Positions 1 through 64,000 of a stretch of 64,000 nucleotides of DNA are shown here, piece after piece. The stretch's first letter is position 1. Each line of letters begins with the position of its first letter. Made by a program: the position numbers and the translations under genes. Location of the stretch: positions 127,450-191,449 of the forward strand of contig NZ_MUHF01000002.1 in assembly GCF_002217435.1 (NCBI RefSeq). The letters run 5' to 3'. Under the pieces are notes generated by a model, which was not told where the DNA came from, did not search any database, and worked only from the letters and a program-made list of their open reading frames with translations. The DNA comes from Flavobacterium reichenbachii. GTDB lineage: Bacteria > Bacteroidota > Bacteroidia > Flavobacteriales > Flavobacteriaceae.

Positions 1-3
1 CTT

Positions 4-24
4 TATCTGCCAAATCTGCGTGAA
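4..24. repeat. fragment of a dispersed intergenic repeat
   Basis: The first bases carry a tandem pattern of the type atctgcc-aaatctgcg-tgaaa just before the first gene. This resembles the 'aatctgcg' intergenic repeat I associate with Flavobacterium genomes. The window edge cuts it, so its extent is unknown. Confidence 0.3.
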
Positions 25-42
25 AAGTAAAAACAAAAAACT

Positions 43-750
43 ATGGAAAAATCAACTATTACAGAGATCAAGGAAAGGTTTGATAAAGATGTCGAACGAT
101 TTTCGAATTTAGAAACTGGGCAAGTCGCTACAATCGATGCTAAAATTTCTTTAGAATTAATAACGGAAGCTTCAAAGAGAATTGTTCCGAATGCTCAAAA
201 TGTTTTGGATATAGGCTGCGGCGCCGGAAATTATACTTTAATGATGTTGTCTAAAGTGCCGAATTTAAACTGCACTTTGGTCGATTTGAGTTTACCGATG
301 TTAAATCGTGCTTTTGAAAGAGTTTCGGTGGAAACAAACGGAAAAGTTGAAATTAAACAAGGTGACATTCGCGAAGTCGATTTGGAGGAAAATAGTTTTG
401 ATATTATTTTGGCAGGTGCCGTTTTGCATCACTTGCGCGATGATAAAGATTGGGAAACGACTTTTTCTAAATTATTTAAATTATTGAAACCAGGCGGCTG
501 TTTCATGATTTCTGATTTGATTACACAAGATACCGATTTATTAAATGAATATACGTGGCAGCGTTATGGGGAATATTTGGAAGGAATAGGAGGAGCGGAA
601 TATAGACAAAAAGTTTTTGATTATATAGAAAAAGAAGATACGCCCAGATCTATGAATTATCAATTGGATTTGATGAAGAAAGTGGGTTTTTCTAAAGTTG
701 AAATTTTGCACAAAAATATGTGCTTTGGTGCTTTTGGAGGGATTAAGTAG
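43..750 (+). CDS. class I SAM-dependent methyltransferase
   Basis: This 235-residue protein has a Rossmann-type methyltransferase core. The SAM-binding motif I, VLDIGCGAGNY, lies at about residues 54-64, an acidic post-I strand (LVDLS) follows, and the motif II/III region IILAGAVLHHL is at about 125-135. The LKPGG turn at about 150 is typical of the family. There is no signal peptide or membrane segment, so it should be cytoplasmic. The substrate cannot be read from the sequence; similar proteins act on small molecules, quinones or tRNA. It stands alone, and the inverted repeat immediately after its stop codon may serve as its terminator. Confidence 0.85.
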   Translation: MEKSTITEIKERFDKDVERFSNLETGQVATIDAKISLELITEASKRIVPNAQNVLDIGCGAGNYTLMMLSKVPNLNCTLVDLSLPMLNRAFERVSVETNGKVEIKQGDIREVDLEENSFDIILAGAVLHHLRDDKDWETTFSKLFKLLKPGGCFMISDLITQDTDLLNEYTWQRYGEYLEGIGGAEYRQKVFDYIEKEDTPRSMNYQLDLMKKVGFSKVEILHKNMCFGAFGGIK

Positions 751-759
751 AAAAAAATA

Positions 760-827
760 TTCGCCACGAATTACACAAATTCTTGTTCTTTGATATTAAA
801 AAATTAATTTGTGTAATTCGTGGCGAA
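760..827. repeat. perfect 22-bp inverted repeat, probable bidirectional terminator
   Basis: The arms 760-781 and 806-827 are exact reverse complements around a 24-nt AT-rich loop, with A and T tracts outside. The repeat lies between two convergent genes (43-750 plus, 836-1114 minus), so it probably ends transcription from both sides. The arm core (cgaattacacaaatt) looks like a dispersed flavobacterial intergenic repeat, judged by resemblance only. Confidence 0.75.
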
Positions 828-835
828 AAAATATT

Positions 836-1114
836 TTATAAAATCTGTACGGTTTTGTAAACCTGAATTGGAGTTGAAACCAGATTTTCGGCTTTTTTTA
901 TAAATTCCTGCAAATAAGACTGACTGTTATGAAAATCTAAACCAGCTTGGTCTTTCCATTCTTCCCAAATGATAAAAACATTGTCTGTAGTGTGTAAATC
1001 GTAACGAATGCAGGCTGCTTCTTTTCGAGTTTCGGTAACTAAATGAGTCAGCATATTTTGAACTTCAATTAAGTTCTCTTGTTTGCTTTTTAAGATGGCG
1101 GTAATTGAAATCAT
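836..1114 (-). CDS. antibiotic biosynthesis monooxygenase (ABM/YgiN-like) domain protein
   Basis: This 92-residue protein is about the length of a single ABM-fold (ferredoxin-like) domain. Family marks are the N-terminal strand ISITAILKSK, the helix region ETRKEAACIRYDLH, the strand FIIWEEWKDQAGLDFH and the tail that returns to a strand with SPIQVYKTV. YgiN-type members are small dimeric quinol monooxygenases or quinone-redox partners. The neighbouring MdaB-like quinone reductase ends 2 nt upstream of this start. In E. coli ygiN and mdaB are also adjacent, so the two probably form a quinone redox operon. Cytoplasmic; the substrate is inferred from family and context. Confidence 0.8.
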   Translation of the reverse strand: MISITAILKSKQENLIEVQNMLTHLVTETRKEAACIRYDLHTTDNVFIIWEEWKDQAGLDFHNSQSYLQEFIKKAENLVSTPIQVYKTVQIL

Positions 1115-1116
1115 AA

Positions 1117-1722
1117 TTATAAGTTTTTAAAAGTTGCTTCCAAATGTTTCATATAATTGTCCTTAAAGATAACGATATTTTCTGGTGTAGCACCTTTTTC
1201 TACGTCATGAAAATGAAATCCGTTTACTTTTTCCATTCCAGTAAACTTGTTCATTTTATGAAAACCAAACATTGCGCCGTCATCTACAGAAGTTTCTTCA
1301 AAGAATTCACCCGGCAGTGTAAAAGCAGTTGCCGGTGCATTCCAGCTTGTTGTGAGCATGTATTTGCGTCCGTGTAAAAGTCCGCCGGTTCCGTAATTAA
1401 TATCGGGATTTACACGGCTTCTTCCGTCGCTTTTGTAGATTCCGTTGTTGTGTCCCTGCGTGAAAACATCATCGATATATTTTTTGAAAAGATTTGGGAT
1501 TTGAAACCACCAAACAGGTGTATGATAAATAACTAAATCGGCCCAAACAAATTTTTCTACTTCTTCCTGAAGGTCGATTATGTTTTCGATATGAGTTGTT
1601 TTTATTTCGTAATTATTGTTTTTAGAAAGAAATTCAATGGTCCAGTCCTGAACGGTTTGATTGAATTTACCGCCTGAATGCGCGAATTTTTGTCCGCCGT
1701 TAATTATAAATATATTTTTCAT
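1117..1722 (-). CDS. mdaB: NAD(P)H-dependent quinone oxidoreductase, MdaB-like flavoprotein
   Basis: I chose the start at 1722, giving 201 residues that begin MKNIFIINGGQKFAHSGG, the MdaB/KefF flavodoxin-like N-terminus. An in-frame extension to 1887 would translate an intergenic repeat and is rejected. The conserved block WADLVIYHTPVWWFQIP (about 75-91), the KKYIDDVF motif and GGLLHGRKYML-TTSWNAP (about 120-140) match MdaB closely. The family binds FAD and reduces quinones with NAD(P)H by two electrons, protecting against redox cycling. It is co-directional with the ABM monooxygenase and 2 nt from it, which supports a shared quinone-detoxification role. Confidence 0.85.
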   Translation of the reverse strand: MKNIFIINGGQKFAHSGGKFNQTVQDWTIEFLSKNNNYEIKTTHIENIIDLQEEVEKFVWADLVIYHTPVWWFQIPNLFKKYIDDVFTQGHNNGIYKSDGRSRVNPDINYGTGGLLHGRKYMLTTSWNAPATAFTLPGEFFEETSVDDGAMFGFHKMNKFTGMEKVNGFHFHDVEKGATPENIVIFKDNYMKHLEATFKNL

Positions 1723-1760
1723 TTTAAAATTGTTATTTCTTTTGAAAATGGATGCGTGAG

Positions 1761-1846
1761 GGATAGTAGTGGAAATCCTTTTGTGTCCCGAGGCTTCGGG
1801 AGCACAAAAGATTGAAACGAATAGCCCGACCCGGAGGGGCACGCCC
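1761..1846. repeat. dispersed intergenic repeat with internal hairpin (copy A)
   Basis: The element contains nested inverted repeats: CTTTTGTG (1778-1785) pairs with CACAAAAG (1803-1810), and CCCGA pairs with TCGGG inside the loop. It is flanked by the conserved ends ggatagtagtgg and gaatagcccgac. The element at 40603-40673 shares the order atag-c/t-ag, atccttttgt, acaaaagat, cgaatagc-ggac, so the two are copies of one family with a variable loop. It lies just upstream of mdaB. Confidence 0.7.
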
Positions 1847-1882
1847 AAATTCTGATTATTTAATTTTTGAGATTGTTTTTTA

Positions 1883-2041
1883 AACACATAGAAACATAGG
1901 TTTTTCTTTTCTAAAAAAAAGGTAATTGAAAGAAACTAGTTTCTCACACATAGTTCTCAAAATGACAAACTAAGTTGACTATGTTTGTTTAGGTACGTTA
2001 AACGCCTTTTAGACCTAGTGAAAACTATGTTTCTATGTGTT
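1883..2041. repeat. 17-bp inverted repeat bracketing an AT-rich spacer
   Basis: Arms 1883-1899 and 2025-2041 (ctatgtttctatgtgtt on the right) are exact reverse complements separated by about 125 nt. Partial echoes of the arm (cacatag, ctatgttt) occur inside. The unit fills the space between the mdaB-like gene and the aldo/keto reductase. It looks like a small non-autonomous repeat, and no coding capacity was seen. Confidence 0.6.
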
Positions 2042-2048
2042 AAAACAT

Positions 2049-3035
2049 TTATTTTAATTTCGAAATTGCCTGATTAATGAACTCCAATTCTGAAACTGAC
2101 AAATCGAAATCCATTGTTTTTGCATTGGAAATGGCTTGTTCTGCGTTTCTGGCTCCGGCTAAAACTATAGAAATTCCTTTTTGTAAAGTCGTCCAGCGTA
2201 AAACTAACTGTGAAATCGAAATGTGTTTTGTATTAGCTAACGAACTTAATTCTTCAACTAAAGTTTTTACTTTTTGAAGATCAAACTGACCGAAATAACC
2301 ATTTCTATGATCGTTTTCTTTTAATTTGCTGTCGATGAAATATTTTCCGGTCAACAAACCTCTTTCCATTGGACTGTAAGCGATGATTCCGATGTTTTCT
2401 GCAGCTGTAAAAGGAATTAAATCGGTTTCGATTTTACGGTTCAGCATACTGTAAGCAACCTGATTTGAAGCAATCTGAACTGTTTTTTGCGCTTCCTGAA
2501 TTTGTGGAATGCTGTAATTACTCACTCCAAAAGTTCTGATTTTTCCTTGTTGAATTAAAGTATCAACAGCTTCCATGGTTTCTGAAATTGGCGTTGTAGA
2601 GTCTGGCCAGTGAATTTGAAGTAAGTCGATATAATCGGTTTTAAGGCGTTTTAGACTTTCTTCGATTTCTTTGATTACATTTTCTTTTGATGAATATTTA
2701 TAAACTGGAACTTTTTTACCGTTATCGTCAGCATCAAAAAAGAAATCACCTTTACCATTGCTGCTTCCATCCCAAACCAAACCAAATTTGGTTAACAATT
2801 GCACTTTTGAACGATCGTGAGATTTTAAAGCTTCGCCGATCATTTCTTCACTTAATCCGAATCCGTAAAAAGGAGCAGTGTCTATTGTAGTTACGCAATG
2901 ATCGATTGATGCGTGAATGGAGTCGATTGAATCTTTCTTTTCGTTTCCGCCCCACATGTTGCCACCAATGGCAAAAGCACCGTATGTAATAGTTGATAAT
3001 TCAAGTTCTGAGATGCCTAATTTTCTATATTCCAT
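2049..3035 (-). CDS. aldo/keto reductase
   Basis: This 328-residue (alpha/beta)8-barrel oxidoreductase has the AKR family signature. The N-terminal LGISELELSTITYGA is followed by the catalytic Asp/Tyr segment IDTAPFYGFGLSEEMIG (about 50-66), a Lys in LLTKFG (about 82), the His-containing strand LLQIHWPDS (about 140) and the NADPH-binding part with SPMERGLLTGKY and IVLAGARNAEQ (about 290). The enzyme should reduce aldehydes or ketones in the cytoplasm with NADPH. It is transcribed divergently from an AraC-type regulator across a 120-bp gap that holds promoter motifs for both, so the regulator may control it. The physiological substrate is unknown. Confidence 0.9.
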   Translation of the reverse strand: MEYRKLGISELELSTITYGAFAIGGNMWGGNEKKDSIDSIHASIDHCVTTIDTAPFYGFGLSEEMIGEALKSHDRSKVQLLTKFGLVWDGSSNGKGDFFFDADDNGKKVPVYKYSSKENVIKEIEESLKRLKTDYIDLLQIHWPDSTTPISETMEAVDTLIQQGKIRTFGVSNYSIPQIQEAQKTVQIASNQVAYSMLNRKIETDLIPFTAAENIGIIAYSPMERGLLTGKYFIDSKLKENDHRNGYFGQFDLQKVKTLVEELSSLANTKHISISQLVLRWTTLQKGISIVLAGARNAEQAISNAKTMDFDLSVSELEFINQAISKLK

Positions 3036-3069
3036 AATGTTGTAATTTTATATCTTAAATTTTACTTGA

Positions 3070-3077
3070 CAAAATTA
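3070..3077 (-). promoter_or_regulatory. candidate -7 element for the aldo/keto reductase
   Basis: On the minus strand this reads TAATTTTG, matching the Bacteroidota -7 consensus TAnnTTTG about 35 nt before the start codon. No clear TTG lies at the expected -33 distance, so an activator may be needed. Confidence 0.45.
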
Positions 3078-3099
3078 TACCATTTTTAAGACTGTTAAC

Positions 3100-3131
3100 T
3101 TGTATATATTTGTCTTTTTTATGTAAATTTG
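3100..3131 (+). promoter_or_regulatory. Bacteroidota-type promoter of the AraC regulator
   Basis: TTG at 3100-3102 and TAAATTTG at 3124-3131, with a 21-nt spacer, fit the TTG-N(about 20)-TAnnTTTG consensus. Transcription would start near 3138, which rules out the upstream in-frame TTG at 3129 as a start codon and supports ATG 3156. Confidence 0.7.
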
Positions 3132-3155
3132 CAACTTCAACTGATTTTAGCACTT

Positions 3156-4001
3156 ATGAAAAAAGAAAATTTATACGAGCCGTTTACCGTTTCCTTTGAA
3201 ACTTTAGATGAATATCCAGATGTTGGAGATCGTCATAATTTCTTTGAATTGGTTTATATTTTGAATGGAACAGGAAGGCAGTGCATCAACAAAAATATTT
3301 TTGAATATGATGCCGGACATATGTTTTTACTGACGCCGGAAGATTGTCATAATTTCACTATCGAAACCGAAACAAAGTTTTTCTTTTTGAGATTTAATGA
3401 TATTTATTTGAAGAATTCTAGTCTGCAGAATGAAAATATTCAGCGTTTAGAATATATTCTGCAAAACGCGAATCATCAGCCGGGCTGTATTTTAAAAAAC
3501 GATGCCGATAAATGTCTGGTCAAAGTTATGGTCGAAGCGATTTGTCGCGAACATCAGGATAAAGATGTTTACAATCAGGAATTGATTCAGCAATTGGTGA
3601 ATACGCTGATTATTATTGTGGCTAGAAATATTGCGAAATATCTTCCTGAGCAGGTTAATATTGGTACTGAAGCTAAAGCTATGGATATTTTGCAATACAT
3701 TCAGAACAATATTTACTATCCTGAAAAAATTAAAGCAGAATCGATCAGTGATTATTTCGGAATTTCGAATACGTATTTAGGGCGTTATTTTAAAAAACAT
3801 GCTGATGAAACGATGCAGCAATATATCAGCAATTACAAAACCAAACTGATTGAACATCGTTTGCAATTCAGCGATAAGCGCATAAATGAAATTGCGTATG
3901 AATTTGGTTTTACGGATGAAAGCCACTTTAATAAATTCTTTAAGAAACAACGAGGAAATAGTCCTTCGGAATTTAGAAAAACGATTCGGATTAGTGCATA
4001 A
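3156..4001 (+). CDS. AraC-family transcriptional regulator
   Basis: This 281-residue protein has an N-terminal cupin-like sensing region (about 10-130, including ARGINDNG-type turns such as NFFELVYILNGTGRQ and FLLTPEDCH). The C-terminal double helix-turn-helix (about 175-278) includes ISDYFGISNTYLGRYFKK and INEIAYEFGFTDESHFNKFFKK, the second being the AraC signature. The start at ATG 3156 was chosen because the promoter lies over the upstream TTG. It is divergent from the aldo/keto reductase, the usual arrangement for a local regulator. The ligand is unknown. Confidence 0.9.
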   Translation: MKKENLYEPFTVSFETLDEYPDVGDRHNFFELVYILNGTGRQCINKNIFEYDAGHMFLLTPEDCHNFTIETETKFFFLRFNDIYLKNSSLQNENIQRLEYILQNANHQPGCILKNDADKCLVKVMVEAICREHQDKDVYNQELIQQLVNTLIIIVARNIAKYLPEQVNIGTEAKAMDILQYIQNNIYYPEKIKAESISDYFGISNTYLGRYFKKHADETMQQYISNYKTKLIEHRLQFSDKRINEIAYEFGFTDESHFNKFFKKQRGNSPSEFRKTIRISA

Positions 4002-4074
4002 ACACAGATTGCACGAATTTGTACGAATTTTTTCAGCCACAGATTAAAAGGATTTTTAATTTGCGCTAATTTGT
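4002..4074. repeat. dispersed intergenic repeat between convergent genes
   Basis: The segment holds imperfect inverted halves (aacacagattgcacgaattt near 4004-4024 and aatttgcgctaatttgtgtt near 4055-4075) around ccacagattaaaaggattt. It separates convergent genes and could form a long hairpin acting as a terminator. It resembles flavobacterial intergenic repeats. Confidence 0.5.
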
Positions 4075-4076
4075 GT

Positions 4077-4838
4077 TTAAATAATCTTCTTGATTACACG
4101 AAGGTTATGTGTGTGTTTATTGAGTTCAGCATTGTAAATTCCTAAATGATCTAAGCGGTCAATGCGGACTTTTCCACTTCCGTGAATGATATAATTATTT
4201 TCCATAATAATTCCGACATGAATGATGTTTCCTTCTTCATTATCAAAAAAGGCTAAATCACCAGCTTCACTTTCTTCAATAAAACTTAAAGGTTCTCCTT
4301 CAAGCGCCTGCTGAGAGGCATCACGGTGAATTTTATACCCGTTTAATTTGTAAACCATTTGAGTAAAACCAGAACAATCGATGCCAAAAGGTGTTTTTCC
4401 GCCCCATAAATAGGGTGCGTTTAAATACATAAAAGCAGTTTTAATAAGTGCGCTTTTCGGTTTTATGCCACTGGTTTTTGTTCCTTCAAAATCAAAATTT
4501 GAAGTATTGATTTCGGTGTTGTTTAAAAAAGATAACGAAGCACCTAAAGGAATCGGCAATAAAAGATTATTTGGTGCTGTGATATAATCAATTAAATCGG
4601 CGTTTAAGATAATGGCTTCTTTACTTAATTGATTAAAATGCTGTTCAGAAATTATCTGATATTGTTTAGAATCAACCCAGCCTTCGTAATCATCGAACTG
4701 AATCCTGATTCGAGACCATTGATTTTGACGTTCTAATATTTCGATGTGCTCTCCAAACAAAAGCTGTGTGACAATTTCACTTCTATCGCTTGCTTCAGAT
4801 CGAACAGGTACTATGGCAAGATTGCAAATTCCGAACAT
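4077..4838 (-). CDS. SH3-domain NlpC/P60 (C40) peptidase, YkfC-like
   Basis: This 253-residue protein has two bacterial SH3-like regions at about 1-120 and an NlpC/P60 catalytic domain at about 130-253. The catalytic cysteine is C155 in FGIDCSGFTQ, the histidine is H207 in IIHVGI, and H219 in IIHGSG is the probable third residue. There is no signal peptide, which fits cytoplasmic gamma-D-glutamyl-L-diamino acid or dipeptidyl-peptidase VI enzymes that recycle cell-wall peptides. It lies downstream of the thiolase on the same strand, with a 65-nt gap. The exact peptide specificity cannot be read. Confidence 0.85.
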   Translation of the reverse strand: MFGICNLAIVPVRSEASDRSEIVTQLLFGEHIEILERQNQWSRIRIQFDDYEGWVDSKQYQIISEQHFNQLSKEAIILNADLIDYITAPNNLLLPIPLGASLSFLNNTEINTSNFDFEGTKTSGIKPKSALIKTAFMYLNAPYLWGGKTPFGIDCSGFTQMVYKLNGYKIHRDASQQALEGEPLSFIEESEAGDLAFFDNEEGNIIHVGIIMENNYIIHGSGKVRIDRLDHLGIYNAELNKHTHNLRVIKKII

Positions 4839-4903
4839 TTAGGGTGATTTATAAGTTGAAAATTTGGAGTTATATGTTGCAACAACTCCAAATTTTATAA
4901 TAT

Positions 4904-6082
4904 TTAGGCTCTTTCGATAACAATTGCAGATGCACCGCCGCCGCCATTGCAAATTGCAGCAGCTCCGGTTTTAGCATTATTTTGTTCCAAAACATTTAGC
5001 AAAGTTACAATAATACGCGCTCCTGAGCATCCCAGAGGATGACCTAATGAAACAGCGCCGCCATTTACGTTTACTTTATCGTTATCTAGATTTAAGATTT
5101 TAGCATTCGCTAATCCCACAACAGAAAAGGCTTCGTTAAATTCGAAATAATCAACATCTGATATCGAAATTCCTGCTTTGTCTAAAGCTTTTGGCAATGC
5201 TTTTGCCGGGCTTGTAGTAAACCATTTTGGCTCTTGTGCAGCATCTGCATAGCCATTTATGTAAGCAAGAGGTTTTAATCCTAATGTATTAGCTTTTTCT
5301 TCAGACATTAAAACTAAAGCTGCAGCTCCGTCGTTAATTGTCGATGCGTTAGCAGCCGTTACTGTTCCGTCTTTTGTAAAAACAGCGCTTAAAGATGGAA
5401 TTTTATCCAATTTCACATTAGTATATTCTTCATCTTTTGAAAAGATAATTGGTTCTCCGCGTCTTTGAGGAACTTCAACAGGAACAACTTCGTTATCAAA
5501 TTTTCCGGCATCCCAAGCTTTTGCGCTTTTTTCATAAGATTGGATAGCAAAATTATCTTGTTCTTCGCGAGTAATTTTATACTCTGATGCACATAAATCA
5601 GCGCAAACTCCCATTGCGTTGTTATCGTAAGCATCTGTCAAACCATCTTTTTGCATTCCGTCCAGCATTGTTGCCGGGCCAAATTTATTTCCGCTTCGCA
5701 TTTGTACATAATGCGGAATCAAGCTCATGTTTTCCATTCCTCCGGCAACTACGATTTCTGCATCTCCGCAGGCAATTGCCTGAGCTGCTAACATTACAGA
5801 TTTCATTCCAGAGGCGCAAACTTTATTTACAGTTGTGCAGGAAACTTCTTCAGATAGGCCGGCAAAAAGTGCTGCCTGACGTGCCGGAGCTTGTCCAACT
5901 CCAGCCTGAATTACATTTCCCATGAAAACTTCATCAACTAATTTTGGGTCTAGGTTAATTTTTTGAAGTGCGCCTTTAATAGCGGCGGCACCTAATTTTG
6001 GTGCGGGTACGGTAGATAAACCTCCCATGAAACTTCCGATAGGTGTTCTAACGGCAGAAACGATAACAACTCTTTTGTTCAT
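4904..6082 (-). CDS. acetyl-CoA C-acyltransferase (thiolase)
   Basis: This 392-residue thiolase carries all family marks: nucleophile C89 in VNKVCASGMKS, the GHPLGCSGARI histidine box near 350, and the CNGGGGASAIV proton-donor cysteine near 380. The N-terminus MNKRVVIVSAVRTPIG is typical. The start at 6082 is preferred over an in-frame ATG at 6121 because a TAnnTTTG promoter covers 6109-6116. It catalyses reversible acyl-CoA/acetyl-CoA condensation or thiolysis in fatty-acid or short-chain metabolism. Whether it is a biosynthetic acetoacetyl-CoA or degradative 3-ketoacyl-CoA thiolase cannot be decided here. Confidence 0.92.
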   Translation of the reverse strand: MNKRVVIVSAVRTPIGSFMGGLSTVPAPKLGAAAIKGALQKINLDPKLVDEVFMGNVIQAGVGQAPARQAALFAGLSEEVSCTTVNKVCASGMKSVMLAAQAIACGDAEIVVAGGMENMSLIPHYVQMRSGNKFGPATMLDGMQKDGLTDAYDNNAMGVCADLCASEYKITREEQDNFAIQSYEKSAKAWDAGKFDNEVVPVEVPQRRGEPIIFSKDEEYTNVKLDKIPSLSAVFTKDGTVTAANASTINDGAAALVLMSEEKANTLGLKPLAYINGYADAAQEPKWFTTSPAKALPKALDKAGISISDVDYFEFNEAFSVVGLANAKILNLDNDKVNVNGGAVSLGHPLGCSGARIIVTLLNVLEQNNAKTGAAAICNGGGGASAIVIERA

Positions 6083-6108
6083 TTTCTGTGTAATATTAGT
6101 TAATCTAG

Positions 6109-6138
6109 CAAATTTACTCATTATTTAAATAAATTCAA
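6109..6138 (-). promoter_or_regulatory. thiolase promoter (TTG - 19 nt - TAAATTTG)
   Basis: On the minus strand, TTG (6138-6136), a 19-nt spacer and TAAATTTG (6116-6109) match the Bacteroidota consensus. This places the transcription start a few bases before the chosen ATG at 6082. Confidence 0.7.
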
Positions 6139-6258
6139 ATTTTGGTTTAATTAGGATAGATTTTAAATTAAGATGAAATTTTTATCAATTCTATTCGTTT
6201 GATTGTGAAGTGTTTTAAAAAAAAGTTTGAAAAAAGATAAAAAAAAGCACCAAAATAG

Positions 6259-6289
6259 TTGTGAGATATGGAATGTTGTCTTACATTTG
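6259..6289 (+). promoter_or_regulatory. promoter of the tRNA operon
   Basis: TTG at 6259-6261, a 20-nt spacer and TACATTTG at 6282-6289 give a near-ideal Bacteroidota promoter 33 nt before the first tRNA. This suggests one transcript for the three tRNAs, ended by the hairpin at 6609-6644. Confidence 0.75.
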
Positions 6290-6322
6290 CAACCGCAAAA
6301 TAGGACATGTTTCCTTGAGCTT

Positions 6323-6406
6323 GGAGAGGTGCCAGAGCGGTAATGGAGCAGATTGCTAATCTGTCGACGGGTAACCGTCGCCAGGGTTCGAGTCCCTGTC
6401 TCTCCG
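6323..6406 (+). tRNA. tRNA-Ser (anticodon GCT)
   Basis: This 84-nt cloverleaf has acceptor GGAGAGG pairing with TCTCTCC (6399-6405), anticodon GCT at 6355-6357 and a long variable arm (gacgggtaaccgtc). The T-arm is CAGGG-TTCGAGT-CCCTG and the discriminator is G. The long variable arm and GCT anticodon identify a serine tRNA for AGC/AGT. CCA is not encoded. Confidence 0.95.
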
Positions 6407-6421
6407 CTTAAATTTTGCCTT

Positions 6422-6496
6422 CGGGGTGTAGCGTAGCCCGGTTATCGCGCCTGCTTTGGGAGCAGGAGGCCGCAGGTTCGAATCCTGCCACCCCGA
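6422..6496 (+). tRNA. tRNA-Pro (anticodon TGG)
   Basis: Acceptor CGGGGTG (6422-6428) pairs with CACCCCG (6489-6495), with discriminator A. The anticodon stem CCTGC/GCAGG encloses loop TTTGGGA, so the anticodon is TGG at 6457-6459. The T-arm is GCAGG-TTCGAAT-CCTGC. CCA is not encoded. Confidence 0.95.
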
Positions 6497-6531
6497 CTTT
6501 TTTTAAGATTTTTTAATAAAAATCCTATTTT

Positions 6532-6605
6532 GGTTCCATAGCTCAGCTGGATAGAGCAACGCACTTCTAATGCGTAGGTCGAAGGTTCGAATCCTTCTGG
6601 GATCA
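6532..6605 (+). tRNA. tRNA-Arg (anticodon TCT)
   Basis: Acceptor GGTTCCA (6532-6538) pairs, with G-T wobbles, to TGGGATC (6598-6604). The anticodon stem ACGCA/TGCGT encloses CTTCTAA, giving TCT at 6566-6568. The T-arm is GAAGG-TTCGAAT-CCTTC. It is the last tRNA before the recombinase island. CCA is not encoded. Confidence 0.94.
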
Positions 6606-6608
6606 CTT

Positions 6609-6644
6609 AATGAGACAACTAGTCAATAGTTGTCTCATTTTTTT
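6609..6644 (+). terminator. intrinsic terminator of the tRNA operon
   Basis: A perfect 13-bp stem (6609-6621 with 6627-6639) and 5-nt loop are followed by an uninterrupted T tract, directly after tRNA-Arg. Confidence 0.9.
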
Positions 6645-6794
6645 ATACGAATATGTAGGTTTTTCAAGCCTTTTCGGCGTAATATTTTACGGTTCGAATT
6701 TTTCACAAGGAATTCTTAGTCTGTTTGAAATAAACAGTCTAAAATTGGCTTTATTAGAGATTTAATCGAAGCTGAATGATGATTCGAAATCCCG

Positions 6795-6959
6795 TTAAGG
6801 ATATAGAGTTTTTTTCTCTTTTGGTTTGTCGTAATTTTTTGACACTAAATATAGTAATTCCAAAATAATTTTTGCCTCCTTCTCATCTATCTGAATGCCG
6901 TTCTTGGAAAGAATAATAACGGCTTTTTCTACTGAAACATTCTTCTCAATGAAATTCAT
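6795..6959 (-). CDS. small (54 aa) hypothetical protein downstream of the serine recombinase
   Basis: This short open frame starts with ATG 5 nt after the recombinase stop codon and encodes 54 residues. It begins MNFIEKNVSVEKAVIILSK, continues with an acidic helix (IDEKEAKIILELLYLVSKNY) and ends in a Lys-rich tail. The alternating helix pattern and tight coupling to the recombinase suggest a real protein, perhaps a recombination directionality or accessory factor. No family is recognised with certainty. Cytoplasmic; function unknown. Confidence 0.6.
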   Translation of the reverse strand: MNFIEKNVSVEKAVIILSKNGIQIDEKEAKIILELLYLVSKNYDKPKEKKTLYP

Positions 6960-6964
6960 TTTTT

Positions 6965-8434
6965 CTACTTTTTTTGGTTGCTTTTTTTTGATAAAATTTT
7001 TAAAAGCGCCTGATTTAAATCTAAAGATAGGTCACCTGTTTTAAAGTTAATGTCGGTTGGTGGAATAAGATTTACCAAATGTCTTTTATCCGAGGCCTCA
7101 AATTCAGAAAATCTCTTAAAAATTTCAACCAATGCTTTTTCTTCGATTTGATTTTTTCTATCAATAGCTTTTAATTTAACAGCAACATCATGTGCTTCCT
7201 TTTTAAGATTTTTGGTGCTGACTTGAGTCTCTTTTTTTAATTCATTATAATCATCAATTTTTAATACTCCGGCTATAAAAAGTTTTCTGCCTTGAGAAAG
7301 GGTTATACCCTCTTCTTTTATTTTCCTCGCTAATACTTTTTGGGTGTATAAATAACTTGCTTTTTGTGTGTTTATATTCTGCTCTTCTAAAATTTTTTTA
7401 AATAATTCAATCGCACTATTTGAGAGTATCAATTGTTGGAGTTTATTTTGATAACAATCATTGAGAAAGAAAGCATTTATCCTTGTTTTACAGCCATTAT
7501 GACAATGATAATATGGATAATTTTTTGATCTTCCTTTTGATATACTTCCGCTAAGTTTTCGATTACAGACAGGACATGTTAAAAAACCTCTGAGGAAAAA
7601 TGTTGATTGCAAATCATTTCTTTTAGCAGTAGTTTTTCTTTTAGTATTAATAACAGACTGAACCTGATTAAACAAAGTTTCAGATATCAATGGTTCGTGT
7701 AATCCTTTTACCACTTTCTCTTCGCTAGATTCAAGTTTGACCGGTATAAGTCCACAATAAACAGGGTTGTGTAAAATCCTGAAAAAGTGTGATCTTGAAC
7801 AAATTAATCCTTTATTATTAGCTATTTTTATGATTTCAGTTATTCTATGATCATTCTTGGCAACTTGATAAAAAGCCCATTTTATGATTTCAGCTTCAGG
7901 CTCTTTAGGAGCTATACCTTTTTTACCATCCATTGATGTTAAATTGATAAAACCTAATGGTGCCTTGTTAGGATATCTTCCCATCAACTTCGCTCGTCGA
8001 ATGCCGTTTGAAGTGTTTTGAGCTCTCCGGGTATTTTCTGCTTCTGGGACTGCTAGATATACAGCCAGCATAACTGTACTTTCCGGCACAGAAAAATCAA
8101 GTGGCTGATCAATAGCCTTTGCTGTTGTTTTATATTTTCTAAGCTTGCCAATCATTTCATAAGCATACTCAATATTACGGCTGAATCGATCCCACTTGAT
8201 AAATAATATGTTTTTGTCGTTTCCTGATGATTTCTTTTTAATTTCTGAAAATAATCTGTTCCATTCGGGTCTATTAAAATTCTTCGCAGAGAAATCTTCG
8301 CGATAGATTCCTTTGACTTCTATATCGTAATATTTACAATATTTCAATAATCTTTCCTCCTGCTCAGGCAAGGAGTAGCCTTTTCTTTTTTGTTCGTCAG
8401 TACTTACTCTGACATATAAATAAGCATTTTTCAT
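6965..8434 (-). CDS. large serine recombinase (site-specific integrase)
   Basis: This 489-residue protein has a resolvase catalytic domain at about 1-150 with nucleophile S11 in LYVRVSTDEQ and the arginine motif KWDRFSRN at about 80. A recombinase DNA-binding domain follows (about 165-275), then a zinc ribbon (CPVCNRKLSGS with YYHCHNGC, about 303-330) and a Lys-rich coiled coil. This is the architecture of large serine integrases that insert and excise islands between short att sites without host factors. It lies beside a three-tRNA operon and points toward it. It is probably the mobility gene of the defence island, but I could not delimit att sites. Confidence 0.92.
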   Translation of the reverse strand: MKNAYLYVRVSTDEQKRKGYSLPEQEERLLKYCKYYDIEVKGIYREDFSAKNFNRPEWNRLFSEIKKKSSGNDKNILFIKWDRFSRNIEYAYEMIGKLRKYKTTAKAIDQPLDFSVPESTVMLAVYLAVPEAENTRRAQNTSNGIRRAKLMGRYPNKAPLGFINLTSMDGKKGIAPKEPEAEIIKWAFYQVAKNDHRITEIIKIANNKGLICSRSHFFRILHNPVYCGLIPVKLESSEEKVVKGLHEPLISETLFNQVQSVINTKRKTTAKRNDLQSTFFLRGFLTCPVCNRKLSGSISKGRSKNYPYYHCHNGCKTRINAFFLNDCYQNKLQQLILSNSAIELFKKILEEQNINTQKASYLYTQKVLARKIKEEGITLSQGRKLFIAGVLKIDDYNELKKETQVSTKNLKKEAHDVAVKLKAIDRKNQIEEKALVEIFKRFSEFEASDKRHLVNLIPPTDINFKTGDLSLDLNQALLKILSKKSNQKK

Positions 8435-8841
8435 AGTAAAACAGCGTCTTAGTTTTTAAGCTCTTTATCAAGGAGGATGTACAGGAGTCTCAATTATTCA
8501 TATAAATTTACTAAAAACAGTAGTTTTTTGTTATACTAATTAGTAATTAAGTAGTTATGTGTGTTGGTGATTTCGATGAAAAATATAGATTCATAGATCT
8601 ATTCTTATTTTTCTTACTGAGCAACTTTATAAATTAGGGATTGATCTGAAATTTGTTTGATGATTTTTAGCAATTCTAAAAAACTTCTGAAATGAAAAAA
8701 GAGTATAAATACTTAGTGTTTATAATTCTGAAAATCATTTATTTGTTATGGTTTTCCGTAATTAAATTTTGAAATTATTAATGTTATTTGCTGAGAATAA
8801 AGTATGTCAATACAACAAATAATTTAAAAACAATATAAAAA
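8435..8841. other. 407-bp intergenic region between the recombinase and rmuC
   Basis: This AT-rich divergent intergenic region must carry the recombinase promoter and the rmuC-side promoter, but no strong TTG/TAnnTTTG pair was found. Two 26-codon open frames occur on the plus strand. The one at 8692-8772 would encode a single hydrophobic helix with basic ends (starting MKKEYKYLVF). Neither can be called a gene from sequence alone. An att site next to the recombinase start is possible. Confidence 0.4.
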
Positions 8842-10551
8842 ATGAATTTAACAGTCTTAATAATAATTATAGTCTTACTGCTTATTAATATTTTTTTATC
8901 AGTATTTAAGAAGCCAAAGCAAAATAATGATTTTAAAGAGGAATTGGCAAAGCATGTTTTGGAATTTGGAAAGATTGATCAGCTTATCCGTTCCGAATTT
9001 TCCACTAATAGAGAGGAAGCACAAAAAAATTCAAGACAGACAAGAGAGGAGTTGGCAAACTCATTTAAAACATTTGGAGAGACTTTAACTAAAAATATTA
9101 ATGATCTTTCTAACGCACAGAGGGATCAGTTTGGTAATTTTTCTGATCAGCTTCAAACTTTAACAAAAAGTAACGAGGATAAAATTGAAAAGCTGATTTT
9201 GTCAAATGACAAAAAACAGACCGAATTTACAGAACAATTTGTTAAATCTTCAAAGTCAGCAAAAGAAGAATTGGCAGCTTCATTGAAAAGCAGCGAAGAA
9301 AAAACAGATAAACTCCTTATCTCTTTTGATCAAAAAACTAAAGAACTTAATGACCAGCTTAATACTTCAGCAAAAGAAAATAGAGATGAGCAAGCAGGGT
9401 CATTGAAATCTTTTGAAGATAAATTTACTCAAAATGTTAAAGATTTTAATGAACTGCAAAAACAGAAGTTTGACGAGTTAATAGTAAAACAGGAGCAGTT
9501 AAAGTCAGAAACGGAAGCGAAACTCGAAAAGATTAGGGAAACTGTAGAACAGAAGCTTCAGACACTTCAGGATGAAAATGGAAAAAAACTTGAAGAAATG
9601 CGTAATACTGTTGATGAGAAATTACAGGAGACCGTTGAAAAAAGATTTGATGCTTCATTTAAAATTATTAGTGACAGGCTGGAATTAGTGCATAAAGGTT
9701 TGGGAGAAATGCAGACACTTGCAGTTGGTGTGGGCGATTTGAAAAAAGTGCTAACTAATGTTAAAACAAGGGGAAATTTCGGTGAGATCCAGTTGGGAGC
9801 AATTTTAGAACAGATTTTATCACCGGAGCAGTTTGAGCATAATAAGATTGTTAAAAACGGAACTCAGGAAAGAGTAGAATACGTTGTTAAACTGCCTGGT
9901 CAAAATGAAGACAATACACCATTGTACCTGCCAATTGATTCAAAATTTCCAAATGAAGATTACCAGAGGTTATTAGAAGCTTATGATAATGTCGGAACAA
10001 TTGATGCAAAAGATCTTGAAGTAATAAACAGACAGTTTGAAAATGCCATCAGAAAGAATGCGAAAGATATAAGCGATAAGTATATTAATCCGCCAGTTAC
10101 GACTGATTTCGCAATTATGTTTGTTCCGACTGAAGGGCTGTATGCAGAAGTACTGAGACGAACCGGCTTATTTGAAAGACTGCAGAGAGAATTTAAAATA
10201 ATTGTTGTTGGTCCGACAAATTTAGTTGCTTTTTTAAGCAGTTTAAATATGGGCTTTAGGACATTAGCGATTCAAAAAAGATCAAGCGAAGTTTGGCAGA
10301 TCTTAGGTGCGGTGAAAACTGAATTTGGAAAATTTGGGACTATGCTTGATAAGACTAAAAAGAAATTACAAGAAGCAACAAATACAATAGATTCAGCAGG
10401 AACCAGATCAAGAGCAATAGAAAGGCATTTGAGAAAAGTAGAACTATTGCCACAGAACGAAGCAGTTGAATTAATTGGGGATGCCTTAAAACTGGATATT
10501 GAAGATATTTTAGAGGAAGCTAAAGATAATTCAGTCAATGAAAGTGAATAA
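8842..10551 (+). CDS. rmuC: RmuC-family DNA recombination protein
   Basis: This 569-residue protein has one N-terminal membrane helix (about 3-20), then a very long charged coiled coil (about 25-270) with repeated Asp/Glu/Lys/Gln heptads. The C-terminal RmuC domain (about 285-545) holds GNFGEIQLGAILEQIL, the PD-(D/E)XK-like strand LYLPIDSKFPNEDYQ and TDFAIMFVPTEGLYAEVL. RmuC limits inversion and rearrangement at repeats in E. coli and is predicted to be a nuclease. Here it is the first of a co-directional row with Gabija and Thoeris-like genes, so it may act as an anti-mobile-element nuclease. It could also be a displaced housekeeping copy. Confidence 0.9.
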   Translation: MNLTVLIIIIVLLLINIFLSVFKKPKQNNDFKEELAKHVLEFGKIDQLIRSEFSTNREEAQKNSRQTREELANSFKTFGETLTKNINDLSNAQRDQFGNFSDQLQTLTKSNEDKIEKLILSNDKKQTEFTEQFVKSSKSAKEELAASLKSSEEKTDKLLISFDQKTKELNDQLNTSAKENRDEQAGSLKSFEDKFTQNVKDFNELQKQKFDELIVKQEQLKSETEAKLEKIRETVEQKLQTLQDENGKKLEEMRNTVDEKLQETVEKRFDASFKIISDRLELVHKGLGEMQTLAVGVGDLKKVLTNVKTRGNFGEIQLGAILEQILSPEQFEHNKIVKNGTQERVEYVVKLPGQNEDNTPLYLPIDSKFPNEDYQRLLEAYDNVGTIDAKDLEVINRQFENAIRKNAKDISDKYINPPVTTDFAIMFVPTEGLYAEVLRRTGLFERLQREFKIIVVGPTNLVAFLSSLNMGFRTLAIQKRSSEVWQILGAVKTEFGKFGTMLDKTKKKLQEATNTIDSAGTRSRAIERHLRKVELLPQNEAVELIGDALKLDIEDILEEAKDNSVNESE

Positions 10552-10680
10552 TTTTATAAATGAAGTGAAACCTTAACAAGAAAAAAACAAATTTAAGGCG
10601 TCCAATTGATCTGATGCAGAATAGCAAGTTGACTTAGTCACATTAATATTTTCAACGATAATAAATAATACTAAACTGAA

Positions 10681-12726
10681 ATGAAAATTAAAACTCTTGA
10701 AATAAAAAATTTTAGATTATTAAAAAATGTAACCCTTTCTTTGGAAGACCACACCACGGTTATTGTTGGACGAAATAACTCAGGTAAAACCTCTTTGACT
10801 GAAATTTTTCGAAGACTTATAGGAGATAAGAATCCATCATTTTCAATTTATGATTTTAGTCTCTCTGCAATGCAGGGTTTTGTGAAAGCACTTCATTTTA
10901 AACTTGAAGGAAGAGATGATGATGAAATAAGAGCAGAAATTCCATATATTGAAATTCGAATCACCATTGAATATCCAGTCGATCTTGAGGATCTGGGAAT
11001 ATTAGGTGATTTTATTATAGATCTTGATCCTGCAAGTAATGTAGCGATTATAGCTGTTAAATATGCTCTGAAAAATGGCAAAATTGAATCTCTTTTCGAA
11101 GGAGTAGCAGATATGGATGAAGGAAGCCTAAAGATTTTTATGAAATCTCTCAAGGAAAGGATTCCTAGTCTTTTTGAAACCCATATAACAGCTGTTGATC
11201 CTACAGATCCTGAAAATACAGCTCCAATTGAGTATTCCAAATTTAGGTCTGTATTAGGTGCCAGCTTTATAAATGCTCAGAGAGGACTTGATGATGTTAC
11301 TCATTCTGAAAAAGATGTGCTGGGAAAGGTTTTAGCGCAGCTTTTTAAAACTTCTCAATCGAATGCTGCTCCCGACGACATGAAAAGTAATTCAGCAGAA
11401 TTAAAAGTTATAGTTGACGATATTCAAAATAAGGTCGATACTGATTTTAATACCCAGTTAAACAAACTTTTGCCAGCACTCGGTCTGTTTGGTTATCCTG
11501 GGCTTTCTGATCCTAATCTGAGTACTGAAACGACCATAGACATATCTAATATTCTAGAGAGTCATACAAAAATCCGATATGGTCAGGGTAATAATCTTTT
11601 TCTGCCGGAAACATATAATGGATTGGGATCAAGGAATTTAATTTATATTTTATTCCAGCTCTTTGAGTTTTTTCGAAGATATCAAAGCAGACAGATTTCG
11701 AATAGTTTAGATATTATTTTTATTGAAGAGCCTGAAGCACATCTGCATCCGCAGATGCAGCAGATTTTTATTAGAAAATTATATGAGATTGCAAATGAGT
11801 TTTCAAAGACTTTGAACGATGGGAAGCCTTGGCCAGTTCAATTTGTTGTCACAACACATTCTACACATATGGCTAACGAGGCTGAATTCGAAGCAATTCG
11901 TTATTTTTTAACTTCAAGCGGGGCGGAAAGACACACTGTAGTAAAAGATTTAAGAAAGGAATTTAGGACTGATGATCTTAAGGAAGATAAAGAATTTTTA
12001 CATAAATATTTAACCCTCACAAAATGTGACTTATATTTTGCAGATAAAGCCATTCTTTTTGAAGGTCCGGCAGAAAGGTTAATGATGCCTCTGCTTATAG
12101 CTAAAAGAGATGAGCTGGATTTAAACAAACCACAGCTTGGTTTGCAGTATGTTACAGCCATTGAGGTAGGCGGAGCTTTTGCACATCATTTCTATAAATT
12201 TTTAGATTTTCTTGAACTGCAATGTTTGGTTATCACTGATTTAGATTCGGTGCTGATGACAAAGGGAGAGAAAACTACTTACCCAGGTTCATTAGTGCAA
12301 AATGGCTCGCATACTTCAAATGCAGGTATAAAAAATTGGTTTGCCAAAGGTACAGAAGGACATTATCTGCTTCCAGATTGTCTTGCTCAGACAGCAGAAA
12401 CTAAAGTTTCAGGATCGAGAAGAATTGCTTTTCAAATTGCTGAGGAAGGAAAGACAGCGATTGGAAGAAGCTTTGAGGAAGCATTTATTTTGGCGAACAG
12501 AGAGCATTTTGGAATTTCGGAAATTAGTGAAAATGATGCTGAGGTAAGTGCTGAAAAATTTGCTCCAGAAAACAAGAAGAAAACTGAATTTGCTTTAAAA
12601 TATTCACTGGAAAACACGAAATGGAATGCTCCTAAATATATTCTTGACGGTCTTGATTGGCTTGCAGTTAAGCCTGTTTCGCCTGAAATGTATATTGCTG
12701 AAGATGTTAAACAACCAACAAAATAA
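10681..12726 (+). CDS. gajA: GajA-like OLD-family ATPase/TOPRIM endonuclease (Gabija)
   Basis: This 681-residue protein has an ABC/SMC-type ATPase with Walker A GRNNSGKTS at 30-38 and Walker B IIFIEEPEAHLHP starting near 345. The TOPRIM nuclease follows, with E461 in LFEGPAE and D520-L-D522 in VITDLDS. This is the OLD-family layout. A UvrD-like helicase starts 4 nt downstream, which is the class 2 OLD arrangement of Gabija. In studied Gabija, GajA is a nucleotide-inhibited DNA nickase released when phage depletes NTPs. The protein is about 100 residues longer than the Bacillus cereus prototype, mainly in the C-terminal half. Confidence 0.88.
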   Translation: MKIKTLEIKNFRLLKNVTLSLEDHTTVIVGRNNSGKTSLTEIFRRLIGDKNPSFSIYDFSLSAMQGFVKALHFKLEGRDDDEIRAEIPYIEIRITIEYPVDLEDLGILGDFIIDLDPASNVAIIAVKYALKNGKIESLFEGVADMDEGSLKIFMKSLKERIPSLFETHITAVDPTDPENTAPIEYSKFRSVLGASFINAQRGLDDVTHSEKDVLGKVLAQLFKTSQSNAAPDDMKSNSAELKVIVDDIQNKVDTDFNTQLNKLLPALGLFGYPGLSDPNLSTETTIDISNILESHTKIRYGQGNNLFLPETYNGLGSRNLIYILFQLFEFFRRYQSRQISNSLDIIFIEEPEAHLHPQMQQIFIRKLYEIANEFSKTLNDGKPWPVQFVVTTHSTHMANEAEFEAIRYFLTSSGAERHTVVKDLRKEFRTDDLKEDKEFLHKYLTLTKCDLYFADKAILFEGPAERLMMPLLIAKRDELDLNKPQLGLQYVTAIEVGGAFAHHFYKFLDFLELQCLVITDLDSVLMTKGEKTTYPGSLVQNGSHTSNAGIKNWFAKGTEGHYLLPDCLAQTAETKVSGSRRIAFQIAEEGKTAIGRSFEEAFILANREHFGISEISENDAEVSAEKFAPENKKKTEFALKYSLENTKWNAPKYILDGLDWLAVKPVSPEMYIAEDVKQPTK

Positions 12727-12730
12727 GATT

Positions 12731-14488
12731 ATGGCAGAAAGTTTAGAAATAAGTCCTGCTGAAAATGCATCAATTGAATGTTTGAGCAGAGTTTTTAAGG
12801 CTATTGATGAAAAAAAGCATTTTCTTGTTGAAGCAGGTGCAGGTGCAGGAAAAACTTATACTTTAATTAAAGCTTTAAAACATCTTATTAGTAAGTATGA
12901 TGTAGAATATTTAAAGACAAGCAGGAAAATTGCCTGTATCACATATACTAATGTGGCTAAAGACGAAATTCGTTCCAGAACAGATAATCATCCTATAGTT
13001 TTAGCCGACACCATACACGCCTTCGCATGGGAAGCCATTCAAAATTTTCAAAAAGGACTTCGTGATAGGATGGTAGAATTGGGTGATAGATGGCAGGAAA
13101 GGATTGCAGAGGCTGGAGGAATTACATCGCAAAAGGTTGTATATAGTTTAGGATATCCAAAAATAACAGCGACCGAGATATCTTTACATCACAATGATGT
13201 TATCAAATTATTTACATCTCTTTTGTATGACGATAAGTTTAAAAAGATTTTTTCAAGCAGGTATCCGATAATTCTAATTGATGAATATCAAGACACAAAT
13301 AAAGGCTTAGCGGATGCGTTAGTGACCAATTTTATAGAAGAAGAGTCTAATCTAATTTTAGGTTTTTTTGGGGATCACTGGCAGAAGATTTATGGAACGG
13401 AGTCTTGCGGTTTTATTGAGGCAACGGAAGGAAAAATGGAAGTTATCGGCAAACAGGCCAATTTTCGGTCAGATAAAAATATTGTCTCAGTTCTAAATAA
13501 AATGAGACCTGAACTTAAGCAGTTTGAGTATAATCCAGAATCTGAAGGAGAAATAGTTGTTTTTCATAGCAATAACTGGAAAGGGGAACGTAGAACAGGA
13601 GGACATTGGAGTGGTGACTTGCCAGAAGACATTGCACATGATTATTTGGAATGGACCAAGGAAGAATTAAATAAAGGAGATTGGAATATTAGTTCCGAAA
13701 CAACAAAAATTCTAATGTTAACTAACAATGTACTGGCCTCCGAACAAGGCTATCAGAATGTTGCAAATGCATTTTCTGATAACGATGATTATCTAAAAAA
13801 GAATAATGATTATATGGCATTTCTTATAGATACGGTAGAAATAGGTTGTGAAGCATTCCTAAATAAAAAGTACGGAGAAATGATTCAGGCATTTAATGCA
13901 GGAACACCCAAGATCCGAAAGCATGCAGACAAGAAAGTTTGGTTTGATGATATGACTAAACTTCTTACGCTCAGTAATGGCGGAACTATCGGGGAAGTAT
14001 TAGATTTATTAAAAACAACAAGTAAACCAAAATTACCGAAGAAGATTGAAGAGAAAGAGCAGCGTTTTACACAAATTAAAGCTGTTGAGGAAAAAGACTG
14101 GGAAGAAGAGGATAGGAGTTTTGCTTCCAAAATCAACTCGATTAGATCAATTCCGTATTCTGAAATTGCAAATGTATCAAACTACATTGATGATAAAACA
14201 TTGTATTCTACAAAACACGGTGTGAAAGGTGCTGAATTTGAAAATGTAATTATAGTTTTAGGCAGAGGATGGAACCAGTATAATTGGAATCAATTTTTAG
14301 AATGGATGAATGCTGGAATTCCAGAAGGAAGGCAAGATTCATTTGAAAGAAATAGAAATCTATTTTATGTCGCTTGTTCAAGACCGCAAAAGAGACTGTG
14401 CCTGCTTTTTACACAGGAACTTTCCGAAAATGCATTTCAAAGTCTGAATAAGTTGTTTGGAAATGTTGTTAAGGAAGCATGCAGCTAA
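12731..14488 (+). CDS. gajB: GajB-like UvrD/Rep-type helicase (Gabija)
   Basis: This 585-residue superfamily 1 helicase has Walker A EAGAGAGKTYTL (about 34-45), motif Ia CITYTN (about 73), Walker B IILIDEYQDTN (about 178-188), motif III GFFGDHWQKIYG and C-terminal motif VI NLFYVACSRPQKRL (about 545). The start at 12731 (MAESLEIS) was chosen; longer readings would overlap gajA by about 100 nt without an ATG. The 4-nt gap to gajA implies translational coupling. GajB binds GajA tetramers, senses DNA ends or unwound products and activates the defence. Acts in the cytoplasm. Confidence 0.88.
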   Translation: MAESLEISPAENASIECLSRVFKAIDEKKHFLVEAGAGAGKTYTLIKALKHLISKYDVEYLKTSRKIACITYTNVAKDEIRSRTDNHPIVLADTIHAFAWEAIQNFQKGLRDRMVELGDRWQERIAEAGGITSQKVVYSLGYPKITATEISLHHNDVIKLFTSLLYDDKFKKIFSSRYPIILIDEYQDTNKGLADALVTNFIEEESNLILGFFGDHWQKIYGTESCGFIEATEGKMEVIGKQANFRSDKNIVSVLNKMRPELKQFEYNPESEGEIVVFHSNNWKGERRTGGHWSGDLPEDIAHDYLEWTKEELNKGDWNISSETTKILMLTNNVLASEQGYQNVANAFSDNDDYLKKNNDYMAFLIDTVEIGCEAFLNKKYGEMIQAFNAGTPKIRKHADKKVWFDDMTKLLTLSNGGTIGEVLDLLKTTSKPKLPKKIEEKEQRFTQIKAVEEKDWEEEDRSFASKINSIRSIPYSEIANVSNYIDDKTLYSTKHGVKGAEFENVIIVLGRGWNQYNWNQFLEWMNAGIPEGRQDSFERNRNLFYVACSRPQKRLCLLFTQELSENAFQSLNKLFGNVVKEACS

Positions 14489-14576
14489 AAGAGAAGCAAA
14501 TAAAATTATTGCTGTTGAATTAATCCTTGGAAAAAAGAATCAAAACCCAATAGCATTTTATAAAGATATATATTAA
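14463..14576 (+). CDS. possible 37-aa overlapping mini-ORF or gene remnant after gajB
   Basis: A frame different from gajB opens at ATG 14463, overlaps the last 26 nt of gajB and runs to TAA 14576, ending 16 nt before thsB. Its product reads like real protein: a basic N-terminus, then REANKIIAVELILGKKNQNP and a Tyr-ending tail. It may be a coupled small protein, the tail of a deleted gene, or an extended GajB end reached by a frameshift. No family is recognised. Confidence 0.3.
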   Translation: MLLRKHAAKREANKIIAVELILGKKNQNPIAFYKDIY

Positions 14577-14592
14577 CCTTAAAAAATAAAAA

Positions 14593-15093
14593 ATGGCTTA
14601 TACTGCTTGTTATACCTGTTTTGATGGTGATACTGATATGCATTACTATAATTTAATGAAAGCATGGCATAAAAATGGAAAATTCAATTTTAGGTTCGAT
14701 AATGTTCATGATTTGGAACAGGTGCGTGATACCAGTACTGAAGAGACAATTAAACGCAGCTTGCGAAGACGATTAAACGCAAGTGATGTCTTTGTGGTTT
14801 TAATTGGAAGAAGTACCAGATACCTCTATAAATTTGTACGATGGGAAATTGAAGTTGCAATTGATATGAATTTGCCTATAATTGCAATAAATTTGGATAA
14901 CAGCAGAGCAATTAATTATGATTTATGTCCTCCGATTTTAAGAGATACTTTAGCAATTCATGTTCCTTTCAGCCCGGATATAGTAAATTATGCAATTACT
15001 AATTGGCCTTATTCGCACAGAAATTATAGATCGCAGGGTGTTTCGGGTAGTTATCACTATTATAATTCAGTTTATTCACAACTTGGCTATTGA
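14593..15093 (+). CDS. thsB: ThsB-like TIR-domain protein (DUF1863/MTH538 type), Thoeris
   Basis: This 166-residue protein consists of one TIR-like domain of the DUF1863 family: ACYTCFDGDTDMHYYNLMKAW at the start, the FRFDNVHD strand, SDVFVVLIGRSTRYLYKFVRWEIEVAID at about 75-100 and LPIIAINLD next. The Glu in VRWEIE sits where TIR NADases have their catalytic glutamate. In Thoeris, ThsB senses infection and converts NAD+ into an ADP-ribose-type messenger. It lies 2 nt upstream of a TM-macro protein, which identifies the pair as type II Thoeris, for which a histidine-ADPR signal has been reported. Cytoplasmic. Confidence 0.85.
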   Translation: MAYTACYTCFDGDTDMHYYNLMKAWHKNGKFNFRFDNVHDLEQVRDTSTEETIKRSLRRRLNASDVFVVLIGRSTRYLYKFVRWEIEVAIDMNLPIIAINLDNSRAINYDLCPPILRDTLAIHVPFSPDIVNYAITNWPYSHRNYRSQGVSGSYHYYNSVYSQLGY

Positions 15094-15095
15094 TT

Positions 15096-15971
15096 ATGAA
15101 TTATTATTTAAAATCACTGAGGACAAAATCCTACTGGATTTATGCACTTTTGAGTATTGATTCAATGACAACTTTTATAGCAGTAGTCGGTGGCGCTTGG
15201 TCATTAGTTGATATCTTAAGCTCTTGGCATTTTGTCAACAAAGAGAAATTGCCATTTTGGTTTTTGATATGTCTTTTTTTATCGGGATTATTAGTTGTTA
15301 TTTTTACAAGAAGACCGGTAAAAAAAATAAAATACAAATATCCGGGACAAGATCTTACCATTGAAGTGTGCATTGATGATTTGTTTACAGTGAATGGACA
15401 GAAAATCATAAGTACAAATACTACTTTTGATACAGATATGGCAAGCGGAATTATTTCAGAAAAAAGTCTTCAGGGACAGTTTACAAAAAAGTACTATCCC
15501 GGAGATGTTCCTAAATTGGATAAAGAAATTGAAGATGGTTTGGCGGGTTATTCATTTACAGAGATACAGAAAGAGTCAGGTAAGACAAAGCGATATGATT
15601 TTGGAGCCACTGTTAAATTAAGGCATGCCGATCAGTTTTTTTATTGGTTTGCCATGTCTGATTTGAATTATAATAATAATGCTAAAACGACTTTGAAAAA
15701 TGTTCATCAGGCATTGGACGGTCTATGGGAATTTATAGAAAATAAAGGTGAAAAACAGGATATAGTAATTCCCTTGATTGGTTCAGGACTTGGTAGGCTT
15801 TCAATAGGACGTAAAAAATTGATAGCGATTATTGCACAATCATTTCTAAATGCATCAGAAGATAATATTTTTTCAAATAAACTGATAATTGTAATTCATC
15901 CTAATGATGTTGATAAAGCAAATTTAAATTTATTTGAAGTTAAAGATTTACTTAATCATTACTTGCCATAG
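15096..15971 (+). CDS. thsA: ThsA-like two-TM macro-domain effector (type II Thoeris)
   Basis: From ATG 15096 the protein has 291 residues: two hydrophobic helices (about 24-42 and 53-70) and a basic stretch (TRRPVKKIKYKY), then a cytoplasmic macro domain (about 80-290). The macro domain has IVIPLIGSGLGRLSIGRKKL near 225-245, the phosphate-binding loop of ADPR-binding macro domains. An earlier TTG would overlap thsB and is not needed. In type II Thoeris the macro domain binds the TIR-made messenger and the membrane helices are thought to disrupt the membrane, killing the infected cell. The gap to thsB is 2 nt, so the genes should be co-translated. Confidence 0.85.
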   Translation: MNYYLKSLRTKSYWIYALLSIDSMTTFIAVVGGAWSLVDILSSWHFVNKEKLPFWFLICLFLSGLLVVIFTRRPVKKIKYKYPGQDLTIEVCIDDLFTVNGQKIISTNTTFDTDMASGIISEKSLQGQFTKKYYPGDVPKLDKEIEDGLAGYSFTEIQKESGKTKRYDFGATVKLRHADQFFYWFAMSDLNYNNNAKTTLKNVHQALDGLWEFIENKGEKQDIVIPLIGSGLGRLSIGRKKLIAIIAQSFLNASEDNIFSNKLIIVIHPNDVDKANLNLFEVKDLLNHYLP

Positions 15972-16102
15972 TAAAATTTTATTCTATGGTTAGTTGGATC
16001 GATATTTCAACAAAAACCATTGACGAGAAAAAAAAATGTCTTAAATTTTATTTGCTCATTAAAACGGATATTTGAAAATTGCTATAATTCAATAACTTTG
16101 TA

Positions 16103-16207
16103 TCACAAAAAATCCTCAAAAGATTCAGCTAATATTTTTAGATCTTCAAGTAAAAGGTTGGAATTCACTCCTTCTAAGTTCACAACAAGCCACTCAATCG
16201 AGTGGCT
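16103..16207 (-). pseudogene. C-terminal remnant of an unrecognised gene (copy 1)
   Basis: On the minus strand this segment reads in frame to a stop at 16103-16105, ending SNLLLEDLKILAESFEDFL. The tail at 17786-17845 reads TNLLLENLKLFADCFEDVL. Most base differences between the two are synonymous or conservative, so the tail was once under protein-level selection. The upstream part of the gene is absent. The parent protein is not recognised. Confidence 0.5.
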
Positions 16208-16212
16208 TTTTT
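16187..16212 (+). terminator. hairpin terminator after the Thoeris genes
   Basis: Stem AAGCCACTC (16187-16195) pairs with GAGTGGCTT (16200-16208) around a 4-nt loop and runs into TTTTTT. It is the first strong terminator after thsA and probably ends the defence transcript. Confidence 0.75.
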
Positions 16213-16275
16213 GTTTACAGCATTTACCAAAAGTGAAATTATAGCTTTAAAACTTCTTAAATAAAAATCATTCTA

Positions 16276-16403
16276 TCAATTCCGATTCGCGCTATTAGCC
16301 TGCTGGATCATTTTAGGATCGGTTAGATTAAAACGATAAACGAAACTCAGTCGGTATCGGCCAGCGTTAGGAATGCTATTTTCTATAAAAAAAATAATCC
16401 GTG
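16276..16403 (-). pseudogene. decayed duplicate of the TonB receptor 3' end
   Basis: The minus strand encodes NSIPNAGRYRLSFVYRFN... to a stop, nearly identical to the last 40 residues of the intact receptor ending at 17885. A T tract is one base longer than in the intact gene (8 versus 7), which shifts the frame. Nucleotide similarity continues past the stop to about 16236 and stops abruptly at 16403. The sequence from 16404 to 16509 shows no feature. Confidence 0.8.
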
Positions 16404-16509
16404 ACAACTTAAAGAATTGTATGTACTGCTGCTATTAAAAAAATGTTACGCCCATTTTATTCCATATGGAGTAAAGAATGTTTTTGATGTAAACCTTTAT
16501 TGGCTTATC

Positions 16510-17565
16510 TTATTCGAGACCTGCAAACTTAAAGGGTTGAGTTACTTTAAAGTTGATTAAAGAGTCTCCGGAATAGTTTTCGTTATTTTCTAAACTGAGC
16601 TTTCTTGTTTTAGCCTTTTCACTAAAGTCTATTTTACTAAACTCTACCCATATTACATTTGGATTTAAAATATTATCGAAGTAATAAATAAGATTTTTTT
16701 GATCTGAAACGGTTCTCCATCTGGTCGAAGAAATATTAGGTTCGGTTGGAGAGGAAATTCCAAGTGGAACAGAGCAATTTCGAATAACGCTAAATACACT
16801 GGCGGTCGCTGCTCTTGTATTATCAGTTTTAGGAATAGCATCAATATAATAAGATGCTCTTGTGAATCTGTCGGCTGCTCTGTTGGTTCCGGGAAGCATA
16901 ACAGTACCGGGAATTTCTTTCCAATAGCTGTTTATTGCTAATTGCTCTTCAAAAATAGGAGAGTTTGTCATTACAACAAATTTTTTATCATGATGTATTA
17001 CTAATTTGCCCTTAATATATTCTAAGATAGCATTGTCTCCTGTGGGATCAGAAATAGACAGATGAACTGTTGCAAAAATATCTGTTCCAGGAATATGAGA
17101 AGAGACAACTGAAAAATCAATTTTTTTAAATGCATCTACTGCTTCTAATACTGTAGCAAAATTGTCAAGAGTATATTGCAGCCAAAGAGAAACTGTGAGA
17201 CCTTTCTTAGTCCCATTTTTTTCGAAATTAGGAAATTCTGACTCAGCCAGCCATAAAAGATTGCCAACCAAACCTTTTTCATTCATTCCGTCTGATGATG
17301 CTATATCCCAAGAGCTGGTTATAACACTTCCGTATTTAGATTTCCACTTTACAGAATTAATCCCAGCTTCACCATTTCTTTCGATTCCTCGGGGAAAAAT
17401 CCATAGATTGGCTGGAATATCTGTTTTCCAATCCATAGAACGTGCTGTCATAATCATTCCATTTAATCCTTTGTATACAACCCTTGTACAGGCAATTGTA
17501 TCCTGAGTTAGAATTACTGTAGTTAATAAAGCAAAAATTACAAAAATTTTGTTTTTTATTTTCAT
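16510..17565 (-). CDS. linear amide C-N hydrolase, choloylglycine hydrolase/penicillin V acylase family
   Basis: This 351-residue Ntn hydrolase has a signal peptide (about 1-25, MKIKNKIFVIFALLTTVI start) whose removal would expose C26, the N-terminal nucleophile, in the CTRVVYKG motif. The family marks TARSMDW (about 40-46) and WLQYTLDNFATVLEAV follow. Members hydrolyse bile-salt amides, penicillin V or acyl-homoserine lactones. The signal peptide favours a periplasmic or secreted enzyme, and in a non-gut flavobacterium an AHL or beta-lactam acylase role is more likely than bile-salt hydrolysis. It is flanked by duplicated sequence, so it may have been inserted here. Confidence 0.87.
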   Translation of the reverse strand: MKIKNKIFVIFALLTTVILTQDTIACTRVVYKGLNGMIMTARSMDWKTDIPANLWIFPRGIERNGEAGINSVKWKSKYGSVITSSWDIASSDGMNEKGLVGNLLWLAESEFPNFEKNGTKKGLTVSLWLQYTLDNFATVLEAVDAFKKIDFSVVSSHIPGTDIFATVHLSISDPTGDNAILEYIKGKLVIHHDKKFVVMTNSPIFEEQLAINSYWKEIPGTVMLPGTNRAADRFTRASYYIDAIPKTDNTRAATASVFSVIRNCSVPLGISSPTEPNISSTRWRTVSDQKNLIYYFDNILNPNVIWVEFSKIDFSEKAKTRKLSLENNENYSGDSLINFKVTQPFKFAGLE

Positions 17566-17884
17566 CGACGCCTCTTTTTAAATTAGATTATACTTCCGTA
17601 AAATCAATATATAGATTGTGTTTTCAAAAAAAATTAAGTAGATCTGTTATATATTAATTTTATGCTTACACGATTAATTTTCAGTATTTTATGTTATACT
17701 AAAGTACAAATTAAAATGATATATATACAATTATTCTTATAAAATTAATAAAATTGGCATTATTTATTAAAGTGATTATTTTACATTACAAAACATCCTC
17801 AAAGCAGTCGGCAAAAAGTTTCAAATTTTCCAGTAAAAGGTTTGTAAATTATAGCTTTAAAACTTCTTAAATAAAATTATTCTA
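17566..17884. other. 319-bp intergenic region with second copy of the gene-tail remnant
   Basis: This very AT-rich stretch lies upstream of the hydrolase. At 17786-17845 (minus strand) it holds the second tail remnant, TNLLLENLKLFADCFEDVL plus stop, fused directly to the sequence just beyond the TonB receptor stop. Compared with copy 1, about 75 bp containing the hairpin are missing between these parts. Confidence 0.6.
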
Positions 17885-20260
17885 TCAATTCCGATTGGCG
17901 CTATTAGCCTGCCGGATCATTTTAGGATCGGTTAAATTAAAACGATAAACGAAACTGAGTCGGTATCGGGCAGCGTTCGGAATACTATTTTCTGTAAAAA
18001 AATAATCCGTGCCTATTGTTGTACTTTTATTTTGGCGCAGGCCGAAGGCATTCGTTACATCGAATACTAAAGTCGCTTTGTCTTTTAAGAAAATTTTACT
18101 CAAACCAAAATCAATAGATTGCAGTGAATTGTTTATTGTTTGCGCATTACGCTGCTCCCCGCGAAAGTTGTAACGTCCCTGAAAACTGAATTTAGACGGC
18201 AGTTTAAGCTGCGTGTTCAAACGACAGGTAAAAGTTTCACCGTTATAGTCTAAAATTTCTCCCCTATAATTTCCTTTTTGCTCAAAACGATAAAAATTCA
18301 TTTCGGCATTTATCTGCAGCCATTTCAGCGGATTGTATAGTGTAGATAATTCTATGCCCGTGCGTATTTCATGATCGATATTGATGGGCGTTGCGAAAAA
18401 AATATCATTTTCGCGATAGGTAAAATCCTGAATGTATCCTTTCTCACGCTGATAATAAATAGAAGGATTCAACGTAAATTTATTCCAGGTTTTGAGAAAA
18501 GCCAGCTCAAAAACATCAGAATAAGACGGATTTAATTCTGGGTTGCCAATATATTGTGCGTTTAAATCGGTCAGTTCATTAAAAGGATATAAAGCGTATA
18601 ACGATGGACGGTTAATTCGTTTGCTGTAATTGAGCTGCAAAGTCGAAGCTTTAAATTTGTAACTCATATTAAGCGTTGGAAACAGTTTGTTGTACTCTTT
18701 ATCAGCGCTGTAGGTGTTTTTAAGATCGGTTATAGCAATTCGCGTCAGTTCTGTACGTAAACCTGCCATATAATTAAACCTCCCAATTTTGCTGCTAAAT
18801 TGTGCATATGCACTTGCAATAGTTTCTTTGTAATTTAGATTGTTATCAATATTTTGATAGATTTCCCAGTTGTTTTCTTTTTGTTGTTCTGCTAAAAAAT
18901 CACTTGTAACTTTTCTAATTTCCGTTTTGATTCCGAACTCCAATATTGAAATACTATCAATCGGCTGGATAAAATCGGTCTGAAGAAGCAAATCTTTGCT
19001 TTGACCGACTGAACTTGTTCGAATACCCGGATAATCGACAACCGCAGGCGCTAAACGCTTTGTAGAAAGATTCCAGTTTTTATCACTGTTCCACCAGTCG
19101 TACTGCACATCAACAGTCCATTTTTTGCCTGTTTTTTTAAAAGTTCGGGTATAATTAAATTCCAATTGATTATAATCTCGTTTTTCTAATGATTTTCCGT
19201 TTCGTTCTAAAATACTGTCCTGAACATTATTTACAGCATTTTTGTAATCGTACAGCAAATGTGTTTTATCATTATCATGCGTAGCATTCTTCAAAAAAGC
19301 GGCTGTTATAGTCTGCTTTTCGCTGATGAAAAAATCAGCACCAAAATAAAGCAGTTTACCATTGTCATGACGATCTTCATTCTGAACATGATTCATCAAG
19401 ACCGGCGATCCGTTATTGATGCTGGACTGGTTAGAAGTATAAAGTCCTACGTAATCAGAAGAACGAACGCTAAAATTTGAAAAGAGGCTAATTTTATCCG
19501 ATTTATAATTGATACTGGGATTAAAACGAGTATCATTTGGTGAACCGGCAACCAATCGAACCTGACCGCTAAAACCGCTTTTTTTGTTTTTCTTTAATAC
19601 AATATTAATGATTCCAGCCGAACCAGAAGCATCATATCGAGAGGATGGATTTGTAATTACTTCTATCCGCTCAATCTGATCAGCGGCAATCTGATCCAGT
19701 GCATTGTTTTGGGTAAGTCCGGACTGGCGTCCATTAATCAGCACCAAAACACTGCTATTCCCCCGAAGACTCACTGCTCCGGTTGGACTTACCGCTACAG
19801 ATGGCACTCCATTTAAGACGTCATGAGCAGAACCATTCTGCGAAAGCACATCCTTGCCCACCTCAAAGATTTTTTTATCCAGCTTTAAGCTGATATTTGG
19901 TTTTTCGCTATTAATTTCAATGGCATTCAGTTGTATCGCATCTGATTGTAAACGGATAATTCCAAGCTCCATTTTTTGTGAAGTTGAAGTAATTTCCAAA
20001 TTTTGAACAAAAGGCTGATACCCCATAAAACTAAAAGTCAGCGTCAATGGACCAACGGGCAAATTCTGTAGTTTAAAAATCCCGCGTTCATCTGTAATGG
20101 CGATAGTTATAGTTTGGAGAGCACTGTCTTTTGCTGTTACGGTTACATACGGCAGTGTTTCTTTGGTTGTATTATCCTGTATTTCGCCAGATATACTAGC
20201 TTGCTGTGCATTGGCCGCAAAGCAAAACAGGATAAGAAGGTTGGTTATTAGTGTTTTCAT
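17885..20260 (-). CDS. TonB-dependent receptor of the outer-membrane beta-barrel (OMP_b-brl_3) type
   Basis: This 791-residue protein has a signal peptide ending ANAQQ, an N-terminal carboxypeptidase-regulatory-like beta-sandwich (about 22-105, SISGEIQD...LPYVTVTAKD) and a plug domain (about 125-225, including GNSSVLVLINGRQSGL and IERIEVITNPSSRYDASGSAGIINIVLKK). The rest is a 22-strand-type barrel ending with an aromatic-rich C-terminus. These receptors import a ligand through the outer membrane using TonB energy. The substrate is unknown, and no SusD partner is adjacent. It is divergent from the LytS-type kinase, whose pair may regulate it. A decayed copy of its 3' end lies about 1.6 kb downstream. 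Confidence 0.9.
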   Translation of the reverse strand: MKTLITNLLILFCFAANAQQASISGEIQDNTTKETLPYVTVTAKDSALQTITIAITDERGIFKLQNLPVGPLTLTFSFMGYQPFVQNLEITSTSQKMELGIIRLQSDAIQLNAIEINSEKPNISLKLDKKIFEVGKDVLSQNGSAHDVLNGVPSVAVSPTGAVSLRGNSSVLVLINGRQSGLTQNNALDQIAADQIERIEVITNPSSRYDASGSAGIINIVLKKNKKSGFSGQVRLVAGSPNDTRFNPSINYKSDKISLFSNFSVRSSDYVGLYTSNQSSINNGSPVLMNHVQNEDRHDNGKLLYFGADFFISEKQTITAAFLKNATHDNDKTHLLYDYKNAVNNVQDSILERNGKSLEKRDYNQLEFNYTRTFKKTGKKWTVDVQYDWWNSDKNWNLSTKRLAPAVVDYPGIRTSSVGQSKDLLLQTDFIQPIDSISILEFGIKTEIRKVTSDFLAEQQKENNWEIYQNIDNNLNYKETIASAYAQFSSKIGRFNYMAGLRTELTRIAITDLKNTYSADKEYNKLFPTLNMSYKFKASTLQLNYSKRINRPSLYALYPFNELTDLNAQYIGNPELNPSYSDVFELAFLKTWNKFTLNPSIYYQREKGYIQDFTYRENDIFFATPINIDHEIRTGIELSTLYNPLKWLQINAEMNFYRFEQKGNYRGEILDYNGETFTCRLNTQLKLPSKFSFQGRYNFRGEQRNAQTINNSLQSIDFGLSKIFLKDKATLVFDVTNAFGLRQNKSTTIGTDYFFTENSIPNAARYRLSFVYRFNLTDPKMIRQANSANRN

Positions 20261-20369
20261 ACTGCAAGATTAGCAGATAAAAAACAACGCTGTTCTATAA
20301 AACATGTCAACGGCTCTAAGAGCTTTTGAAATGCATTTCTTCATTCGATATTTATCTTATCTTTATCTC

Positions 20370-22013
20370 ATGTATCGGTTTTTACTTTTTATCGCTTTTT
20401 TGCTGCTCTTGTTTACATCATGTAAACAGGATATCGATTATTCAGAATCTAAGCCCGAATATTGGACAGGCAAAGGAACGCCGCTAGAATATCCTGGGAA
20501 AATAGGAGATTCGGCTTTTCATGCAAAGCTGGGTTTAAAACTGCTGAAACGCAACAAATCTGAACCTTTGGGCTTGCAGGTGAATGGTTTTGGAGCTTTT
20601 AAAGTATATTGGGATGGAGTTTATTTAGGTACAAATGGCCGAATGGCAGGATCAGGTCAACCCGAAATTCCTGGAACCGAAACGACCTATTACCAAATAC
20701 CTGAGAAATTTTCCAATTTAGGCGAACATGTTGTTACAGTAGTCGGAACACAATCTGAATTGAGAGATTCTTATCGAGGCATTGATATTAAACCCGAAAG
20801 TTACCTCAGAATGCTTCGTTTTCCGCTTATCATCATGTCTTTTATGAATCTGATGGCAGGCGCTTTTCTTATTGCGGCAATTTATTATTTTTTCCTGTAC
20901 CTCAATAGCAGTCATCGTCAGGCAGCTGTTTTGCTTTTTGGAATAATATGCCTGCTTTTCTTTATCCTGCTGATTATGGAATATGTAAAGTTTTATATCG
21001 ACATTCCATACACACAATTTTACACGAGATTAGAAATCGTCGGCTGGCTTACTTTTGCTATTTCAATGCTTGTTCCGTGGTATTTTATGCTGCAATTTGG
21101 CTTCGAAAAAAAGCGGTTGATTTTACTGCTTTTATTCGTAACTCTTATTGCTATTTACATTTTAAATTATCATCATTATGACATTACCGCCATGCGTTTT
21201 AGTTATGCTATGTGGTTTGCGGCTTTGGTAATTGCAGCTAGCGCGGTATTTAGAAAAATTAAAGGCGGATTAATCGTTTTGGCAGGTTTGCTGGCAAGTG
21301 CAATTGTAAATTACTTTCTGGTGTATGATTTTGGATTGTTTATCACTTTTACCATCATTGTACTTTCTATGCTTTACCTGCATACCATTCGTACCAAAGC
21401 AATAGAAGAAGCTCACGATGCATCGCTGCTTTTGTCATCACGACTGCAGCTGGAACTGCTCAAGAAAAATATTCAGCCGCATTTTCTTCGCAATACATTA
21501 ACCTCATTAATTGATTGGGTAGAAGAATCACCACAGCAGGGAGTCGTATTTATTCGCGCGCTGGCAGACGAGTTTGATATTATGAATTCTATTTCTGAAG
21601 TTACACTTATTCCCATTAGACAAGAAATAGAATTATGCCGAAAGCATCTGGAAGTTATGTCTTTCCGAAAAGAGGTCTGCTACGATTGGCAGGAAAATAA
21701 TATTGAGGAAAATGAAAGTATTCCGCCCGCCATTCTGCATACAATTATAGAAAACGGAATCACTCACAGTCTTACTCCGTCTGAAGGTTGTATTTGTTTT
21801 AGTTTGAATTTTAGAAAGGAAGTCACTTATAAAGAATATACGCTGCTTACTAAAGCAAAAAACCGCCAGACAAGAAAAGACAGAAGCACGGGAACAGGTT
21901 TTAAATATATCAAAGCCAGATTGAACGAAAGTTATGGCGATAATTGGCATTTTGAATCGCACGCAGTCGAACAGGGCTGGCTGACTATTATTAAAATTTT
22001 TGATAAAAAATGA
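20370..22013 (+). CDS. LytS-type sensor histidine kinase with lipoprotein-like N-terminus
   Basis: From ATG 20370 the protein has 547 residues and opens with MYRFLLFIAFLLLLFTSCKQ, a lipoprotein signal with lipobox cysteine C18. A periplasmic sensing domain (about 25-145) follows, then seven closely spaced membrane helices (about 150-355) and a coiled segment. The His_kinase domain has the phosphoacceptor in NIQPHFLRNTL (about 390), and a reduced ATPase domain holds IIENGITHSL and GTGFKYIKARL. In-frame starts up to 20304 exist, but the lipobox supports this one. The layout resembles 7TMR-DISM sensors. Its stop overlaps the next gene by 4 nt, so kinase and regulator are coupled. Confidence 0.87.
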   Translation: MYRFLLFIAFLLLLFTSCKQDIDYSESKPEYWTGKGTPLEYPGKIGDSAFHAKLGLKLLKRNKSEPLGLQVNGFGAFKVYWDGVYLGTNGRMAGSGQPEIPGTETTYYQIPEKFSNLGEHVVTVVGTQSELRDSYRGIDIKPESYLRMLRFPLIIMSFMNLMAGAFLIAAIYYFFLYLNSSHRQAAVLLFGIICLLFFILLIMEYVKFYIDIPYTQFYTRLEIVGWLTFAISMLVPWYFMLQFGFEKKRLILLLLFVTLIAIYILNYHHYDITAMRFSYAMWFAALVIAASAVFRKIKGGLIVLAGLLASAIVNYFLVYDFGLFITFTIIVLSMLYLHTIRTKAIEEAHDASLLLSSRLQLELLKKNIQPHFLRNTLTSLIDWVEESPQQGVVFIRALADEFDIMNSISEVTLIPIRQEIELCRKHLEVMSFRKEVCYDWQENNIEENESIPPAILHTIIENGITHSLTPSEGCICFSLNFRKEVTYKEYTLLTKAKNRQTRKDRSTGTGFKYIKARLNESYGDNWHFESHAVEQGWLTIIKIFDKK

Positions 22014-22705
22014 AGATTCTAATTATTGAAGACGAGGCGCGAATTGCCAAACGAATCGAAAGAATGACTCGGGATTTTTTTGATAAAGAAGCTCAGATTT
22101 TACTTTGCGATTCGGTAGAAAATGGATCAAATGCTATTGAAAGTCAGCCAATAGATCTTTTGCTGCTGGATTTGAATTTGAATGGTGAAGATGGTTTTGA
22201 TGTGCTGCAGTCTGTTGTGGCAAAATCTTTTCAAACTATCATTATTTCGGCTTACACAGAGAAAGCAATTACAGCATTTGCTTATGGAGTACTGGATTTT
22301 GTTCCCAAACCGTTTGATGTAATCAGGCTGTCACAAGCCTTTGAGCGTTTTACAAAACCAGAAAAACAATCGGGTCGGGATCTTCAGTTTTTAGCTGTAA
22401 AAAAAGCAAAAGTTATTAAACTTATAGATATTAAAGACATCAGATATATTAAGGGCGCGGGAATTTATACCGAATTGCATTTATCTGACGGGCGTATGGA
22501 ACTTCATGATAAATCTCTCGAATCTCTCGAAAAACTATTACCTCCAAGTTTCGAGCGAATCCATAAATCCTATATTCTTTGCTGGTATGAAGCAGATAAG
22601 CTTGTTGTAGAAGCTGGAGGAAAATATAGTATGCTGCTTAAAAATGCCGAATTACTGCCAGTAGGCCGTTCTAAATACAAAGAATTACGGCATAAAATGA
22701 TCTGA
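22010..22705 (+). CDS. LytTR-family response regulator
   Basis: This 231-residue protein has a receiver domain (about 1-120) with the acidic pair E7-D8, phosphoacceptor D54 in LLLLDLNLNGEDG and the conserved Lys in DFVPKPFD. A LytTR DNA-binding domain (about 128-228) follows, with IRYIKGAGIYTELHLSDG, FERIHKSYI and LLPVGRSKYKEL. The ATGA overlap with the kinase stop codon shows translational coupling. LytTR regulators bind direct repeats upstream of targets. Likely targets are the divergent TonB receptor or the downstream regulator, but no repeat pair was confirmed. Confidence 0.92.
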   Translation: MKILIIEDEARIAKRIERMTRDFFDKEAQILLCDSVENGSNAIESQPIDLLLLDLNLNGEDGFDVLQSVVAKSFQTIIISAYTEKAITAFAYGVLDFVPKPFDVIRLSQAFERFTKPEKQSGRDLQFLAVKKAKVIKLIDIKDIRYIKGAGIYTELHLSDGRMELHDKSLESLEKLLPPSFERIHKSYILCWYEADKLVVEAGGKYSMLLKNAELLPVGRSKYKELRHKMI

Positions 22706-22787
22706 TTGAATAATCACTTTTAACTTAACATACAATTTATGTTCAAGTAAACTTCCTATTGTATCCTTGCTGGTTAAAAGCAAACAA

Positions 22788-25700
22788 ATGGTTACAAGGT
22801 TATTTATAGTATGTTTTATTACACTACAGTCGTTTGGACAGCAAATAAAGTTCGAGAATTTTACTACTAATCAAGGACTATCAAATAATTCGGTAATTGA
22901 TATTGAAAATGATAAAGACGGCGGACTTTGGGTTGCTACCTGGGATGGATTAAATTATTATGATGGTCATAACTTTAAGAGCTTTAAACACAATCCTAAT
23001 GATCCTAAATCAATATCGAGTAATTATATCATTAAATTAAAAAAGGATAATGATGGATTTATCTGGCTGATTAGCAAAGAGGGTGATATAAATAAATATA
23101 TTGGAAATGGTAAATTTGTTTCATTTAAGTTTAAAAGTATTCCAAAAAATATTCTTCTTTCTGAAAAAGGGGATATCATTGTGCAAACCACTGCTGCTTA
23201 TTACGAATTTAAAAATGGAGCTTTTGTAGAAGTACCTTACAATGCTGTAAAAAAAACAAATCTCAATAACCTTAAAAATATACTGCTCCGGGAATATCCT
23301 AAACTTGTTATCAATGATGTTTTAAAAGATAAATTAGGAAATATTTGGTACGCTACTCAAAAGGACGGAATATATATTATTTCTGCAAATGCAGGCAAAA
23401 ATACGATTGCACATTTTACTTCTGATTTATACTTACCTTATTCTTTTAATAGTAATGAGATAGAAACGCTGCACGAAGACGATTTTGGAAACATTTGGCT
23501 GGGACAAAAAGACGGCGGTTTGAGTATGGCGTACGCGGGTTCAGAAAGAATTAATACTATTGTGCCGCATCCTGTAAAATATCCTAATTTACCGACTGAA
23601 ACAATTCGGGCTATTACGAAAGATTCAAATGGAAAAATCTGGCTTGGATATTATACAAATGGAATTTATTATTATAATGAAAATAGTCATTCCTACCAAA
23701 AATTCAGAATAAGTGAAGCCGCTTCAAATTCGGATTGGGAAAGAGTCCGGAATTTATTTACGGCTAGTGACGGAACGATTTGGGTAGGAACTTACAAAGG
23801 AATTATACGGATTTCCGGAGGTAAATATACTTGTTATGAGGCTGGAAAAATTGAGGAATTACCCAATAACAGATCCTATTCTATTTGTGAAGATGAAAAT
23901 AAAATACTTTGGATAGGGTGTTGGGGAGGTGTAGCCAAATTTAATCTGGCCGCTGAAAAATTTGAGAGTTTTAAAGGACAAAAAGCACTCAGCAAATACA
24001 ACGTCAGATGTGTAAAAAAAGACAAGCAGAATTTGATTTTAGCCACCGAAAGCGATGGTGTTGTAAACCTTAATCTGGAGACTAATGCTATAAATCAAAT
24101 TTCAAAACAAAAAGGTATTTTAGGCAATAGTATTTATTCTGTACTTATTGACAAAGCCACTGAAAATTATTGGATTGCTTCTTTGGGAGGAGTCAGTATT
24201 TATAATAAAAAAAAGGGCTTGGTTAAAAATATTACAGAAGCAGATGGTCTTCCTAGTCATATGGTTTATGGTCTTATCGATAACGGAGATAAAGTCTGGA
24301 TTAGTACCACAAAAGGAATTGCATCTATTGCTAAAAATAATTTTAAGATCACCACTTTTAATCCAGATCACGGATGGCAGGCAACAGAATTTTCAGAAGG
24401 AGCTTATTATCAGGATACAAAAGGAATTTTGTTTTTTGGTGGTATAAACGGGCTTAATTACTTCAATCCTAATAACATTCAGGCGATTCAATGCAGTGGA
24501 AAAATCAAATTAGCTGTAGATGGAAAAGAGAATTATCTGCCTGTAATAGAAAAGAGTTTCACTGATAATGAATTAGAAATTGAAATAATTCCGATTGTAT
24601 TTCCAAAAAACAATAACTCTGATATTTATTATAAGTTAGAAGGAAGAGATAAAAATTGGATTTTATTAAAAGATACTCAAAAAATAGAATACTCCAATTT
24701 ATCTTCAGGAGATTATAATTTTCTAATTAAACAGGGAGAAAACGGACTTGCGAAACCTGTATTTTTTACGCTTCATATCAGTAAAGCGTTTTATGAGACA
24801 ATTTTATTTTACATTTTATTTTCGGTTTTAATACTAATCGGCTGTATGCTCTTGATTTATTTTAAAAATAAAAGTGCAGCAGCAAAACAAGATTATCTGG
24901 AGGAAAAGATACGAAATCGTACTGCTGTGATTGAAAATCAGAAAAAAGATCTGGAAGCAATTAATAAAGAACTGGATGAAAAGAACAAGAAAATAATAGA
25001 GCAGAAAGAAAAACTTTTAGAGCTGCACAGTAATCTCAAAAATGAAAATTTTGAAATAGAAAAATTCAAAGCATTTATGCTGGCAGAATTTCAGGATCCT
25101 ATCGCTAAGATTATTAAAATTTCAAGTGCGCACAAAAAAGATAACGAAGTGCAGCGGGATTTACTTTTAGAATCGGGTAAACTGGCAAATCTCATTTCGA
25201 GCTGGAATTATTTAAGTTATGTTAAGGATATCGGTTCTTTGAAAAAATCTGCAGTTAATTTGTTTCCTATTTTAAAGAATAGTATTGAAAAATTAAAAAA
25301 AGACCTGCAGCGCAATCAGGTAAATTTAAACTGCGAAATTGACAATGCGGTCAATTTTGTGGCCATCGATGTATTAAGATTAAAATTACTGCTGCAGTAT
25401 TTTTTCAATGATATCAGTAAATATTCTGAGGTAGAGAGTACTTTAAATATCGAAATAGGTTATGAAAATGATTACTTAGTTGTAACTGTAGTTTCAGACA
25501 GCGTGATCTTAAAAAACAATTGGTACAATATTTTACATTACAGTCCTTATTTTAAAGCTTTACAAGTATTGCTGGAAGATTTAAACGGTGAATTTTCTGA
25601 TAGTTCAGAAGATGAGTTTAAGAGCACTTTACGAATTCCGTTAGAATTTGCCAGCGAAAATTTAAAAATTAAAGAAACAATTTCTTGGAAGCATTTTAAC

Positions 25701-26480
25701 AGCCAGGAATTATCCTCAGATAAAGAATTGTTTTTAGTTTTTAGCGACCAGTCTGATTATACAGCTGCAAATCAGGTTTTGGAGAATAGTAATCATCATT
25801 TGCTTTTTGAAAATTCGGTAGCAAATTTAAACTCAGCCATAAAACAGCTCAATTTTTCAGCTTTGGTATTTTATCAGGCAACATTTTCAAAAGAGCTGGT
25901 TCATTTTTTAGAGTCAAATAAAAAAATGCTGGGTCTTAAAATGCCTATGATTTATATTTCTGAAGATATTAACTACGAGCTGCATGAGCAATTATTAGAG
26001 CTGGGCATTGACACGCTTATTCAGTTACCAGCCAGCGCTTCATTTATTTCAAAAAAAATAGCTTCTCTAATAGATAAAAACAGAGAGACGCAGCAGGAAA
26101 ATGCAATGCAGCAAAAAATATTTGAAATTTTGACAGAAGATGATCCTCTGATAACGAATAATGATAAACTGGTAAAACAGGCTTTAGAAATTATAAAAAA
26201 GGAACTGCAAGACCCTTCTTTTAATGTAGAAACACTTGTAGAAAATTTAGAAATTTCGAGAGTAAAGTGCTACCGTATATTCAAAGAAACATTAAATCAA
26301 TCTCCTTCTGATGTCATTACTTCTTTAAGGCTGCAAAAGGCAGAAATACTATTAAAAACCAAAAAATTAAATATTTCTGAGATTAGTTTTGAATGCGGTT
26401 ACAACGATCCGAAGTATTTTGGACGTTCTTTCAAAAAATATTTCGGAAAAAGTCCTAAAGAATATAAAGCATTCTCCTAA
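22788..26480 (+). CDS. hybrid two-component-type regulator with degenerate kinase and receiver (pseudo-HTCS)
   Basis: From ATG 22788 this 1230-residue protein has a signal peptide ending SFGQ, about a dozen Reg_prop propeller repeats (NIWLGQKDGGL, TIWVGTYKGI and similar), a Y_Y_Y domain (about 575-660), one membrane helix (about 668-690) and a coiled coil. The kinase region follows. The position of the phosphoacceptor His is A766 (MLAEFQDP where SHEFRTP is expected), the N-box Asn is Asp in FFNDISKYS, and the G-boxes are missing. The receiver Asp position is Q1030 (LVFYQA) and its Lys is lost (TLIQLPA). The AraC-type HTH (about 1120-1230) is intact. It immediately precedes SusC/SusD, its probable target. 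An in-frame TTG at 22767 is less likely as start. Confidence 0.85.
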   Translation: MVTRLFIVCFITLQSFGQQIKFENFTTNQGLSNNSVIDIENDKDGGLWVATWDGLNYYDGHNFKSFKHNPNDPKSISSNYIIKLKKDNDGFIWLISKEGDINKYIGNGKFVSFKFKSIPKNILLSEKGDIIVQTTAAYYEFKNGAFVEVPYNAVKKTNLNNLKNILLREYPKLVINDVLKDKLGNIWYATQKDGIYIISANAGKNTIAHFTSDLYLPYSFNSNEIETLHEDDFGNIWLGQKDGGLSMAYAGSERINTIVPHPVKYPNLPTETIRAITKDSNGKIWLGYYTNGIYYYNENSHSYQKFRISEAASNSDWERVRNLFTASDGTIWVGTYKGIIRISGGKYTCYEAGKIEELPNNRSYSICEDENKILWIGCWGGVAKFNLAAEKFESFKGQKALSKYNVRCVKKDKQNLILATESDGVVNLNLETNAINQISKQKGILGNSIYSVLIDKATENYWIASLGGVSIYNKKKGLVKNITEADGLPSHMVYGLIDNGDKVWISTTKGIASIAKNNFKITTFNPDHGWQATEFSEGAYYQDTKGILFFGGINGLNYFNPNNIQAIQCSGKIKLAVDGKENYLPVIEKSFTDNELEIEIIPIVFPKNNNSDIYYKLEGRDKNWILLKDTQKIEYSNLSSGDYNFLIKQGENGLAKPVFFTLHISKAFYETILFYILFSVLILIGCMLLIYFKNKSAAAKQDYLEEKIRNRTAVIENQKKDLEAINKELDEKNKKIIEQKEKLLELHSNLKNENFEIEKFKAFMLAEFQDPIAKIIKISSAHKKDNEVQRDLLLESGKLANLISSWNYLSYVKDIGSLKKSAVNLFPILKNSIEKLKKDLQRNQVNLNCEIDNAVNFVAIDVLRLKLLLQYFFNDISKYSEVESTLNIEIGYENDYLVVTVVSDSVILKNNWYNILHYSPYFKALQVLLEDLNGEFSDSSEDEFKSTLRIPLEFASENLKIKETISWKHFNSQELSSDKELFLVFSDQSDYTAANQVLENSNHHLLFENSVANLNSAIKQLNFSALVFYQATFSKELVHFLESNKKMLGLKMPMIYISEDINYELHEQLLELGIDTLIQLPASASFISKKIASLIDKNRETQQENAMQQKIFEILTEDDPLITNNDKLVKQALEIIKKELQDPSFNVETLVENLEISRVKCYRIFKETLNQSPSDVITSLRLQKAEILLKTKKLNISEISFECGYNDPKYFGRSFKKYFGKSPKEYKAFS

Positions 26481-26605
26481 AAGTTTGTTAGGCTTGGGTT
26501 TACACAAAGTTAGTTGAATGTTAGGAAACAAAACACCCCTTTTTTGTGGTCAATTTTATCCCAATTTGAATCCAAAATCCTCTTTTATGAATCAAAAGTG
26601 CCCTA

Positions 26606-26632
26606 TTAAGCAAGCTGCTTAAAATACTTTTG
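26606..26632 (+). promoter_or_regulatory. susC promoter with adjoining 7-bp palindrome (candidate operator)
   Basis: TACTTTTG at 26625-26632 fits the TAnnTTTG -7 consensus 23 nt before the susC ATG. Immediately upstream, TTAAGCA-agc-TGCTTAA (26606-26622) is a perfect inverted repeat. No TTG occurs at the normal -33 spacing, suggesting activator dependence. Its position in the spacer could equally make it a repressor site. Confidence 0.5.
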
Positions 26633-26655
26633 GCAAAACATAAAAAAGTAATTAA

Positions 26656-29625
26656 ATGAAAAAAATTTACGCATTGTTAATTCTTGCATTAGGATGTATG
26701 TCATATTCTCATGCGCAGGGATCAATATCGGGAGCTGTGCTTTCTGATGTTGAAAAAATACCTGTACCAGGTGTTTCTGTTTATATAAAAGGAGAGCCAA
26801 AAGGAGCTGTGACAACAGATTTTGACGGGAATTTTAAAATTAAAGTACAGCAAAACGAAGGTATTTTAGTTTTTTCTTATGTAGGATTTAAAACAAAAGA
26901 AGTTGCTTATTCTGGGACTCAAAAATTAACTGTTTCCCTGGCAGAAGAAGTAAGTACTCTAAACGAAGTAGTAGTGGTAGGTTATGGTTCTCAAAAGAGA
27001 TCTGATGTAACCGGATCTATCGGATCTGTAAAAAGTGAAAATTTTAACAAAGGTGTCGTAGCAAATGCAGGACAGCTGATTCAGGGTAAAGTTGCCGGTG
27101 TTAATGTAACAGGAGCAAGTGGTGAACCAGGTGCTAATCAAGATATTATTATTCGTGGAGCTGGAAGTCTGCGTTCTGGAACAACACCGCTTTATGTAGT
27201 AGACGGATTTGCATTAGATAATTCTGGTACTGGTGTTGCATCAAATCCGATGAACTTTATTAATCCGCAGGATATCGAAAGTATTGAGGTTCTTAAGGAT
27301 GCATCTGCTTCTGCTATTTATGGTTCTAGAGCGGCAAACGGAGTAATTGTAATTACAACAAAAAAAGGAGCTAAAGGCCAGACCAAAATAAATCTTTCTA
27401 TGACTACTGGAGTTTCAACATTAGCCAACAAAGTTGATGTTTTTAGTGCTGATGAATTTAGAAAACAGGTTGCGGCTGTAAACGGAACTTTGCAGGACGG
27501 CGGAGCAAATACAGACTGGCAGGATGAATTAACGAGAACAGGTATTTCTCAAAACCTTAATTTATCGATGAGCGGAGGATCAGAAAAATCAACTTATGCA
27601 GCTTCATTAGGTGTAGACGATCAACAAGGTGTTTTAAGAAACAGTGATTTGAAACGTTACTCAGGTCGTTTAAATTTAAATCAAAAAGCTCTTGATGATA
27701 AGTTTAATATCGCTTTTAATTTAACAGGGACTAAACTTGATAATTCTCGACCAGATGCCAGAGGTTTAGTTGGTAATATGTTGACAATGAATCCTACGGA
27801 TGCAGTTTATGTTAATGGGCAGCCAAATGTTAATTTAAGTAATGATGTTTTAAATCCTTTGATTAGTCAAAGAATATATTCTGATGAAACCACTAACAAT
27901 CGTATTTTGGCAAATATTGCTCCATCTTATGAGTTTATAAAAGGATTGACTTATAAGTTTAATCTTGGAGTTGATTATTCGATGTCACAAAGAGATATTC
28001 AAGTTTTGCCATATGCAACAGCTACCAATACGACTTTAGGTTCTTTGAACAATATTGTGACAAACAATAATAATATTTTATACGAAAATACATTGACGTA
28101 TAATTTTAATAAAGGAAATCATAATTTCACTATTCTTGGAGGTCAGTCTTACCAAAAAATTCAGGTAAATCAAAAAAGTTTTAATTTATCTGGATTCCCT
28201 AATAATGGAGTTGAACCAAAAAATCAAATTGGAGCAGCAAGTGAGCGTACAACGCAGTCTTCATCAGCTGTAGAAAATGAACTTCAGTCTTTCTTTGGCA
28301 GAATAAATTACGGTTACGATAATAAATACCTTCTTACTGCAACAATGCGTGCCGATGGTTCGTCAAAATTTGGTGAGAATAATAGATATGGATATTTTCC
28401 TTCTGTTGCTTTAGGATGGAATATTACAAAAGAGGATTTTTTAAGCGAATCTGAAACGCTTAACAATCTTAAATTAAGAGCTAGCTGGGGGCAGACAGGT
28501 TCTCAGGAAATCCCTTCAAAAATTACAAAAGCTAGTTATACAGAAAGTAACACAGGAAACAATACTTATCCGTTAGATCCATCTGCTATAGATTTAGGAG
28601 GTTATCCATACGGAACAATTTTTACACGTCTGGCCAGTCCAGATATTCAGTGGGAGGTTTCTACACAGACCAATATCGGTTTAGATTTTAGTTTATTTAA
28701 TAATAGATTATCTGGTACTGTTGATTATTTTAACAAAGTTTCCAGCAAACTATTACTTCAAATAGCTCCTACAGATCCTATCCAGCCTGTACCAATGTAT
28801 TATACAAACATTCCTGATATGGAAATTAAAAACAACGGTATTGAAGTTGCTTTGGATTACAGCAGCGACAAAAGTCGTGATTTCTCATACAGTATTGGAG
28901 GAAATGTATCTTTTACAAAAAACAGAGTTGAAAAATCAGCTTACAAAATATTAACAACTGGAGGTGCGCAAGGAGGCGGACAATCTGGAGCAACTATAAA
29001 CGGAATTATCAACAATCAGCCAATTGGTTCTTTTTATATGCTTGATTTTGTAGGAATTGGTCCTGACGGATTAAATCAATTTGCAGATACAAATGGAGAT
29101 GGACAAATTCTTGATGATGACCGTATTGTTGCAGGAAGTGCATTACCAGATTACGTTTATGCTTTTTATCTGAATTTAAAATATAAGAATTTTGATTTCG
29201 GAGCTAATTTTAATGGAGCTGGCGGTAATAAAATTTACAACCACGTTGCAATGTCTTCATTCAACAGAGGAAATTTAGCAAATTCTTTCAATACGACTGA
29301 TAGAGCTTCAGAATATTTAAATGAAGCTTCTACAAATTCTAACACCGTTTCTACAAGATACTTAGAAGACGGAAGTTTCTTAAGATTAAATAATGCTACA
29401 CTAGGGTATAATTTGAGCCCAAAAATGATCGGACTTGATAATGTGATGGACAACATTCGTCTTTCTGTAACTGGACAAAACTTACTTGTTATAACTAAAT
29501 ACAGCGGTTATGATCCTGAGATAAATACAGGAACTTCAGTTGGAGAAATTCAGTCTTTTGGAATTGACTACTTCAGTTATCCAAGAAGCAGAACCGTTTT
29601 GTTTGGTTTAAACGTTGCATTTTAA
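26656..29625 (+). CDS. SusC/RagA-family TonB-linked outer membrane transporter
   Basis: This 989-residue protein has a signal peptide (ending SHAQG), an N-terminal carboxypeptidase-like domain (about 22-100, SISGAVLSDVEK...VSLAEE), the TonB-box-like LNEVVVVGYGSQKRSDVTGS (about 104-123) and a plug with DASASAIYGSRAANGVIVITTKKG (about 217-240). A long beta-barrel follows, ending in RTVLFGLNVAF. This is the SusC signature. With the SusD lipoprotein 16 nt downstream it forms a pedal-bin importer for oligomeric ligands. Expression is probably set by the upstream pseudo-HTCS. The secreted phosphatase downstream hints at a phosphorylated or phosphatase-released substrate, but this is inference. Confidence 0.95.
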   Translation: MKKIYALLILALGCMSYSHAQGSISGAVLSDVEKIPVPGVSVYIKGEPKGAVTTDFDGNFKIKVQQNEGILVFSYVGFKTKEVAYSGTQKLTVSLAEEVSTLNEVVVVGYGSQKRSDVTGSIGSVKSENFNKGVVANAGQLIQGKVAGVNVTGASGEPGANQDIIIRGAGSLRSGTTPLYVVDGFALDNSGTGVASNPMNFINPQDIESIEVLKDASASAIYGSRAANGVIVITTKKGAKGQTKINLSMTTGVSTLANKVDVFSADEFRKQVAAVNGTLQDGGANTDWQDELTRTGISQNLNLSMSGGSEKSTYAASLGVDDQQGVLRNSDLKRYSGRLNLNQKALDDKFNIAFNLTGTKLDNSRPDARGLVGNMLTMNPTDAVYVNGQPNVNLSNDVLNPLISQRIYSDETTNNRILANIAPSYEFIKGLTYKFNLGVDYSMSQRDIQVLPYATATNTTLGSLNNIVTNNNNILYENTLTYNFNKGNHNFTILGGQSYQKIQVNQKSFNLSGFPNNGVEPKNQIGAASERTTQSSSAVENELQSFFGRINYGYDNKYLLTATMRADGSSKFGENNRYGYFPSVALGWNITKEDFLSESETLNNLKLRASWGQTGSQEIPSKITKASYTESNTGNNTYPLDPSAIDLGGYPYGTIFTRLASPDIQWEVSTQTNIGLDFSLFNNRLSGTVDYFNKVSSKLLLQIAPTDPIQPVPMYYTNIPDMEIKNNGIEVALDYSSDKSRDFSYSIGGNVSFTKNRVEKSAYKILTTGGAQGGGQSGATINGIINNQPIGSFYMLDFVGIGPDGLNQFADTNGDGQILDDDRIVAGSALPDYVYAFYLNLKYKNFDFGANFNGAGGNKIYNHVAMSSFNRGNLANSFNTTDRASEYLNEASTNSNTVSTRYLEDGSFLRLNNATLGYNLSPKMIGLDNVMDNIRLSVTGQNLLVITKYSGYDPEINTGTSVGEIQSFGIDYFSYPRSRTVLFGLNVAF

Positions 29626-29641
29626 TAAAAAATAATATAAC

Positions 29642-31384
29642 ATGAAAAATAAAATAATAGTAGGAGCGCTGGCATTCAGTTTATTATTTACTTGGAGTTG
29701 TACAGACTTAGAAGAGAAAGTATTAGATGAATCTTTAAACGGAATCGGACAAGCAGAGGCGGTTAACGGAGCAATTGCTCCAGCATATGGTCAATTAAAA
29801 TCAACCTGGATTCATACTAACAATTTTGGTCTGCAGTTAATTGCAAGTGACGAAGGTATTTTACCTTACAGAGGAGGAACAGACTGGTATGATGGAGGTA
29901 AATATTTAGCTGTACACGCACATACTACAACACCTACAAATGATTTGGTTGGAAGTACCTGGAATGAACTTACAATAAATATTTCCAGAACATTATCAGC
30001 AATTGAAGTATTGACTCCTCTTGCAAAAGATGGAAATACAGAAGCACAAGGCGCACTTTATGAAATGAAAGCATTAAGAGCTTATTTGCATATGATGACC
30101 TTAGACAGCTGGGGAATTGTGTTTAAAAAAGAATCATCGTCAATAAACTCTCAGATAATTCGAGGACAAGAAGCTGTTTCTTATATAGAAAGTGAATTGT
30201 TGTCTGTGGCTGATGTAATCAATACAAACAAAGGACCGGGCAGAATGACGCAGGCTGCAGTTTGGGGACTTCTTTCCAGATTATATTTGAATGCAGCAGT
30301 TTACCGTGATCCTTATGGTAAACCAGTCTTTGCAGCAGCAGATATGGATAAGGTGATTAAATATACCGATAATATTATTAACTCAGGTAAATTCAGTTTA
30401 TCTCCAGAATATTTTGATTTATTTGATGATAATAATAATTCAAACAAAGAATTAATCTTTGCTATGGATCAGCGCGGTGTTTTAAAAGATGAAAACAACC
30501 GTTGGGCTTACTGGTCAATTCCGGGATCAATGTTTCCTAGACCAGAATATATTAATGCAGATGGTACAGATGGACCTGCTATTACTTCAGATTTTTATCA
30601 GACATGGGTTCAGGCTTATGGATCTGTAGATCCTGCAGATGCCGATTCTAGATTTTATAAGAACAATGCAAAAGTGCCGGCAAATTTGAAAGACCTTACA
30701 GGATTTTCTCCTTTAAATGACGAAAACCATTACTATTGTGTGAAAGCTGAGGAGTTCGAAATCGACAGAGGAATTATGAGAGGTATTCCCTGGGCAGCAA
30801 GAAAAGATGCTAATGGAGCATTTTTTAAATGTGACGGAGGATATAGAATTTACCCAGTTAAACAAATTAAAGGAAACGGACCTGATAAAAATGTGGGTTA
30901 TGTCAACCTGACAGAGAAAGTTGATTTTACTAAAGAAGGTAGTATGCACTATTCTGGATACAGAGTTTCTAAATACCAATTTAGTCACACATCTCCAGAC
31001 GGAAATTATTACAGCAGTGTAGATATGGTACTGCTAAGATATGCTGAAATTTTTATGATGCGTGCCGAGGCTAAATTAAGAAAAGGAGATACTGGAGGTG
31101 CATTGGCAGACATGAATATAGTAAGAACTTCAAGAACTGCTCGTGCTCCAATTCCTGCTGCGCTCCCAGCTATTAATTTGGATATTTTATACAGAGAATA
31201 TGGTTTTGAATTTTACTGGGAAGGCTTAAGAAGAACCAATCAAATTCGTTTTGGCCATTTTGAAGATAAATGGACAGAAAAAACAGATACTGATGTAAAT
31301 CATAGATTGTTCCCAATTCCTCAAAAAGCAATTGACGGAGCTTCTAACACTCCGGGGTATTTAGTACAAAATAAAGGATATTAA
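29642..31384 (+). CDS. SusD/RagB-family nutrient-binding outer membrane lipoprotein
   Basis: This 580-residue protein has a lipoprotein signal (FSLLFTWSC, lipid anchor C20) followed by the SusD fold. The marks are the helical TPR-like regions (about 80-220, ALYEMKALRAYLHMMTLDSWG) and the C-terminal RagB signature (DMVLLRYAEIFMMRAEAKLRKGD, near 460-485, then ILYREYGFEFYWEGLRRTNQIRFGHF near 515-540). It caps the SusC pore and captures ligand at the cell surface. It is cotranscribed with SusC (16-nt gap). A hairpin after its stop probably reduces read-through into the phosphatase gene. Confidence 0.95.
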   Translation: MKNKIIVGALAFSLLFTWSCTDLEEKVLDESLNGIGQAEAVNGAIAPAYGQLKSTWIHTNNFGLQLIASDEGILPYRGGTDWYDGGKYLAVHAHTTTPTNDLVGSTWNELTINISRTLSAIEVLTPLAKDGNTEAQGALYEMKALRAYLHMMTLDSWGIVFKKESSSINSQIIRGQEAVSYIESELLSVADVINTNKGPGRMTQAAVWGLLSRLYLNAAVYRDPYGKPVFAAADMDKVIKYTDNIINSGKFSLSPEYFDLFDDNNNSNKELIFAMDQRGVLKDENNRWAYWSIPGSMFPRPEYINADGTDGPAITSDFYQTWVQAYGSVDPADADSRFYKNNAKVPANLKDLTGFSPLNDENHYYCVKAEEFEIDRGIMRGIPWAARKDANGAFFKCDGGYRIYPVKQIKGNGPDKNVGYVNLTEKVDFTKEGSMHYSGYRVSKYQFSHTSPDGNYYSSVDMVLLRYAEIFMMRAEAKLRKGDTGGALADMNIVRTSRTARAPIPAALPAINLDILYREYGFEFYWEGLRRTNQIRFGHFEDKWTEKTDTDVNHRLFPIPQKAIDGASNTPGYLVQNKGY

Positions 31385-31403
31385 ATCCAGATAAGTATAA
31401 TAT

Positions 31404-31454
31404 GAAGGCTGTTAGTATTCTTTCTAATAAGATACGAGCAGCCTTCAATTTTTT
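31404..31454 (+). terminator. hairpin terminator or attenuator after susD-like gene
   Basis: GAAGGCTG (31404-31411) pairs with CAGCCTTC (31439-31446), with internal partial pairing, followed by a T run. It lies within the 82-bp gap before the phosphatase gene. It may be a partial terminator that lowers downstream expression relative to SusC/SusD. Confidence 0.6.
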
Positions 31455-31466
31455 AAATGTAAATAA

Positions 31467-32438
31467 ATGAAAACACCAATAATGCAAAAAGGGATATTTT
31501 ATGTATTTATTTTTACAATCTCTATCAGTTTTGCTTCAGCTCAGACAAAAGACAATAGTGTCAAAAAATATCCTGGTGCGCTAAACTTTATTGTAATGGG
31601 AGATTGGGGCAGGTTTGGAGAAGATCATCAGATTCCTGTAGCAAAACAAATGGGTATTACTGCCAGAGAGATTAATCGTGATTTTATAATTTCTACGGGT
31701 GATAACTTCTACCCAATAGGTGTTGCAAGTGAATATGACCCACAATGGAAATCATCTTTTGAAGACATTTATACCGATTTTTCACTCCACTGGAACTGGT
31801 ATCCAGTATTAGGAAACCATGATTATGCCGGTAATCCAGATGCTCAGGTAGCCTATTCAAAAATAAGCCGACGCTGGAACATGCCCGCCAGATATTACAG
31901 CAAAACGTTTAATATAAATGGAGATTCAAACCAGCAGGTATTAATCGCTTTTATCGATACAAATGCATTAATTCCAGAATTTTATAAAAATGACGTTTAT
32001 GGTAAAAATGTAATTTCACAAGACAGCACTGCTCAAAAGAAATGGCTTATTAAAACCTTGTCAGATGCACCTAAAAGCGTGAAGTGGAAATTGGTTGTTG
32101 GACATCATCCCTTGTTTACGGCAACTCTAAAAAGAAGAGAAAGTTACGATACCAAAGCAGTAAGAAAATCATTAAAATCTTTGTTGGATAAATATCAGGT
32201 AGATGCGTATATCGCCGGACACGATCATGATTTACAGCATTTACTGCCAGAAGGCAAAACCAATTATTTTGTTTCAGGATCAGCGTCTGAATCTACTGTT
32301 ATCGACAATTTGCCAATTAGTAAACTGGCTTCTTCAGAATATGGTTTTATGGTCTTTTCAGTTTTAGCCAACTCGTTAAATGTACAAGCGGTTAACGAAA
32401 AAGGCGAAGTAATTTACAATACTGAAATAAAAAAATAA
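31467..32438 (+). CDS. secreted metallophosphoesterase, tartrate-resistant (purple) acid phosphatase-like
   Basis: This 323-residue protein has a signal peptide (about 1-25, ending FASAQ) and a calcineurin-like fold. All metal-binding blocks are present: VMGDWGRFG (about 43-51), STGDNFYPIG (about 73-82), VLGNHDYAGN (about 113-122), VVGHHPLFTA (about 210-219) and YIAGHDHDLQH (about 248-258). This order matches type 5 acid phosphatases that release phosphate from phosphomonoesters at a di-metal site. Its secretion and place after SusC/SusD suggest it prepares the imported nutrient or scavenges phosphate. A start at the second Met (31482) is possible. Confidence 0.9.
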   Translation: MKTPIMQKGIFYVFIFTISISFASAQTKDNSVKKYPGALNFIVMGDWGRFGEDHQIPVAKQMGITAREINRDFIISTGDNFYPIGVASEYDPQWKSSFEDIYTDFSLHWNWYPVLGNHDYAGNPDAQVAYSKISRRWNMPARYYSKTFNINGDSNQQVLIAFIDTNALIPEFYKNDVYGKNVISQDSTAQKKWLIKTLSDAPKSVKWKLVVGHHPLFTATLKRRESYDTKAVRKSLKSLLDKYQVDAYIAGHDHDLQHLLPEGKTNYFVSGSASESTVIDNLPISKLASSEYGFMVFSVLANSLNVQAVNEKGEVIYNTEIKK

Positions 32439-32624
32439 AGTGACAGAAATAGGTTGCCCCGGCTTTATTGGATAATCTTCGAAATAATATATTAAAAGAA
32501 TATACCAGTGTAATCAATTGATTCAATATGCTGGTAATAGTGTTGTTTTTTTTTATTTTTTTTACGCTGCAGGCTTATTTTAAGTCTGCAGTTGTAAAAA
32601 AATAAGATCACAAAGCAGGAGCTT

Positions 32625-33695
32625 TTATTTTAGCACCCACATTTCACTTCCTCCTGTCGGAAAATAAATCTTATTATGATCAACTATTGGTGTAGACAAA
32701 CCATAATAAAATTGCTGTGTAAAATTTATTTTTCCTGTTTGAATAGTTACGGAATATAAATTTCTGTCCTTTGTTCCAAAATATATATTTTCTTTAAAAT
32801 TTACAATTTCACTTGCAGCAGGATCATTTTTTAAGTTTAAAACCCAGTTTCTTTTGCCCGTTTTACTATCTATACAAACAACTTCGTTATTGTTGGTACT
32901 CAAAATGATGTTTTGGTTTACAACACAAGGCAGATAATACGTATCACAATTTAAATCTTGAGACCAAATTTCTTTACCGCTCTCATAATCCAGCAGCAGA
33001 ATTTTTCCTTTTTTTAAATCTTTATCAAGACAGACCAAAAGCCCATTTTGCGTTTCAACTTGATTTATATGCGAAAAATTTTCATATTTATTTTCCCAGA
33101 TTATTTTTCCTGTTTCTTTGTTAATTGCTTGTAGCCAAGCATAATGCTGTGATAATCCCAGATAAACTTTATCATTAAAAAAAGCTGGTTTGTTTGTGTC
33201 TGTAATAATTGAATTTTGAGGTAAAGACCAAATTACACTTCCATCTGTTTTATTTAATTTACCGAAACCTTTATTTTTAACTGAGCCATATAGATAATTA
33301 TCATTTTCAGTCAAATCATTTCTGAGATTTGTTTCACCATCAATTTTCCACTTCAATTTTCCCAAAGTATCAACGCAGATTAAATCTGATCCATATTCAG
33401 TTAAAAATAAGTTTTGATCTGATATTAAAGGCATATGGAACGGATTGTAATCACTTTTAAATTTGAAAATAATTTTTGAATTTTCTAAATTGACGCCATA
33501 AAACTCCCTGTTGCTATTGCCAAAATATAACGTTTTGTTTTTTGCAGCCAATGTGGTAGGTATCCATTCAAACTGCTTGTTTTTCCAGAGCAGTTTGACA
33601 TATTGAGAATCAAGATCATTTCGTTCCTCATAATTTTTTTTGCAGCTGAATAGTAAAATTAAAATGGTACAGATTATAAAAGGAATTTTTTTCAT
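32625..33695 (-). CDS. PQQ-like beta-propeller repeat lipoprotein
   Basis: This 356-residue protein has a lipoprotein signal (MKKIPFIICTILILLFSC, anchor C18) and a series of seven or so propeller blades with the PQQ/BamB-like pattern. Examples are DGSVIWSLPQNS, TGKIIWENKYENF, SGKEIWSQDLN, TGKRNWVLNLK and TGKINFTQQF. The motif is structural; no enzyme residues for PQQ dehydrogenase are seen. It is likely a cell-surface or periplasmic binding/scaffold protein. It converges with the phosphatase gene on the other strand, so a functional link is uncertain. Confidence 0.8.
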   Translation of the reverse strand: MKKIPFIICTILILLFSCKKNYEERNDLDSQYVKLLWKNKQFEWIPTTLAAKNKTLYFGNSNREFYGVNLENSKIIFKFKSDYNPFHMPLISDQNLFLTEYGSDLICVDTLGKLKWKIDGETNLRNDLTENDNYLYGSVKNKGFGKLNKTDGSVIWSLPQNSIITDTNKPAFFNDKVYLGLSQHYAWLQAINKETGKIIWENKYENFSHINQVETQNGLLVCLDKDLKKGKILLLDYESGKEIWSQDLNCDTYYLPCVVNQNIILSTNNNEVVCIDSKTGKRNWVLNLKNDPAASEIVNFKENIYFGTKDRNLYSVTIQTGKINFTQQFYYGLSTPIVDHNKIYFPTGGSEMWVLK

Positions 33696-34032
33696 TCTTG
33701 ATAGGGTTTAGACGGCTTATATTTACCGGCATAAATTGGCTTAAAGTCTGGCAATATTTATTGGTTGTTGTAAATATAGTAAAAGCAGCACTTAGCATTT
33801 TCGGCACAAAAAAAATAATTACTAAAAAACTTCGATAGATTTTTGAAACTACTTCTTTAATGAGCTTTTAAATTATACTTCAGAATAATTTAATCTTGCA
33901 ATAATAAATATTATATTAGCTATACAAATTAGTGTCTGTAGTAGTTTTCTTCTATCGGCTTTGTATAAAAATTAGATTTTAAAACCAAAAAATAGAGAAG
34001 CAGCTATGCTTTATTAAAAATTAAAAAGCACA
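33696..34032. other. 337-bp divergent intergenic region
   Basis: The AT-rich gap between the divergent propeller lipoprotein and the PAS kinase must contain both promoters. Only near-matches to TAnnTTTG were found (tatattta on the minus strand, taatcttg on the plus strand). No open frame, hairpin of note or known RNA was recognised. Confidence 0.35.
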
Positions 34033-37000
34033 ATGGAGCTATTAGAGAATAAAAATCTTTTTGAAGCCGTTTTTAACTCTGTATCAAATGGTATTATCGT
34101 GATGCAGTCTGTCTACAATGATAAAGGCACTATAGAAGATTTTTCGCTATTGTTTTTAAATTCTTCTGCACTCAATTTGATTGGCAATATAGATTATAAA
34201 GGCAGGAAATATAGTGACATTTATCCGCAGGTAAAAGGAACTGATATTCTGGAAAAATTTATTGAGACATCTGAAACGGGAATCACATCTAATTTTGAAA
34301 GCAGCTATAATAGTATTGATAAGAAACAGTGGTTTAAATTTACTGTTATAAAACAGGATCAATTATTAGTTGTAACTACAGAAGATATTACAGAAAAAAA
34401 ACAAGCGGCATTATTACTCGATAATACGCCTGTTGAAGCCGAAAAACAAAAACGTCTCTTTGACTCGATTACAAACAATACACCAGATCTTGTGTATGTA
34501 TTTGACCTCTCTTACAAGTTTACCTATGCCAACAAAGCTTTACTCTCGATGTGGGGCAAAACAGCAGAAAATGCTATTGGATATGGTTTAAGGGAAAATG
34601 GTTACGAAGAATGGCACGCACTAATGCATGAACGAGAAATTGATGAAGTAGTTGCCACTAAAAAAAGAGTTAGAGGAACCGTATCGTTTCCGCATGCCGA
34701 ACTAGGCAGTAGAGTTTATGATTATATTCTTGCTCCTGTTTTTAATGAAGATGGCGAAGTAGAAGCTGTTGCAGGAACAACAAGAGATATTACCGAAATA
34801 AAACAGGCAGGAGATAAGCTGCAGAAAAGCGAAATTCGTTTTCGGACTATGATCGAGCAGTCACCCATAGCCATGCTTCTTTCTAAAGGAGAAGATGTTA
34901 TTATTGAAAGTGTAAATAAGCCGATGCTGCAACTTATGAATAAAAGCAGCGCTGATGAGGTGCTTGGAAAAAAAATGATTGAAGTACTGCCCGAACTTAC
35001 GGAGCAGCCGGTACTCCAAACCGTTATCAATGTGCAAAAAAAAGGAGTTTCTTTTAGAGGGAACGAGATGCCGGTCGATTTATTGATTAAAGGCAGACTT
35101 GAGCGTCTTTACTTTAATTTTTCATATGACTTCATTCAGGAAACAGATGAAAGTAGTGCTGTTTTGCATATGGCTGTCGATGTCACGGAGCAAGTACTGG
35201 CCAGAAGAAAGTTAGAAGACAGTGAAAGCAGATTAAAATCGATGATTGATCAGACACCTGCACCAACATTAGTTTTGATGGGCGATGATCTGGTTATAGA
35301 ACAGATCAATAAACCGATGCTCAAAATGATTGGACGCGGGGAAGAAATCGTTGGTATGGCATTGATAGATGTGCTGCCAGAACTTAAAGGGCAGTATGTC
35401 TGGGAACAGGTTCAAAATGTTTACAGAAAAGGAATTTCTTTTCATCAAAGTGAAGTTCATGTGCCGCACAACCGAAAAGGAGTTATACATGATTATTATT
35501 ACAATCTCGCCTATCGCCCTCTGATTGAAGACAAACAGATTACCGGTATGATTCAGGTCGCTATTGATGTTACCGAGCAAGTAATGGCGAGAAAAAAACT
35601 AGAAGAAAGTGAAACCCGTTTCCGCGCCTTAGTCAACGCGTCTTCAGATGTGGTATATCGAATAAATGCAGACTTCACAGTAATGCGTAATCTCGAAGGA
35701 CGCGGCTTTATATCTGATGCAGGAGATCCAATCGTAAATTGGATGGAAAATTATATTCACTCTAATGACCGTGCAAAGGTGGTCAAAACTATTGAAGAGG
35801 CTATAGCAAATAAAACTACTTTTGAACTAGAACATAGAATTATTAGTGACGGTGGTATAATAAAATGGGCCGTTTCACGAGCAATACCAATTTTAGATGA
35901 TCAGAATAATATCATAGAATGGTTTGGTGCAACAAGCGATATTACCCCTCAAAAAGAATTACAGGATATTATTAAAGAAAGTGAAGAAAAATTCAGGCAG
36001 CTTGCTAATCTTGTACCACAGATCATTTGGACCGCACAACCAGATGGATATCTTGATTATTACAATAAAAGATGGTACGAACTGGTTGGGGTAGATGAAA
36101 AAGAGGCTGTCGAAAAAGGCTGGGAACCATTTACACATCCAGATGACCTGAAATCGGCAATAGATGCCTGGTATGGATCTGTTAAAAGCGGCAATTTGTT
36201 TCAACACGAATTTAGAATAAAAAATGCCCGTACTAATGAATATCAATGGTTTCTAGGGAAAGCGCTTCCTATAAGAGACAAGGAAGGTATTATCACGAAG
36301 TGGTTTGGTACCTGTACCGATATTCACGAGCAGAGATCTATTACAGAGAGATTAGAAAGTCTGGTTACCGATAGAACTAAAGAATTACAGCGATCAAATG
36401 AAGATCTGCAGCAGTTTGCTCACGTTGCTTCTCACGATTTAAAAGAGCCGGTGCGTAAAATAAAAACCTTTACCAGCCGTCTCGAAGAACATCTTGATGG
36501 TACATTAGACAAAACTGCAATGCGTTATATGGAAAGAATTCATGTCGCGACAGACCGTATGTTTAATATGATTGATGGAGTGCTTGCGTATTCTAAAATC
36601 AATGCAGATTTGCAGCAGAATACGTTGGTAGATTTAAATGAAGTTATAAAAAATATTGAAATCGATTTGGAAGTTTCTCTGCAAAAAACAGAAGGAAAAA
36701 TTCATTATCATAATCTTCCAAAGCTGGAAGGTGCCTTGGTACTTCTATACCAGCTGTTCTATAATCTTATCAATAATTCTATTAAATTTGCTAAAATTGA
36801 TACACCGCCGCAAATAACGATTGGATCAGAAATAAAAGAAGGAAACTTTGTTTTGATAAACGTAAAAGATAATGGAATTGGTTTTGCTCCTGATCAGGCC
36901 GAACGTATATTTGAAACTTTTTCCCGATTAAATTCTAAAGACAGTTACGAAGGTACTGGTTTAGGATTATCACTTTGCAAAAAAATAGTAGAACGACATG

Positions 37001-37089
37001 GCGGTACAATTACCGCAATTGGCAGTATAAACGGCGGAGCAGAATTTATCATTATGCTTCCGATAAAACAAAAAGAAAATAATATTTAA
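34033..37089 (+). CDS. multi-PAS sensor histidine kinase
   Basis: This 1018-residue protein lacks membrane helices. Six PAS/PAC units in tandem occupy about 1-770 (N-terminal FNSVSNGIIVMQS, then DITEIKQAG, DVTEQVLARRKLEDSE, DVTEQVMARKKLEESE and so on). A HisKA domain has phosphoacceptor H801 in VASHDLKEPVRKI. The HATPase domain (about 890-1012) has NNSIKFA, DNGIGFAP and GTGLGLSLCKKIVERHGG, so the catalytic core looks intact. The third and fourth PAS units share near-identical linkers, a sign of internal duplication. It is probably a cytoplasmic sensor of redox, light or a small ligand. The next gene, a stand-alone receiver, begins 1 nt after the stop and is the likely phosphate acceptor. Confidence 0.93.
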   Translation: MELLENKNLFEAVFNSVSNGIIVMQSVYNDKGTIEDFSLLFLNSSALNLIGNIDYKGRKYSDIYPQVKGTDILEKFIETSETGITSNFESSYNSIDKKQWFKFTVIKQDQLLVVTTEDITEKKQAALLLDNTPVEAEKQKRLFDSITNNTPDLVYVFDLSYKFTYANKALLSMWGKTAENAIGYGLRENGYEEWHALMHEREIDEVVATKKRVRGTVSFPHAELGSRVYDYILAPVFNEDGEVEAVAGTTRDITEIKQAGDKLQKSEIRFRTMIEQSPIAMLLSKGEDVIIESVNKPMLQLMNKSSADEVLGKKMIEVLPELTEQPVLQTVINVQKKGVSFRGNEMPVDLLIKGRLERLYFNFSYDFIQETDESSAVLHMAVDVTEQVLARRKLEDSESRLKSMIDQTPAPTLVLMGDDLVIEQINKPMLKMIGRGEEIVGMALIDVLPELKGQYVWEQVQNVYRKGISFHQSEVHVPHNRKGVIHDYYYNLAYRPLIEDKQITGMIQVAIDVTEQVMARKKLEESETRFRALVNASSDVVYRINADFTVMRNLEGRGFISDAGDPIVNWMENYIHSNDRAKVVKTIEEAIANKTTFELEHRIISDGGIIKWAVSRAIPILDDQNNIIEWFGATSDITPQKELQDIIKESEEKFRQLANLVPQIIWTAQPDGYLDYYNKRWYELVGVDEKEAVEKGWEPFTHPDDLKSAIDAWYGSVKSGNLFQHEFRIKNARTNEYQWFLGKALPIRDKEGIITKWFGTCTDIHEQRSITERLESLVTDRTKELQRSNEDLQQFAHVASHDLKEPVRKIKTFTSRLEEHLDGTLDKTAMRYMERIHVATDRMFNMIDGVLAYSKINADLQQNTLVDLNEVIKNIEIDLEVSLQKTEGKIHYHNLPKLEGALVLLYQLFYNLINNSIKFAKIDTPPQITIGSEIKEGNFVLINVKDNGIGFAPDQAERIFETFSRLNSKDSYEGTGLGLSLCKKIVERHGGTITAIGSINGGAEFIIMLPIKQKENNI

Positions 37090-37090
37090 A

Positions 37091-37549
37091 ATGGAGAAAA
37101 AAGTGATTTTATTGGCCGATGATGACAGGGATGATACAGAAATGTTTTGTGAAGCATTAGAAGATGTAAACGAAAATGTTATTTGTCATTGTGCTTTTAA
37201 TGGCAGTGAAACATTAAAAATACTTGGTGAGCTCGACAAAAATCCAGAATTAATTTTTCTTGATGTTAATATGCCTGTTATGAATGGCTGGGACTGTCTG
37301 AAGATGCTAAAAAGCGACGAAAGATATAGAGAAATCCCCGTGATAATGATCTCAACATCTTCCTATAAAAACGATATGGAAATTGCGTCAAATCTTGGAT
37401 CCATCTGCTATTTTGTAAAACCAAATGATTTTAACGATTTAAAATACATACTGCGTTACATTACTTCAAATCTTGGATCTAATTTAAAAGATGCTTTAGT
37501 ACAATTACAGATTGATCGCTCCGGAATTATCTTTACTTGTAATACTTAA
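37091..37549 (+). CDS. single-domain response regulator (Rcp1/CheY-like)
   Basis: This 152-residue receiver domain alone has the acidic cluster ADDDRDD (about 9-15), phosphoacceptor D58 in LIFLDVNMPVMNGW and the conserved Lys in YFVKPND (about 110). The domain pattern matches Rcp1-like regulators that partner PAS/phytochrome-type kinases. There is no output domain, so it probably acts by protein contact or as a phosphate sink. It is coupled to the PAS kinase gene with a 1-nt gap. Confidence 0.92.
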   Translation: MEKKVILLADDDRDDTEMFCEALEDVNENVICHCAFNGSETLKILGELDKNPELIFLDVNMPVMNGWDCLKMLKSDERYREIPVIMISTSSYKNDMEIASNLGSICYFVKPNDFNDLKYILRYITSNLGSNLKDALVQLQIDRSGIIFTCNT

Positions 37550-37726
37550 ATAGAATCAAATCTTCTCCTTTACTATTTTAAATCTCTTTAAACAGAAATA
37601 CATTCGCTAAAATATTTTCTTAGATATTCAATTGATGTTGGCAGAATCTTTACCATTCCTATTATAAGTCATAAAAATAGCGTATATTTAAATAAAGACT
37701 ATAATAAACTTCAATAAACATTAAGA

Positions 37727-38548
37727 ATGTATTTAAAATACGTATTGATTTGTTGTATTTTGTTCTCAATACAAGCAAATTCACAATTACTAGAACATGA
37801 TAAAGATTTTCGGGCAGCAGATTCACTTTTAAAAGAATCAAGTTTTTCGGTCCATCGGGATAATTATTTTTTAACAGGTGTACCGCTGGATACCGATATT
37901 ACACGTAACACAGCAGATGTAAAATATCAGGTTAGTTTTAAACAACGATTAAGTTCCAAACCCTTACTGGGAGGTTTTTTTCCTTATTTAATGTATACCC
38001 AAAAAGCTTTTTGGGATATTTATGCAAACTCAAAACCATTTTCAGAAATTAATTTTAATCCTGGTTTTGCTATTGTTCGCCCGTTTTATTTAAAAGGCGG
38101 AAGATTAACCTACGGAACAATTTCTTTAGAACACGAATCAAACGGAAGAGATTCTATTTACTCCAGAACCTGGAACATGCTGGCATTCTCACTAAAATCG
38201 CAGATTTCACCACGATGGACTGTTGGACTAAGAGGATGGATTCCGCTTGTTGACAAAGACGATAATCCTGAGCTCACACAATATGTAGGATATGGCGAAG
38301 CAAGTGCCAGTTATCAGATAAAACCGGGAAGATGGAGCGCAGACGTTCTTTTTAGAAAAGGAAGCGGTCTTATTAATTACGGATCATTGCAGACACAAGT
38401 AAACTGGAGACCTTACAAAAATCAAAACTATTATTTTACCCTTCAATGGTTTGTGGGCTACACAGAAAGTTTAATTGATTATAAAGAACATAAAAGTATG
38501 CTCCGTTTGGGGTTTGTGCTCAAACCAGAAAATATGGGTATTTTCTAA
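37727..38548 (+). CDS. pldA: outer membrane phospholipase A (OMPLA-like)
   Basis: This 273-residue protein has a signal peptide ending QANSQ and a 12-strand barrel-like pattern of amphipathic strands. The OMPLA active-site motif is present: H136-E-S138-N-G-R with N150 in SRTWN, corresponding to His142/Ser144/Asn156 of the E. coli enzyme. It hydrolyses phospholipids that reach the outer leaflet of the outer membrane, helping restore membrane asymmetry. It stands alone between a 177-bp gap upstream and a strong terminator downstream. Confidence 0.88.
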   Translation: MYLKYVLICCILFSIQANSQLLEHDKDFRAADSLLKESSFSVHRDNYFLTGVPLDTDITRNTADVKYQVSFKQRLSSKPLLGGFFPYLMYTQKAFWDIYANSKPFSEINFNPGFAIVRPFYLKGGRLTYGTISLEHESNGRDSIYSRTWNMLAFSLKSQISPRWTVGLRGWIPLVDKDDNPELTQYVGYGEASASYQIKPGRWSADVLFRKGSGLINYGSLQTQVNWRPYKNQNYYFTLQWFVGYTESLIDYKEHKSMLRLGFVLKPENMGIF

Positions 38549-38562
38549 TATTTCTAATTTTT

Positions 38563-38600
38563 ATAAACCAAAAGCCACTCTTGAGTGGCTTTTGGTTTAT
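38563..38600. terminator. perfect 18-bp stem, bidirectional terminator
   Basis: ATAAACCAAAAGCCACTC (38563-38580) and its exact reverse complement (38583-38600) are separated by 2 nt. It sits between the convergent pldA and the 89-aa gene. Its core, AAGCCACTC/GAGTGGCTT, is the same as the terminator core at 16187-16208. Confidence 0.85.
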
Positions 38601-38639
38601 ACGGATATTTTTATGTGATAGAAGTTTATTTATAGTGTT

Positions 38640-38909
38640 TTATGAAGTCAAAAGTTTAATACGTTCTATAGCTTTCTTGTTATCATCTGCTACTTCAACT
38701 AATGCGAGTAAAATATCATTTCTAAAAATGGTCTTGTTTTTTACATTTCTAATTAAAGCTTTACTTGGAGTTTTATAACCTTTATTGACTAAACAAGTTA
38801 TTGCTAATTCTACATATGTGTAAGGTAAATGCTCTTCTATGAACTTATAAGCTTGTTCATTATGTGAATACAAATCCTCTTCCTTGTTATTTTTGATTAA
38901 TTTTGACAT
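38640..38909 (-). CDS. hypothetical protein, 89 aa
   Basis: This is a small soluble, helical protein of mixed charge (starts MSKLIKNNKEEDLYSHN) with no signal or membrane segment. The middle reads TYVELAITCLVNKGYKTPSKALIRNVKNKTI and the C-terminus is a charged helix. No family is recognised. It is divergent from a small HTH regulator, with about 125 bp between the start codons. This arrangement is common for a regulated gene or a toxin-antitoxin-like pair, but nothing in the sequence shows toxin residues. Confidence 0.55.
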   Translation of the reverse strand: MSKLIKNNKEEDLYSHNEQAYKFIEEHLPYTYVELAITCLVNKGYKTPSKALIRNVKNKTIFRNDILLALVEVADDNKKAIERIKLLTS

Positions 38910-39034
38910 AAGTTTATTATTTATTACTTAATTTTGGCGCTAGAAATGTAAAAGTAAGAAAAATAATATATAAAGCATGTATTTTGTACTATTAAATGTA
39001 TATAAAGTTATGTTTTGTAACAATTTTAAAAAAT

Positions 39035-39373
39035 ATGTATAACGAAAAATTAGGTACTTTCTTTAAGGCGAAAGGATTAAAGCAAAAGGAAGTTGGTGAA
39101 ATTTTGGGATTCAGTCCCGCAATGATGGGTAGATATCTTCATGGTACGGCAAGTATTGGCCCTGAATTTTTGACAAGTCTTATTAAGCATTTTCCAGAAA
39201 TAGATTTAAATGATCTTTTTGAAGAGGAAAGCGAAAACGTTGATATGGTGAATGAACCAAGAGAAAGATATGGCATAAGTGTTCTTGGCGATATAAGTGA
39301 TATTGAAGCTAAACTTCAGTTGATAAAAGAAAAATTGATGCAAAAAGATTACGGATTAGATAAGTCTTTTTAA
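39035..39373 (+). CDS. XRE-family helix-turn-helix regulator
   Basis: From ATG 39035 it has 112 residues (MYNEKLGTFFKAKGLKQKEVGEILGFS...). An upstream in-frame ATG at 38996 would add 13 residues that do not resemble an HTH N-terminus. The HTH domain (about 1-60) is canonical for XRE/Cro: KQKEVGEILGFSPAMMGRYLHGTASI. The C-terminal half is acidic with a helix (IEAKLQLIKEKLM), probably for dimerisation. It is divergent from the 89-aa hypothetical gene and upstream of the desaturase, either of which it might regulate. Confidence 0.8.
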   Translation: MYNEKLGTFFKAKGLKQKEVGEILGFSPAMMGRYLHGTASIGPEFLTSLIKHFPEIDLNDLFEEESENVDMVNEPRERYGISVLGDISDIEAKLQLIKEKLMQKDYGLDKSF

Positions 39374-39468
39374 GTTATTTATAAAATTACAATTGTTTTA
39401 ACTTAATGATTATTAAGTGTTTGAGATTTTTATTAAATTTGATTCACTATTTCTAGCTCATAATCGTT

Positions 39469-40572
39469 ATGAAAGAATTGAAACGACCGGTATATCTTAA
39501 ACCTGGAAGCGATGATTTTTTTAAAAAGATTCGCAAAGAAGTGAATGAAACTGTTTTAAATAATTATTCGCTATACCTCTTTAATATCATTAAGTCTTTA
39601 GGACTTGTATTGTTGTTCTTTTTGTTATATTCCTGTATTTTGCTTTTTGGCGGCAATACTTATTTACTGTTCTTCTTCTATATTTTGAGCGGTGTCACGA
39701 TGATTGTTGTTTTTATAAATGCTTTTCACGATGCAGCACACGGAGCATTGTTTAAAAAATCGAAACATAACAAATTATTCCTGTACATCTTAGAACTGTT
39801 TGGAAGTAATCACTGGCTCTGGATGCGGCGGCATATTGGTCTGCATCATGCTTATCCCAATGTTCCCGATTGGGATATTGATATCAAACAAAGTGGTATT
39901 ATTAGAATTTTCCCAAACAGTCCTGTCTTTGATTATCATAAATATCAGCATATTTACATGTGGCTTATTTATCCGTTTTACAGCCTGAACTGGATTTATA
40001 TTAGAGATTTTAGAGATTTTTTTGGAACTAAAAATAACTATGTTCGGAAAGTGGTTGAAAATATTCCTAAGAAAGAAATTTATCTCCTTTTCGCTGCAAA
40101 AATTATAAACCTTTGTTATCTGCTTTTTATTCCGATGATCGTCTTAAAGCATCCTTGGTATATTGTTCTGGGCGCTTGGTTTGCCATGCATATGGCGGCA
40201 AGTGTGGTTGGAGTAGTGGCACTGGTTTCTACCCATGTTGATGAGGATGCTCATTTTCCCGAAACCGACCAAGACGGAAACCTTTCGGCTACGTGGGCAA
40301 TGCATCAAATGATTGTAACAAAGGATTTTAGTACAGAAAGTAAACTGGCAAATTTTTTATACGGAGGATTCACACATCATATTGCACATCATCTTTTTCC
40401 CTCTGTTGGACATACTTATTATCCTTATATTACACCGATAATCCGTCGTTATGCAGCTGCGTATAATCTTCCTTATACGTCGTATCCTTTTTATCACGCT
40501 GTTCGTTCACACTTTAGAATGTTGAAGAATAAAGGTGTAAAAGAAAATATAATGATGACGGGCGAAATTTGA
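39469..40572 (+). CDS. membrane fatty acid desaturase, linoleoyl-CoA desaturase-like
   Basis: This 367-residue di-iron membrane enzyme has three histidine boxes: HDAAH at 87-91, HIGLHH at 122-127 and HHIAHH at 303-308. Four or more hydrophobic helices separate them (about 35-80 and 200-260). The third box lacks the Q of QxxHH, but HHIAHHLFP fits acyl-lipid or acyl-CoA desaturases of the delta-6 type. It introduces cis double bonds into membrane acyl chains, often on cold exposure. There is no fused cytochrome b5 domain, so a separate ferredoxin is presumably the electron donor. Confidence 0.9.
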   Translation: MKELKRPVYLKPGSDDFFKKIRKEVNETVLNNYSLYLFNIIKSLGLVLLFFLLYSCILLFGGNTYLLFFFYILSGVTMIVVFINAFHDAAHGALFKKSKHNKLFLYILELFGSNHWLWMRRHIGLHHAYPNVPDWDIDIKQSGIIRIFPNSPVFDYHKYQHIYMWLIYPFYSLNWIYIRDFRDFFGTKNNYVRKVVENIPKKEIYLLFAAKIINLCYLLFIPMIVLKHPWYIVLGAWFAMHMAASVVGVVALVSTHVDEDAHFPETDQDGNLSATWAMHQMIVTKDFSTESKLANFLYGGFTHHIAHHLFPSVGHTYYPYITPIIRRYAAAYNLPYTSYPFYHAVRSHFRMLKNKGVKENIMMTGEI

Positions 40573-40602
40573 GATTTCTTTAAAAAACGAAAATTTCTGG
40601 TC

Positions 40603-40673
40603 TAGCCCCGATAGCAGCGGCATCCTTTTGTTTTTTCTTTAAAAACAAAAGATACAGCGAATAGCGGGACTAA
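40603..40673. repeat. dispersed intergenic repeat with internal hairpin (copy B)
   Basis: The element reads tagccccgatagcagcggc, then a hairpin (CCTTTTGTTTTT with AAAAACAAAAG), then atacagcgaatagcgggac. It matches copy A at 1761-1846 in order and ends, with a different loop. The outer ends tagcccc/gcgggacta are also partly complementary. It lies downstream of the desaturase. Confidence 0.7.
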
Positions 40674-40783
40674 ATGTGCATTGAAAATTAATGTTTTGCT
40701 TCTTATTATAATACTATTTAGAATTTGTAAGGGAATTTGATTAAATTCGTAATCGTCTTATAGTAATTTATAACGGTAATTTC

Positions 40784-41431
40784 ATGATTTCATCGCTTAG
40801 AACTTTTTTCCTTCTTAATGCATTTTTCTTTCTTGTTTCTGCTAATGCTCAAAAGGAAGCTTATACATCAGATCCTGTGGTTTCTGACACGAGTTTTGTA
40901 AACTTAAAAGAGTACAGCAAAGATTTTGTGTACGACATGAAATATGCAACCGAAGATAATTTCTTAAAGGCAAAAGTGTATGATTGTGCCGAATGTCTTT
41001 TGCGTTTAAAAACCGTTCAGGCTTTAGTCGCTGCTAATATAGATTTCATGAAGAAAGGTTACAAAATCAAACTTTACGATTGTTACAGGCCTTTGTCGAT
41101 TCAGAAAAAAATGTGGGAGATTGTGTCGAATCCTTCTTATGTGGCAGATCCAAAAAAAGGCTCCATTCATAATAGAGGAGGAGCCGTTGATATTTCTTTG
41201 GTTGATGCCAATGGTATTGAAGTAGAAATGGGTACTTCTTTTGATTTCTTTGGTTTTCAGGCAAGCCACAATTATACTAAACTTCCTAAAAAAGTGCTTG
41301 CGAATAGAAAATATCTTAAAGAAGTAATGATAAAAAATGGTTTCAATTCTTTCGATTCAGAATGGTGGCATTATAATTTAAAAACTGGTTTAAAAGATAA
41401 AGTTTCGAATCAGAAATGGGATTGTAACTAA
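40784..41431 (+). CDS. D-alanyl-D-alanine dipeptidase (M15D, VanX/DdpX-like)
   Basis: This 215-residue protein has a signal peptide (about 1-22, ending VSANAQ) and a VanX-type zinc peptidase fold. Zinc ligands and catalytic residues lie in SIHNRGGAVD (H129, D136) and in the EWWH motif (E193, H196), and the conserved YDCYRPL arginine is near 99. The family cleaves D-Ala-D-Ala dipeptide. With a signal peptide and no van genes nearby, a periplasmic role in recycling cell-wall dipeptide is more likely than vancomycin resistance. Confidence 0.9.
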   Translation: MISSLRTFFLLNAFFFLVSANAQKEAYTSDPVVSDTSFVNLKEYSKDFVYDMKYATEDNFLKAKVYDCAECLLRLKTVQALVAANIDFMKKGYKIKLYDCYRPLSIQKKMWEIVSNPSYVADPKKGSIHNRGGAVDISLVDANGIEVEMGTSFDFFGFQASHNYTKLPKKVLANRKYLKEVMIKNGFNSFDSEWWHYNLKTGLKDKVSNQKWDCN

Positions 41432-41432
41432 T

Positions 41433-41999
41433 TTATTCTATACATCTAATGTTTTCAATAAAATAAGTATTTGGGTGGCTGGTCTTACCATTCAACTCAG
41501 AAACCAGCTCTCTTTTTACAATGTAATCCTCGATATTGGTCAGGTATTTTATGCGCATAATTGCAATAGGAGATTTTTTTAGCTCTTCGTAATTATCTTT
41601 CATAAACATAAAAATTCCTGTATTGATTCTATTATCAAAACCTTTATCATCACGCACAAGTGTACCACAGCTTTCCTGATTGATGTGCATTAAAGTCACA
41701 ATCTTTCCGTTTTCTAGCTGAAGGAAAATTTTTGAATTTTTGTCAAAACAATTTGCTTTTATAAAATCTTTGCTTTTTTGGATAAGCTGTACATTAAGAG
41801 TAGGCATTCCGTCTGTTTGAGCAAGCGCAAAGAAAATATAGCTGAAGCTTCCTCCAAAATATTTCTCGCTCATCATATATTCATTGGTTATTTTATAAGA
41901 ACCAATAGAGTCGTTTACATTAACACTGTATTCACATGGTTTTTGGGCAAAAGCGGTAAACGTTAACAGAAAAAAAGTTAGTGTAATTAGTTGTTTCAT
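41433..41999 (-). CDS. secreted hypothetical protein, 188 aa
   Basis: From ATG 41999 the protein starts MKQLITLTFFLLTFTAFAQ, a clear signal peptide. An in-frame ATG at 42020 would overlap the upstream gene and is rejected. The mature part has four cysteines that may form disulfides (PCEYS, KANCFDK, ESCGTL, NIRCIE) and an alternating strand pattern, but I recognise no family. It begins 2 nt after the methyltransferase stop, so it may be cotranscribed. Its 3' end nearly abuts the convergent dipeptidase gene (1 nt). Confidence 0.7.
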   Translation of the reverse strand: MKQLITLTFFLLTFTAFAQKPCEYSVNVNDSIGSYKITNEYMMSEKYFGGSFSYIFFALAQTDGMPTLNVQLIQKSKDFIKANCFDKNSKIFLQLENGKIVTLMHINQESCGTLVRDDKGFDNRINTGIFMFMKDNYEELKKSPIAIMRIKYLTNIEDYIVKRELVSELNGKTSHPNTYFIENIRCIE

Positions 42000-42001
42000 T
42001 T

Positions 42002-43183
42002 TTAAGTTATTTTTCTGCAAATTAAAACTATTTTGTTATCATTTTTATCAGTTGTAAAAAAACAATAAACATTTCCTCCATTTTTTATTTTCCATTTTTT
42101 TCTGATGTTTTCTACCGTTTCAGGAAAGTTTCTTGTTGTAACATTTGCCTGCTGATTTAAAAGTTCCGTTTTCATTTCATTTTTATTATATGAAATTGTT
42201 TTTTCGATCTCAAAACTTCTTCCGGGAAAATCAATTAATTGTTCAGAAGTGTATAAATGTGAATGTTTATGAAGTTTATTTATTTTGAAGAAAGAACTTA
42301 CTTCATCAAAACCTCCAGATTTCATGATCGCAGCATTAGGTTCATAAAGAAATTCTTGCGGTGCTGTGTACGATGGAAATGAATTATCATTGCCTAAAAC
42401 AAAATCAAATGTTTCAGTCTTGTCTTTTAAAATATTGGCCGTTTTAATGGTTATTTCACCCGAATACTGATTGTGAATTTCAAAAAGCAATTCTTTAACT
42501 TCATTTTCTAAAGCTATAATATGAATGTTTTTTACAAATTTTAATTCAGATAATCCTGCTGAAAGATCCAGTAGAGGTGCGGTTTTAATTAAAATCGAAT
42601 TCGATTTCTCGAAGTAAAAATCTAATAATTCCGGTACATTCGGCAGACAGTCTTTCAGCATAAAAACTTTGCCTTTAGAGTCGTTTCTGCGCGACGGATC
42701 AATATAAATCCAATCCCATTTTTTATTTAATTCCTCTAGAATGATTGTAGAATCCTGAGCATAAAAAACAGCGTTTTTAACTTTTAACTGTTCAAAATTA
42801 TGTTTTACAATTGCAGACAAATCTTCATTTATTTCGCAGTGTGCAATGGAAGTAAATTTTTTAGAAAAATAATAATCATCAACACCAAAACCACCAGTAA
42901 GATCAATTAGAGTATCTCCAGAAACCAAAGAAGCTTTGTAGGCAGCTGTTTTTTCTGAAGAAGTCTGCTCTACAGAAATTTTACTCGGATAAATAATGTT
43001 TTCTGTAGAAAACCAGGTTGGTAATTTTTCTTTTGCCTTTGATTTTGCTTCGATTTGATTTAAAATTAAAATCCATTCCACATCAGGAAATGGATTTTTC
43101 TGAAGCGCTAAATTAGAAACCGAGGCACCACTATTTTTAGTTATAAATTCCTGAATATTTTGTTTTAAAATAGAAGAGTTCAA
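42002..43183 (-). CDS. PG_1098-type class I methyltransferase with THUMP-like domain
   Basis: This 393-residue protein has an N-terminal helical region, a SAM-binding core (about 95-200) with LIDLTGGFGVDDYYFS and the catalytic-type WIYIDPSRR (about 155-163), and a C-terminal region (about 290-393) matching the PG_1098 ferredoxin-like/THUMP-like arrangement. DPxRR motifs are found in RNA base methyltransferases, so tRNA or rRNA is the likely substrate. It starts 2 nt after the stop of the AI-2E-family permease gene on the same strand. Confidence 0.85.
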   Translation of the reverse strand: MNSSILKQNIQEFITKNSGASVSNLALQKNPFPDVEWILILNQIEAKSKAKEKLPTWFSTENIIYPSKISVEQTSSEKTAAYKASLVSGDTLIDLTGGFGVDDYYFSKKFTSIAHCEINEDLSAIVKHNFEQLKVKNAVFYAQDSTIILEELNKKWDWIYIDPSRRNDSKGKVFMLKDCLPNVPELLDFYFEKSNSILIKTAPLLDLSAGLSELKFVKNIHIIALENEVKELLFEIHNQYSGEITIKTANILKDKTETFDFVLGNDNSFPSYTAPQEFLYEPNAAIMKSGGFDEVSSFFKINKLHKHSHLYTSEQLIDFPGRSFEIEKTISYNKNEMKTELLNQQANVTTRNFPETVENIRKKWKIKNGGNVYCFFTTDKNDNKIVLICRKIT

Positions 43184-43185
43184 TG

Positions 43186-44277
43186 TTAAATCCTTTCAGT
43201 TAATACGGAGACAATCTTGTTGTTAGGAAAAAATTCTTTTAAGATTACTTTTACCATTGTAAAAACAGGAATTGCGATAATCATTCCGACAATTCCAAAT
43301 AGTATACCACTGATTATGGTAAGTAAGAATATTTCTAACGGATGCGAATTTACACTTTTTGAAGAAATTATCGGCTGGCTGATGTTGTTATCTATTGCCT
43401 GAACGATCAAAAAGCCTATGACAACATAAATTGTTGTAGGTAAAATTTCTGAACGGAAATCTTGTCCTATTAAACTAATCATTGTAAGTATGGCAGCCAA
43501 AACTGTACCGATAATTGGTCCTAAATACGGAATAATATTTAAGATGGAACATAAAAACGCTATTACAAAAGCATTCTTATTTCCAAAAATAATAAGCACG
43601 ATTAAATAAAGAATAAAAACAACTGTCAACTGTAATAGTAAACCAATAAAATAACGGGTCAGAAAATGATTAATTTTTGTAACCGAATTGATAATTTTAT
43701 CTTCGTTATTATCCGGAAGAATTTTTCTCGCAGTTATTTTGAAGGAATCCTGATCTTTTACAAAGAAAAATGTAATAAAGAATACAGAAACTAATCCCAT
43801 TCCCATATCGGCCATAAAATTTAAAATAGAATTTAGAAATCCTGTAAAGTAGCTGAAATCCAGCATCGATGTTACTTTTGAATCTCTAAGAACTTTATTC
43901 AAATCCATGTGCTGAATATTAAAATAACGTTCTATACTAAGTTCTGTTTCAACAAATTGATGCTGCAGCTGATTGGTGTCTAATAGAGATAAATTGTTGG
44001 CCTGTGAAATAATTAAGGGAACAAACAAAAAGATAAAACCCACAATAGCCAATATAAAAATAATCAGTGTGGTTGCCGCAGCTAAGGAATTGCTGAATTT
44101 TAATTTGCTTTTTAAAAACTGCACCAAAGGATTTGCAATTAAACATAATAAAAGTGAAATACATAAATATACAATTACGGTTTGTATTTCGTATAAAAAA
44201 TAGAGAATTATACCAATAATTAATATCGTGCTTAAAGCTCGTAAAATCCCGTTAGAGATCACTTTTGATGTTATCAT
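43186..44277 (-). CDS. AI-2E family transporter (YdiK/PerM-like permease)
   Basis: This 363-residue integral membrane protein has about eight hydrophobic helices: two at the N-terminus (10-55), one at 65-90, a long soluble segment (95-150), and a C-terminal set from 155 to 350. The family signature lies in NIIPYLGPIIGTVLAAIL (about 250-267) and the PIISSKSVNSHPLEIFL loop (about 305-321). Members export small molecules or act as ion antiporters; the autoinducer-2 role is shown for only some. It is first in a likely three-gene minus-strand unit with the methyltransferase and secreted protein. Confidence 0.88.
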   Translation of the reverse strand: MITSKVISNGILRALSTILIIGIILYFLYEIQTVIVYLCISLLLCLIANPLVQFLKSKLKFSNSLAAATTLIIFILAIVGFIFLFVPLIISQANNLSLLDTNQLQHQFVETELSIERYFNIQHMDLNKVLRDSKVTSMLDFSYFTGFLNSILNFMADMGMGLVSVFFITFFFVKDQDSFKITARKILPDNNEDKIINSVTKINHFLTRYFIGLLLQLTVVFILYLIVLIIFGNKNAFVIAFLCSILNIIPYLGPIIGTVLAAILTMISLIGQDFRSEILPTTIYVVIGFLIVQAIDNNISQPIISSKSVNSHPLEIFLLTIISGILFGIVGMIIAIPVFTMVKVILKEFFPNNKIVSVLTERI

Positions 44278-44335
44278 GATTATGTTTTAGATTATAAATG
44301 TATAAAAATCTTTTGTATTTATTGGTGCTAACAAA

Positions 44336-44364
44336 AAAAGCGGCATATAAAATATACCGCTTTT
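44336..44364 (-). terminator. terminator of the metalloprotease gene
   Basis: On the minus strand the stem AAAAGCGG (44364-44357) pairs with CCGCTTTT (44343-44336) and runs into further Ts. It lies 20 nt after the metalloprotease stop codon. Confidence 0.8.
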
Positions 44365-44383
44365 ACAATTTATTACATTTTTT

Positions 44384-45343
44384 TTAAATTCCGAATGCAG
44401 CTCTTGGTCCTCCAGTTGCAAAAATTGCAGCCATTCTGGTTTTTTGACCATTAGAAAACATATACATTGCATTGTCATCAACATAATCCATGTAGTTCAT
44501 TGTCATTTCTACAGGAGTTCCAGAACAAGTGCTGTAGTGTGGGTAAGCAGGCACACCATAGTTTTCTTCATTATGAGTTGGAGTATCAGATACTAAATCG
44601 CTTCCGCAAGTTGCATCTCCCCAAATATGGCGTAAATTCATCCAGTGACCTACTTCGTGAGTCCCTGTTCTGCCTAAATTAAATGGAGCATTTGCAGCAC
44701 CTGATAATCCAAAATATCTAGAATCAATTACAACTCCGTCAGTAGAAGAAGCACCTCCAGGAAATTGAGCATAACCTAAGATACCGCCGCCAATGGCACA
44801 AGACCATAAGTTAAGTTTTGTTGTTGGAGAAGTTGGAGCAAGACCGCCTTGAGCTGTTTTTTTCATGGCATCATTTGTACCCCAAGAGGTTTTGGTAGTA
44901 GATTTTCTGATGATCTGGTCTAATTTGAACGTAATTCCAACATTAGCTTTCACGCCAGAAAAAAGAGCAGGAACACTGCTGTAATCAGTATTTAATGCAT
45001 TAAAGTCTTTGTTTAATACATCAATCTGAGATTGAATTTGAGCATCAGAAATATTTTGCGCTGTAGTTCTGTACAATACATTTACTACCACTGGTATTTC
45101 GATTTTGCCATTTACTAAACGGCCGGTAAAATTAGAAAGCAATTGTTTGGAGGTAAATGCTTCAATTTCATTCATTCTAATTGCTAATGTTGGATCTGCT
45201 CTGAGCTGAGCTTCCAACACTTCTTGCGATGCGCATCCGCGACGGGCAATCGCATTAACTTCTGAGCCAGAAGCTTCGTTTTGGTCATTTTGACAAGAAA
45301 ATAACATCATTGCAGTAAATGCAGATAATAGAAACTTTTTCAT
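44384..45343 (-). CDS. secreted zinc metalloprotease, M43 (pappalysin/cytophagalysin-like)
   Basis: This 319-residue protein has a lipoprotein-like signal (MMLFSCQND, cysteine C17). The zinc motif is H229-E-x-x-H233-x5-H239 in THEVGHWMNLRHIWGD, extended as in metzincins, and the Met-turn MNYMDY follows near 291. Four cysteines around the catalytic region (SCAIGG, TCGSD, STCSGTP) fit the M43B family, in which ulilysin and cytophagalysin are studied. It is probably a cell-surface or secreted peptidase used in protein degradation. It has its own terminator and no obvious operon partner. Confidence 0.92.
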   Translation of the reverse strand: MKKFLLSAFTAMMLFSCQNDQNEASGSEVNAIARRGCASQEVLEAQLRADPTLAIRMNEIEAFTSKQLLSNFTGRLVNGKIEIPVVVNVLYRTTAQNISDAQIQSQIDVLNKDFNALNTDYSSVPALFSGVKANVGITFKLDQIIRKSTTKTSWGTNDAMKKTAQGGLAPTSPTTKLNLWSCAIGGGILGYAQFPGGASSTDGVVIDSRYFGLSGAANAPFNLGRTGTHEVGHWMNLRHIWGDATCGSDLVSDTPTHNEENYGVPAYPHYSTCSGTPVEMTMNYMDYVDDNAMYMFSNGQKTRMAAIFATGGPRAAFGI

Positions 45344-45794
45344 AATAATTGGGGTTTTTGTTATAAAAATTCACTTTAGTTAAATGATAACGCAATTTTA
45401 TAACAAAACATTATTGTAGAAAAATATTTACAGTTAAAATTTTTGTGAGAATTTTACAACCCTTACAAATACTGGTTCTTACAAAAATTAATATAAAAAT
45501 ATTATTAGGATTTTACTTTCTTTTTATTTTTTTTGATGTACTTTATCGGTATTATTTGTCGTTTAACGATAATGTTAAGAAAATAAAAATGTTTCAAAAC
45601 AGAAATAATGCCTTAATAAGAAAATTCTAAATTGAAATTTTTGAATTTTGTGATGTATATTTAAAAAAGAATAAAAAATTTGATTTCTATCAAAGAATAA
45701 TTTCCAAAATGTATTTAATTGCTGAAATAAAAAGAATTCTCCAGATGTAATTAACCAGAGTGTATATTCTTCTGAGTTTGATAAAAAATATTTT
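45344..45794. other. 451-bp AT-rich intergenic region, no gene supported
   Basis: It lies between the metalloprotease start and the TrmH stop, both minus strand. It must carry the metalloprotease promoter, but no clean TTG/TAnnTTTG pair was found. A 61-codon plus-strand frame and an 89-codon minus-strand frame look random (runs of Phe/Tyr/Lys) and are not called. No hairpin or repeat stood out. Confidence 0.4.
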
Positions 45795-46292
45795 TTATAA
45801 AGAAGTAATTTCATAAAGTGCAATACTTGCAGCTTGTACAACATTCATGCTGCTGTTATTTCCGAACATATTTATGTGTACAATTTGATTTGAAATTTTC
45901 AAAAGCTCATCAGAAATTCCATTAATTTCATTTCCAATAATTAATGCGATTTTTTGATTTTTAGGAACTACTACTTCTCTTAGGGGTTTGCTGTCGCTGG
46001 TTATTTCTAATGATATAATTTCGAAGTTATTTTCTTTTAAATAAATAGTAAGATCTGCTGTTTCTTCTATTATAGTATAAGGTACATAAAGATGTGTACT
46101 TCTCGAAGTTTTATTTATTTTACGGGGAGTAAGCGGAATATCTTTGCCTAAAAAGATAATATTTTCAACTCCAAGAGCTTCTGAAATTCTAAAAAGTGAA
46201 CCAATATTCTGCTGAAAGTAAATGTGATCACAAACTAAAGTAATGGGAAATGTCTTTCTCTCAAATTGATTTTCTTCGTGAGTCAGCTGCAT
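45795..46292 (-). CDS. TrmH-family (SpoU) RNA methyltransferase
   Basis: This 165-residue SPOUT-class protein has the knotted fold motifs: motif 1 region YFQQNIGSLFRISEALGVENIIF (about 27-49), motif 2 IALIIGNEINGISDELL (about 118-134) and motif 3 NMFGNNSSMNVVQAASIALYEI (about 141-162). The N-terminal RNA-binding extension of larger relatives is absent. It 2'-O-methylates ribose in tRNA or rRNA; the site cannot be assigned. It starts 4 nt after the DUF4159 gene. Confidence 0.9.
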   Translation of the reverse strand: MQLTHEENQFERKTFPITLVCDHIYFQQNIGSLFRISEALGVENIIFLGKDIPLTPRKINKTSRSTHLYVPYTIIEETADLTIYLKENNFEIISLEITSDSKPLREVVVPKNQKIALIIGNEINGISDELLKISNQIVHINMFGNNSSMNVVQAASIALYEITSL

Positions 46293-46296
46293 TTTT

Positions 46297-46935
46297 TTAA
46301 TTGGTAAAAATGTAATTAATAATGTTTGCGCCCATTTTTAGCGCTTTGTCTCTAACGTTTCCGGGATCATTATGCACTTCTGCATCTTCCCAGCCGTCGC
46401 CTAGATCGCATTCGTAGGTGTATAATAAGACTAATTTATTATCAATAAAAATTCCAAATGCCTGCGGACGAGTGCCGTCGTGTTCGTGAATTTTAGGCAA
46501 TCCGTTAGGAAAAGGAAAAGGTTTCTGAAAAATAGGATGACTGGCAGGAATCTCCACTAAATTATTATTAGGGAATATTTTTTTTATTTCTTTTCTGATG
46601 TATTGATCCATTCCGTAATTATCATCAATGTGCAGGAAACCGCCTCCCGTCATATAATTTCTAAGATTAGTAACGTCAGAATCGCTAAAAACTACATTTC
46701 CGTGTCCGGTCATATGCACAAAAGGATACGAAAGCAGGTCGGGATTTCCCGGCTCAACTGTAGAAGGTTTAGGTTTTATCCTTGTATTAATATTAGAATT
46801 ACAAAAACTAATTAAGTTAGGCAGAGAAGTAGGATTTGCGTACCAATCACCACCGCCGCTGTATTTTAGCAAAGCAATTTCTTGTGCAAATGATGAAACG
46901 GAAAGAAGTAATAATAAGTAAAATATTCTTTTCAT
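46297..46935 (-). CDS. DUF4159 domain-containing secreted protein
   Basis: This 212-residue protein has a signal peptide (about 1-17, ending SSFAQ) and a single DUF4159 domain. The marks are LLKYSGGGDWYANPTSLPNL (about 22-41), the strand FVHMTGHGNVVFSD (about 71-84), GGFLHIDDNYGMDQY (about 96-110) and the C-terminal YECDLGDGWEDAEVHND. The fold is related to glutamine-amidotransferase-like domains, but the catalytic Cys is not seen. The function is unknown and the protein should be periplasmic. It lies between RNA-modification genes on the same strand. Confidence 0.88.
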   Translation of the reverse strand: MKRIFYLLLLLSVSSFAQEIALLKYSGGGDWYANPTSLPNLISFCNSNINTRIKPKPSTVEPGNPDLLSYPFVHMTGHGNVVFSDSDVTNLRNYMTGGGFLHIDDNYGMDQYIRKEIKKIFPNNNLVEIPASHPIFQKPFPFPNGLPKIHEHDGTRPQAFGIFIDNKLVLLYTYECDLGDGWEDAEVHNDPGNVRDKALKMGANIINYIFTN

Positions 46936-46975
46936 AATAATTGTAATAGTCAGATATGTTTAGAAACTTTCTTTT

Positions 46976-47003
46976 GTCCTCCTTCGTTCCTCAGGATGAC
47001 CAA
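46976..47003. repeat. short dispersed-type motif (ctccttcgttcctcaggatga)
   Basis: The 81-bp gap between the DUF4159 and rsmE genes contains the reverse of tcatcctgaggaacgaagga, a string I recognise as a recurrent intergenic motif in several Bacteroidota. There is only one copy in the window. Confidence 0.3.
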
Positions 47004-47016
47004 CTTTGCGGTCAAT

Positions 47017-47721
47017 TTATTCATTAAAAAACACAACACTGTGACAAGCAACAATTGCTGCAGTTTCTGTTCTTAAGCGTGTATTTCCTAACGTAACCGG
47101 CTGAAATTTATTTTCTAAAGCTAATGCAATCTCCTTTTCAGAAAAATCTCCTTCCGGGCCAATTAATATGGTCACATTTTCGTTTGGTTTTAAAACGTCT
47201 TTCAATGATTTTTTATCCGTTTCTTCGCAATGCGCGATCAATTGTAAACCTTCATTTTGTTGTTTCACAAATTCCTTAAACGAAATTGCCTCATTAAATT
47301 TAGGTAGATATGTTTCATTTGATTGTTTCATGGCCGACAAAATAATCTTCTCAAAACGTTCCGGATTAATTGCTTTTCGTTCTGAACGATCACAGAAAAC
47401 AGGTGTAATTTCCTGAATTCCAATTTCAGTTGCTTTTTCCAAAAACCATTCAAAACGGTCATTCATTTTTGTGGGCGCCACAGCCAGATGCAGGCTGAAT
47501 TTTGGTGCTTCAGTTTGTTTTATAGAGAGAATCTTAACAATGCATTTATTATCAGAAGCAAGAGTGATTTCGGTTTCAAACAATAAACCCAAACCATTTG
47601 TAACGTGCAGAATATCTGAATCTTTTTTTCGTAAAACTTTGATGATGTGACGACTTTCTTCTTTATCAAAAGAAAAAGATTCGGTAGTTTCGTCTATATT
47701 CGGATTGTAAAATAACTGCAT
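47017..47721 (-). CDS. rsmE: 16S rRNA (uracil-1498-N3)-methyltransferase
   Basis: This 234-residue protein is of the usual RsmE length. An N-terminal PUA-like domain (about 1-75, SRHIIKVLRKKDSDILHVTNG) is followed by a SPOUT methyltransferase domain with the core VAPTKMNDRFEWFLEKATEIGI (about 86-107), ITPVFCDRSERKAINPERFEKI, the ILIGPEGDFSEKEI loop (about 187-200) and LGNTRLRTETAA near the end. It methylates U1498 in the decoding centre of 16S rRNA. The gene begins 2 nt after tsaD ends, so the two are probably cotranscribed. Confidence 0.95.
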   Translation of the reverse strand: MQLFYNPNIDETTESFSFDKEESRHIIKVLRKKDSDILHVTNGLGLLFETEITLASDNKCIVKILSIKQTEAPKFSLHLAVAPTKMNDRFEWFLEKATEIGIQEITPVFCDRSERKAINPERFEKIILSAMKQSNETYLPKFNEAISFKEFVKQQNEGLQLIAHCEETDKKSLKDVLKPNENVTILIGPEGDFSEKEIALALENKFQPVTLGNTRLRTETAAIVACHSVVFFNE

Positions 47722-47723
47722 AA

Positions 47724-48746
47724 TTAAAATTGTATTCGAGCTTTAGAAACTACCGCAGAAGTTTCAAAACGATTTGATAAATATTTCTGATAACCCACAA
47801 TTCCAATCATTGCGGCATTATCTGTAGTGTATTCAAATTTCGGAATAAAAGTTTTCCATCCGTATCTGCCTTCACTTTCTTTTAATCGGGTTCTAATTCC
47901 TGAATTTGCAGAAACACCGCCTCCGATTGCAATTTGTGTAATTCCCGTTTCTTTTACGGCCAATTTTAATTTATCCATCAAAATCTCTATAATCGTATGC
48001 TGGATTGATGCACAAATATCATTCAGATTTTCTTCGATGAAATTTGGATTCTCTAATTTGTTTTTTTGAATAAAATATAAAATAGCTGTTTTTAAACCAG
48101 AAAAGCTAAAGTCTAATCCCGGAACTTTTGGTTTTGTAAAAGTAAAAGCTTTTGGGTTTCCTAAATTTGCATATTTATCTATAAGAGGTCCGCCAGGATA
48201 GGGAAGACCTAATATTTTTGCGCTTTTATCAAAAGCTTCGCCCACTGCATCATCAGTAGTTTCGCCGATGATTTCCATATCAAAAAAGCCCTTTACCTTT
48301 ACAATTTGTGTATGTCCGCCGCTAATTGTCAATGCCAGAAAAGGAAATTCGGGTTTGTCGAAACCTTCTTCCTCTATAAAATGGGCTAAAATATGTGCAT
48401 GCATGTGATTTACAGCAATCAACGGAATTTTTAAGGCTATTGATAAAGATTTACTAAAAGAAGTTCCAACAAGCAAAGAACCCATAAGTCCCGGACCTTG
48501 TGTAAAGGCTATGGCACTTAACTGTTCTTTTTGTACATTTGCTTTACGGAGTGCTGCATCAATTACAGGAACAATATTCTGCTGGTGTGCTCTTGAAGCC
48601 AATTCTGGAACAACACCCCCATATTGATTGTGAATTAATTGATTGGCTACAACATTTGAGAGCACTTTATCGTTATGTAAAACCGCGGCGGCAGTATCAT
48701 CGCATGAACTTTCGATGGCTAGAATAAAAACCTCTGAATTTTGCAT
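47724..48746 (-). CDS. tsaD: tRNA N6-adenosine threonylcarbamoyltransferase
   Basis: From ATG 48746 it has 340 residues (MQNSEVFILAIESSCDDTA), the usual TsaD length. An in-frame ATG at 48818 would add 24 residues unlike the family. The ASKHA-fold marks are ESSCDDTAAAV (about 11-21), the metal-binding NHMHAHILAHF (about 112-122), SGGHTQIV (about 138-145) and GGVSANSGIR (about 273-282). It transfers threonylcarbamoyl to A37 of ANN-reading tRNAs in a complex with TsaB/TsaE. It is divergent from the TamB-like gene. Confidence 0.96.
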   Translation of the reverse strand: MQNSEVFILAIESSCDDTAAAVLHNDKVLSNVVANQLIHNQYGGVVPELASRAHQQNIVPVIDAALRKANVQKEQLSAIAFTQGPGLMGSLLVGTSFSKSLSIALKIPLIAVNHMHAHILAHFIEEEGFDKPEFPFLALTISGGHTQIVKVKGFFDMEIIGETTDDAVGEAFDKSAKILGLPYPGGPLIDKYANLGNPKAFTFTKPKVPGLDFSFSGLKTAILYFIQKNKLENPNFIEENLNDICASIQHTIIEILMDKLKLAVKETGITQIAIGGGVSANSGIRTRLKESEGRYGWKTFIPKFEYTTDNAAMIGIVGYQKYLSNRFETSAVVSKARIQF

Positions 48747-48951
48747 ATAAAGGCACGAATTTTGGATTATATTTGACAAATCAAATTTTATGATTTCTTT
48801 GATCAAAGCAGATGCCAAAATTAAAGAATTTTTATCAAAACAGCCGTCCTTTGTCTGTTCAAAATAAATTTAAAAGAAAACTAAAATAAAAGCAGCTATC
48901 AAAAAAGTACAAAAAATAATATCACGAACCCTATTTGGGTTAATTTTACTT

Positions 48952-51900
48952 TTGCTGCTAATTGCTATTGTATTGTCATTGCCTGTAGTTCAGACAAAAA
49001 TTGCACATTACGCTACAGAATCTTTAAGCAAAGATTTTAAAACCCACATTAGTGTTGATAAAGTTGCCATAAATATTTTTGGTGGTGTTAAACTCAAAAA
49101 AGTAGTTGTTTTAGATCATCATAATAAAACAATGATTTATTCTGAAATTATCTCAACCGATATTTTAAGTCTAAAAAGACTTTTTGACGGAGATTTGATT
49201 TTTGGAGATATTCGTCTGACAGGTTTAATTTTTAACTTGAAAACCTATAAAAACGAAAACGAAAACAATATTAACAAGTTTGTTAAATTGTTTGAAAGCG
49301 GAAAACCTTCAAAATCTAAACGCCATTTCCTAATGACCGCCAGAAATGCGTATATCTCTCAAGGTGCATTTTCTGTTATTGATGAAAATAAAATCAATCA
49401 GAGATTTTTGGATTTTAAAAAGTTAAATGCCTATATCAGTGATTTTAAAATTTATGGTCCAGATGTAAGTACAACAATTCATCGCTTTTCTTTTTTAGAT
49501 CATCGTGGTTTATATGTTTCAAATTTTGCGGGGAAATTTAGTTACAGCAAAAAACAGATTAAAGTAGAAAATCTGGCTGTAAAAACTAAAAGATCATCAA
49601 TTTACGGATTGGCTGTTTTAAATTATAAAGTAGAGGATTTCTTAAATTTTACAGATAAAGTTAAGTTTAATGTAGTTTTAGATTCGGCTTCGATTGCTAC
49701 AAACGATATTCGCTATTTTTATGACGGATTAGGAAAAAATCAGCATTTTAAGTTAAAAACCAAGATAAAAGGAACGCTTAATAATTTAAATTTAAATCGT
49801 CTTAGATTAAGTGATACCAACGGTTCTAAAATCGTCGGAAATATTAATTTTAGAAATCTTTTAGGAAACAAAACTCAAAAGTTTTCTATGGATGGAAAGT
49901 TTGATAAACTAGTTTCGAGCTATGATAATCTGACTGCACTTCTTCCTGTTGTTTTAGGAAAAAAGCTTCCTAAAGAAATGAAACGTATTGGTACATTTAA
50001 TATAGTCGGAAAAGCAAAAGTTTCTACAACTGCTTTAGAAGCTAATTTTAAAATGATTACTGATGTAGGAAACGGAAAAGTAGATCTCCATTTGAATAAT
50101 ATGGATTTTATTGATAAAGCTTCTTATACAGGAAATATAGTTTTAGAAAATTTTGATGTAGGAGCAGTTTTAAATCGAAAAGATCTGGGTAAAACCACTT
50201 TAGATTTAGATGTTGACGGAGTTGGTTTTACAGAAAAATATTTGAACACTATTGTTAAAGGTGATATTGCAACATTAGATTATAATAAATATACCTATCA
50301 TAATATTGTTGTAAACGGTAATTTTAAACTGCCTTATTATAAAGGACAGGTTTCTGTTAATGATCCAAATCTTACCTTAGTGTTTGATGGTTTGGTTGAT
50401 TTAAGCAAGAAAGAAAGCAGATATGATTTTCATATTAACATAGAAAATTCAGATTTACGAAAACTTAAATTTGTAAAAGATTCAATTTCTTATTTTAAAG
50501 GTGATGCTGTCGTGCAGCTTACCGGAAATTCTATTGAAAATCTTCAGGGAAATGTTTATATTAAAGATGCAGTATATCAAAATCCAAAAGCAACTTACGC
50601 TTTTGATGAAATAACAGTTAATTCCAATTTTGATCAGGATAGACTCCGTACCATAACAATTAATTCTAATGATGTTGTAGACGGAAAAATTGTTGGAAAG
50701 TTCCAGTTTGCCCAATTAGACAAACTGGTAATGAATTCTGTTGGAAGTCTTTATACAAATTACAAACCTTATAAAGTTAAAAAAGGACAATTTTTACGTT
50801 TCAATTTCCATGTATACGATAAGGTAGTCGAAATGTTGTATCCGGACATAAAAATCGATTCGAGTACAGTTGTGCGTGGGAAAATTGACTCAGATCTTCA
50901 GGAATTTAAATTCAGATTCCGTTCTCAGAAAATTACTCAGGCTAAAAATACTTTTGATAATATCCGAATCAATATTGATAATAAAAATGCGCTTTATAAT
51001 GCTTTTATCGAGCTGGACAGTATAAAAACGCCCTATTATAAAATCCGGGATTTTAACTTAATCAATGTTACCGCAAAAGATACCTTGTTTGTACGCTCTG
51101 AATTTAAAGGAGGGAATAAAGGAGAGGATTATTACAATCTGGATTTGTATCATACCATTGATAAAAACAAGAACAATATTATCGGAATCAAAAAATCCGA
51201 AATGAAATTTAAGGACTATTTATGGTATTTGAATGAAGATGCTGGAAATGACAATCAAATTGTTTTTGATCAATATTTTAAAAACTTTTCAATAGACAAT
51301 ATTGTACTCTCTCACGAAAATCAGAAAATTGATTTGAATGGTGTAATTAAAGGAACCGATTATAAAGATCTCGTCTTGAATTTTGAGGATGTTGATATTA
51401 ATAAAATTACGCCTCTAAATTCAAAATTTGTATTTAATGGTAATCTAAACGGAAGCGTTAATTATAAACAAAATAAGCAGGTTTACCAGCCCACGGCCTC
51501 TATAGTTATTGATCATCTTAACTTAAACAAAACAGAATTAGGAACGCTGAATTTTGATATTTCCGGTGATGAAAGTTTTAAAAAGTTTACGATTAACTCT
51601 TCTATACAAAATGGTTTTACAGAATCATTTCGTGCTAACGGAACTTTTGCAGTCGAAAATAAAGAAACCTTTTTAGATTTGAATTTAAAGCTGGAAGGGT
51701 TTAATCTTGCGACTTTAGGAACCGTTGGAGGTGACGTTTTGTCTAATATTAGAGGTTCTGTTTCTGGAAATGCAGCAGTAGTCGGTAATATTAATAAACC
51801 CGAGATAAACGGAAGATTGTATGTCGAAAAGGCCGGAATGACTATTCCGTATTTGAATGTTGATTATGCTTTAAGCGACAGAACTGTAATTGATTTGACT

Positions 51901-53484
51901 AATGAGAAATTTTTGTTTAGGAATAATCAGTTAACAGATACAGAATTTGGAACAAAAGGACTTTTAAACGGAAGTATAGAACATCATAATTTTGGAGATT
52001 GGAAACTTGATTTGACCATTACCTCCAAACGACTGCTGGCGCTCCATACCAAAGACAGCGAAGATGCGGCTTACTACGGAACTGCATTTATCAACGGAAC
52101 GGCAAGTATAAAAGGACCAACGGAAAGTTTATTTATAAAAGTTGATGCTAAATCAGAAAAAGGAACAGAAGTTAAGATTCCGATTAACAATGCACAAAGC
52201 GTAGGAGAAAGCAGCTGGATTCATTTTGTAACAGAAAAAGAAAAGTACAATCTGGCCAATGGTATTGCCGAAAAAACCAAGAACTATAATGGTCTGGAAT
52301 TGGAATTTGATTTTGATATTACGCCAGATGCAGAAGTAGAGGTTATTTTGGATCGAAATTCCGGACATGGTATGAAAGGAAAAGGATACGGTTCGTTATT
52401 GTTTAAAATTAATACGCTGGGTAAATTTAATATGTGGGGAGATTTCCAGGCATACGAAGGAACCTATAATTTTAAATATGGAGGTCTGATTGATAAGAAG
52501 TTTGCAGTAAAAAAAGGCGGGTCAATTATTTGGGAAGGTAACCCGATGAAAGCGCAGCTAAATCTGGAAGCTGTTTATAAAACGACTGCAAATCCTGCTG
52601 TATTGTTAGATAACAGTTCTTCATTCAATAAAAAAGTGCCTGTAGAAGTAGTAATCGGTTTAAGAGGAGATTTGACAAGCCCTGAACCTAATTTTGATAT
52701 TCAGTTTCCATCTGTCAGTAATGTTTTAAAATCAGAGATACAGTACAAATTAGATGACAAAGATATTCGTCAGACACAGGCATTGTATCTTTTGTCTACG
52801 GGATCGTTTATGAGTACAGACGGATTTAGCCAGGGTGATTTTTCGGGAACACTTTCAGAAACTGTTTCGAGTCTTTTTGGTGGTATTATTAAATCAGAAA
52901 GTGATAAGGTCAATGTAGACTTTACTTACGTTACTGCAGATAGAAGATTGGGGCAGGAAGTAGACGGTAGATTTCAAGCCAATATTTCATCGCAGATCAA
53001 TGAGAGAATTTCTATAAACGGAAAGCTGGGAGTTCCTGTTGGAGGAGTTAACGAATCTGCTATTGTTGGGGATATTGAAATTTTATATAGAGTGAACGAA
53101 GACGGAACGATGAACCTTCGTTTGTTTAATAAAGAAAATGACATTAATTATATAGGTCAGGGAATTGGTTATACACAAGGTGTCGGTATTTCTTATGAGG
53201 TAGATTTTGACACTTTTAGTGAATTGGTCAATAAAATATTTAAAGAGAATAAAATTCAAAAGGCAGTAAAATCATCTAGTGATGTACAAGATTCATCTCT
53301 AAATCCAGAGTACATGAATTTTACCACTAAAAAAGAATCAGATAAGAACAAAAAACAGGCTCAAAAGAAAGAAGAAGAGAGAAAAAAGGAAGAAGAGCGT
53401 AAGAAAGAAGAAGAAAAGAAAAAACAGCAGTCGCAGTCAAATTCCAATAATCAAGGTTTGATTCCGGACAATGACGATTTTTAG
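48952..53484 (+). CDS. tamB: TamB-like translocation and assembly module protein
   Basis: This protein of at least 1510 residues has an N-terminal membrane anchor and a very long repetitive beta-helical (AsmA/TamB) region. The conserved DUF490 C-terminus (about 1050-1400) includes FEGTYNFKYGGLIDKKFAVKKGGSI (here starting YEGTYNFK) and IQYKLDDKDIRQTQALYLLSTGSF. A Lys/Glu-rich tail with KKEEERKKEEE ends it. Such proteins bridge the periplasm and aid outer-membrane protein or phospholipid transport. The recorded TTG is only the first canonical start; it cuts the membrane helix. The frame is open up to 48874 and would give a basic N-terminus plus a full helix from an ATA at 48886, so the real start is uncertain. 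Confidence 0.88.
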   Translation: MLLIAIVLSLPVVQTKIAHYATESLSKDFKTHISVDKVAINIFGGVKLKKVVVLDHHNKTMIYSEIISTDILSLKRLFDGDLIFGDIRLTGLIFNLKTYKNENENNINKFVKLFESGKPSKSKRHFLMTARNAYISQGAFSVIDENKINQRFLDFKKLNAYISDFKIYGPDVSTTIHRFSFLDHRGLYVSNFAGKFSYSKKQIKVENLAVKTKRSSIYGLAVLNYKVEDFLNFTDKVKFNVVLDSASIATNDIRYFYDGLGKNQHFKLKTKIKGTLNNLNLNRLRLSDTNGSKIVGNINFRNLLGNKTQKFSMDGKFDKLVSSYDNLTALLPVVLGKKLPKEMKRIGTFNIVGKAKVSTTALEANFKMITDVGNGKVDLHLNNMDFIDKASYTGNIVLENFDVGAVLNRKDLGKTTLDLDVDGVGFTEKYLNTIVKGDIATLDYNKYTYHNIVVNGNFKLPYYKGQVSVNDPNLTLVFDGLVDLSKKESRYDFHINIENSDLRKLKFVKDSISYFKGDAVVQLTGNSIENLQGNVYIKDAVYQNPKATYAFDEITVNSNFDQDRLRTITINSNDVVDGKIVGKFQFAQLDKLVMNSVGSLYTNYKPYKVKKGQFLRFNFHVYDKVVEMLYPDIKIDSSTVVRGKIDSDLQEFKFRFRSQKITQAKNTFDNIRINIDNKNALYNAFIELDSIKTPYYKIRDFNLINVTAKDTLFVRSEFKGGNKGEDYYNLDLYHTIDKNKNNIIGIKKSEMKFKDYLWYLNEDAGNDNQIVFDQYFKNFSIDNIVLSHENQKIDLNGVIKGTDYKDLVLNFEDVDINKITPLNSKFVFNGNLNGSVNYKQNKQVYQPTASIVIDHLNLNKTELGTLNFDISGDESFKKFTINSSIQNGFTESFRANGTFAVENKETFLDLNLKLEGFNLATLGTVGGDVLSNIRGSVSGNAAVVGNINKPEINGRLYVEKAGMTIPYLNVDYALSDRTVIDLTNEKFLFRNNQLTDTEFGTKGLLNGSIEHHNFGDWKLDLTITSKRLLALHTKDSEDAAYYGTAFINGTASIKGPTESLFIKVDAKSEKGTEVKIPINNAQSVGESSWIHFVTEKEKYNLANGIAEKTKNYNGLELEFDFDITPDAEVEVILDRNSGHGMKGKGYGSLLFKINTLGKFNMWGDFQAYEGTYNFKYGGLIDKKFAVKKGGSIIWEGNPMKAQLNLEAVYKTTANPAVLLDNSSSFNKKVPVEVVIGLRGDLTSPEPNFDIQFPSVSNVLKSEIQYKLDDKDIRQTQALYLLSTGSFMSTDGFSQGDFSGTLSETVSSLFGGIIKSESDKVNVDFTYVTADRRLGQEVDGRFQANISSQINERISINGKLGVPVGGVNESAIVGDIEILYRVNEDGTMNLRLFNKENDINYIGQGIGYTQGVGISYEVDFDTFSELVNKIFKENKIQKAVKSSSDVQDSSLNPEYMNFTTKKESDKNKKQAQKKEEERKKEEERKKEEEKKKQQSQSNSNNQGLIPDNDDF

Positions 53485-53792
53485 TTTATTGTTAAAAATA
53501 TCTTATACTAAACCATTATGCTTCATAATGGGTTTTTTATTCTTAAATTTAGCTTTTTAATCTATTTATTTATAAAAAGATTAAAATAGTATTTTTGTAA
53601 CACTTCAATTGAGTATTGTTAATTTTAGAGATTTAATTAAAATATAGGCCTTTTATTATTTTAAATGAAATTTTTGCCAGTAAAAAACTTATTAACGAAA
53701 ACGTTTGAATTTAACATATTTTACTTATTTATGATAATCTTCACCTGAAAAGTGATGAATGTTTGCTAATTTTACACTTTAATACTTAAATA
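53485..53792. other. 308-bp intergenic region with terminator at 53510-53538
   Basis: AAACCATTATG (53510-53520) pairs with CATAATGGGTTT from 53524 (one bulged G), followed by TTTTTT, and ends the TamB transcript. The rest is AT-rich and leads to pfkA. A near-consensus TAATTTTA lies about 20 nt before the pfkA start. No open frame or known RNA was recognised. Confidence 0.7.
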
Positions 53793-54779
53793 ATGCCAAA
53801 AACAATAAAAAAAGTTGGTGTTCTAACTTCAGGAGGAGACTCACCAGGAATGAACGCCGCAATACGATCAGTTGTTCGAACATGCGCTTATCATAATATA
53901 GAATGCATAGGAATTTATAGAGGGTATCAAGGAATGATTGAAGGCGATTTTAAAGAAATGGGCCCTCGAAGCGTAAATAATATTGTAAATAAAGGAGGAA
54001 CGATTTTGAAATCGGCTCGTTCTGTAGAGTTTAGAACTCCGGAAGGCAGAAAGAAAGCACACGAAAATCTTCTAAAAGCTGGAATTGATGCTTTGGTTGT
54101 AATTGGCGGTGACGGAAGTTTTACCGGCGGTTTGATCTTTAATTCAGAATATGACTTTCCTGTAATGGGAATTCCCGGAACAATTGATAACGATATTTAC
54201 GGTACAAGTTTTACTCTTGGATATGATACTGCATTGAATACCGTTGTAGACTGTATTGATAAAATTAGAGATACTGCAAGTTCGCATAATCGTTTGTTTT
54301 TTGTGGAGGTTATGGGTAGAGATGCCGGACACATTGCGCTTAATGCAGGTATTGGAGCAGGTGCAGAGGAAATTCTTATTCCAGAAGAAGATTTAGGATT
54401 AGAACGATTATTAGATTCTCTTCAAAAAAGTAAAGCATCAGGAAAATCATCAAGTATAGTGGTTATTGCTGAGGGAGATAAAATTGGTAAAAACGTTTTT
54501 GAATTAAAAGACTACGTAGAAGCCAATCTGCCTGAATACGATGTGCGTGTTTCTGTTTTAGGACATATGCAGAGAGGTGGTTCTCCATCTTGTTTTGACC
54601 GTGTTTTAGCGAGTCGTCTCGGTGTAAAAGCTGTAGAATCTTTGATAGAAGGAAAATCAAACTACATGGTTGGTCTTAAAGAAGATAAAGTTATTTTGAC
54701 TCCATTAGAACAAGCAATCAAAGGAAAATCTGAAATTGACAGAGAGCTCTTAAGAGTTTCTGATATCATGTCAACATAA
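53793..54779 (+). CDS. pfkA: ATP-dependent 6-phosphofructokinase
   Basis: This 328-residue protein matches the length of bacterial PfkA. Motifs are GVLTSGGDSPGMNAAIR (about 8-24), the ATP-site GGDGSFTGG (about 108-116), catalytic GIPGTIDNDIYGT (about 130-142; D in TIDND), EVMGRDAGHIAL (about 170-181) and LGHMQRGGSPSCFDR (about 250-264). The GGDG motif followed by Ser is typical of ATP- rather than pyrophosphate-dependent enzymes. It commits fructose 6-phosphate to glycolysis. It is followed by gapA, kinase and mgsA genes on the same strand. Confidence 0.96.
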   Translation: MPKTIKKVGVLTSGGDSPGMNAAIRSVVRTCAYHNIECIGIYRGYQGMIEGDFKEMGPRSVNNIVNKGGTILKSARSVEFRTPEGRKKAHENLLKAGIDALVVIGGDGSFTGGLIFNSEYDFPVMGIPGTIDNDIYGTSFTLGYDTALNTVVDCIDKIRDTASSHNRLFFVEVMGRDAGHIALNAGIGAGAEEILIPEEDLGLERLLDSLQKSKASGKSSSIVVIAEGDKIGKNVFELKDYVEANLPEYDVRVSVLGHMQRGGSPSCFDRVLASRLGVKAVESLIEGKSNYMVGLKEDKVILTPLEQAIKGKSEIDRELLRVSDIMST

Positions 54780-54845
54780 AATATAAAAGTTTAATAGAAA
54801 AGAAGTTTATTGTGAGGAAATTAGACTTTGAAAATAGTGTAATAA

Positions 54846-55874
<1,029 letters not shown>

Positions 55875-55890
55875 TAATTTATATTTTTAC

Positions 55891-55928
55891 AAAATCCCGT
55901 TATCTCCAAATAACGGGATTTTCTTATT
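55891..55928. terminator. terminator after gapA
   Basis: A perfect 13-bp stem, AAAATCCCGTTAT (55891-55903) with ATAACGGGATTTT (55910-55922), and a 6-nt loop are followed by more Ts. The symmetrical A and T tracts allow function in both directions, but only the plus-strand gene abuts it. Confidence 0.9.
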
Positions 55929-55998
55929 TTGTTATGTCTTTAATTAATGTAAAAAACACACTTATTGAAGAAAAACTAATCCAAAAACAAAAAACAAA

Positions 55999-56850
55999 AT
56001 GAAATTAATAGTTGATAGTGGGTCTACTAAAGCCGATTGGATTGCAATTGATGATAATGGAAAAGTATTATTCACGACACAAACATTAGGATTAAATCCT
56101 GAAATTCTTGACGGTCCGGAAATTATAACAAGATTAAATGACCGTTTTGATATTTTACAAAATAAAAAAAATGCTACACATTTGTTCTTTTACGGAGCAG
56201 GATGCGGTACAGAAAGAATGCAGAAAGCATTGACAGAAATATTTAGAGAATATTTTGTAAATGCAATTGTAGAAGTTCATGAAGATACATACGCAGCAGT
56301 TTATGCTACAACTCCAAAAGGAGAAGAGGCAATTGTAAGTATCTTAGGAACAGGTTCTAACTGTAGTTATTTTGATGGAAAAGTATTGCATCAAAAAGTA
56401 CAATCATTAGGATATATTGCTATGGATGATTGTAGTGGAAATGTTTTCGGTAAAGAATTGATCAGAAAATATTATTTCAATAAAATGCCTAAAGAACTGG
56501 CAGTAGAATTTGAAAAAGAATATAATCTAGATGCTGATTTTATTAAAAATAAATTATACAAAGAACCTAATCCAAACGCTTATCTGGCGACATTTGCAAA
56601 GTTCTTAATCAAACATAAAGACACTGAATTCTGTAGAAAAATCATCTTCAAAGGGATGAAATCTTTTGTTAAGAATTACATTAAGCAATTTGATAATTGT
56701 AAAGAAGTTCCGGTACATTTTGTTGGATCTATTGCTTTTTATTTAAAAGACGAATTACAAGAAACATTTGATAAATACGAACTTCAATTAGGGAATGTTT
56801 TAAGAAGACCTATTGATGGATTAATTGCATACCATGTTGCTAATCAATAG
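55999..56850 (+). CDS. BadF/BadG/BcrA/BcrD-type ATPase, N-acetylglucosamine kinase-like
   Basis: This 283-residue ASKHA-fold kinase has phosphate-1 motif IVDSGSTKADWIAID (about 4-18), GAGCGTERM (about 68-76), phosphate-2-like EDTYAAVYA and ILGTGSNCSYFDG (about 115-127), and FVGSIAFYLKDELQ in place of the adenosine motif (about 240). In Bacteroidota such proteins are usually annotated as N-acetylglucosamine or related sugar kinases. The location between gapA and mgsA supports a role in sugar entry to glycolysis. The exact sugar is inferred from the family. Confidence 0.82.
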   Translation: MKLIVDSGSTKADWIAIDDNGKVLFTTQTLGLNPEILDGPEIITRLNDRFDILQNKKNATHLFFYGAGCGTERMQKALTEIFREYFVNAIVEVHEDTYAAVYATTPKGEEAIVSILGTGSNCSYFDGKVLHQKVQSLGYIAMDDCSGNVFGKELIRKYYFNKMPKELAVEFEKEYNLDADFIKNKLYKEPNPNAYLATFAKFLIKHKDTEFCRKIIFKGMKSFVKNYIKQFDNCKEVPVHFVGSIAFYLKDELQETFDKYELQLGNVLRRPIDGLIAYHVANQ

Positions 56851-56860
56851 TTTTGGTTTT

Positions 56861-57235
56861 ATGGAAATTGCAATTATTGCACATGATGGAAAAAAAGCTG
56901 ATTTAATCGATTTTTTGATTAAAAATGAAGCTGTTTTGCATCATGAAAAAATAAGACTTATTGGTACAGGAACAACGGGAGGAAAGGCAGAAGCTGCGGG
57001 ATTTAAAACTCAAAGAATGCTTTCCGGACCTCTGGGCGGTGATGCGCAGATTGCAGGCAGGGTAGCAGAAGGTATAACACAAATGGTTTTCTTTTTTAAA
57101 GATCCATTGTCAAGTCATCCTCACGAAGCTGATATTAATATGCTGATTCGTGTATGCGATGTACATAATGTGCCGCTGGCAACAAACGAAGCAACGGCAC
57201 AATTATTATTAGATGCTATTGCACAGCAATTATAG
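56861..57235 (+). CDS. mgsA: methylglyoxal synthase
   Basis: From ATG 56861 it has 124 residues (MEIAIIAHDGKKADL); an in-frame ATG at 56825 overlaps the kinase gene and is rejected. Family residues are H8 and K12 in AHDGKK, the GTGTTG loop (about 36-41), GPLGGDAQIAG with the catalytic Asp (about 56-66), DPLSSHPHEADIN (about 81-93) and PLATN. It converts dihydroxyacetone phosphate to methylglyoxal plus phosphate, the bypass that relieves sugar-phosphate build-up. It follows the kinase with a 10-nt gap. Its 3' end overlaps the convergent ridA-like gene by 20 nt. Confidence 0.95.
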   Translation: MEIAIIAHDGKKADLIDFLIKNEAVLHHEKIRLIGTGTTGGKAEAAGFKTQRMLSGPLGGDAQIAGRVAEGITQMVFFFKDPLSSHPHEADINMLIRVCDVHNVPLATNEATAQLLLDAIAQQL

Positions 57236-57596
57236 AAATCTCAACATTTACATTTTTTGGCAGACATGCCACTTGAACCGTTTCACGTGCTGGAGCGGTT
57301 TTTTCGTTAAAGTAAGATCCGTAAACGGTATTAATAGCTGCAAAATTATTCATATCCATAATAAAAATAGTAGCCTTAACTACATTTTCAAAAGTCATAT
57401 CTGCTGCTTCTAAGATCGCAGCGATGTTTTGCATAACCTGATTCGTTTCGTCATTTATGTTGTCTGTAATGATTTCTCCTGATGCAGGATTAATAGCAAT
57501 TTGACCAGACGCATAAAGTGTATTTCCTGATAATACAGCTTGATTGTAAGGACCGATAGGAGCCGGCGCTTTCTCTGTAAAGATTATTTTTTTCAT
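57216..57596 (-). CDS. ridA: RidA-family enamine/imine deaminase
   Basis: This 126-residue protein is the typical RidA/YjgF length. Motifs are APAPIGPYNQAV (about 10-21), LYASGQIAINPASGE (about 27-41), the helix QVMQNIAAILEAADMTFENVVKATIF (about 53-78) and the catalytic arginine in APARETVQVACLPKNVNVEI (about 100-119). It hydrolyses reactive 2-aminoacrylate-type enamines formed by PLP enzymes. It overlaps mgsA tail-to-tail by 20 nt and lies just downstream of the LptD-like gene on the same strand (23-nt gap). Confidence 0.94.
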   Translation of the reverse strand: MKKIIFTEKAPAPIGPYNQAVLSGNTLYASGQIAINPASGEIITDNINDETNQVMQNIAAILEAADMTFENVVKATIFIMDMNNFAAINTVYGSYFNEKTAPARETVQVACLPKNVNVEISIIAVQ

Positions 57597-57619
57597 AATA
57601 AATTAATTTTTATTGGATT

Positions 57620-60355
57620 TTATCGATTTGAAGTGCTTCGCTTATTCCATTTAATGTCACTAAGTACACCAGATTTGATTCCGATGAAGAAGTTCCAGTT
57701 AGAGTTTACACCAAGCGGACTCCAGTTAAAAGCCATTCTCCAGCTTAATAAATCTCTTTCGAAACGAAATTGAGTAAAAGTTACCCCTTTTTGCACAAAA
57801 TCATAACCGGTAGAAACACCACCTTTCCATTTTGGAGTAATATCCATATTGATAGAAACCATGATCGAGTTTCCGGTAATTTTACTTTCTCTTTTAAAGT
57901 TTGTATAAGTAAGAGAATAAGCCATGGTCATGTCCCAAGGTATTTTTGAATTAAAAAATTCACTAATAGCATCTTCCTTTCCCTCTGGTTCCTCTGCAAA
58001 TTGGCTGTGTCTTGTATCGTTCAAATCTGTATTTGTACCAAATAAATCATCATTACGCCCTCCGTTCCGCTGGCTCTGGGTGTTGGTTTCCTTCGTGCCT
58101 TTATTAGAAAAAGAGTAGTTCATTGTTAAGTTGGCACTGGTTAGTCTAAATAGACTTCCTCCGTTATCTATGTTGAATTTGTTAATGATGTTGTTTCCGC
58201 TGTCAAGAGCATAAGGATCTAGTGTAGCTCCAAAATTAACATTCATTTTATTGTCAAAAAATTGTGTTCCGCCGCTAAGTGCAAGTGGCTGCCATGCAAG
58301 AGTCTGCACACCGTCAGCATCAAAATTGTAGCTGGTCTGAATGTTTAAGCTGTTTAGCAGCATTATTTTTTTAGGCTCTGTTTTTGTACTGTCTGAGTCC
58401 CTTACTTTGGCTTCAAAAGTGTTGTTTAAAGAGAAACCAACAATATTTGAATTGCTTTTTCCAGGAGGAGATCCAAAAAGGCCATTGTCAAATCTAGAGT
58501 ATAATGTTGGAGAAAATGTACCAGCAGCATCAATAATATAAGTGTTATAATATCTTTCGAAACTAGGCGTATAAGCGTACGAAATATTAGGTTTTAAGAC
58601 GTGGCGTATAGATTGAATTTTTTTATCAGCCCCAAAATTAAACGTACCATAAATAGTTGTCGACATACTCGTCGAGAAGTTGTAAGATCGATAAGAATCA
58701 AAACCGCTTATGGTTTGATCTACAACTGCGTTTTTAGAGCTGTCATACCCTTTTTCTATTGTTTTGTTAACCCACGTTTCAGTATAATTTGTTCCTGTTG
58801 TTACACTCAAATATCGTAATACCTTAAAGTTTGTGCTAATAGGAATAGTGTGCTGCATCCCTAGTTTTGCATCACTAAACATTTGTGGTTTAAAAAACAA
58901 CGAATCTTTTGTAGTGATTTCGTTTTTACCGCTTAAATTATATTGTAAGTTGATGTTTTTAATAAAACCTTTTTTAACGCCGTCTTTTCCAACAAAAGGA
59001 TAAATACGATCAATACTTCCTTGTAGTGTAGGTAATGTCATTACAATATCTTCTGTCTGTGTATTTTGATTATGCGTTGCAGATATCGAAATACGAGCCT
59101 GAGGTACTGTATTAAAAGTTTTACTGTAAGAGATCGATGAATTTAAAGTATTATTCAGTGTAGAACCAATATTTACCTGATTGATAGATTGTTTAAAGTA
59201 TTTACTACTACCCATGTTAACAGAAGCAGAGAAAGTAGAATTAGGATTCGACTTCGTATCTTTTGAGTGTGACCACTGAATATTGTAAATATTACCTTTT
59301 TGATAATCCGGATAACCTCTTTCGCTGGTAATCTGGTTCTCAAAACGGATGTTAATATTACCGCGGTATTTATATCTTTTCGCATAAGCCGATTCAAAGC
59401 GCATTGCATAACTTCCGTTTGTGTAATAATCTCCTAAAACTGTTAAATCATAATTGTCGCTTAAAGCGAAATAATATCCCATATTCTGCAAAGAAAATCC
59501 TCGCGTATTAGAATCATTATAACTTGGAATTATTATACCTGATACACTTTTTTCTTCACTCATAGGGAAATAAGCAAAAGGCAGTGCAATAGGTGTCGGA
59601 ACATCGGCAATAACCATGTTTGTCAAACCAACAATTACCTTTTTGCCGGGAATAAATTTTACTTTATTGGTCTGAAAGTAATATTCTGGATTGTCTACAT
59701 CGGTAGAAGTTGTAAAACGCGCTCCTTTTAAGAAATAAACCGAATCATTTTCTTTTTTAGTAACAGCAGCTTTGATTTTAAATTCTCCTTGTTCGGTTCT
59801 TGAATTATAGATTAAAGCCTTTTTGGTTTTGAAATTAAAACGAATAGAATCAGGCTGTACTTCGCTTCCTCCTTGTTTGAAGTTTGGATATTGAGACAAA
59901 ACTCCTGCAGAATCTTTGATTCTTCCAGCATAAACTTCATCTTTTTCATAATCCAGAACAATGATGCCCGATTTTAATTCAACATCTTTGTAGTATAATT
60001 CCGCTTCATTGTACAAAGTAATCAGTTTTTTTTTCTGATCAATTTTTGCATAATCCTTCGCAATGTATTTAACCTTTCCGTCCAAAAAAGTCTTTTTAGG
60101 TTTAACAGTGTCAAGTTTTATGGTATCTGTAATAGAAATGGCGGGTTTATCTGTTTGTTTTACAGCGGGTAAGGTCTTTTTGCTGTTTTTTATCTCTTGC
60201 GAATATAAATTACCACATCCTATAGTCAGGAAAAATGATATTAAAACGATATTAAATAAGTTTGTATGCAAAGGTTTAAATGCTATTTTTGTAAAATTAT
60301 GGCTTGTTTTTTGACATGTCAAACTTACATATAATTTTTTGTCAAAAATAATCAA
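57620..60355 (-). CDS. lptD: LptD-like LPS assembly outer membrane protein
   Basis: This protein of up to 911 residues has an N-terminal OstA/LptA-like jellyroll (about 85-260, KVKYIAKDYAKIDQKKKLITLYNEAELYYKDVEL region), then a large beta-barrel (about 270-911). It is the flavobacterial 'putative LPS assembly protein LptD' type, which receives LPS from the Lpt bridge and inserts it in the outer leaflet. The signal-like stretch NIVLISFFLTIGCGNLYSQ lies near residues 35-53, unusually far from the first ATG. The first 28 or so residues may not be translated, because a TAAGTTTG promoter motif lies at 60319-60326; TTG starts at 60322 or 60271 are alternatives. Confidence 0.85.
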   Translation of the reverse strand: MIIFDKKLYVSLTCQKTSHNFTKIAFKPLHTNLFNIVLISFFLTIGCGNLYSQEIKNSKKTLPAVKQTDKPAISITDTIKLDTVKPKKTFLDGKVKYIAKDYAKIDQKKKLITLYNEAELYYKDVELKSGIIVLDYEKDEVYAGRIKDSAGVLSQYPNFKQGGSEVQPDSIRFNFKTKKALIYNSRTEQGEFKIKAAVTKKENDSVYFLKGARFTTSTDVDNPEYYFQTNKVKFIPGKKVIVGLTNMVIADVPTPIALPFAYFPMSEEKSVSGIIIPSYNDSNTRGFSLQNMGYYFALSDNYDLTVLGDYYTNGSYAMRFESAYAKRYKYRGNINIRFENQITSERGYPDYQKGNIYNIQWSHSKDTKSNPNSTFSASVNMGSSKYFKQSINQVNIGSTLNNTLNSSISYSKTFNTVPQARISISATHNQNTQTEDIVMTLPTLQGSIDRIYPFVGKDGVKKGFIKNINLQYNLSGKNEITTKDSLFFKPQMFSDAKLGMQHTIPISTNFKVLRYLSVTTGTNYTETWVNKTIEKGYDSSKNAVVDQTISGFDSYRSYNFSTSMSTTIYGTFNFGADKKIQSIRHVLKPNISYAYTPSFERYYNTYIIDAAGTFSPTLYSRFDNGLFGSPPGKSNSNIVGFSLNNTFEAKVRDSDSTKTEPKKIMLLNSLNIQTSYNFDADGVQTLAWQPLALSGGTQFFDNKMNVNFGATLDPYALDSGNNIINKFNIDNGGSLFRLTSANLTMNYSFSNKGTKETNTQSQRNGGRNDDLFGTNTDLNDTRHSQFAEEPEGKEDAISEFFNSKIPWDMTMAYSLTYTNFKRESKITGNSIMVSINMDITPKWKGGVSTGYDFVQKGVTFTQFRFERDLLSWRMAFNWSPLGVNSNWNFFIGIKSGVLSDIKWNKRSTSNR

Positions 60356-60404
60356 TTGTGAAAATTATACTAACTGCGTTTTATTAAAATTAACTTTTAT
60401 ATTT

Positions 60405-61523
60405 ATGAGAAGATCGAACAAAATTAAGGTAATCGTTACTTTTTTTCTAACAATACTGTCTTTTTGTGCGTACAGTCAGTCAAATGTTTTTAAAGTAACT
60501 CTAGACGCCGGGCATGGAGATCATGACTTTGGTGCTGTTTACAGCGGGCGGATAGAAAAAAATATCGCCTTAGCTATTGTTTTAAAAGTTGGGAAAATAT
60601 TAGAACTTAATCCCAATGTTAATGTTATTTATACTCGTAAAACAGATGTTTTTATAGATTTGGTCGAAAGAGCCAATATCGCCAATAGAGCAAATTCTAA
60701 TATTTTTGTTTCAATACATTGTAATGCAAACAAAAACACGGCCGCAGACGGAACTGAAACTTATGTAATGGGTTTGAGTAAGACAGCATCTAATCTTGAA
60801 GCTGCGAGAAAAGAGAACTCTGTAATTACCTTAGAGAAAGATTACAAACGCAAGTATGAGGGTTTTGATCCTAACTCGCCAGAATCTTTGATCGGAATAA
60901 CTTTAATGCAGGAAGAATATCTGGATAATAGTATTTCCTTAGCCAGTAAAATTGAAGATAATTTTGAAAAACTGGGCAAAAAATTACGTCAGGGCGGTGT
61001 AAAGCAAGCACCATTTATGGTTCTTCATAAAGCCTATATGCCGAGAGTTTTGGTTGAAACAGGATTTGTTTCTAACCCGACTGAGGGAAATATTTTAAAT
61101 TCTGAAGAAGGGCAGGACGATATCGCAAAAGCAATTGCAGAAGCCATTTTAAGCTATAAAAGAGAATATTTTGGTTCTGGAAATCCTGAAGCAGTCGAAG
61201 CTAAACCGGTAAAAGATACTGCTAAACCTAAAGCAGTTGTGTCTTCTGCGCCAGCTAAAAGTGCACCAAAAGGTACTTTTTTTAAAGTACAGCTTATTGC
61301 CAGCATTAAAAAGACTACCTTAGAACCTAAGAACTTTAAAGGCCTTAAAAATGTTACGATGTTGTACGAAAACAACATTTACAAATATTTCTATGAAGAA
61401 ACAGCCGATTACGACGCTGCTAAAAAATATTTGCAAGAAGCTAAAAGTAAAGGTTATGGAGCCGCTTTTTTGACTGCTACTAAAGATGGAGAAAAGATCG
61501 ATATCAAAGACGCAATTAAATAA
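60405..61523 (+). CDS. N-acetylmuramoyl-L-alanine amidase (Amidase_3) with C-terminal SPOR-like region
   Basis: From ATG 60405 it has 372 residues (MRRSNKIKVIVTFFLT..., signal peptide ending CAYSQ). An in-frame start at 60339 would overlap the lptD start. The AmiA/B/C-type zinc amidase domain (about 27-250) has VTLDAGHGDHDFGAVYSG with the first zinc His, the Glu in GRIEKNIAL, VSIHCNANKN and VLVETGFVSNPTEG with the catalytic Glu. A Pro/Lys/Ala linker leads to a SPOR-like peptidoglycan-binding region (about 290-372). It cleaves septal peptidoglycan side chains in daughter-cell separation. Divergent from lptD. Confidence 0.92.
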   Translation: MRRSNKIKVIVTFFLTILSFCAYSQSNVFKVTLDAGHGDHDFGAVYSGRIEKNIALAIVLKVGKILELNPNVNVIYTRKTDVFIDLVERANIANRANSNIFVSIHCNANKNTAADGTETYVMGLSKTASNLEAARKENSVITLEKDYKRKYEGFDPNSPESLIGITLMQEEYLDNSISLASKIEDNFEKLGKKLRQGGVKQAPFMVLHKAYMPRVLVETGFVSNPTEGNILNSEEGQDDIAKAIAEAILSYKREYFGSGNPEAVEAKPVKDTAKPKAVVSSAPAKSAPKGTFFKVQLIASIKKTTLEPKNFKGLKNVTMLYENNIYKYFYEETADYDAAKKYLQEAKSKGYGAAFLTATKDGEKIDIKDAIK

Positions 61524-61573
61524 TAAGCGCCAGTTCGAATATTTATATTAATTTTGTAGAAACACTTAGAATT

Positions 61574-62539
61574 TTGAAAATAACAAGAGAAATTAAAACG
61601 GCTATATTGGTCATCGCGTCAATATTATTATTTATTTGGGGATACAGTTTTTTAAAAGGTAAAGACCTTTTTACAAATTATAAAACATTATTTGTAGAAT
61701 ATGATAATGTTGAAGACTTATCAGCTTCGGCTCCCGTTACCTTAAACGGACTTGCAATAGGTAAAGTAAGTAAAATTACAATTAACGAAGTAACTGGTAA
61801 ATTATTAGTTGAACTTCAGCTTAAAACAGATTTTCCAATTTCTAAAACAAGTAAAGCGGCATTATATTCTCCAAGTTTAATTGGCGGAAAACAAATTAAG
61901 ATTGTGCCGAATTTGGCAGATAAAGATTTAGCAGAAGAAGGCCAGGCTTTGACTCCGGCAGTTGAGTTGGGATTAACAGAGTCTTTGGGCGGTAAAATTG
62001 AACCTATTGAGCAAAAACTTGAAAAAATGCTTGTCAATATTGATGTATTGGTAACAGGCTTAAACAATGTTTTAGATAAAAAAGGACAAGAAGATATCAA
62101 GAAAACTTTGGCAGAATTAAGCCAGACAATGGAGCAGTTTCATAGAGCTTCGGGTACACTTAATACCATTTTAGATGGAAACAAAGCACAGCTGAATAGT
62201 GCCGTTACCAATTTGAATAAAATGTCGGGTAATTTTGCAGCTATTTCTGATTCTCTGAAAAGAGCTAACTTAGGAAAAACTGTAAGAAGCTTAAACCAAA
62301 CCTTAGCAAAAGTAGACGGATTAATGACTAACTTAAATTCAGGAAAAGGTACGGCTGGTAAATTGCTTAACGACGATGCTTTATATAATAATCTTGCCAA
62401 AACATCAAAAGAACTTGAGTTGTTATTGCAGGATGTACGTCTTTATCCAACACGTTATGTAAATGTTTCTCTTTTTGGAAAGAAAAACAAACCTTATGTA
62501 GCACCAGCACAAAACACAAATTCAACTGATAAAAAATAA
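61574..62539 (+). CDS. MlaD/MCE-family lipid transport protein
   Basis: This 321-residue protein uses a TTG start at 61574; no ATG is available before the membrane anchor, and the N-terminus (KITREIKTAILVIASILLFIWGYSFLKG) is complete from there. The MCE domain follows (about 38-115, VEYDNVEDLSASAPVTLNGLAIGKV), then a long helical segment with repeated Leu/Asn heptads (about 130-290). It anchors in the inner membrane and binds lipids moving between the membranes. It is 50 nt after the amidase gene and 5 nt before the Fe-S protein gene, so transcription may be continuous. Confidence 0.9.
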   Translation: MKITREIKTAILVIASILLFIWGYSFLKGKDLFTNYKTLFVEYDNVEDLSASAPVTLNGLAIGKVSKITINEVTGKLLVELQLKTDFPISKTSKAALYSPSLIGGKQIKIVPNLADKDLAEEGQALTPAVELGLTESLGGKIEPIEQKLEKMLVNIDVLVTGLNNVLDKKGQEDIKKTLAELSQTMEQFHRASGTLNTILDGNKAQLNSAVTNLNKMSGNFAAISDSLKRANLGKTVRSLNQTLAKVDGLMTNLNSGKGTAGKLLNDDALYNNLAKTSKELELLLQDVRLYPTRYVNVSLFGKKNKPYVAPAQNTNSTDKK

Positions 62540-62544
62540 TTAGT

Positions 62545-63882
62545 ATGAGTTATTTAGATAATATTTTATTCGCCATACTCCTAATAGCAGGTTTCGGTTT
62601 TTTTGCAATGAGTGTAAAAAAAATTATCCGAAATATAAATTTGGGCGTAGATGTAGACCGAAAAGATAATTCTAAAGCACGTTGGGCAAACATGGCATTG
62701 ATTGCTCTTGGGCAGTCAAAAATGGTAAAAAGACCTGTAGCGGGAGTGCTGCATATCTTTGTTTACGTTGGATTTATTGTAATTAATATAGAATTGCTCG
62801 AAATCATTATAGACGGGCTGTTTGGAACTCATAGAATTTTTGCACCTTATCTAGGTGTAGTTTATGATGTTTTAATAGCTTCTTTTGAGATATTAGCACT
62901 TTTAGTTTTAGTTGCAGTTATAACATTTTGGATCAGAAGAAATGTTATTCGATTAAAGCGTTTTATTAATAAAGATTTGAATGGGTTTCCTAAAAGTGAT
63001 GCTAATTACATCTTATATTTTGAGATGGTTTTAATGACATTATTTTTGTTAATGAATGCTTCTGATTTTCATTTGCAGAATGTTCCAGGAGGTTTTTCTC
63101 ATTTTCATAAAGCAGGAAGTTTTCCTGTAAGCCAGTTTATTGCACCTATTTTTAATGGAATGTCGAATGAATTGGTTGCCTTATTGTCTGAGGTATTCTG
63201 GTGGATGCATATTACAGGTATTTTGGTTTTTATGAATTACCTGTATTTTTCAAAACACCTCCATATTCTTTTAGCTTTTCCAAATACTTATTTTGCGAAC
63301 TTAAGACCTCAAGGTCAATTTGATAATCTGGAGTCCGTTACAAAAGAGGTGAAATTAATGATGGATCCAAATGCAGATCCGTTTGCTGCAGCACCAGTTG
63401 ATCAAAATGCAGCTCCAAGTAAATTTGGCGCAAGTGATGTTCAGGATTTAAATTGGGTACAGTTATTAAACGCTTATACGTGTACAGAATGCGGGCGTTG
63501 TACATCTGCATGTCCGGCAAATCAAACAGGAAAAAAACTTTCTCCGCGTAAGATTATGATGGATACAAGAGATCGTCTGCAGGAAGTAGGTAAAAATATT
63601 GATGCAAATAAAGGTGTTTTTGTTCCAGATAATAAAACATTATTAAACGATTATATTACACCAGAAGAATTGTGGGCTTGTACTTCTTGTAACGCATGTG
63701 TAGAAGAGTGTCCGGTAAATATCAGTCCGTTGTCTATTATTATGGATATGCGTCGTTATTTAGTGATGGAACAAAGTGCTGCGCCAATGTCTTTGAACGC
63801 AATGATGACCAATATTGAAAACAATGGAGCTCCATGGCAGTACAGCCAGCAGGATCGATTGAATTGGAAAAACGAAAATTAA
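62545..63882 (+). CDS. membrane-bound (Fe-S)-binding protein with two 4Fe-4S clusters
   Basis: This 445-residue protein has an N-terminal membrane domain with about five helices (5-25, 65-90, 105-130, 155-175, 210-235), similar to the heme b-type NarI/HdrE-like module. A soluble 4Fe-4S ferredoxin domain follows, with clusters at C313/C316/C319/C323 (CTECGRCTSACPAN) and C379/C382/C385/C389 (CTSCNACVEECPVN). It should pass electrons between a quinone pool and a soluble partner. In related genomes the next gene is a CCG-domain HdrD/GlpC-like subunit, which would lie beyond the window edge. Starts 5 nt after the MCE gene. Confidence 0.9.
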   Translation: MSYLDNILFAILLIAGFGFFAMSVKKIIRNINLGVDVDRKDNSKARWANMALIALGQSKMVKRPVAGVLHIFVYVGFIVINIELLEIIIDGLFGTHRIFAPYLGVVYDVLIASFEILALLVLVAVITFWIRRNVIRLKRFINKDLNGFPKSDANYILYFEMVLMTLFLLMNASDFHLQNVPGGFSHFHKAGSFPVSQFIAPIFNGMSNELVALLSEVFWWMHITGILVFMNYLYFSKHLHILLAFPNTYFANLRPQGQFDNLESVTKEVKLMMDPNADPFAAAPVDQNAAPSKFGASDVQDLNWVQLLNAYTCTECGRCTSACPANQTGKKLSPRKIMMDTRDRLQEVGKNIDANKGVFVPDNKTLLNDYITPEELWACTSCNACVEECPVNISPLSIIMDMRRYLVMEQSAAPMSLNAMMTNIENNGAPWQYSQQDRLNWKNEN

Positions 63883-63889
63883 AATTAAA

Positions 63890-64000
63890 TGTTTAAATGG
63901 TCATTTGTTTAACTGTTTAATCGAATAAAATATTTGGGTTTTTTAGTGAGGTTATAGTAAAGAGTGCGATTAACCAATTTAACGATTAACCGATTTAACA
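63890..64000. repeat. imperfect inverted repeat reaching the window edge
   Basis: The 34-nt segments 63890-63923 and 63967-64000 are inverted copies with about 24 of 34 positions complementary. The right one contains the internal tandem taaccaatttaacg/attaaccgatttaac. It looks like a further dispersed intergenic repeat that could fold into a hairpin. It may extend past the window. Confidence 0.5.

Follow-up and report, generated by a model that had tools for sequence, protein, structure and literature searches.

The reading frame studied here encodes a hybrid two-component-type (HTCS) regulator in which a loss of phosphotransfer from both the kinase and the receiver part is well supported by alignment. 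Our preferred reading, held with moderate confidence, is that these two parts of the protein (the pseudo-HTCS) persist as a scaffold for allosteric coupling within a phosphorylation-independent transmembrane regulator of organophosphate scavenging. The gene lies in a 64,000-nucleotide stretch of Flavobacterium reichenbachii DNA (the window), and its features are listed in Table 1.

The frame of 1,230 codons runs uninterrupted from the ATG at 22788 to 26480, with neither a stop nor a frameshift in the open reading frame listing and translation. Pfam at E<=1 found the sensor models given in Table 1 together with HTH_18 (6e-19) and HTH_AraC. Both results agree with a preliminary description made from the sequence, which had called the protein full length and its sensor and AraC output intact. 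No HisKA, HATPase_c, or Response_reg domain was found in the frame by Pfam at E<=1, and an HTCS-level model was absent among the best 25 of 28 NCBIfam rows. The listing also offers an alternative TTG start at 22767; the residue numbers of the preliminary description correspond to the ATG.

Table 1. Features of the pseudo-HTCS gene and its downstream neighbors in the window
Feature	Position	Strand	Basis or detail
Pseudo-HTCS regulator gene	22788..26480	+	1230 aa
Periplasmic sensor, Reg_prop propeller repeats and Y_Y_Y, residues 21-668	22848..24791	+	Pfam Reg_prop 6e-31, Y_Y_Y 2e-9
Presumed membrane helix, hydrophobic stretch, residues ~672-693	24801..24866	+	Read off translation
Presumed coiled-coil extension, residues 701-759	24888..25064	+	Alignment; helix in AlphaFold model, which begins at residue 722
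Pseudo-DHp; A766 (25083-25085) at phosphoacceptor position	25065..25253	+	Alignment; helical hairpin in model
Pseudo-CA domain; D875 (25410-25412) for N-box Asn, G1 lost (25494-25502), no ATP-lid/G2	25254..25622	+	Alignment; fold in model
Pseudo-receiver; Y1029/Q1030 at Asp site (25872-25877), S1058 for Thr, L1080 for Lys (26025-26027)	25710..26072	+	Alignment; fold in model
S/CHIP contact of pseudo-receiver, LKMP, residues 1050-1053	within 25710..26072	+	Alignment
AraC/HTH_18 DNA-binding domain; N1125 for contact Asp, I1164 for contact Lys	26145..26477	+	Pfam; alignment; model
Candidate operator, TGTTAG GTTTAC AGTTAG TGTTAG in 11-bp phase, preceding susC	26486..26524	+	Motif counts in 46 intergenic regions
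TACTTTTG, fits TAnnTTTG	26625..26632	+	Motif counts in 46 regions
SusC-like TonB-dependent transporter	26656..29625	+	TIGR04056; conserved next gene
SusD-like lipoprotein	29642..31384	+	PF07980
Calcineurin-like phosphoesterase	31467..32438	+	PF00149 6e-18

Phosphotransfer residues of the kinase and receiver parts

In an alignment with canonical HTCSs, A766 fell on the H-box His and D875 on the N-box Asn, the G1 box read SDSVIL, and the ATP-lid/G2 segment was missing. Neither the phosphoacceptor His nor the N-box Asn occurred in any of 49 distinct orthologues, whereas both occurred in all 15 canonical HTCSs, including four others of the same genome. The loss of the two residues across the orthologues is not due to chance. 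The background of missing sites given in PMC12632262 is 0.9% of HisKA domains and 2.0% of receivers. The ATP-lid/G2 segment is 21 residues long in 49/49 orthologues, compared with 33 to 40 in the 15 canonical proteins, and the G2 glycine pattern is present in 0/49 versus 15/15. Other residues have become fixed: Y871 (49/49; Asn in 15/15 canonical) and S905 (49/49; Gly in 15/15), while S919-P920-Y921 is nearly invariant; these are residues of the former ATP and receiver sites. The preliminary description had reported that the phosphoacceptor His was Ala, that the N-box Asn was Asp, and that the glycine boxes were gone, and the alignment and orthologue counts bear this out.

We looked for a correctly placed His or Asp elsewhere in the core. 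The lone candidate His was H747 in the coiled coil, 19 residues N-terminal of the H-box and conserved in 44 of the 49 orthologues. We rejected it as an alternative phosphoacceptor because it lies outside the H-box, is Tyr in the other 5, and is accompanied by the loss of all ATP boxes.

At the receiver Asp site no aligner placed an Asp in this protein: HMMER with a solved HTCS receiver gave Q1030, MAFFT gave Y1029, and the gapped hhalign output, read by eye, gave K1035. The Gln first named for this site is therefore one of three assignments, while the absence of Asp stands. Across the orthologues, Asp was found at 1030 in 2/48 (loci L116 and L117) and at 1029 in 0/48, where Tyr is universal (48/48). 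The receiver Lys is lost as first described, being L1080 here and Leu in 47/48, with Lys in 0/48. At the first position of the acidic pair stands S986, and 0/49 orthologues have an acidic residue there; the second is still D987 and is Asp or Glu in 37/49. The receiver Thr is replaced conservatively by S1058, as in 44/48, and Ser is able to do the job of Thr at this site. E1059 is nearly invariant. Because of the retained acidic residue, the Ser, and the Asp at 1030 in L116 and L117, the receiver appears less thoroughly altered than the kinase. The claim that every phosphotransfer residue is missing holds for the His, Asn, Lys, and glycine boxes but was slightly overstated, since D987 remains and S1058 replaces Thr. 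What is left is a pseudo-receiver, with a predicted receiver fold and the key phosphorylation residues lost, and judging from the residues present the core would be unable to carry the usual phosphotransfer.

The S/CHIP-DK contacts between receiver and DNA-binding domain (REC-DBD) hold normal HTCSs off until they are phosphorylated, and substitutions of them in BT4124 gave phosphorylation-independent DNA binding, according to passages of PMC11253607. The orthologues have S/C in 0/48, H in 2/48, D in 0/47, and K in 0/47, versus 12/14, 13/14, 12/15, and 14/14 in canonical HTCSs, with D and K placed by a hand-counted 39-residue spacing on L054 in the alignment. These inhibitory contacts, normally relieved by phosphorylation, appear to have been lost jointly with the phosphotransfer residues.

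Retained fold, ancestry, and selection

Structure prediction of the core had been proposed as a check, and in AlphaFold models compared by Foldseek the DHp, CA, and REC folds were all kept. The pseudo-CA model matched CA domains of plant phytochrome/ETR1 with a Z of 16 and the pseudo-receiver model matched receivers with a Z of ~15; query-normalized TM-scores were ~0.4, as the alignment covers only part of the model. ShkA, DivL, and RetS were among the Foldseek matches of the core. A joint model of the receiver and the DNA-binding domain (pTM 0.64, pLDDT 87) does not define their mutual arrangement, and among the Foldseek and VIA matches listed the two domains were covered separately or with a large rmsd. 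The solved HTCS fragment 12aw, matched by sequence, was absent among the structure matches listed. Against canonical cores, hhalign gave a collinear alignment (97%, E 1e-10). The DHp-CA-receiver core is predicted from models and alignment to be still present as a fold, and by the hhalign result it shares ancestry with canonical HTCS cores. The coiled-coil extension (701-759) is mostly missing from the canonical HTCSs compared.

The 49 orthologues come from 14 sampled genera of the host's family and from Belliella, after removal of exact duplicates (7 in the first orthologue alignment, 5 in the residue-count alignment). Frames of at least 1,230 amino acids are open in 47 of them. The exceptions, L021 (1,012 aa, at a contig end) and L036 (1,117 aa, broken near the AraC domain), count among the 49 and were omitted from the dN/dS analysis. 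Outside the 49 are L127/L147, in which the propeller is deleted; L147 has lost most of it in frame, yet keeps the core, the array, and the cassette. In six close members omega was 0.08 to 0.11 for the DHp-, CA-, and REC-like parts versus 0.14 for the propeller, and in 11 other members 0.07 to 0.11 versus 0.11; these values are rough, as dS is close to 1 or higher and some of the pairs were saturated (for example, 51/55 pairs used for the REC-like part). By these estimates, ~0.1 in 17 members, the core is under purifying selection.

The orthologues form one side of a branch in a propeller-only tree, from which L066 (many unknown residues) was omitted. The preliminary description had weighed a conserved clade next to SusC/SusD and phosphatase genes against scattered pseudogenes; homologues with the same substitutions are a single clade in that setting, with open frames and low omega. 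A class-wide search with the core in 395 genomes returned its own genome and one weak match. In a phylum sample of 385 genomes, 22 had matches, 5 of them strong and the remainder weak and partial.

Gene neighborhood and candidate operator

SusC and SusD genes come next in 46/46 loci, followed in 44/46 by a PhoA1-type alkaline phosphatase (phmmer). Pfam Alk_phosphatase and GDPD_2 were found in five scanned loci, with GDPD_2 below the cutoff in one (L049). A homologue of the calcineurin-like phosphoesterase occurs in 5/46 loci and in L147. SusCD with phosphatase/phosphodiesterase genes is the makeup of a phosphate utilization system (PUS), and the cassette has it. PhoA1 (pf00245 plus pf13653) is the enzyme type of PUSII, a SusC-SusD cluster of Flavobacterium johnsoniae that, according to PMC8115612, is strongly induced by phosphate depletion; PUSII shares SusC-SusD and PhoA1 with the pseudo-HTCS cassette but has as its regulator the FecR-like Fjoh_3252 instead. 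The genome of the window also has an ECF sigma-FecR-SusCD-alkaline phosphatase locus on C9. The LytS/LytTR pair upstream (20304-22705) was rejected as a partner, having no homologue at phmmer E 1e-15 in 27 loci, two of which (L033 and L052) have less than 0.4 kb of upstream sequence.

Between the regulator and susC we found GTTA repeats in 11-bp phase. The motif GTTA-N8-TTA occurred in 43/46 intergenic regions versus a shuffle mean of 1.8 (maximum, 6). It was missing from L051, L118, and L120, and in L122, at least, the match lies outside the array. Other array spacings were rejected (4/46 versus a shuffle mean of 4.8, 2/46 versus 2.0, and 0/46 versus 1.7). GTTAGNNNAATGTTAG has a single exact match in the genome. 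Downstream, TAnnTTTG, which we take to be the Bacteroidetes -7 element consensus, was present in 34/46 regions versus a shuffle mean of 7.6 (maximum, 16) and absent in 12/46; the phased array stands 116 to 117 bp from this box in most Flavobacterium loci. For both motifs the shuffle counts overstate significance, since each motif, like the 11-bp spacing, was picked once the alignment had been viewed and the regions come from related sequences. We regard the array as a candidate operator.

Proposed signal transmission without phosphotransfer

Since key phosphotransfer residues are lost, the shape of the core is kept, and one uptake and phosphatase gene set adjoins, the signal is probably relayed by shape change alone, and we infer that signaling is purely mechanical. 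Phosphotransfer would most simply have been lost once, in a common ancestor. A periplasmic ligand would alter a propeller dimer; this ligand probably derives, as a product, from the organophosphate that the SusCD-phosphatase cassette takes as its substrate. From the propellers the change would travel along the membrane helix and the added coiled coil into the stack of pseudo-DHp, pseudo-CA, and pseudo-receiver, and so reach the paired AraC domains. These would then bind the phased GTTA array and turn on the susCD and phosphatase genes. We give even weight, for and against, to the fuller history: that a complete phosphorelay (kinase, ATP site, and receiver) and its phosphorylation-released latch became, in one ancestor, a purely allosteric transmembrane rod coupling an outer ligand to AraC domains, and that the rod has been maintained since then with new residues fixed in the core, an operator array of its own, and a single operon devoted to organophosphate scavenging. 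If true, conformational signaling would have been split naturally, across a clade, from phosphotransfer in the histidine kinase fold, and the clade would make the mechanical share of HTCS signaling directly testable. The analysis also names a candidate regulator and a candidate operator for an SusCD system that scavenges phosphorus, and warns that a phosphorelay does not follow from an HTCS annotation.

The pseudo-HTCS resembles canonical HTCSs (BT4663, BT4124, and four in the same genome) in its Reg_prop/Y_Y_Y sensor, membrane helix, and DHp-CA-REC-AraC order, and many of those adjoin susC/susD as well. Unlike them, it has no His, N-box Asn, glycine boxes, ATP lid, receiver Lys, or S/CHIP-DK and has an added coiled coil. 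ALR domains are said to keep a kinase or receiver fold without catalysis. DivL, RetS, and ShkA, as described in parts of PMC12632262, have such folds without catalysis, whereas here kinase and receiver are both dead and joined to sensor and output in one polypeptide. BT4236 of Bacteroides thetaiotaomicron, an HTCS with Q848 for the phosphoacceptor His and a nonconsensus CSIP-EK contact, was suggested by its authors to use a phosphorylation-independent mechanism (excerpts of PMC11253607). It is a partial precedent, reported for one protein and its His site, in contrast to the kinase boxes, receiver site, and contacts lost in 49 orthologues. SusR-like regulators are likewise described as having a periplasmic sensor and a cytoplasmic DNA-binding domain in one membrane-spanning chain and as binding DNA in response to the sugar; the available text of PMC3878776 describes no pseudo-kinase or receiver for SusR. 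Among the open-license papers that our searches listed there was no dead or phosphorylation-independent HTCS family beyond BT4236 and no PUS regulator of this type.

A different role for the core, which we think unlikely, is that of a sensor: the pseudo-CA or pseudo-receiver would bind a cytoplasmic molecule (a nucleotide or phosphate-status signal) and gate the AraC domain, alone or with the propeller. The new residues that now stand, almost invariant, where the ATP and receiver sites used to be (Y871, S905, S919-P920-Y921, Y1029, E1059, and L1080) are consistent with this, as are the ligand-binding pseudo-receivers ShkA (a Foldseek match), CikA, and KaiA reviewed in PMC12632262. However, purifying selection on the propeller, seen in the 17 members tested, points to an outside signal. 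That selection (omega ~0.11 to 0.14) would also be needless for a constitutive DNA binder, a doubtful reading that we place third. In this reading the loss of the REC-DBD latch leaves the AraC domains always bound to DNA, as activator or repressor, and output would depend on the amount of protein or on further regulators, the Pho system for example. The loss of S/CHIP-DK across orthologues argues for it, as do L147, with its core, array, and cassette kept despite the missing propeller, and BT2391, which has a nonconsensus motif and represses its own PUL (passages of PMC11253607).

We hold it very unlikely that the pseudo-kinase forms mixed dimers with an active HTCS or other histidine kinase in the cell, or is modulated by one. 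DivL and RetS, both matched by Foldseek, act through partners; the genome encodes four canonical HTCSs; and the pseudo-receiver still has D987 and S1058. Against this, phmmer (E 1e-15) recovered no LytS/LytTR pair in the 27 loci searched, two of them with under 0.4 kb of upstream sequence, and the receiver has no Lys and, in 46/48, no Asp at 1030. Decay to a pseudogene, which the damaged copies L036 and L127/L147 might suggest, is scarcely credible and, taking the family together, is refuted by 47/49 open frames, an omega of ~0.1 in 17 members, and the conserved cassette and array.

The HTCS core and its lost phosphotransfer residues

We conclude that the regulator gene encodes a maintained pseudo-HTCS, a hybrid two-component regulator with altered phosphotransfer sites. 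The open frame is uninterrupted, in agreement with the preliminary description of a full-length protein free of stops and frameshifts. Pfam recognized propeller repeats, Y_Y_Y and an AraC domain (E<=1) and gave no match between Y_Y_Y and the AraC domain at that threshold. The closest named matches of the protein are from Flavobacterium. Four further HTCSs, with open-frame lengths of 1328-1389 aa, are encoded in the 5.58-Mb genome; each has the His, N-box Asn, Asp and Lys.

Locations of the regulator and associated features
Feature	Location	Observation
Pseudo-HTCS	22788-26480 (+)	1230 aa
LytS-type sensor kinase and LytTR response regulator	20304-22705	Upstream of pseudo-HTCS
GTTAGNNNAATGTTAG	26509-26524	Single exact match in own genome
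L142, second organophosphate-type locus of the same genome	G000:C9:162000-176000	ECF sigma, FecR, SusC, SusD, alkaline phosphatase, calcineurin-like phosphoesterase; resembles F. johnsoniae PUSII
L127/L147, shortened orthologue	G1211:C1, about 401000-403000	629-aa open frame
L036, broken orthologue	L036:8001-11875	1117-aa open frame and a second overlapping one

The core was alignable to canonical HTCSs with MAFFT. When profiles were compared with each other, it matched 14 canonical cores collinearly across DHp, CA and receiver (97% probability, E 1e-10). The structure prediction proposed as a check, an AlphaFold model from 21 family sequences (pLDDT 80.5, pTM 0.73), matched the expected folds: Foldseek returned histidine kinases as best matches (3dge, E 2e-11), with DivL, RetS and ShkA among the others, and in VIA the Z score was 16 against CA domains and about 15 against receivers. 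The core is thus an altered HTCS core and not another kind of domain.

We then compared 49 distinct orthologues with 15 canonical HTCSs. The H-box position holds Ala (26), Ser (20), Thr (2) or Lys (1) and the N-box position Asp (42), Glu (5), Ala (1) or Gly (1), so that His and Asn are found in 0/49, whereas both are present in 15/15 canonical proteins. The ATP-lid/G2 segment has 21 residues and no glycine pattern in 49/49, versus 33-40 residues with the pattern in 15/15. The receiver Lys (14/14 canonical) is replaced by Leu (47), Met (1) or a gap (1), and the first acidic residue is kept in 0/49. However, the claim that every phosphotransfer residue is missing went slightly too far: the second acidic position is Asp or Glu in 37/49, and Ser stands for Thr in 44/48. 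Position 1030 is Gln (32), Asn (14), Asp (2) or a gap (1). HMMER aligned the phosphoacceptor Asp with this position, MAFFT aligned it with the invariant Y1029, and hhalign opened a gap nearby. The two orthologues with Asp (L116, L117) have lost the Lys and both acidic-pocket residues; this Asp is possibly an ancestral remnant. Y871 and S905 are present in 49/49, where canonical HTCSs have Asn and Gly (15/15). By these counts, the losses are clade-wide and the residues now at the dead sites are not random.

Median pairwise omega (Nei-Gojobori) among six close Flavobacterium was 0.11, 0.09 and 0.08 for the DHp-, CA- and REC-like regions; the propeller gave 0.14 and the AraC domain 0.04. A second group, with eleven members, gave 0.07, 0.10, 0.11, 0.11 and 0.05 in the same order. 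The core is about as strictly conserved as the sensor.

Loss of the latch and mode of action

Gao, Wu and Stock describe a contact, between S/CHIP of the receiver and a D and a K in the DNA-binding domain, that keeps HTCSs off until phosphorylation (PMC11253607). Taking D and K to lie 39 residues apart, as in BT4124 (1344 and 1383), we found in the family S/C in 0/48, H in 2/48, D in 0/47 and K in 0/47. Thus, a core unable to be phosphorylated normally also lacks the phosphorylation-released contact, as expected of a phosphorylation-independent regulator. The pseudo-HTCS very probably acts without phosphotransfer. Our best inference, somewhat favored, is that it passes a ligand signal mechanically to activate the SusC-SusD-phosphatase cassette.

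Direct sensor-to-DNA regulation is already known for SusR-like regulators (PMC3878776). One HTCS, BT4236, is reported with Gln at the His site (PMC11253607), whereas this family has lost kinase, receiver and latch clade-wide; we found no earlier description of such a loss in HTCSs in the open-licence literature searched.

Clade, cassette and candidate operator

A propeller-only tree, with long branches and few outgroups (n=14), placed all 49 members on one side of a branch (SH-aLRT 100). The pseudo-HTCS was present in 14 of 150 genus genomes, own included (E<=1e-150), and a family-level core-profile search matched 19 of 397: one is its own genome, 15 gave strong matches and represent 13 further genera, and 3 gave weak, partial ones. 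Belliella (Cyclobacteriaceae) also carries it. In 46 loci (45 distinct), SusC and SusD lie 3' on the same strand in 46/46, followed in 44/46 by an alkaline phosphatase of the PhoA1 type (exceptions L029, L115). The suggested conserved clade beside SusC/SusD and phosphatase genes was therefore recovered. L115 has a second SusC/SusD pair in place of the PhoA1-type gene; in the window, a calcineurin-like phosphoesterase takes that place. Examples from Flavobacterium, Cellulophaga, Arenibacter and Belliella contain Alk_phosphatase and GDPD_2 (Pfam). On another contig of the window's genome, an ECF-FecR-SusCD-alkaline phosphatase locus contains a PhoA1 relative (42%); this locus gave no GDPD_2 match at E<=1e-5.

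The F. johnsoniae PUSII genes are strongly induced on phosphate depletion and have a FecR-like regulator alongside (PMC8115612), whereas here a similar cassette adjoins a pseudo-HTCS; thus, a similar kind of cassette is found under two unlike regulators. The LytS/LytTR pair was not found adjoining the pseudo-HTCS in 27 other loci tested.

In most loci the regulator and susC are separated by a gap of about 180 bp. GTTA-N8-TTA, a pattern picked after viewing the alignment, occurs in 43/46 gaps, versus 1.8 on average after shuffling (max 6); it is absent from those of L051, L118 and L120. Most Flavobacterium loci have repeats in 11-bp phase, with a TAnnTTTG element 116-117 bp downstream. With one mismatch, GTTAGNNNAATGTTAG has three matches in its own genome. 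The phased GTTA repeats before susC are a candidate operator.

In the shortened orthologue L127/L147, an in-frame loss has removed most of the propeller, but the gene retains the core, AraC domain, GTTA array and SusC, SusD, phosphoesterase and PhoA1-type genes; it offers a natural test of constitutive activity. In L036 the frame is broken near the AraC domain, which could be a sequencing error. GH92 (alpha-mannosidase family) genes lie near the cassette, downstream of SusD, in five Flavobacterium loci, assigned by Pfam (L029) or phmmer similarity (L032, L035, L045, L053), a hint of a phosphorylated mannan-type substrate.
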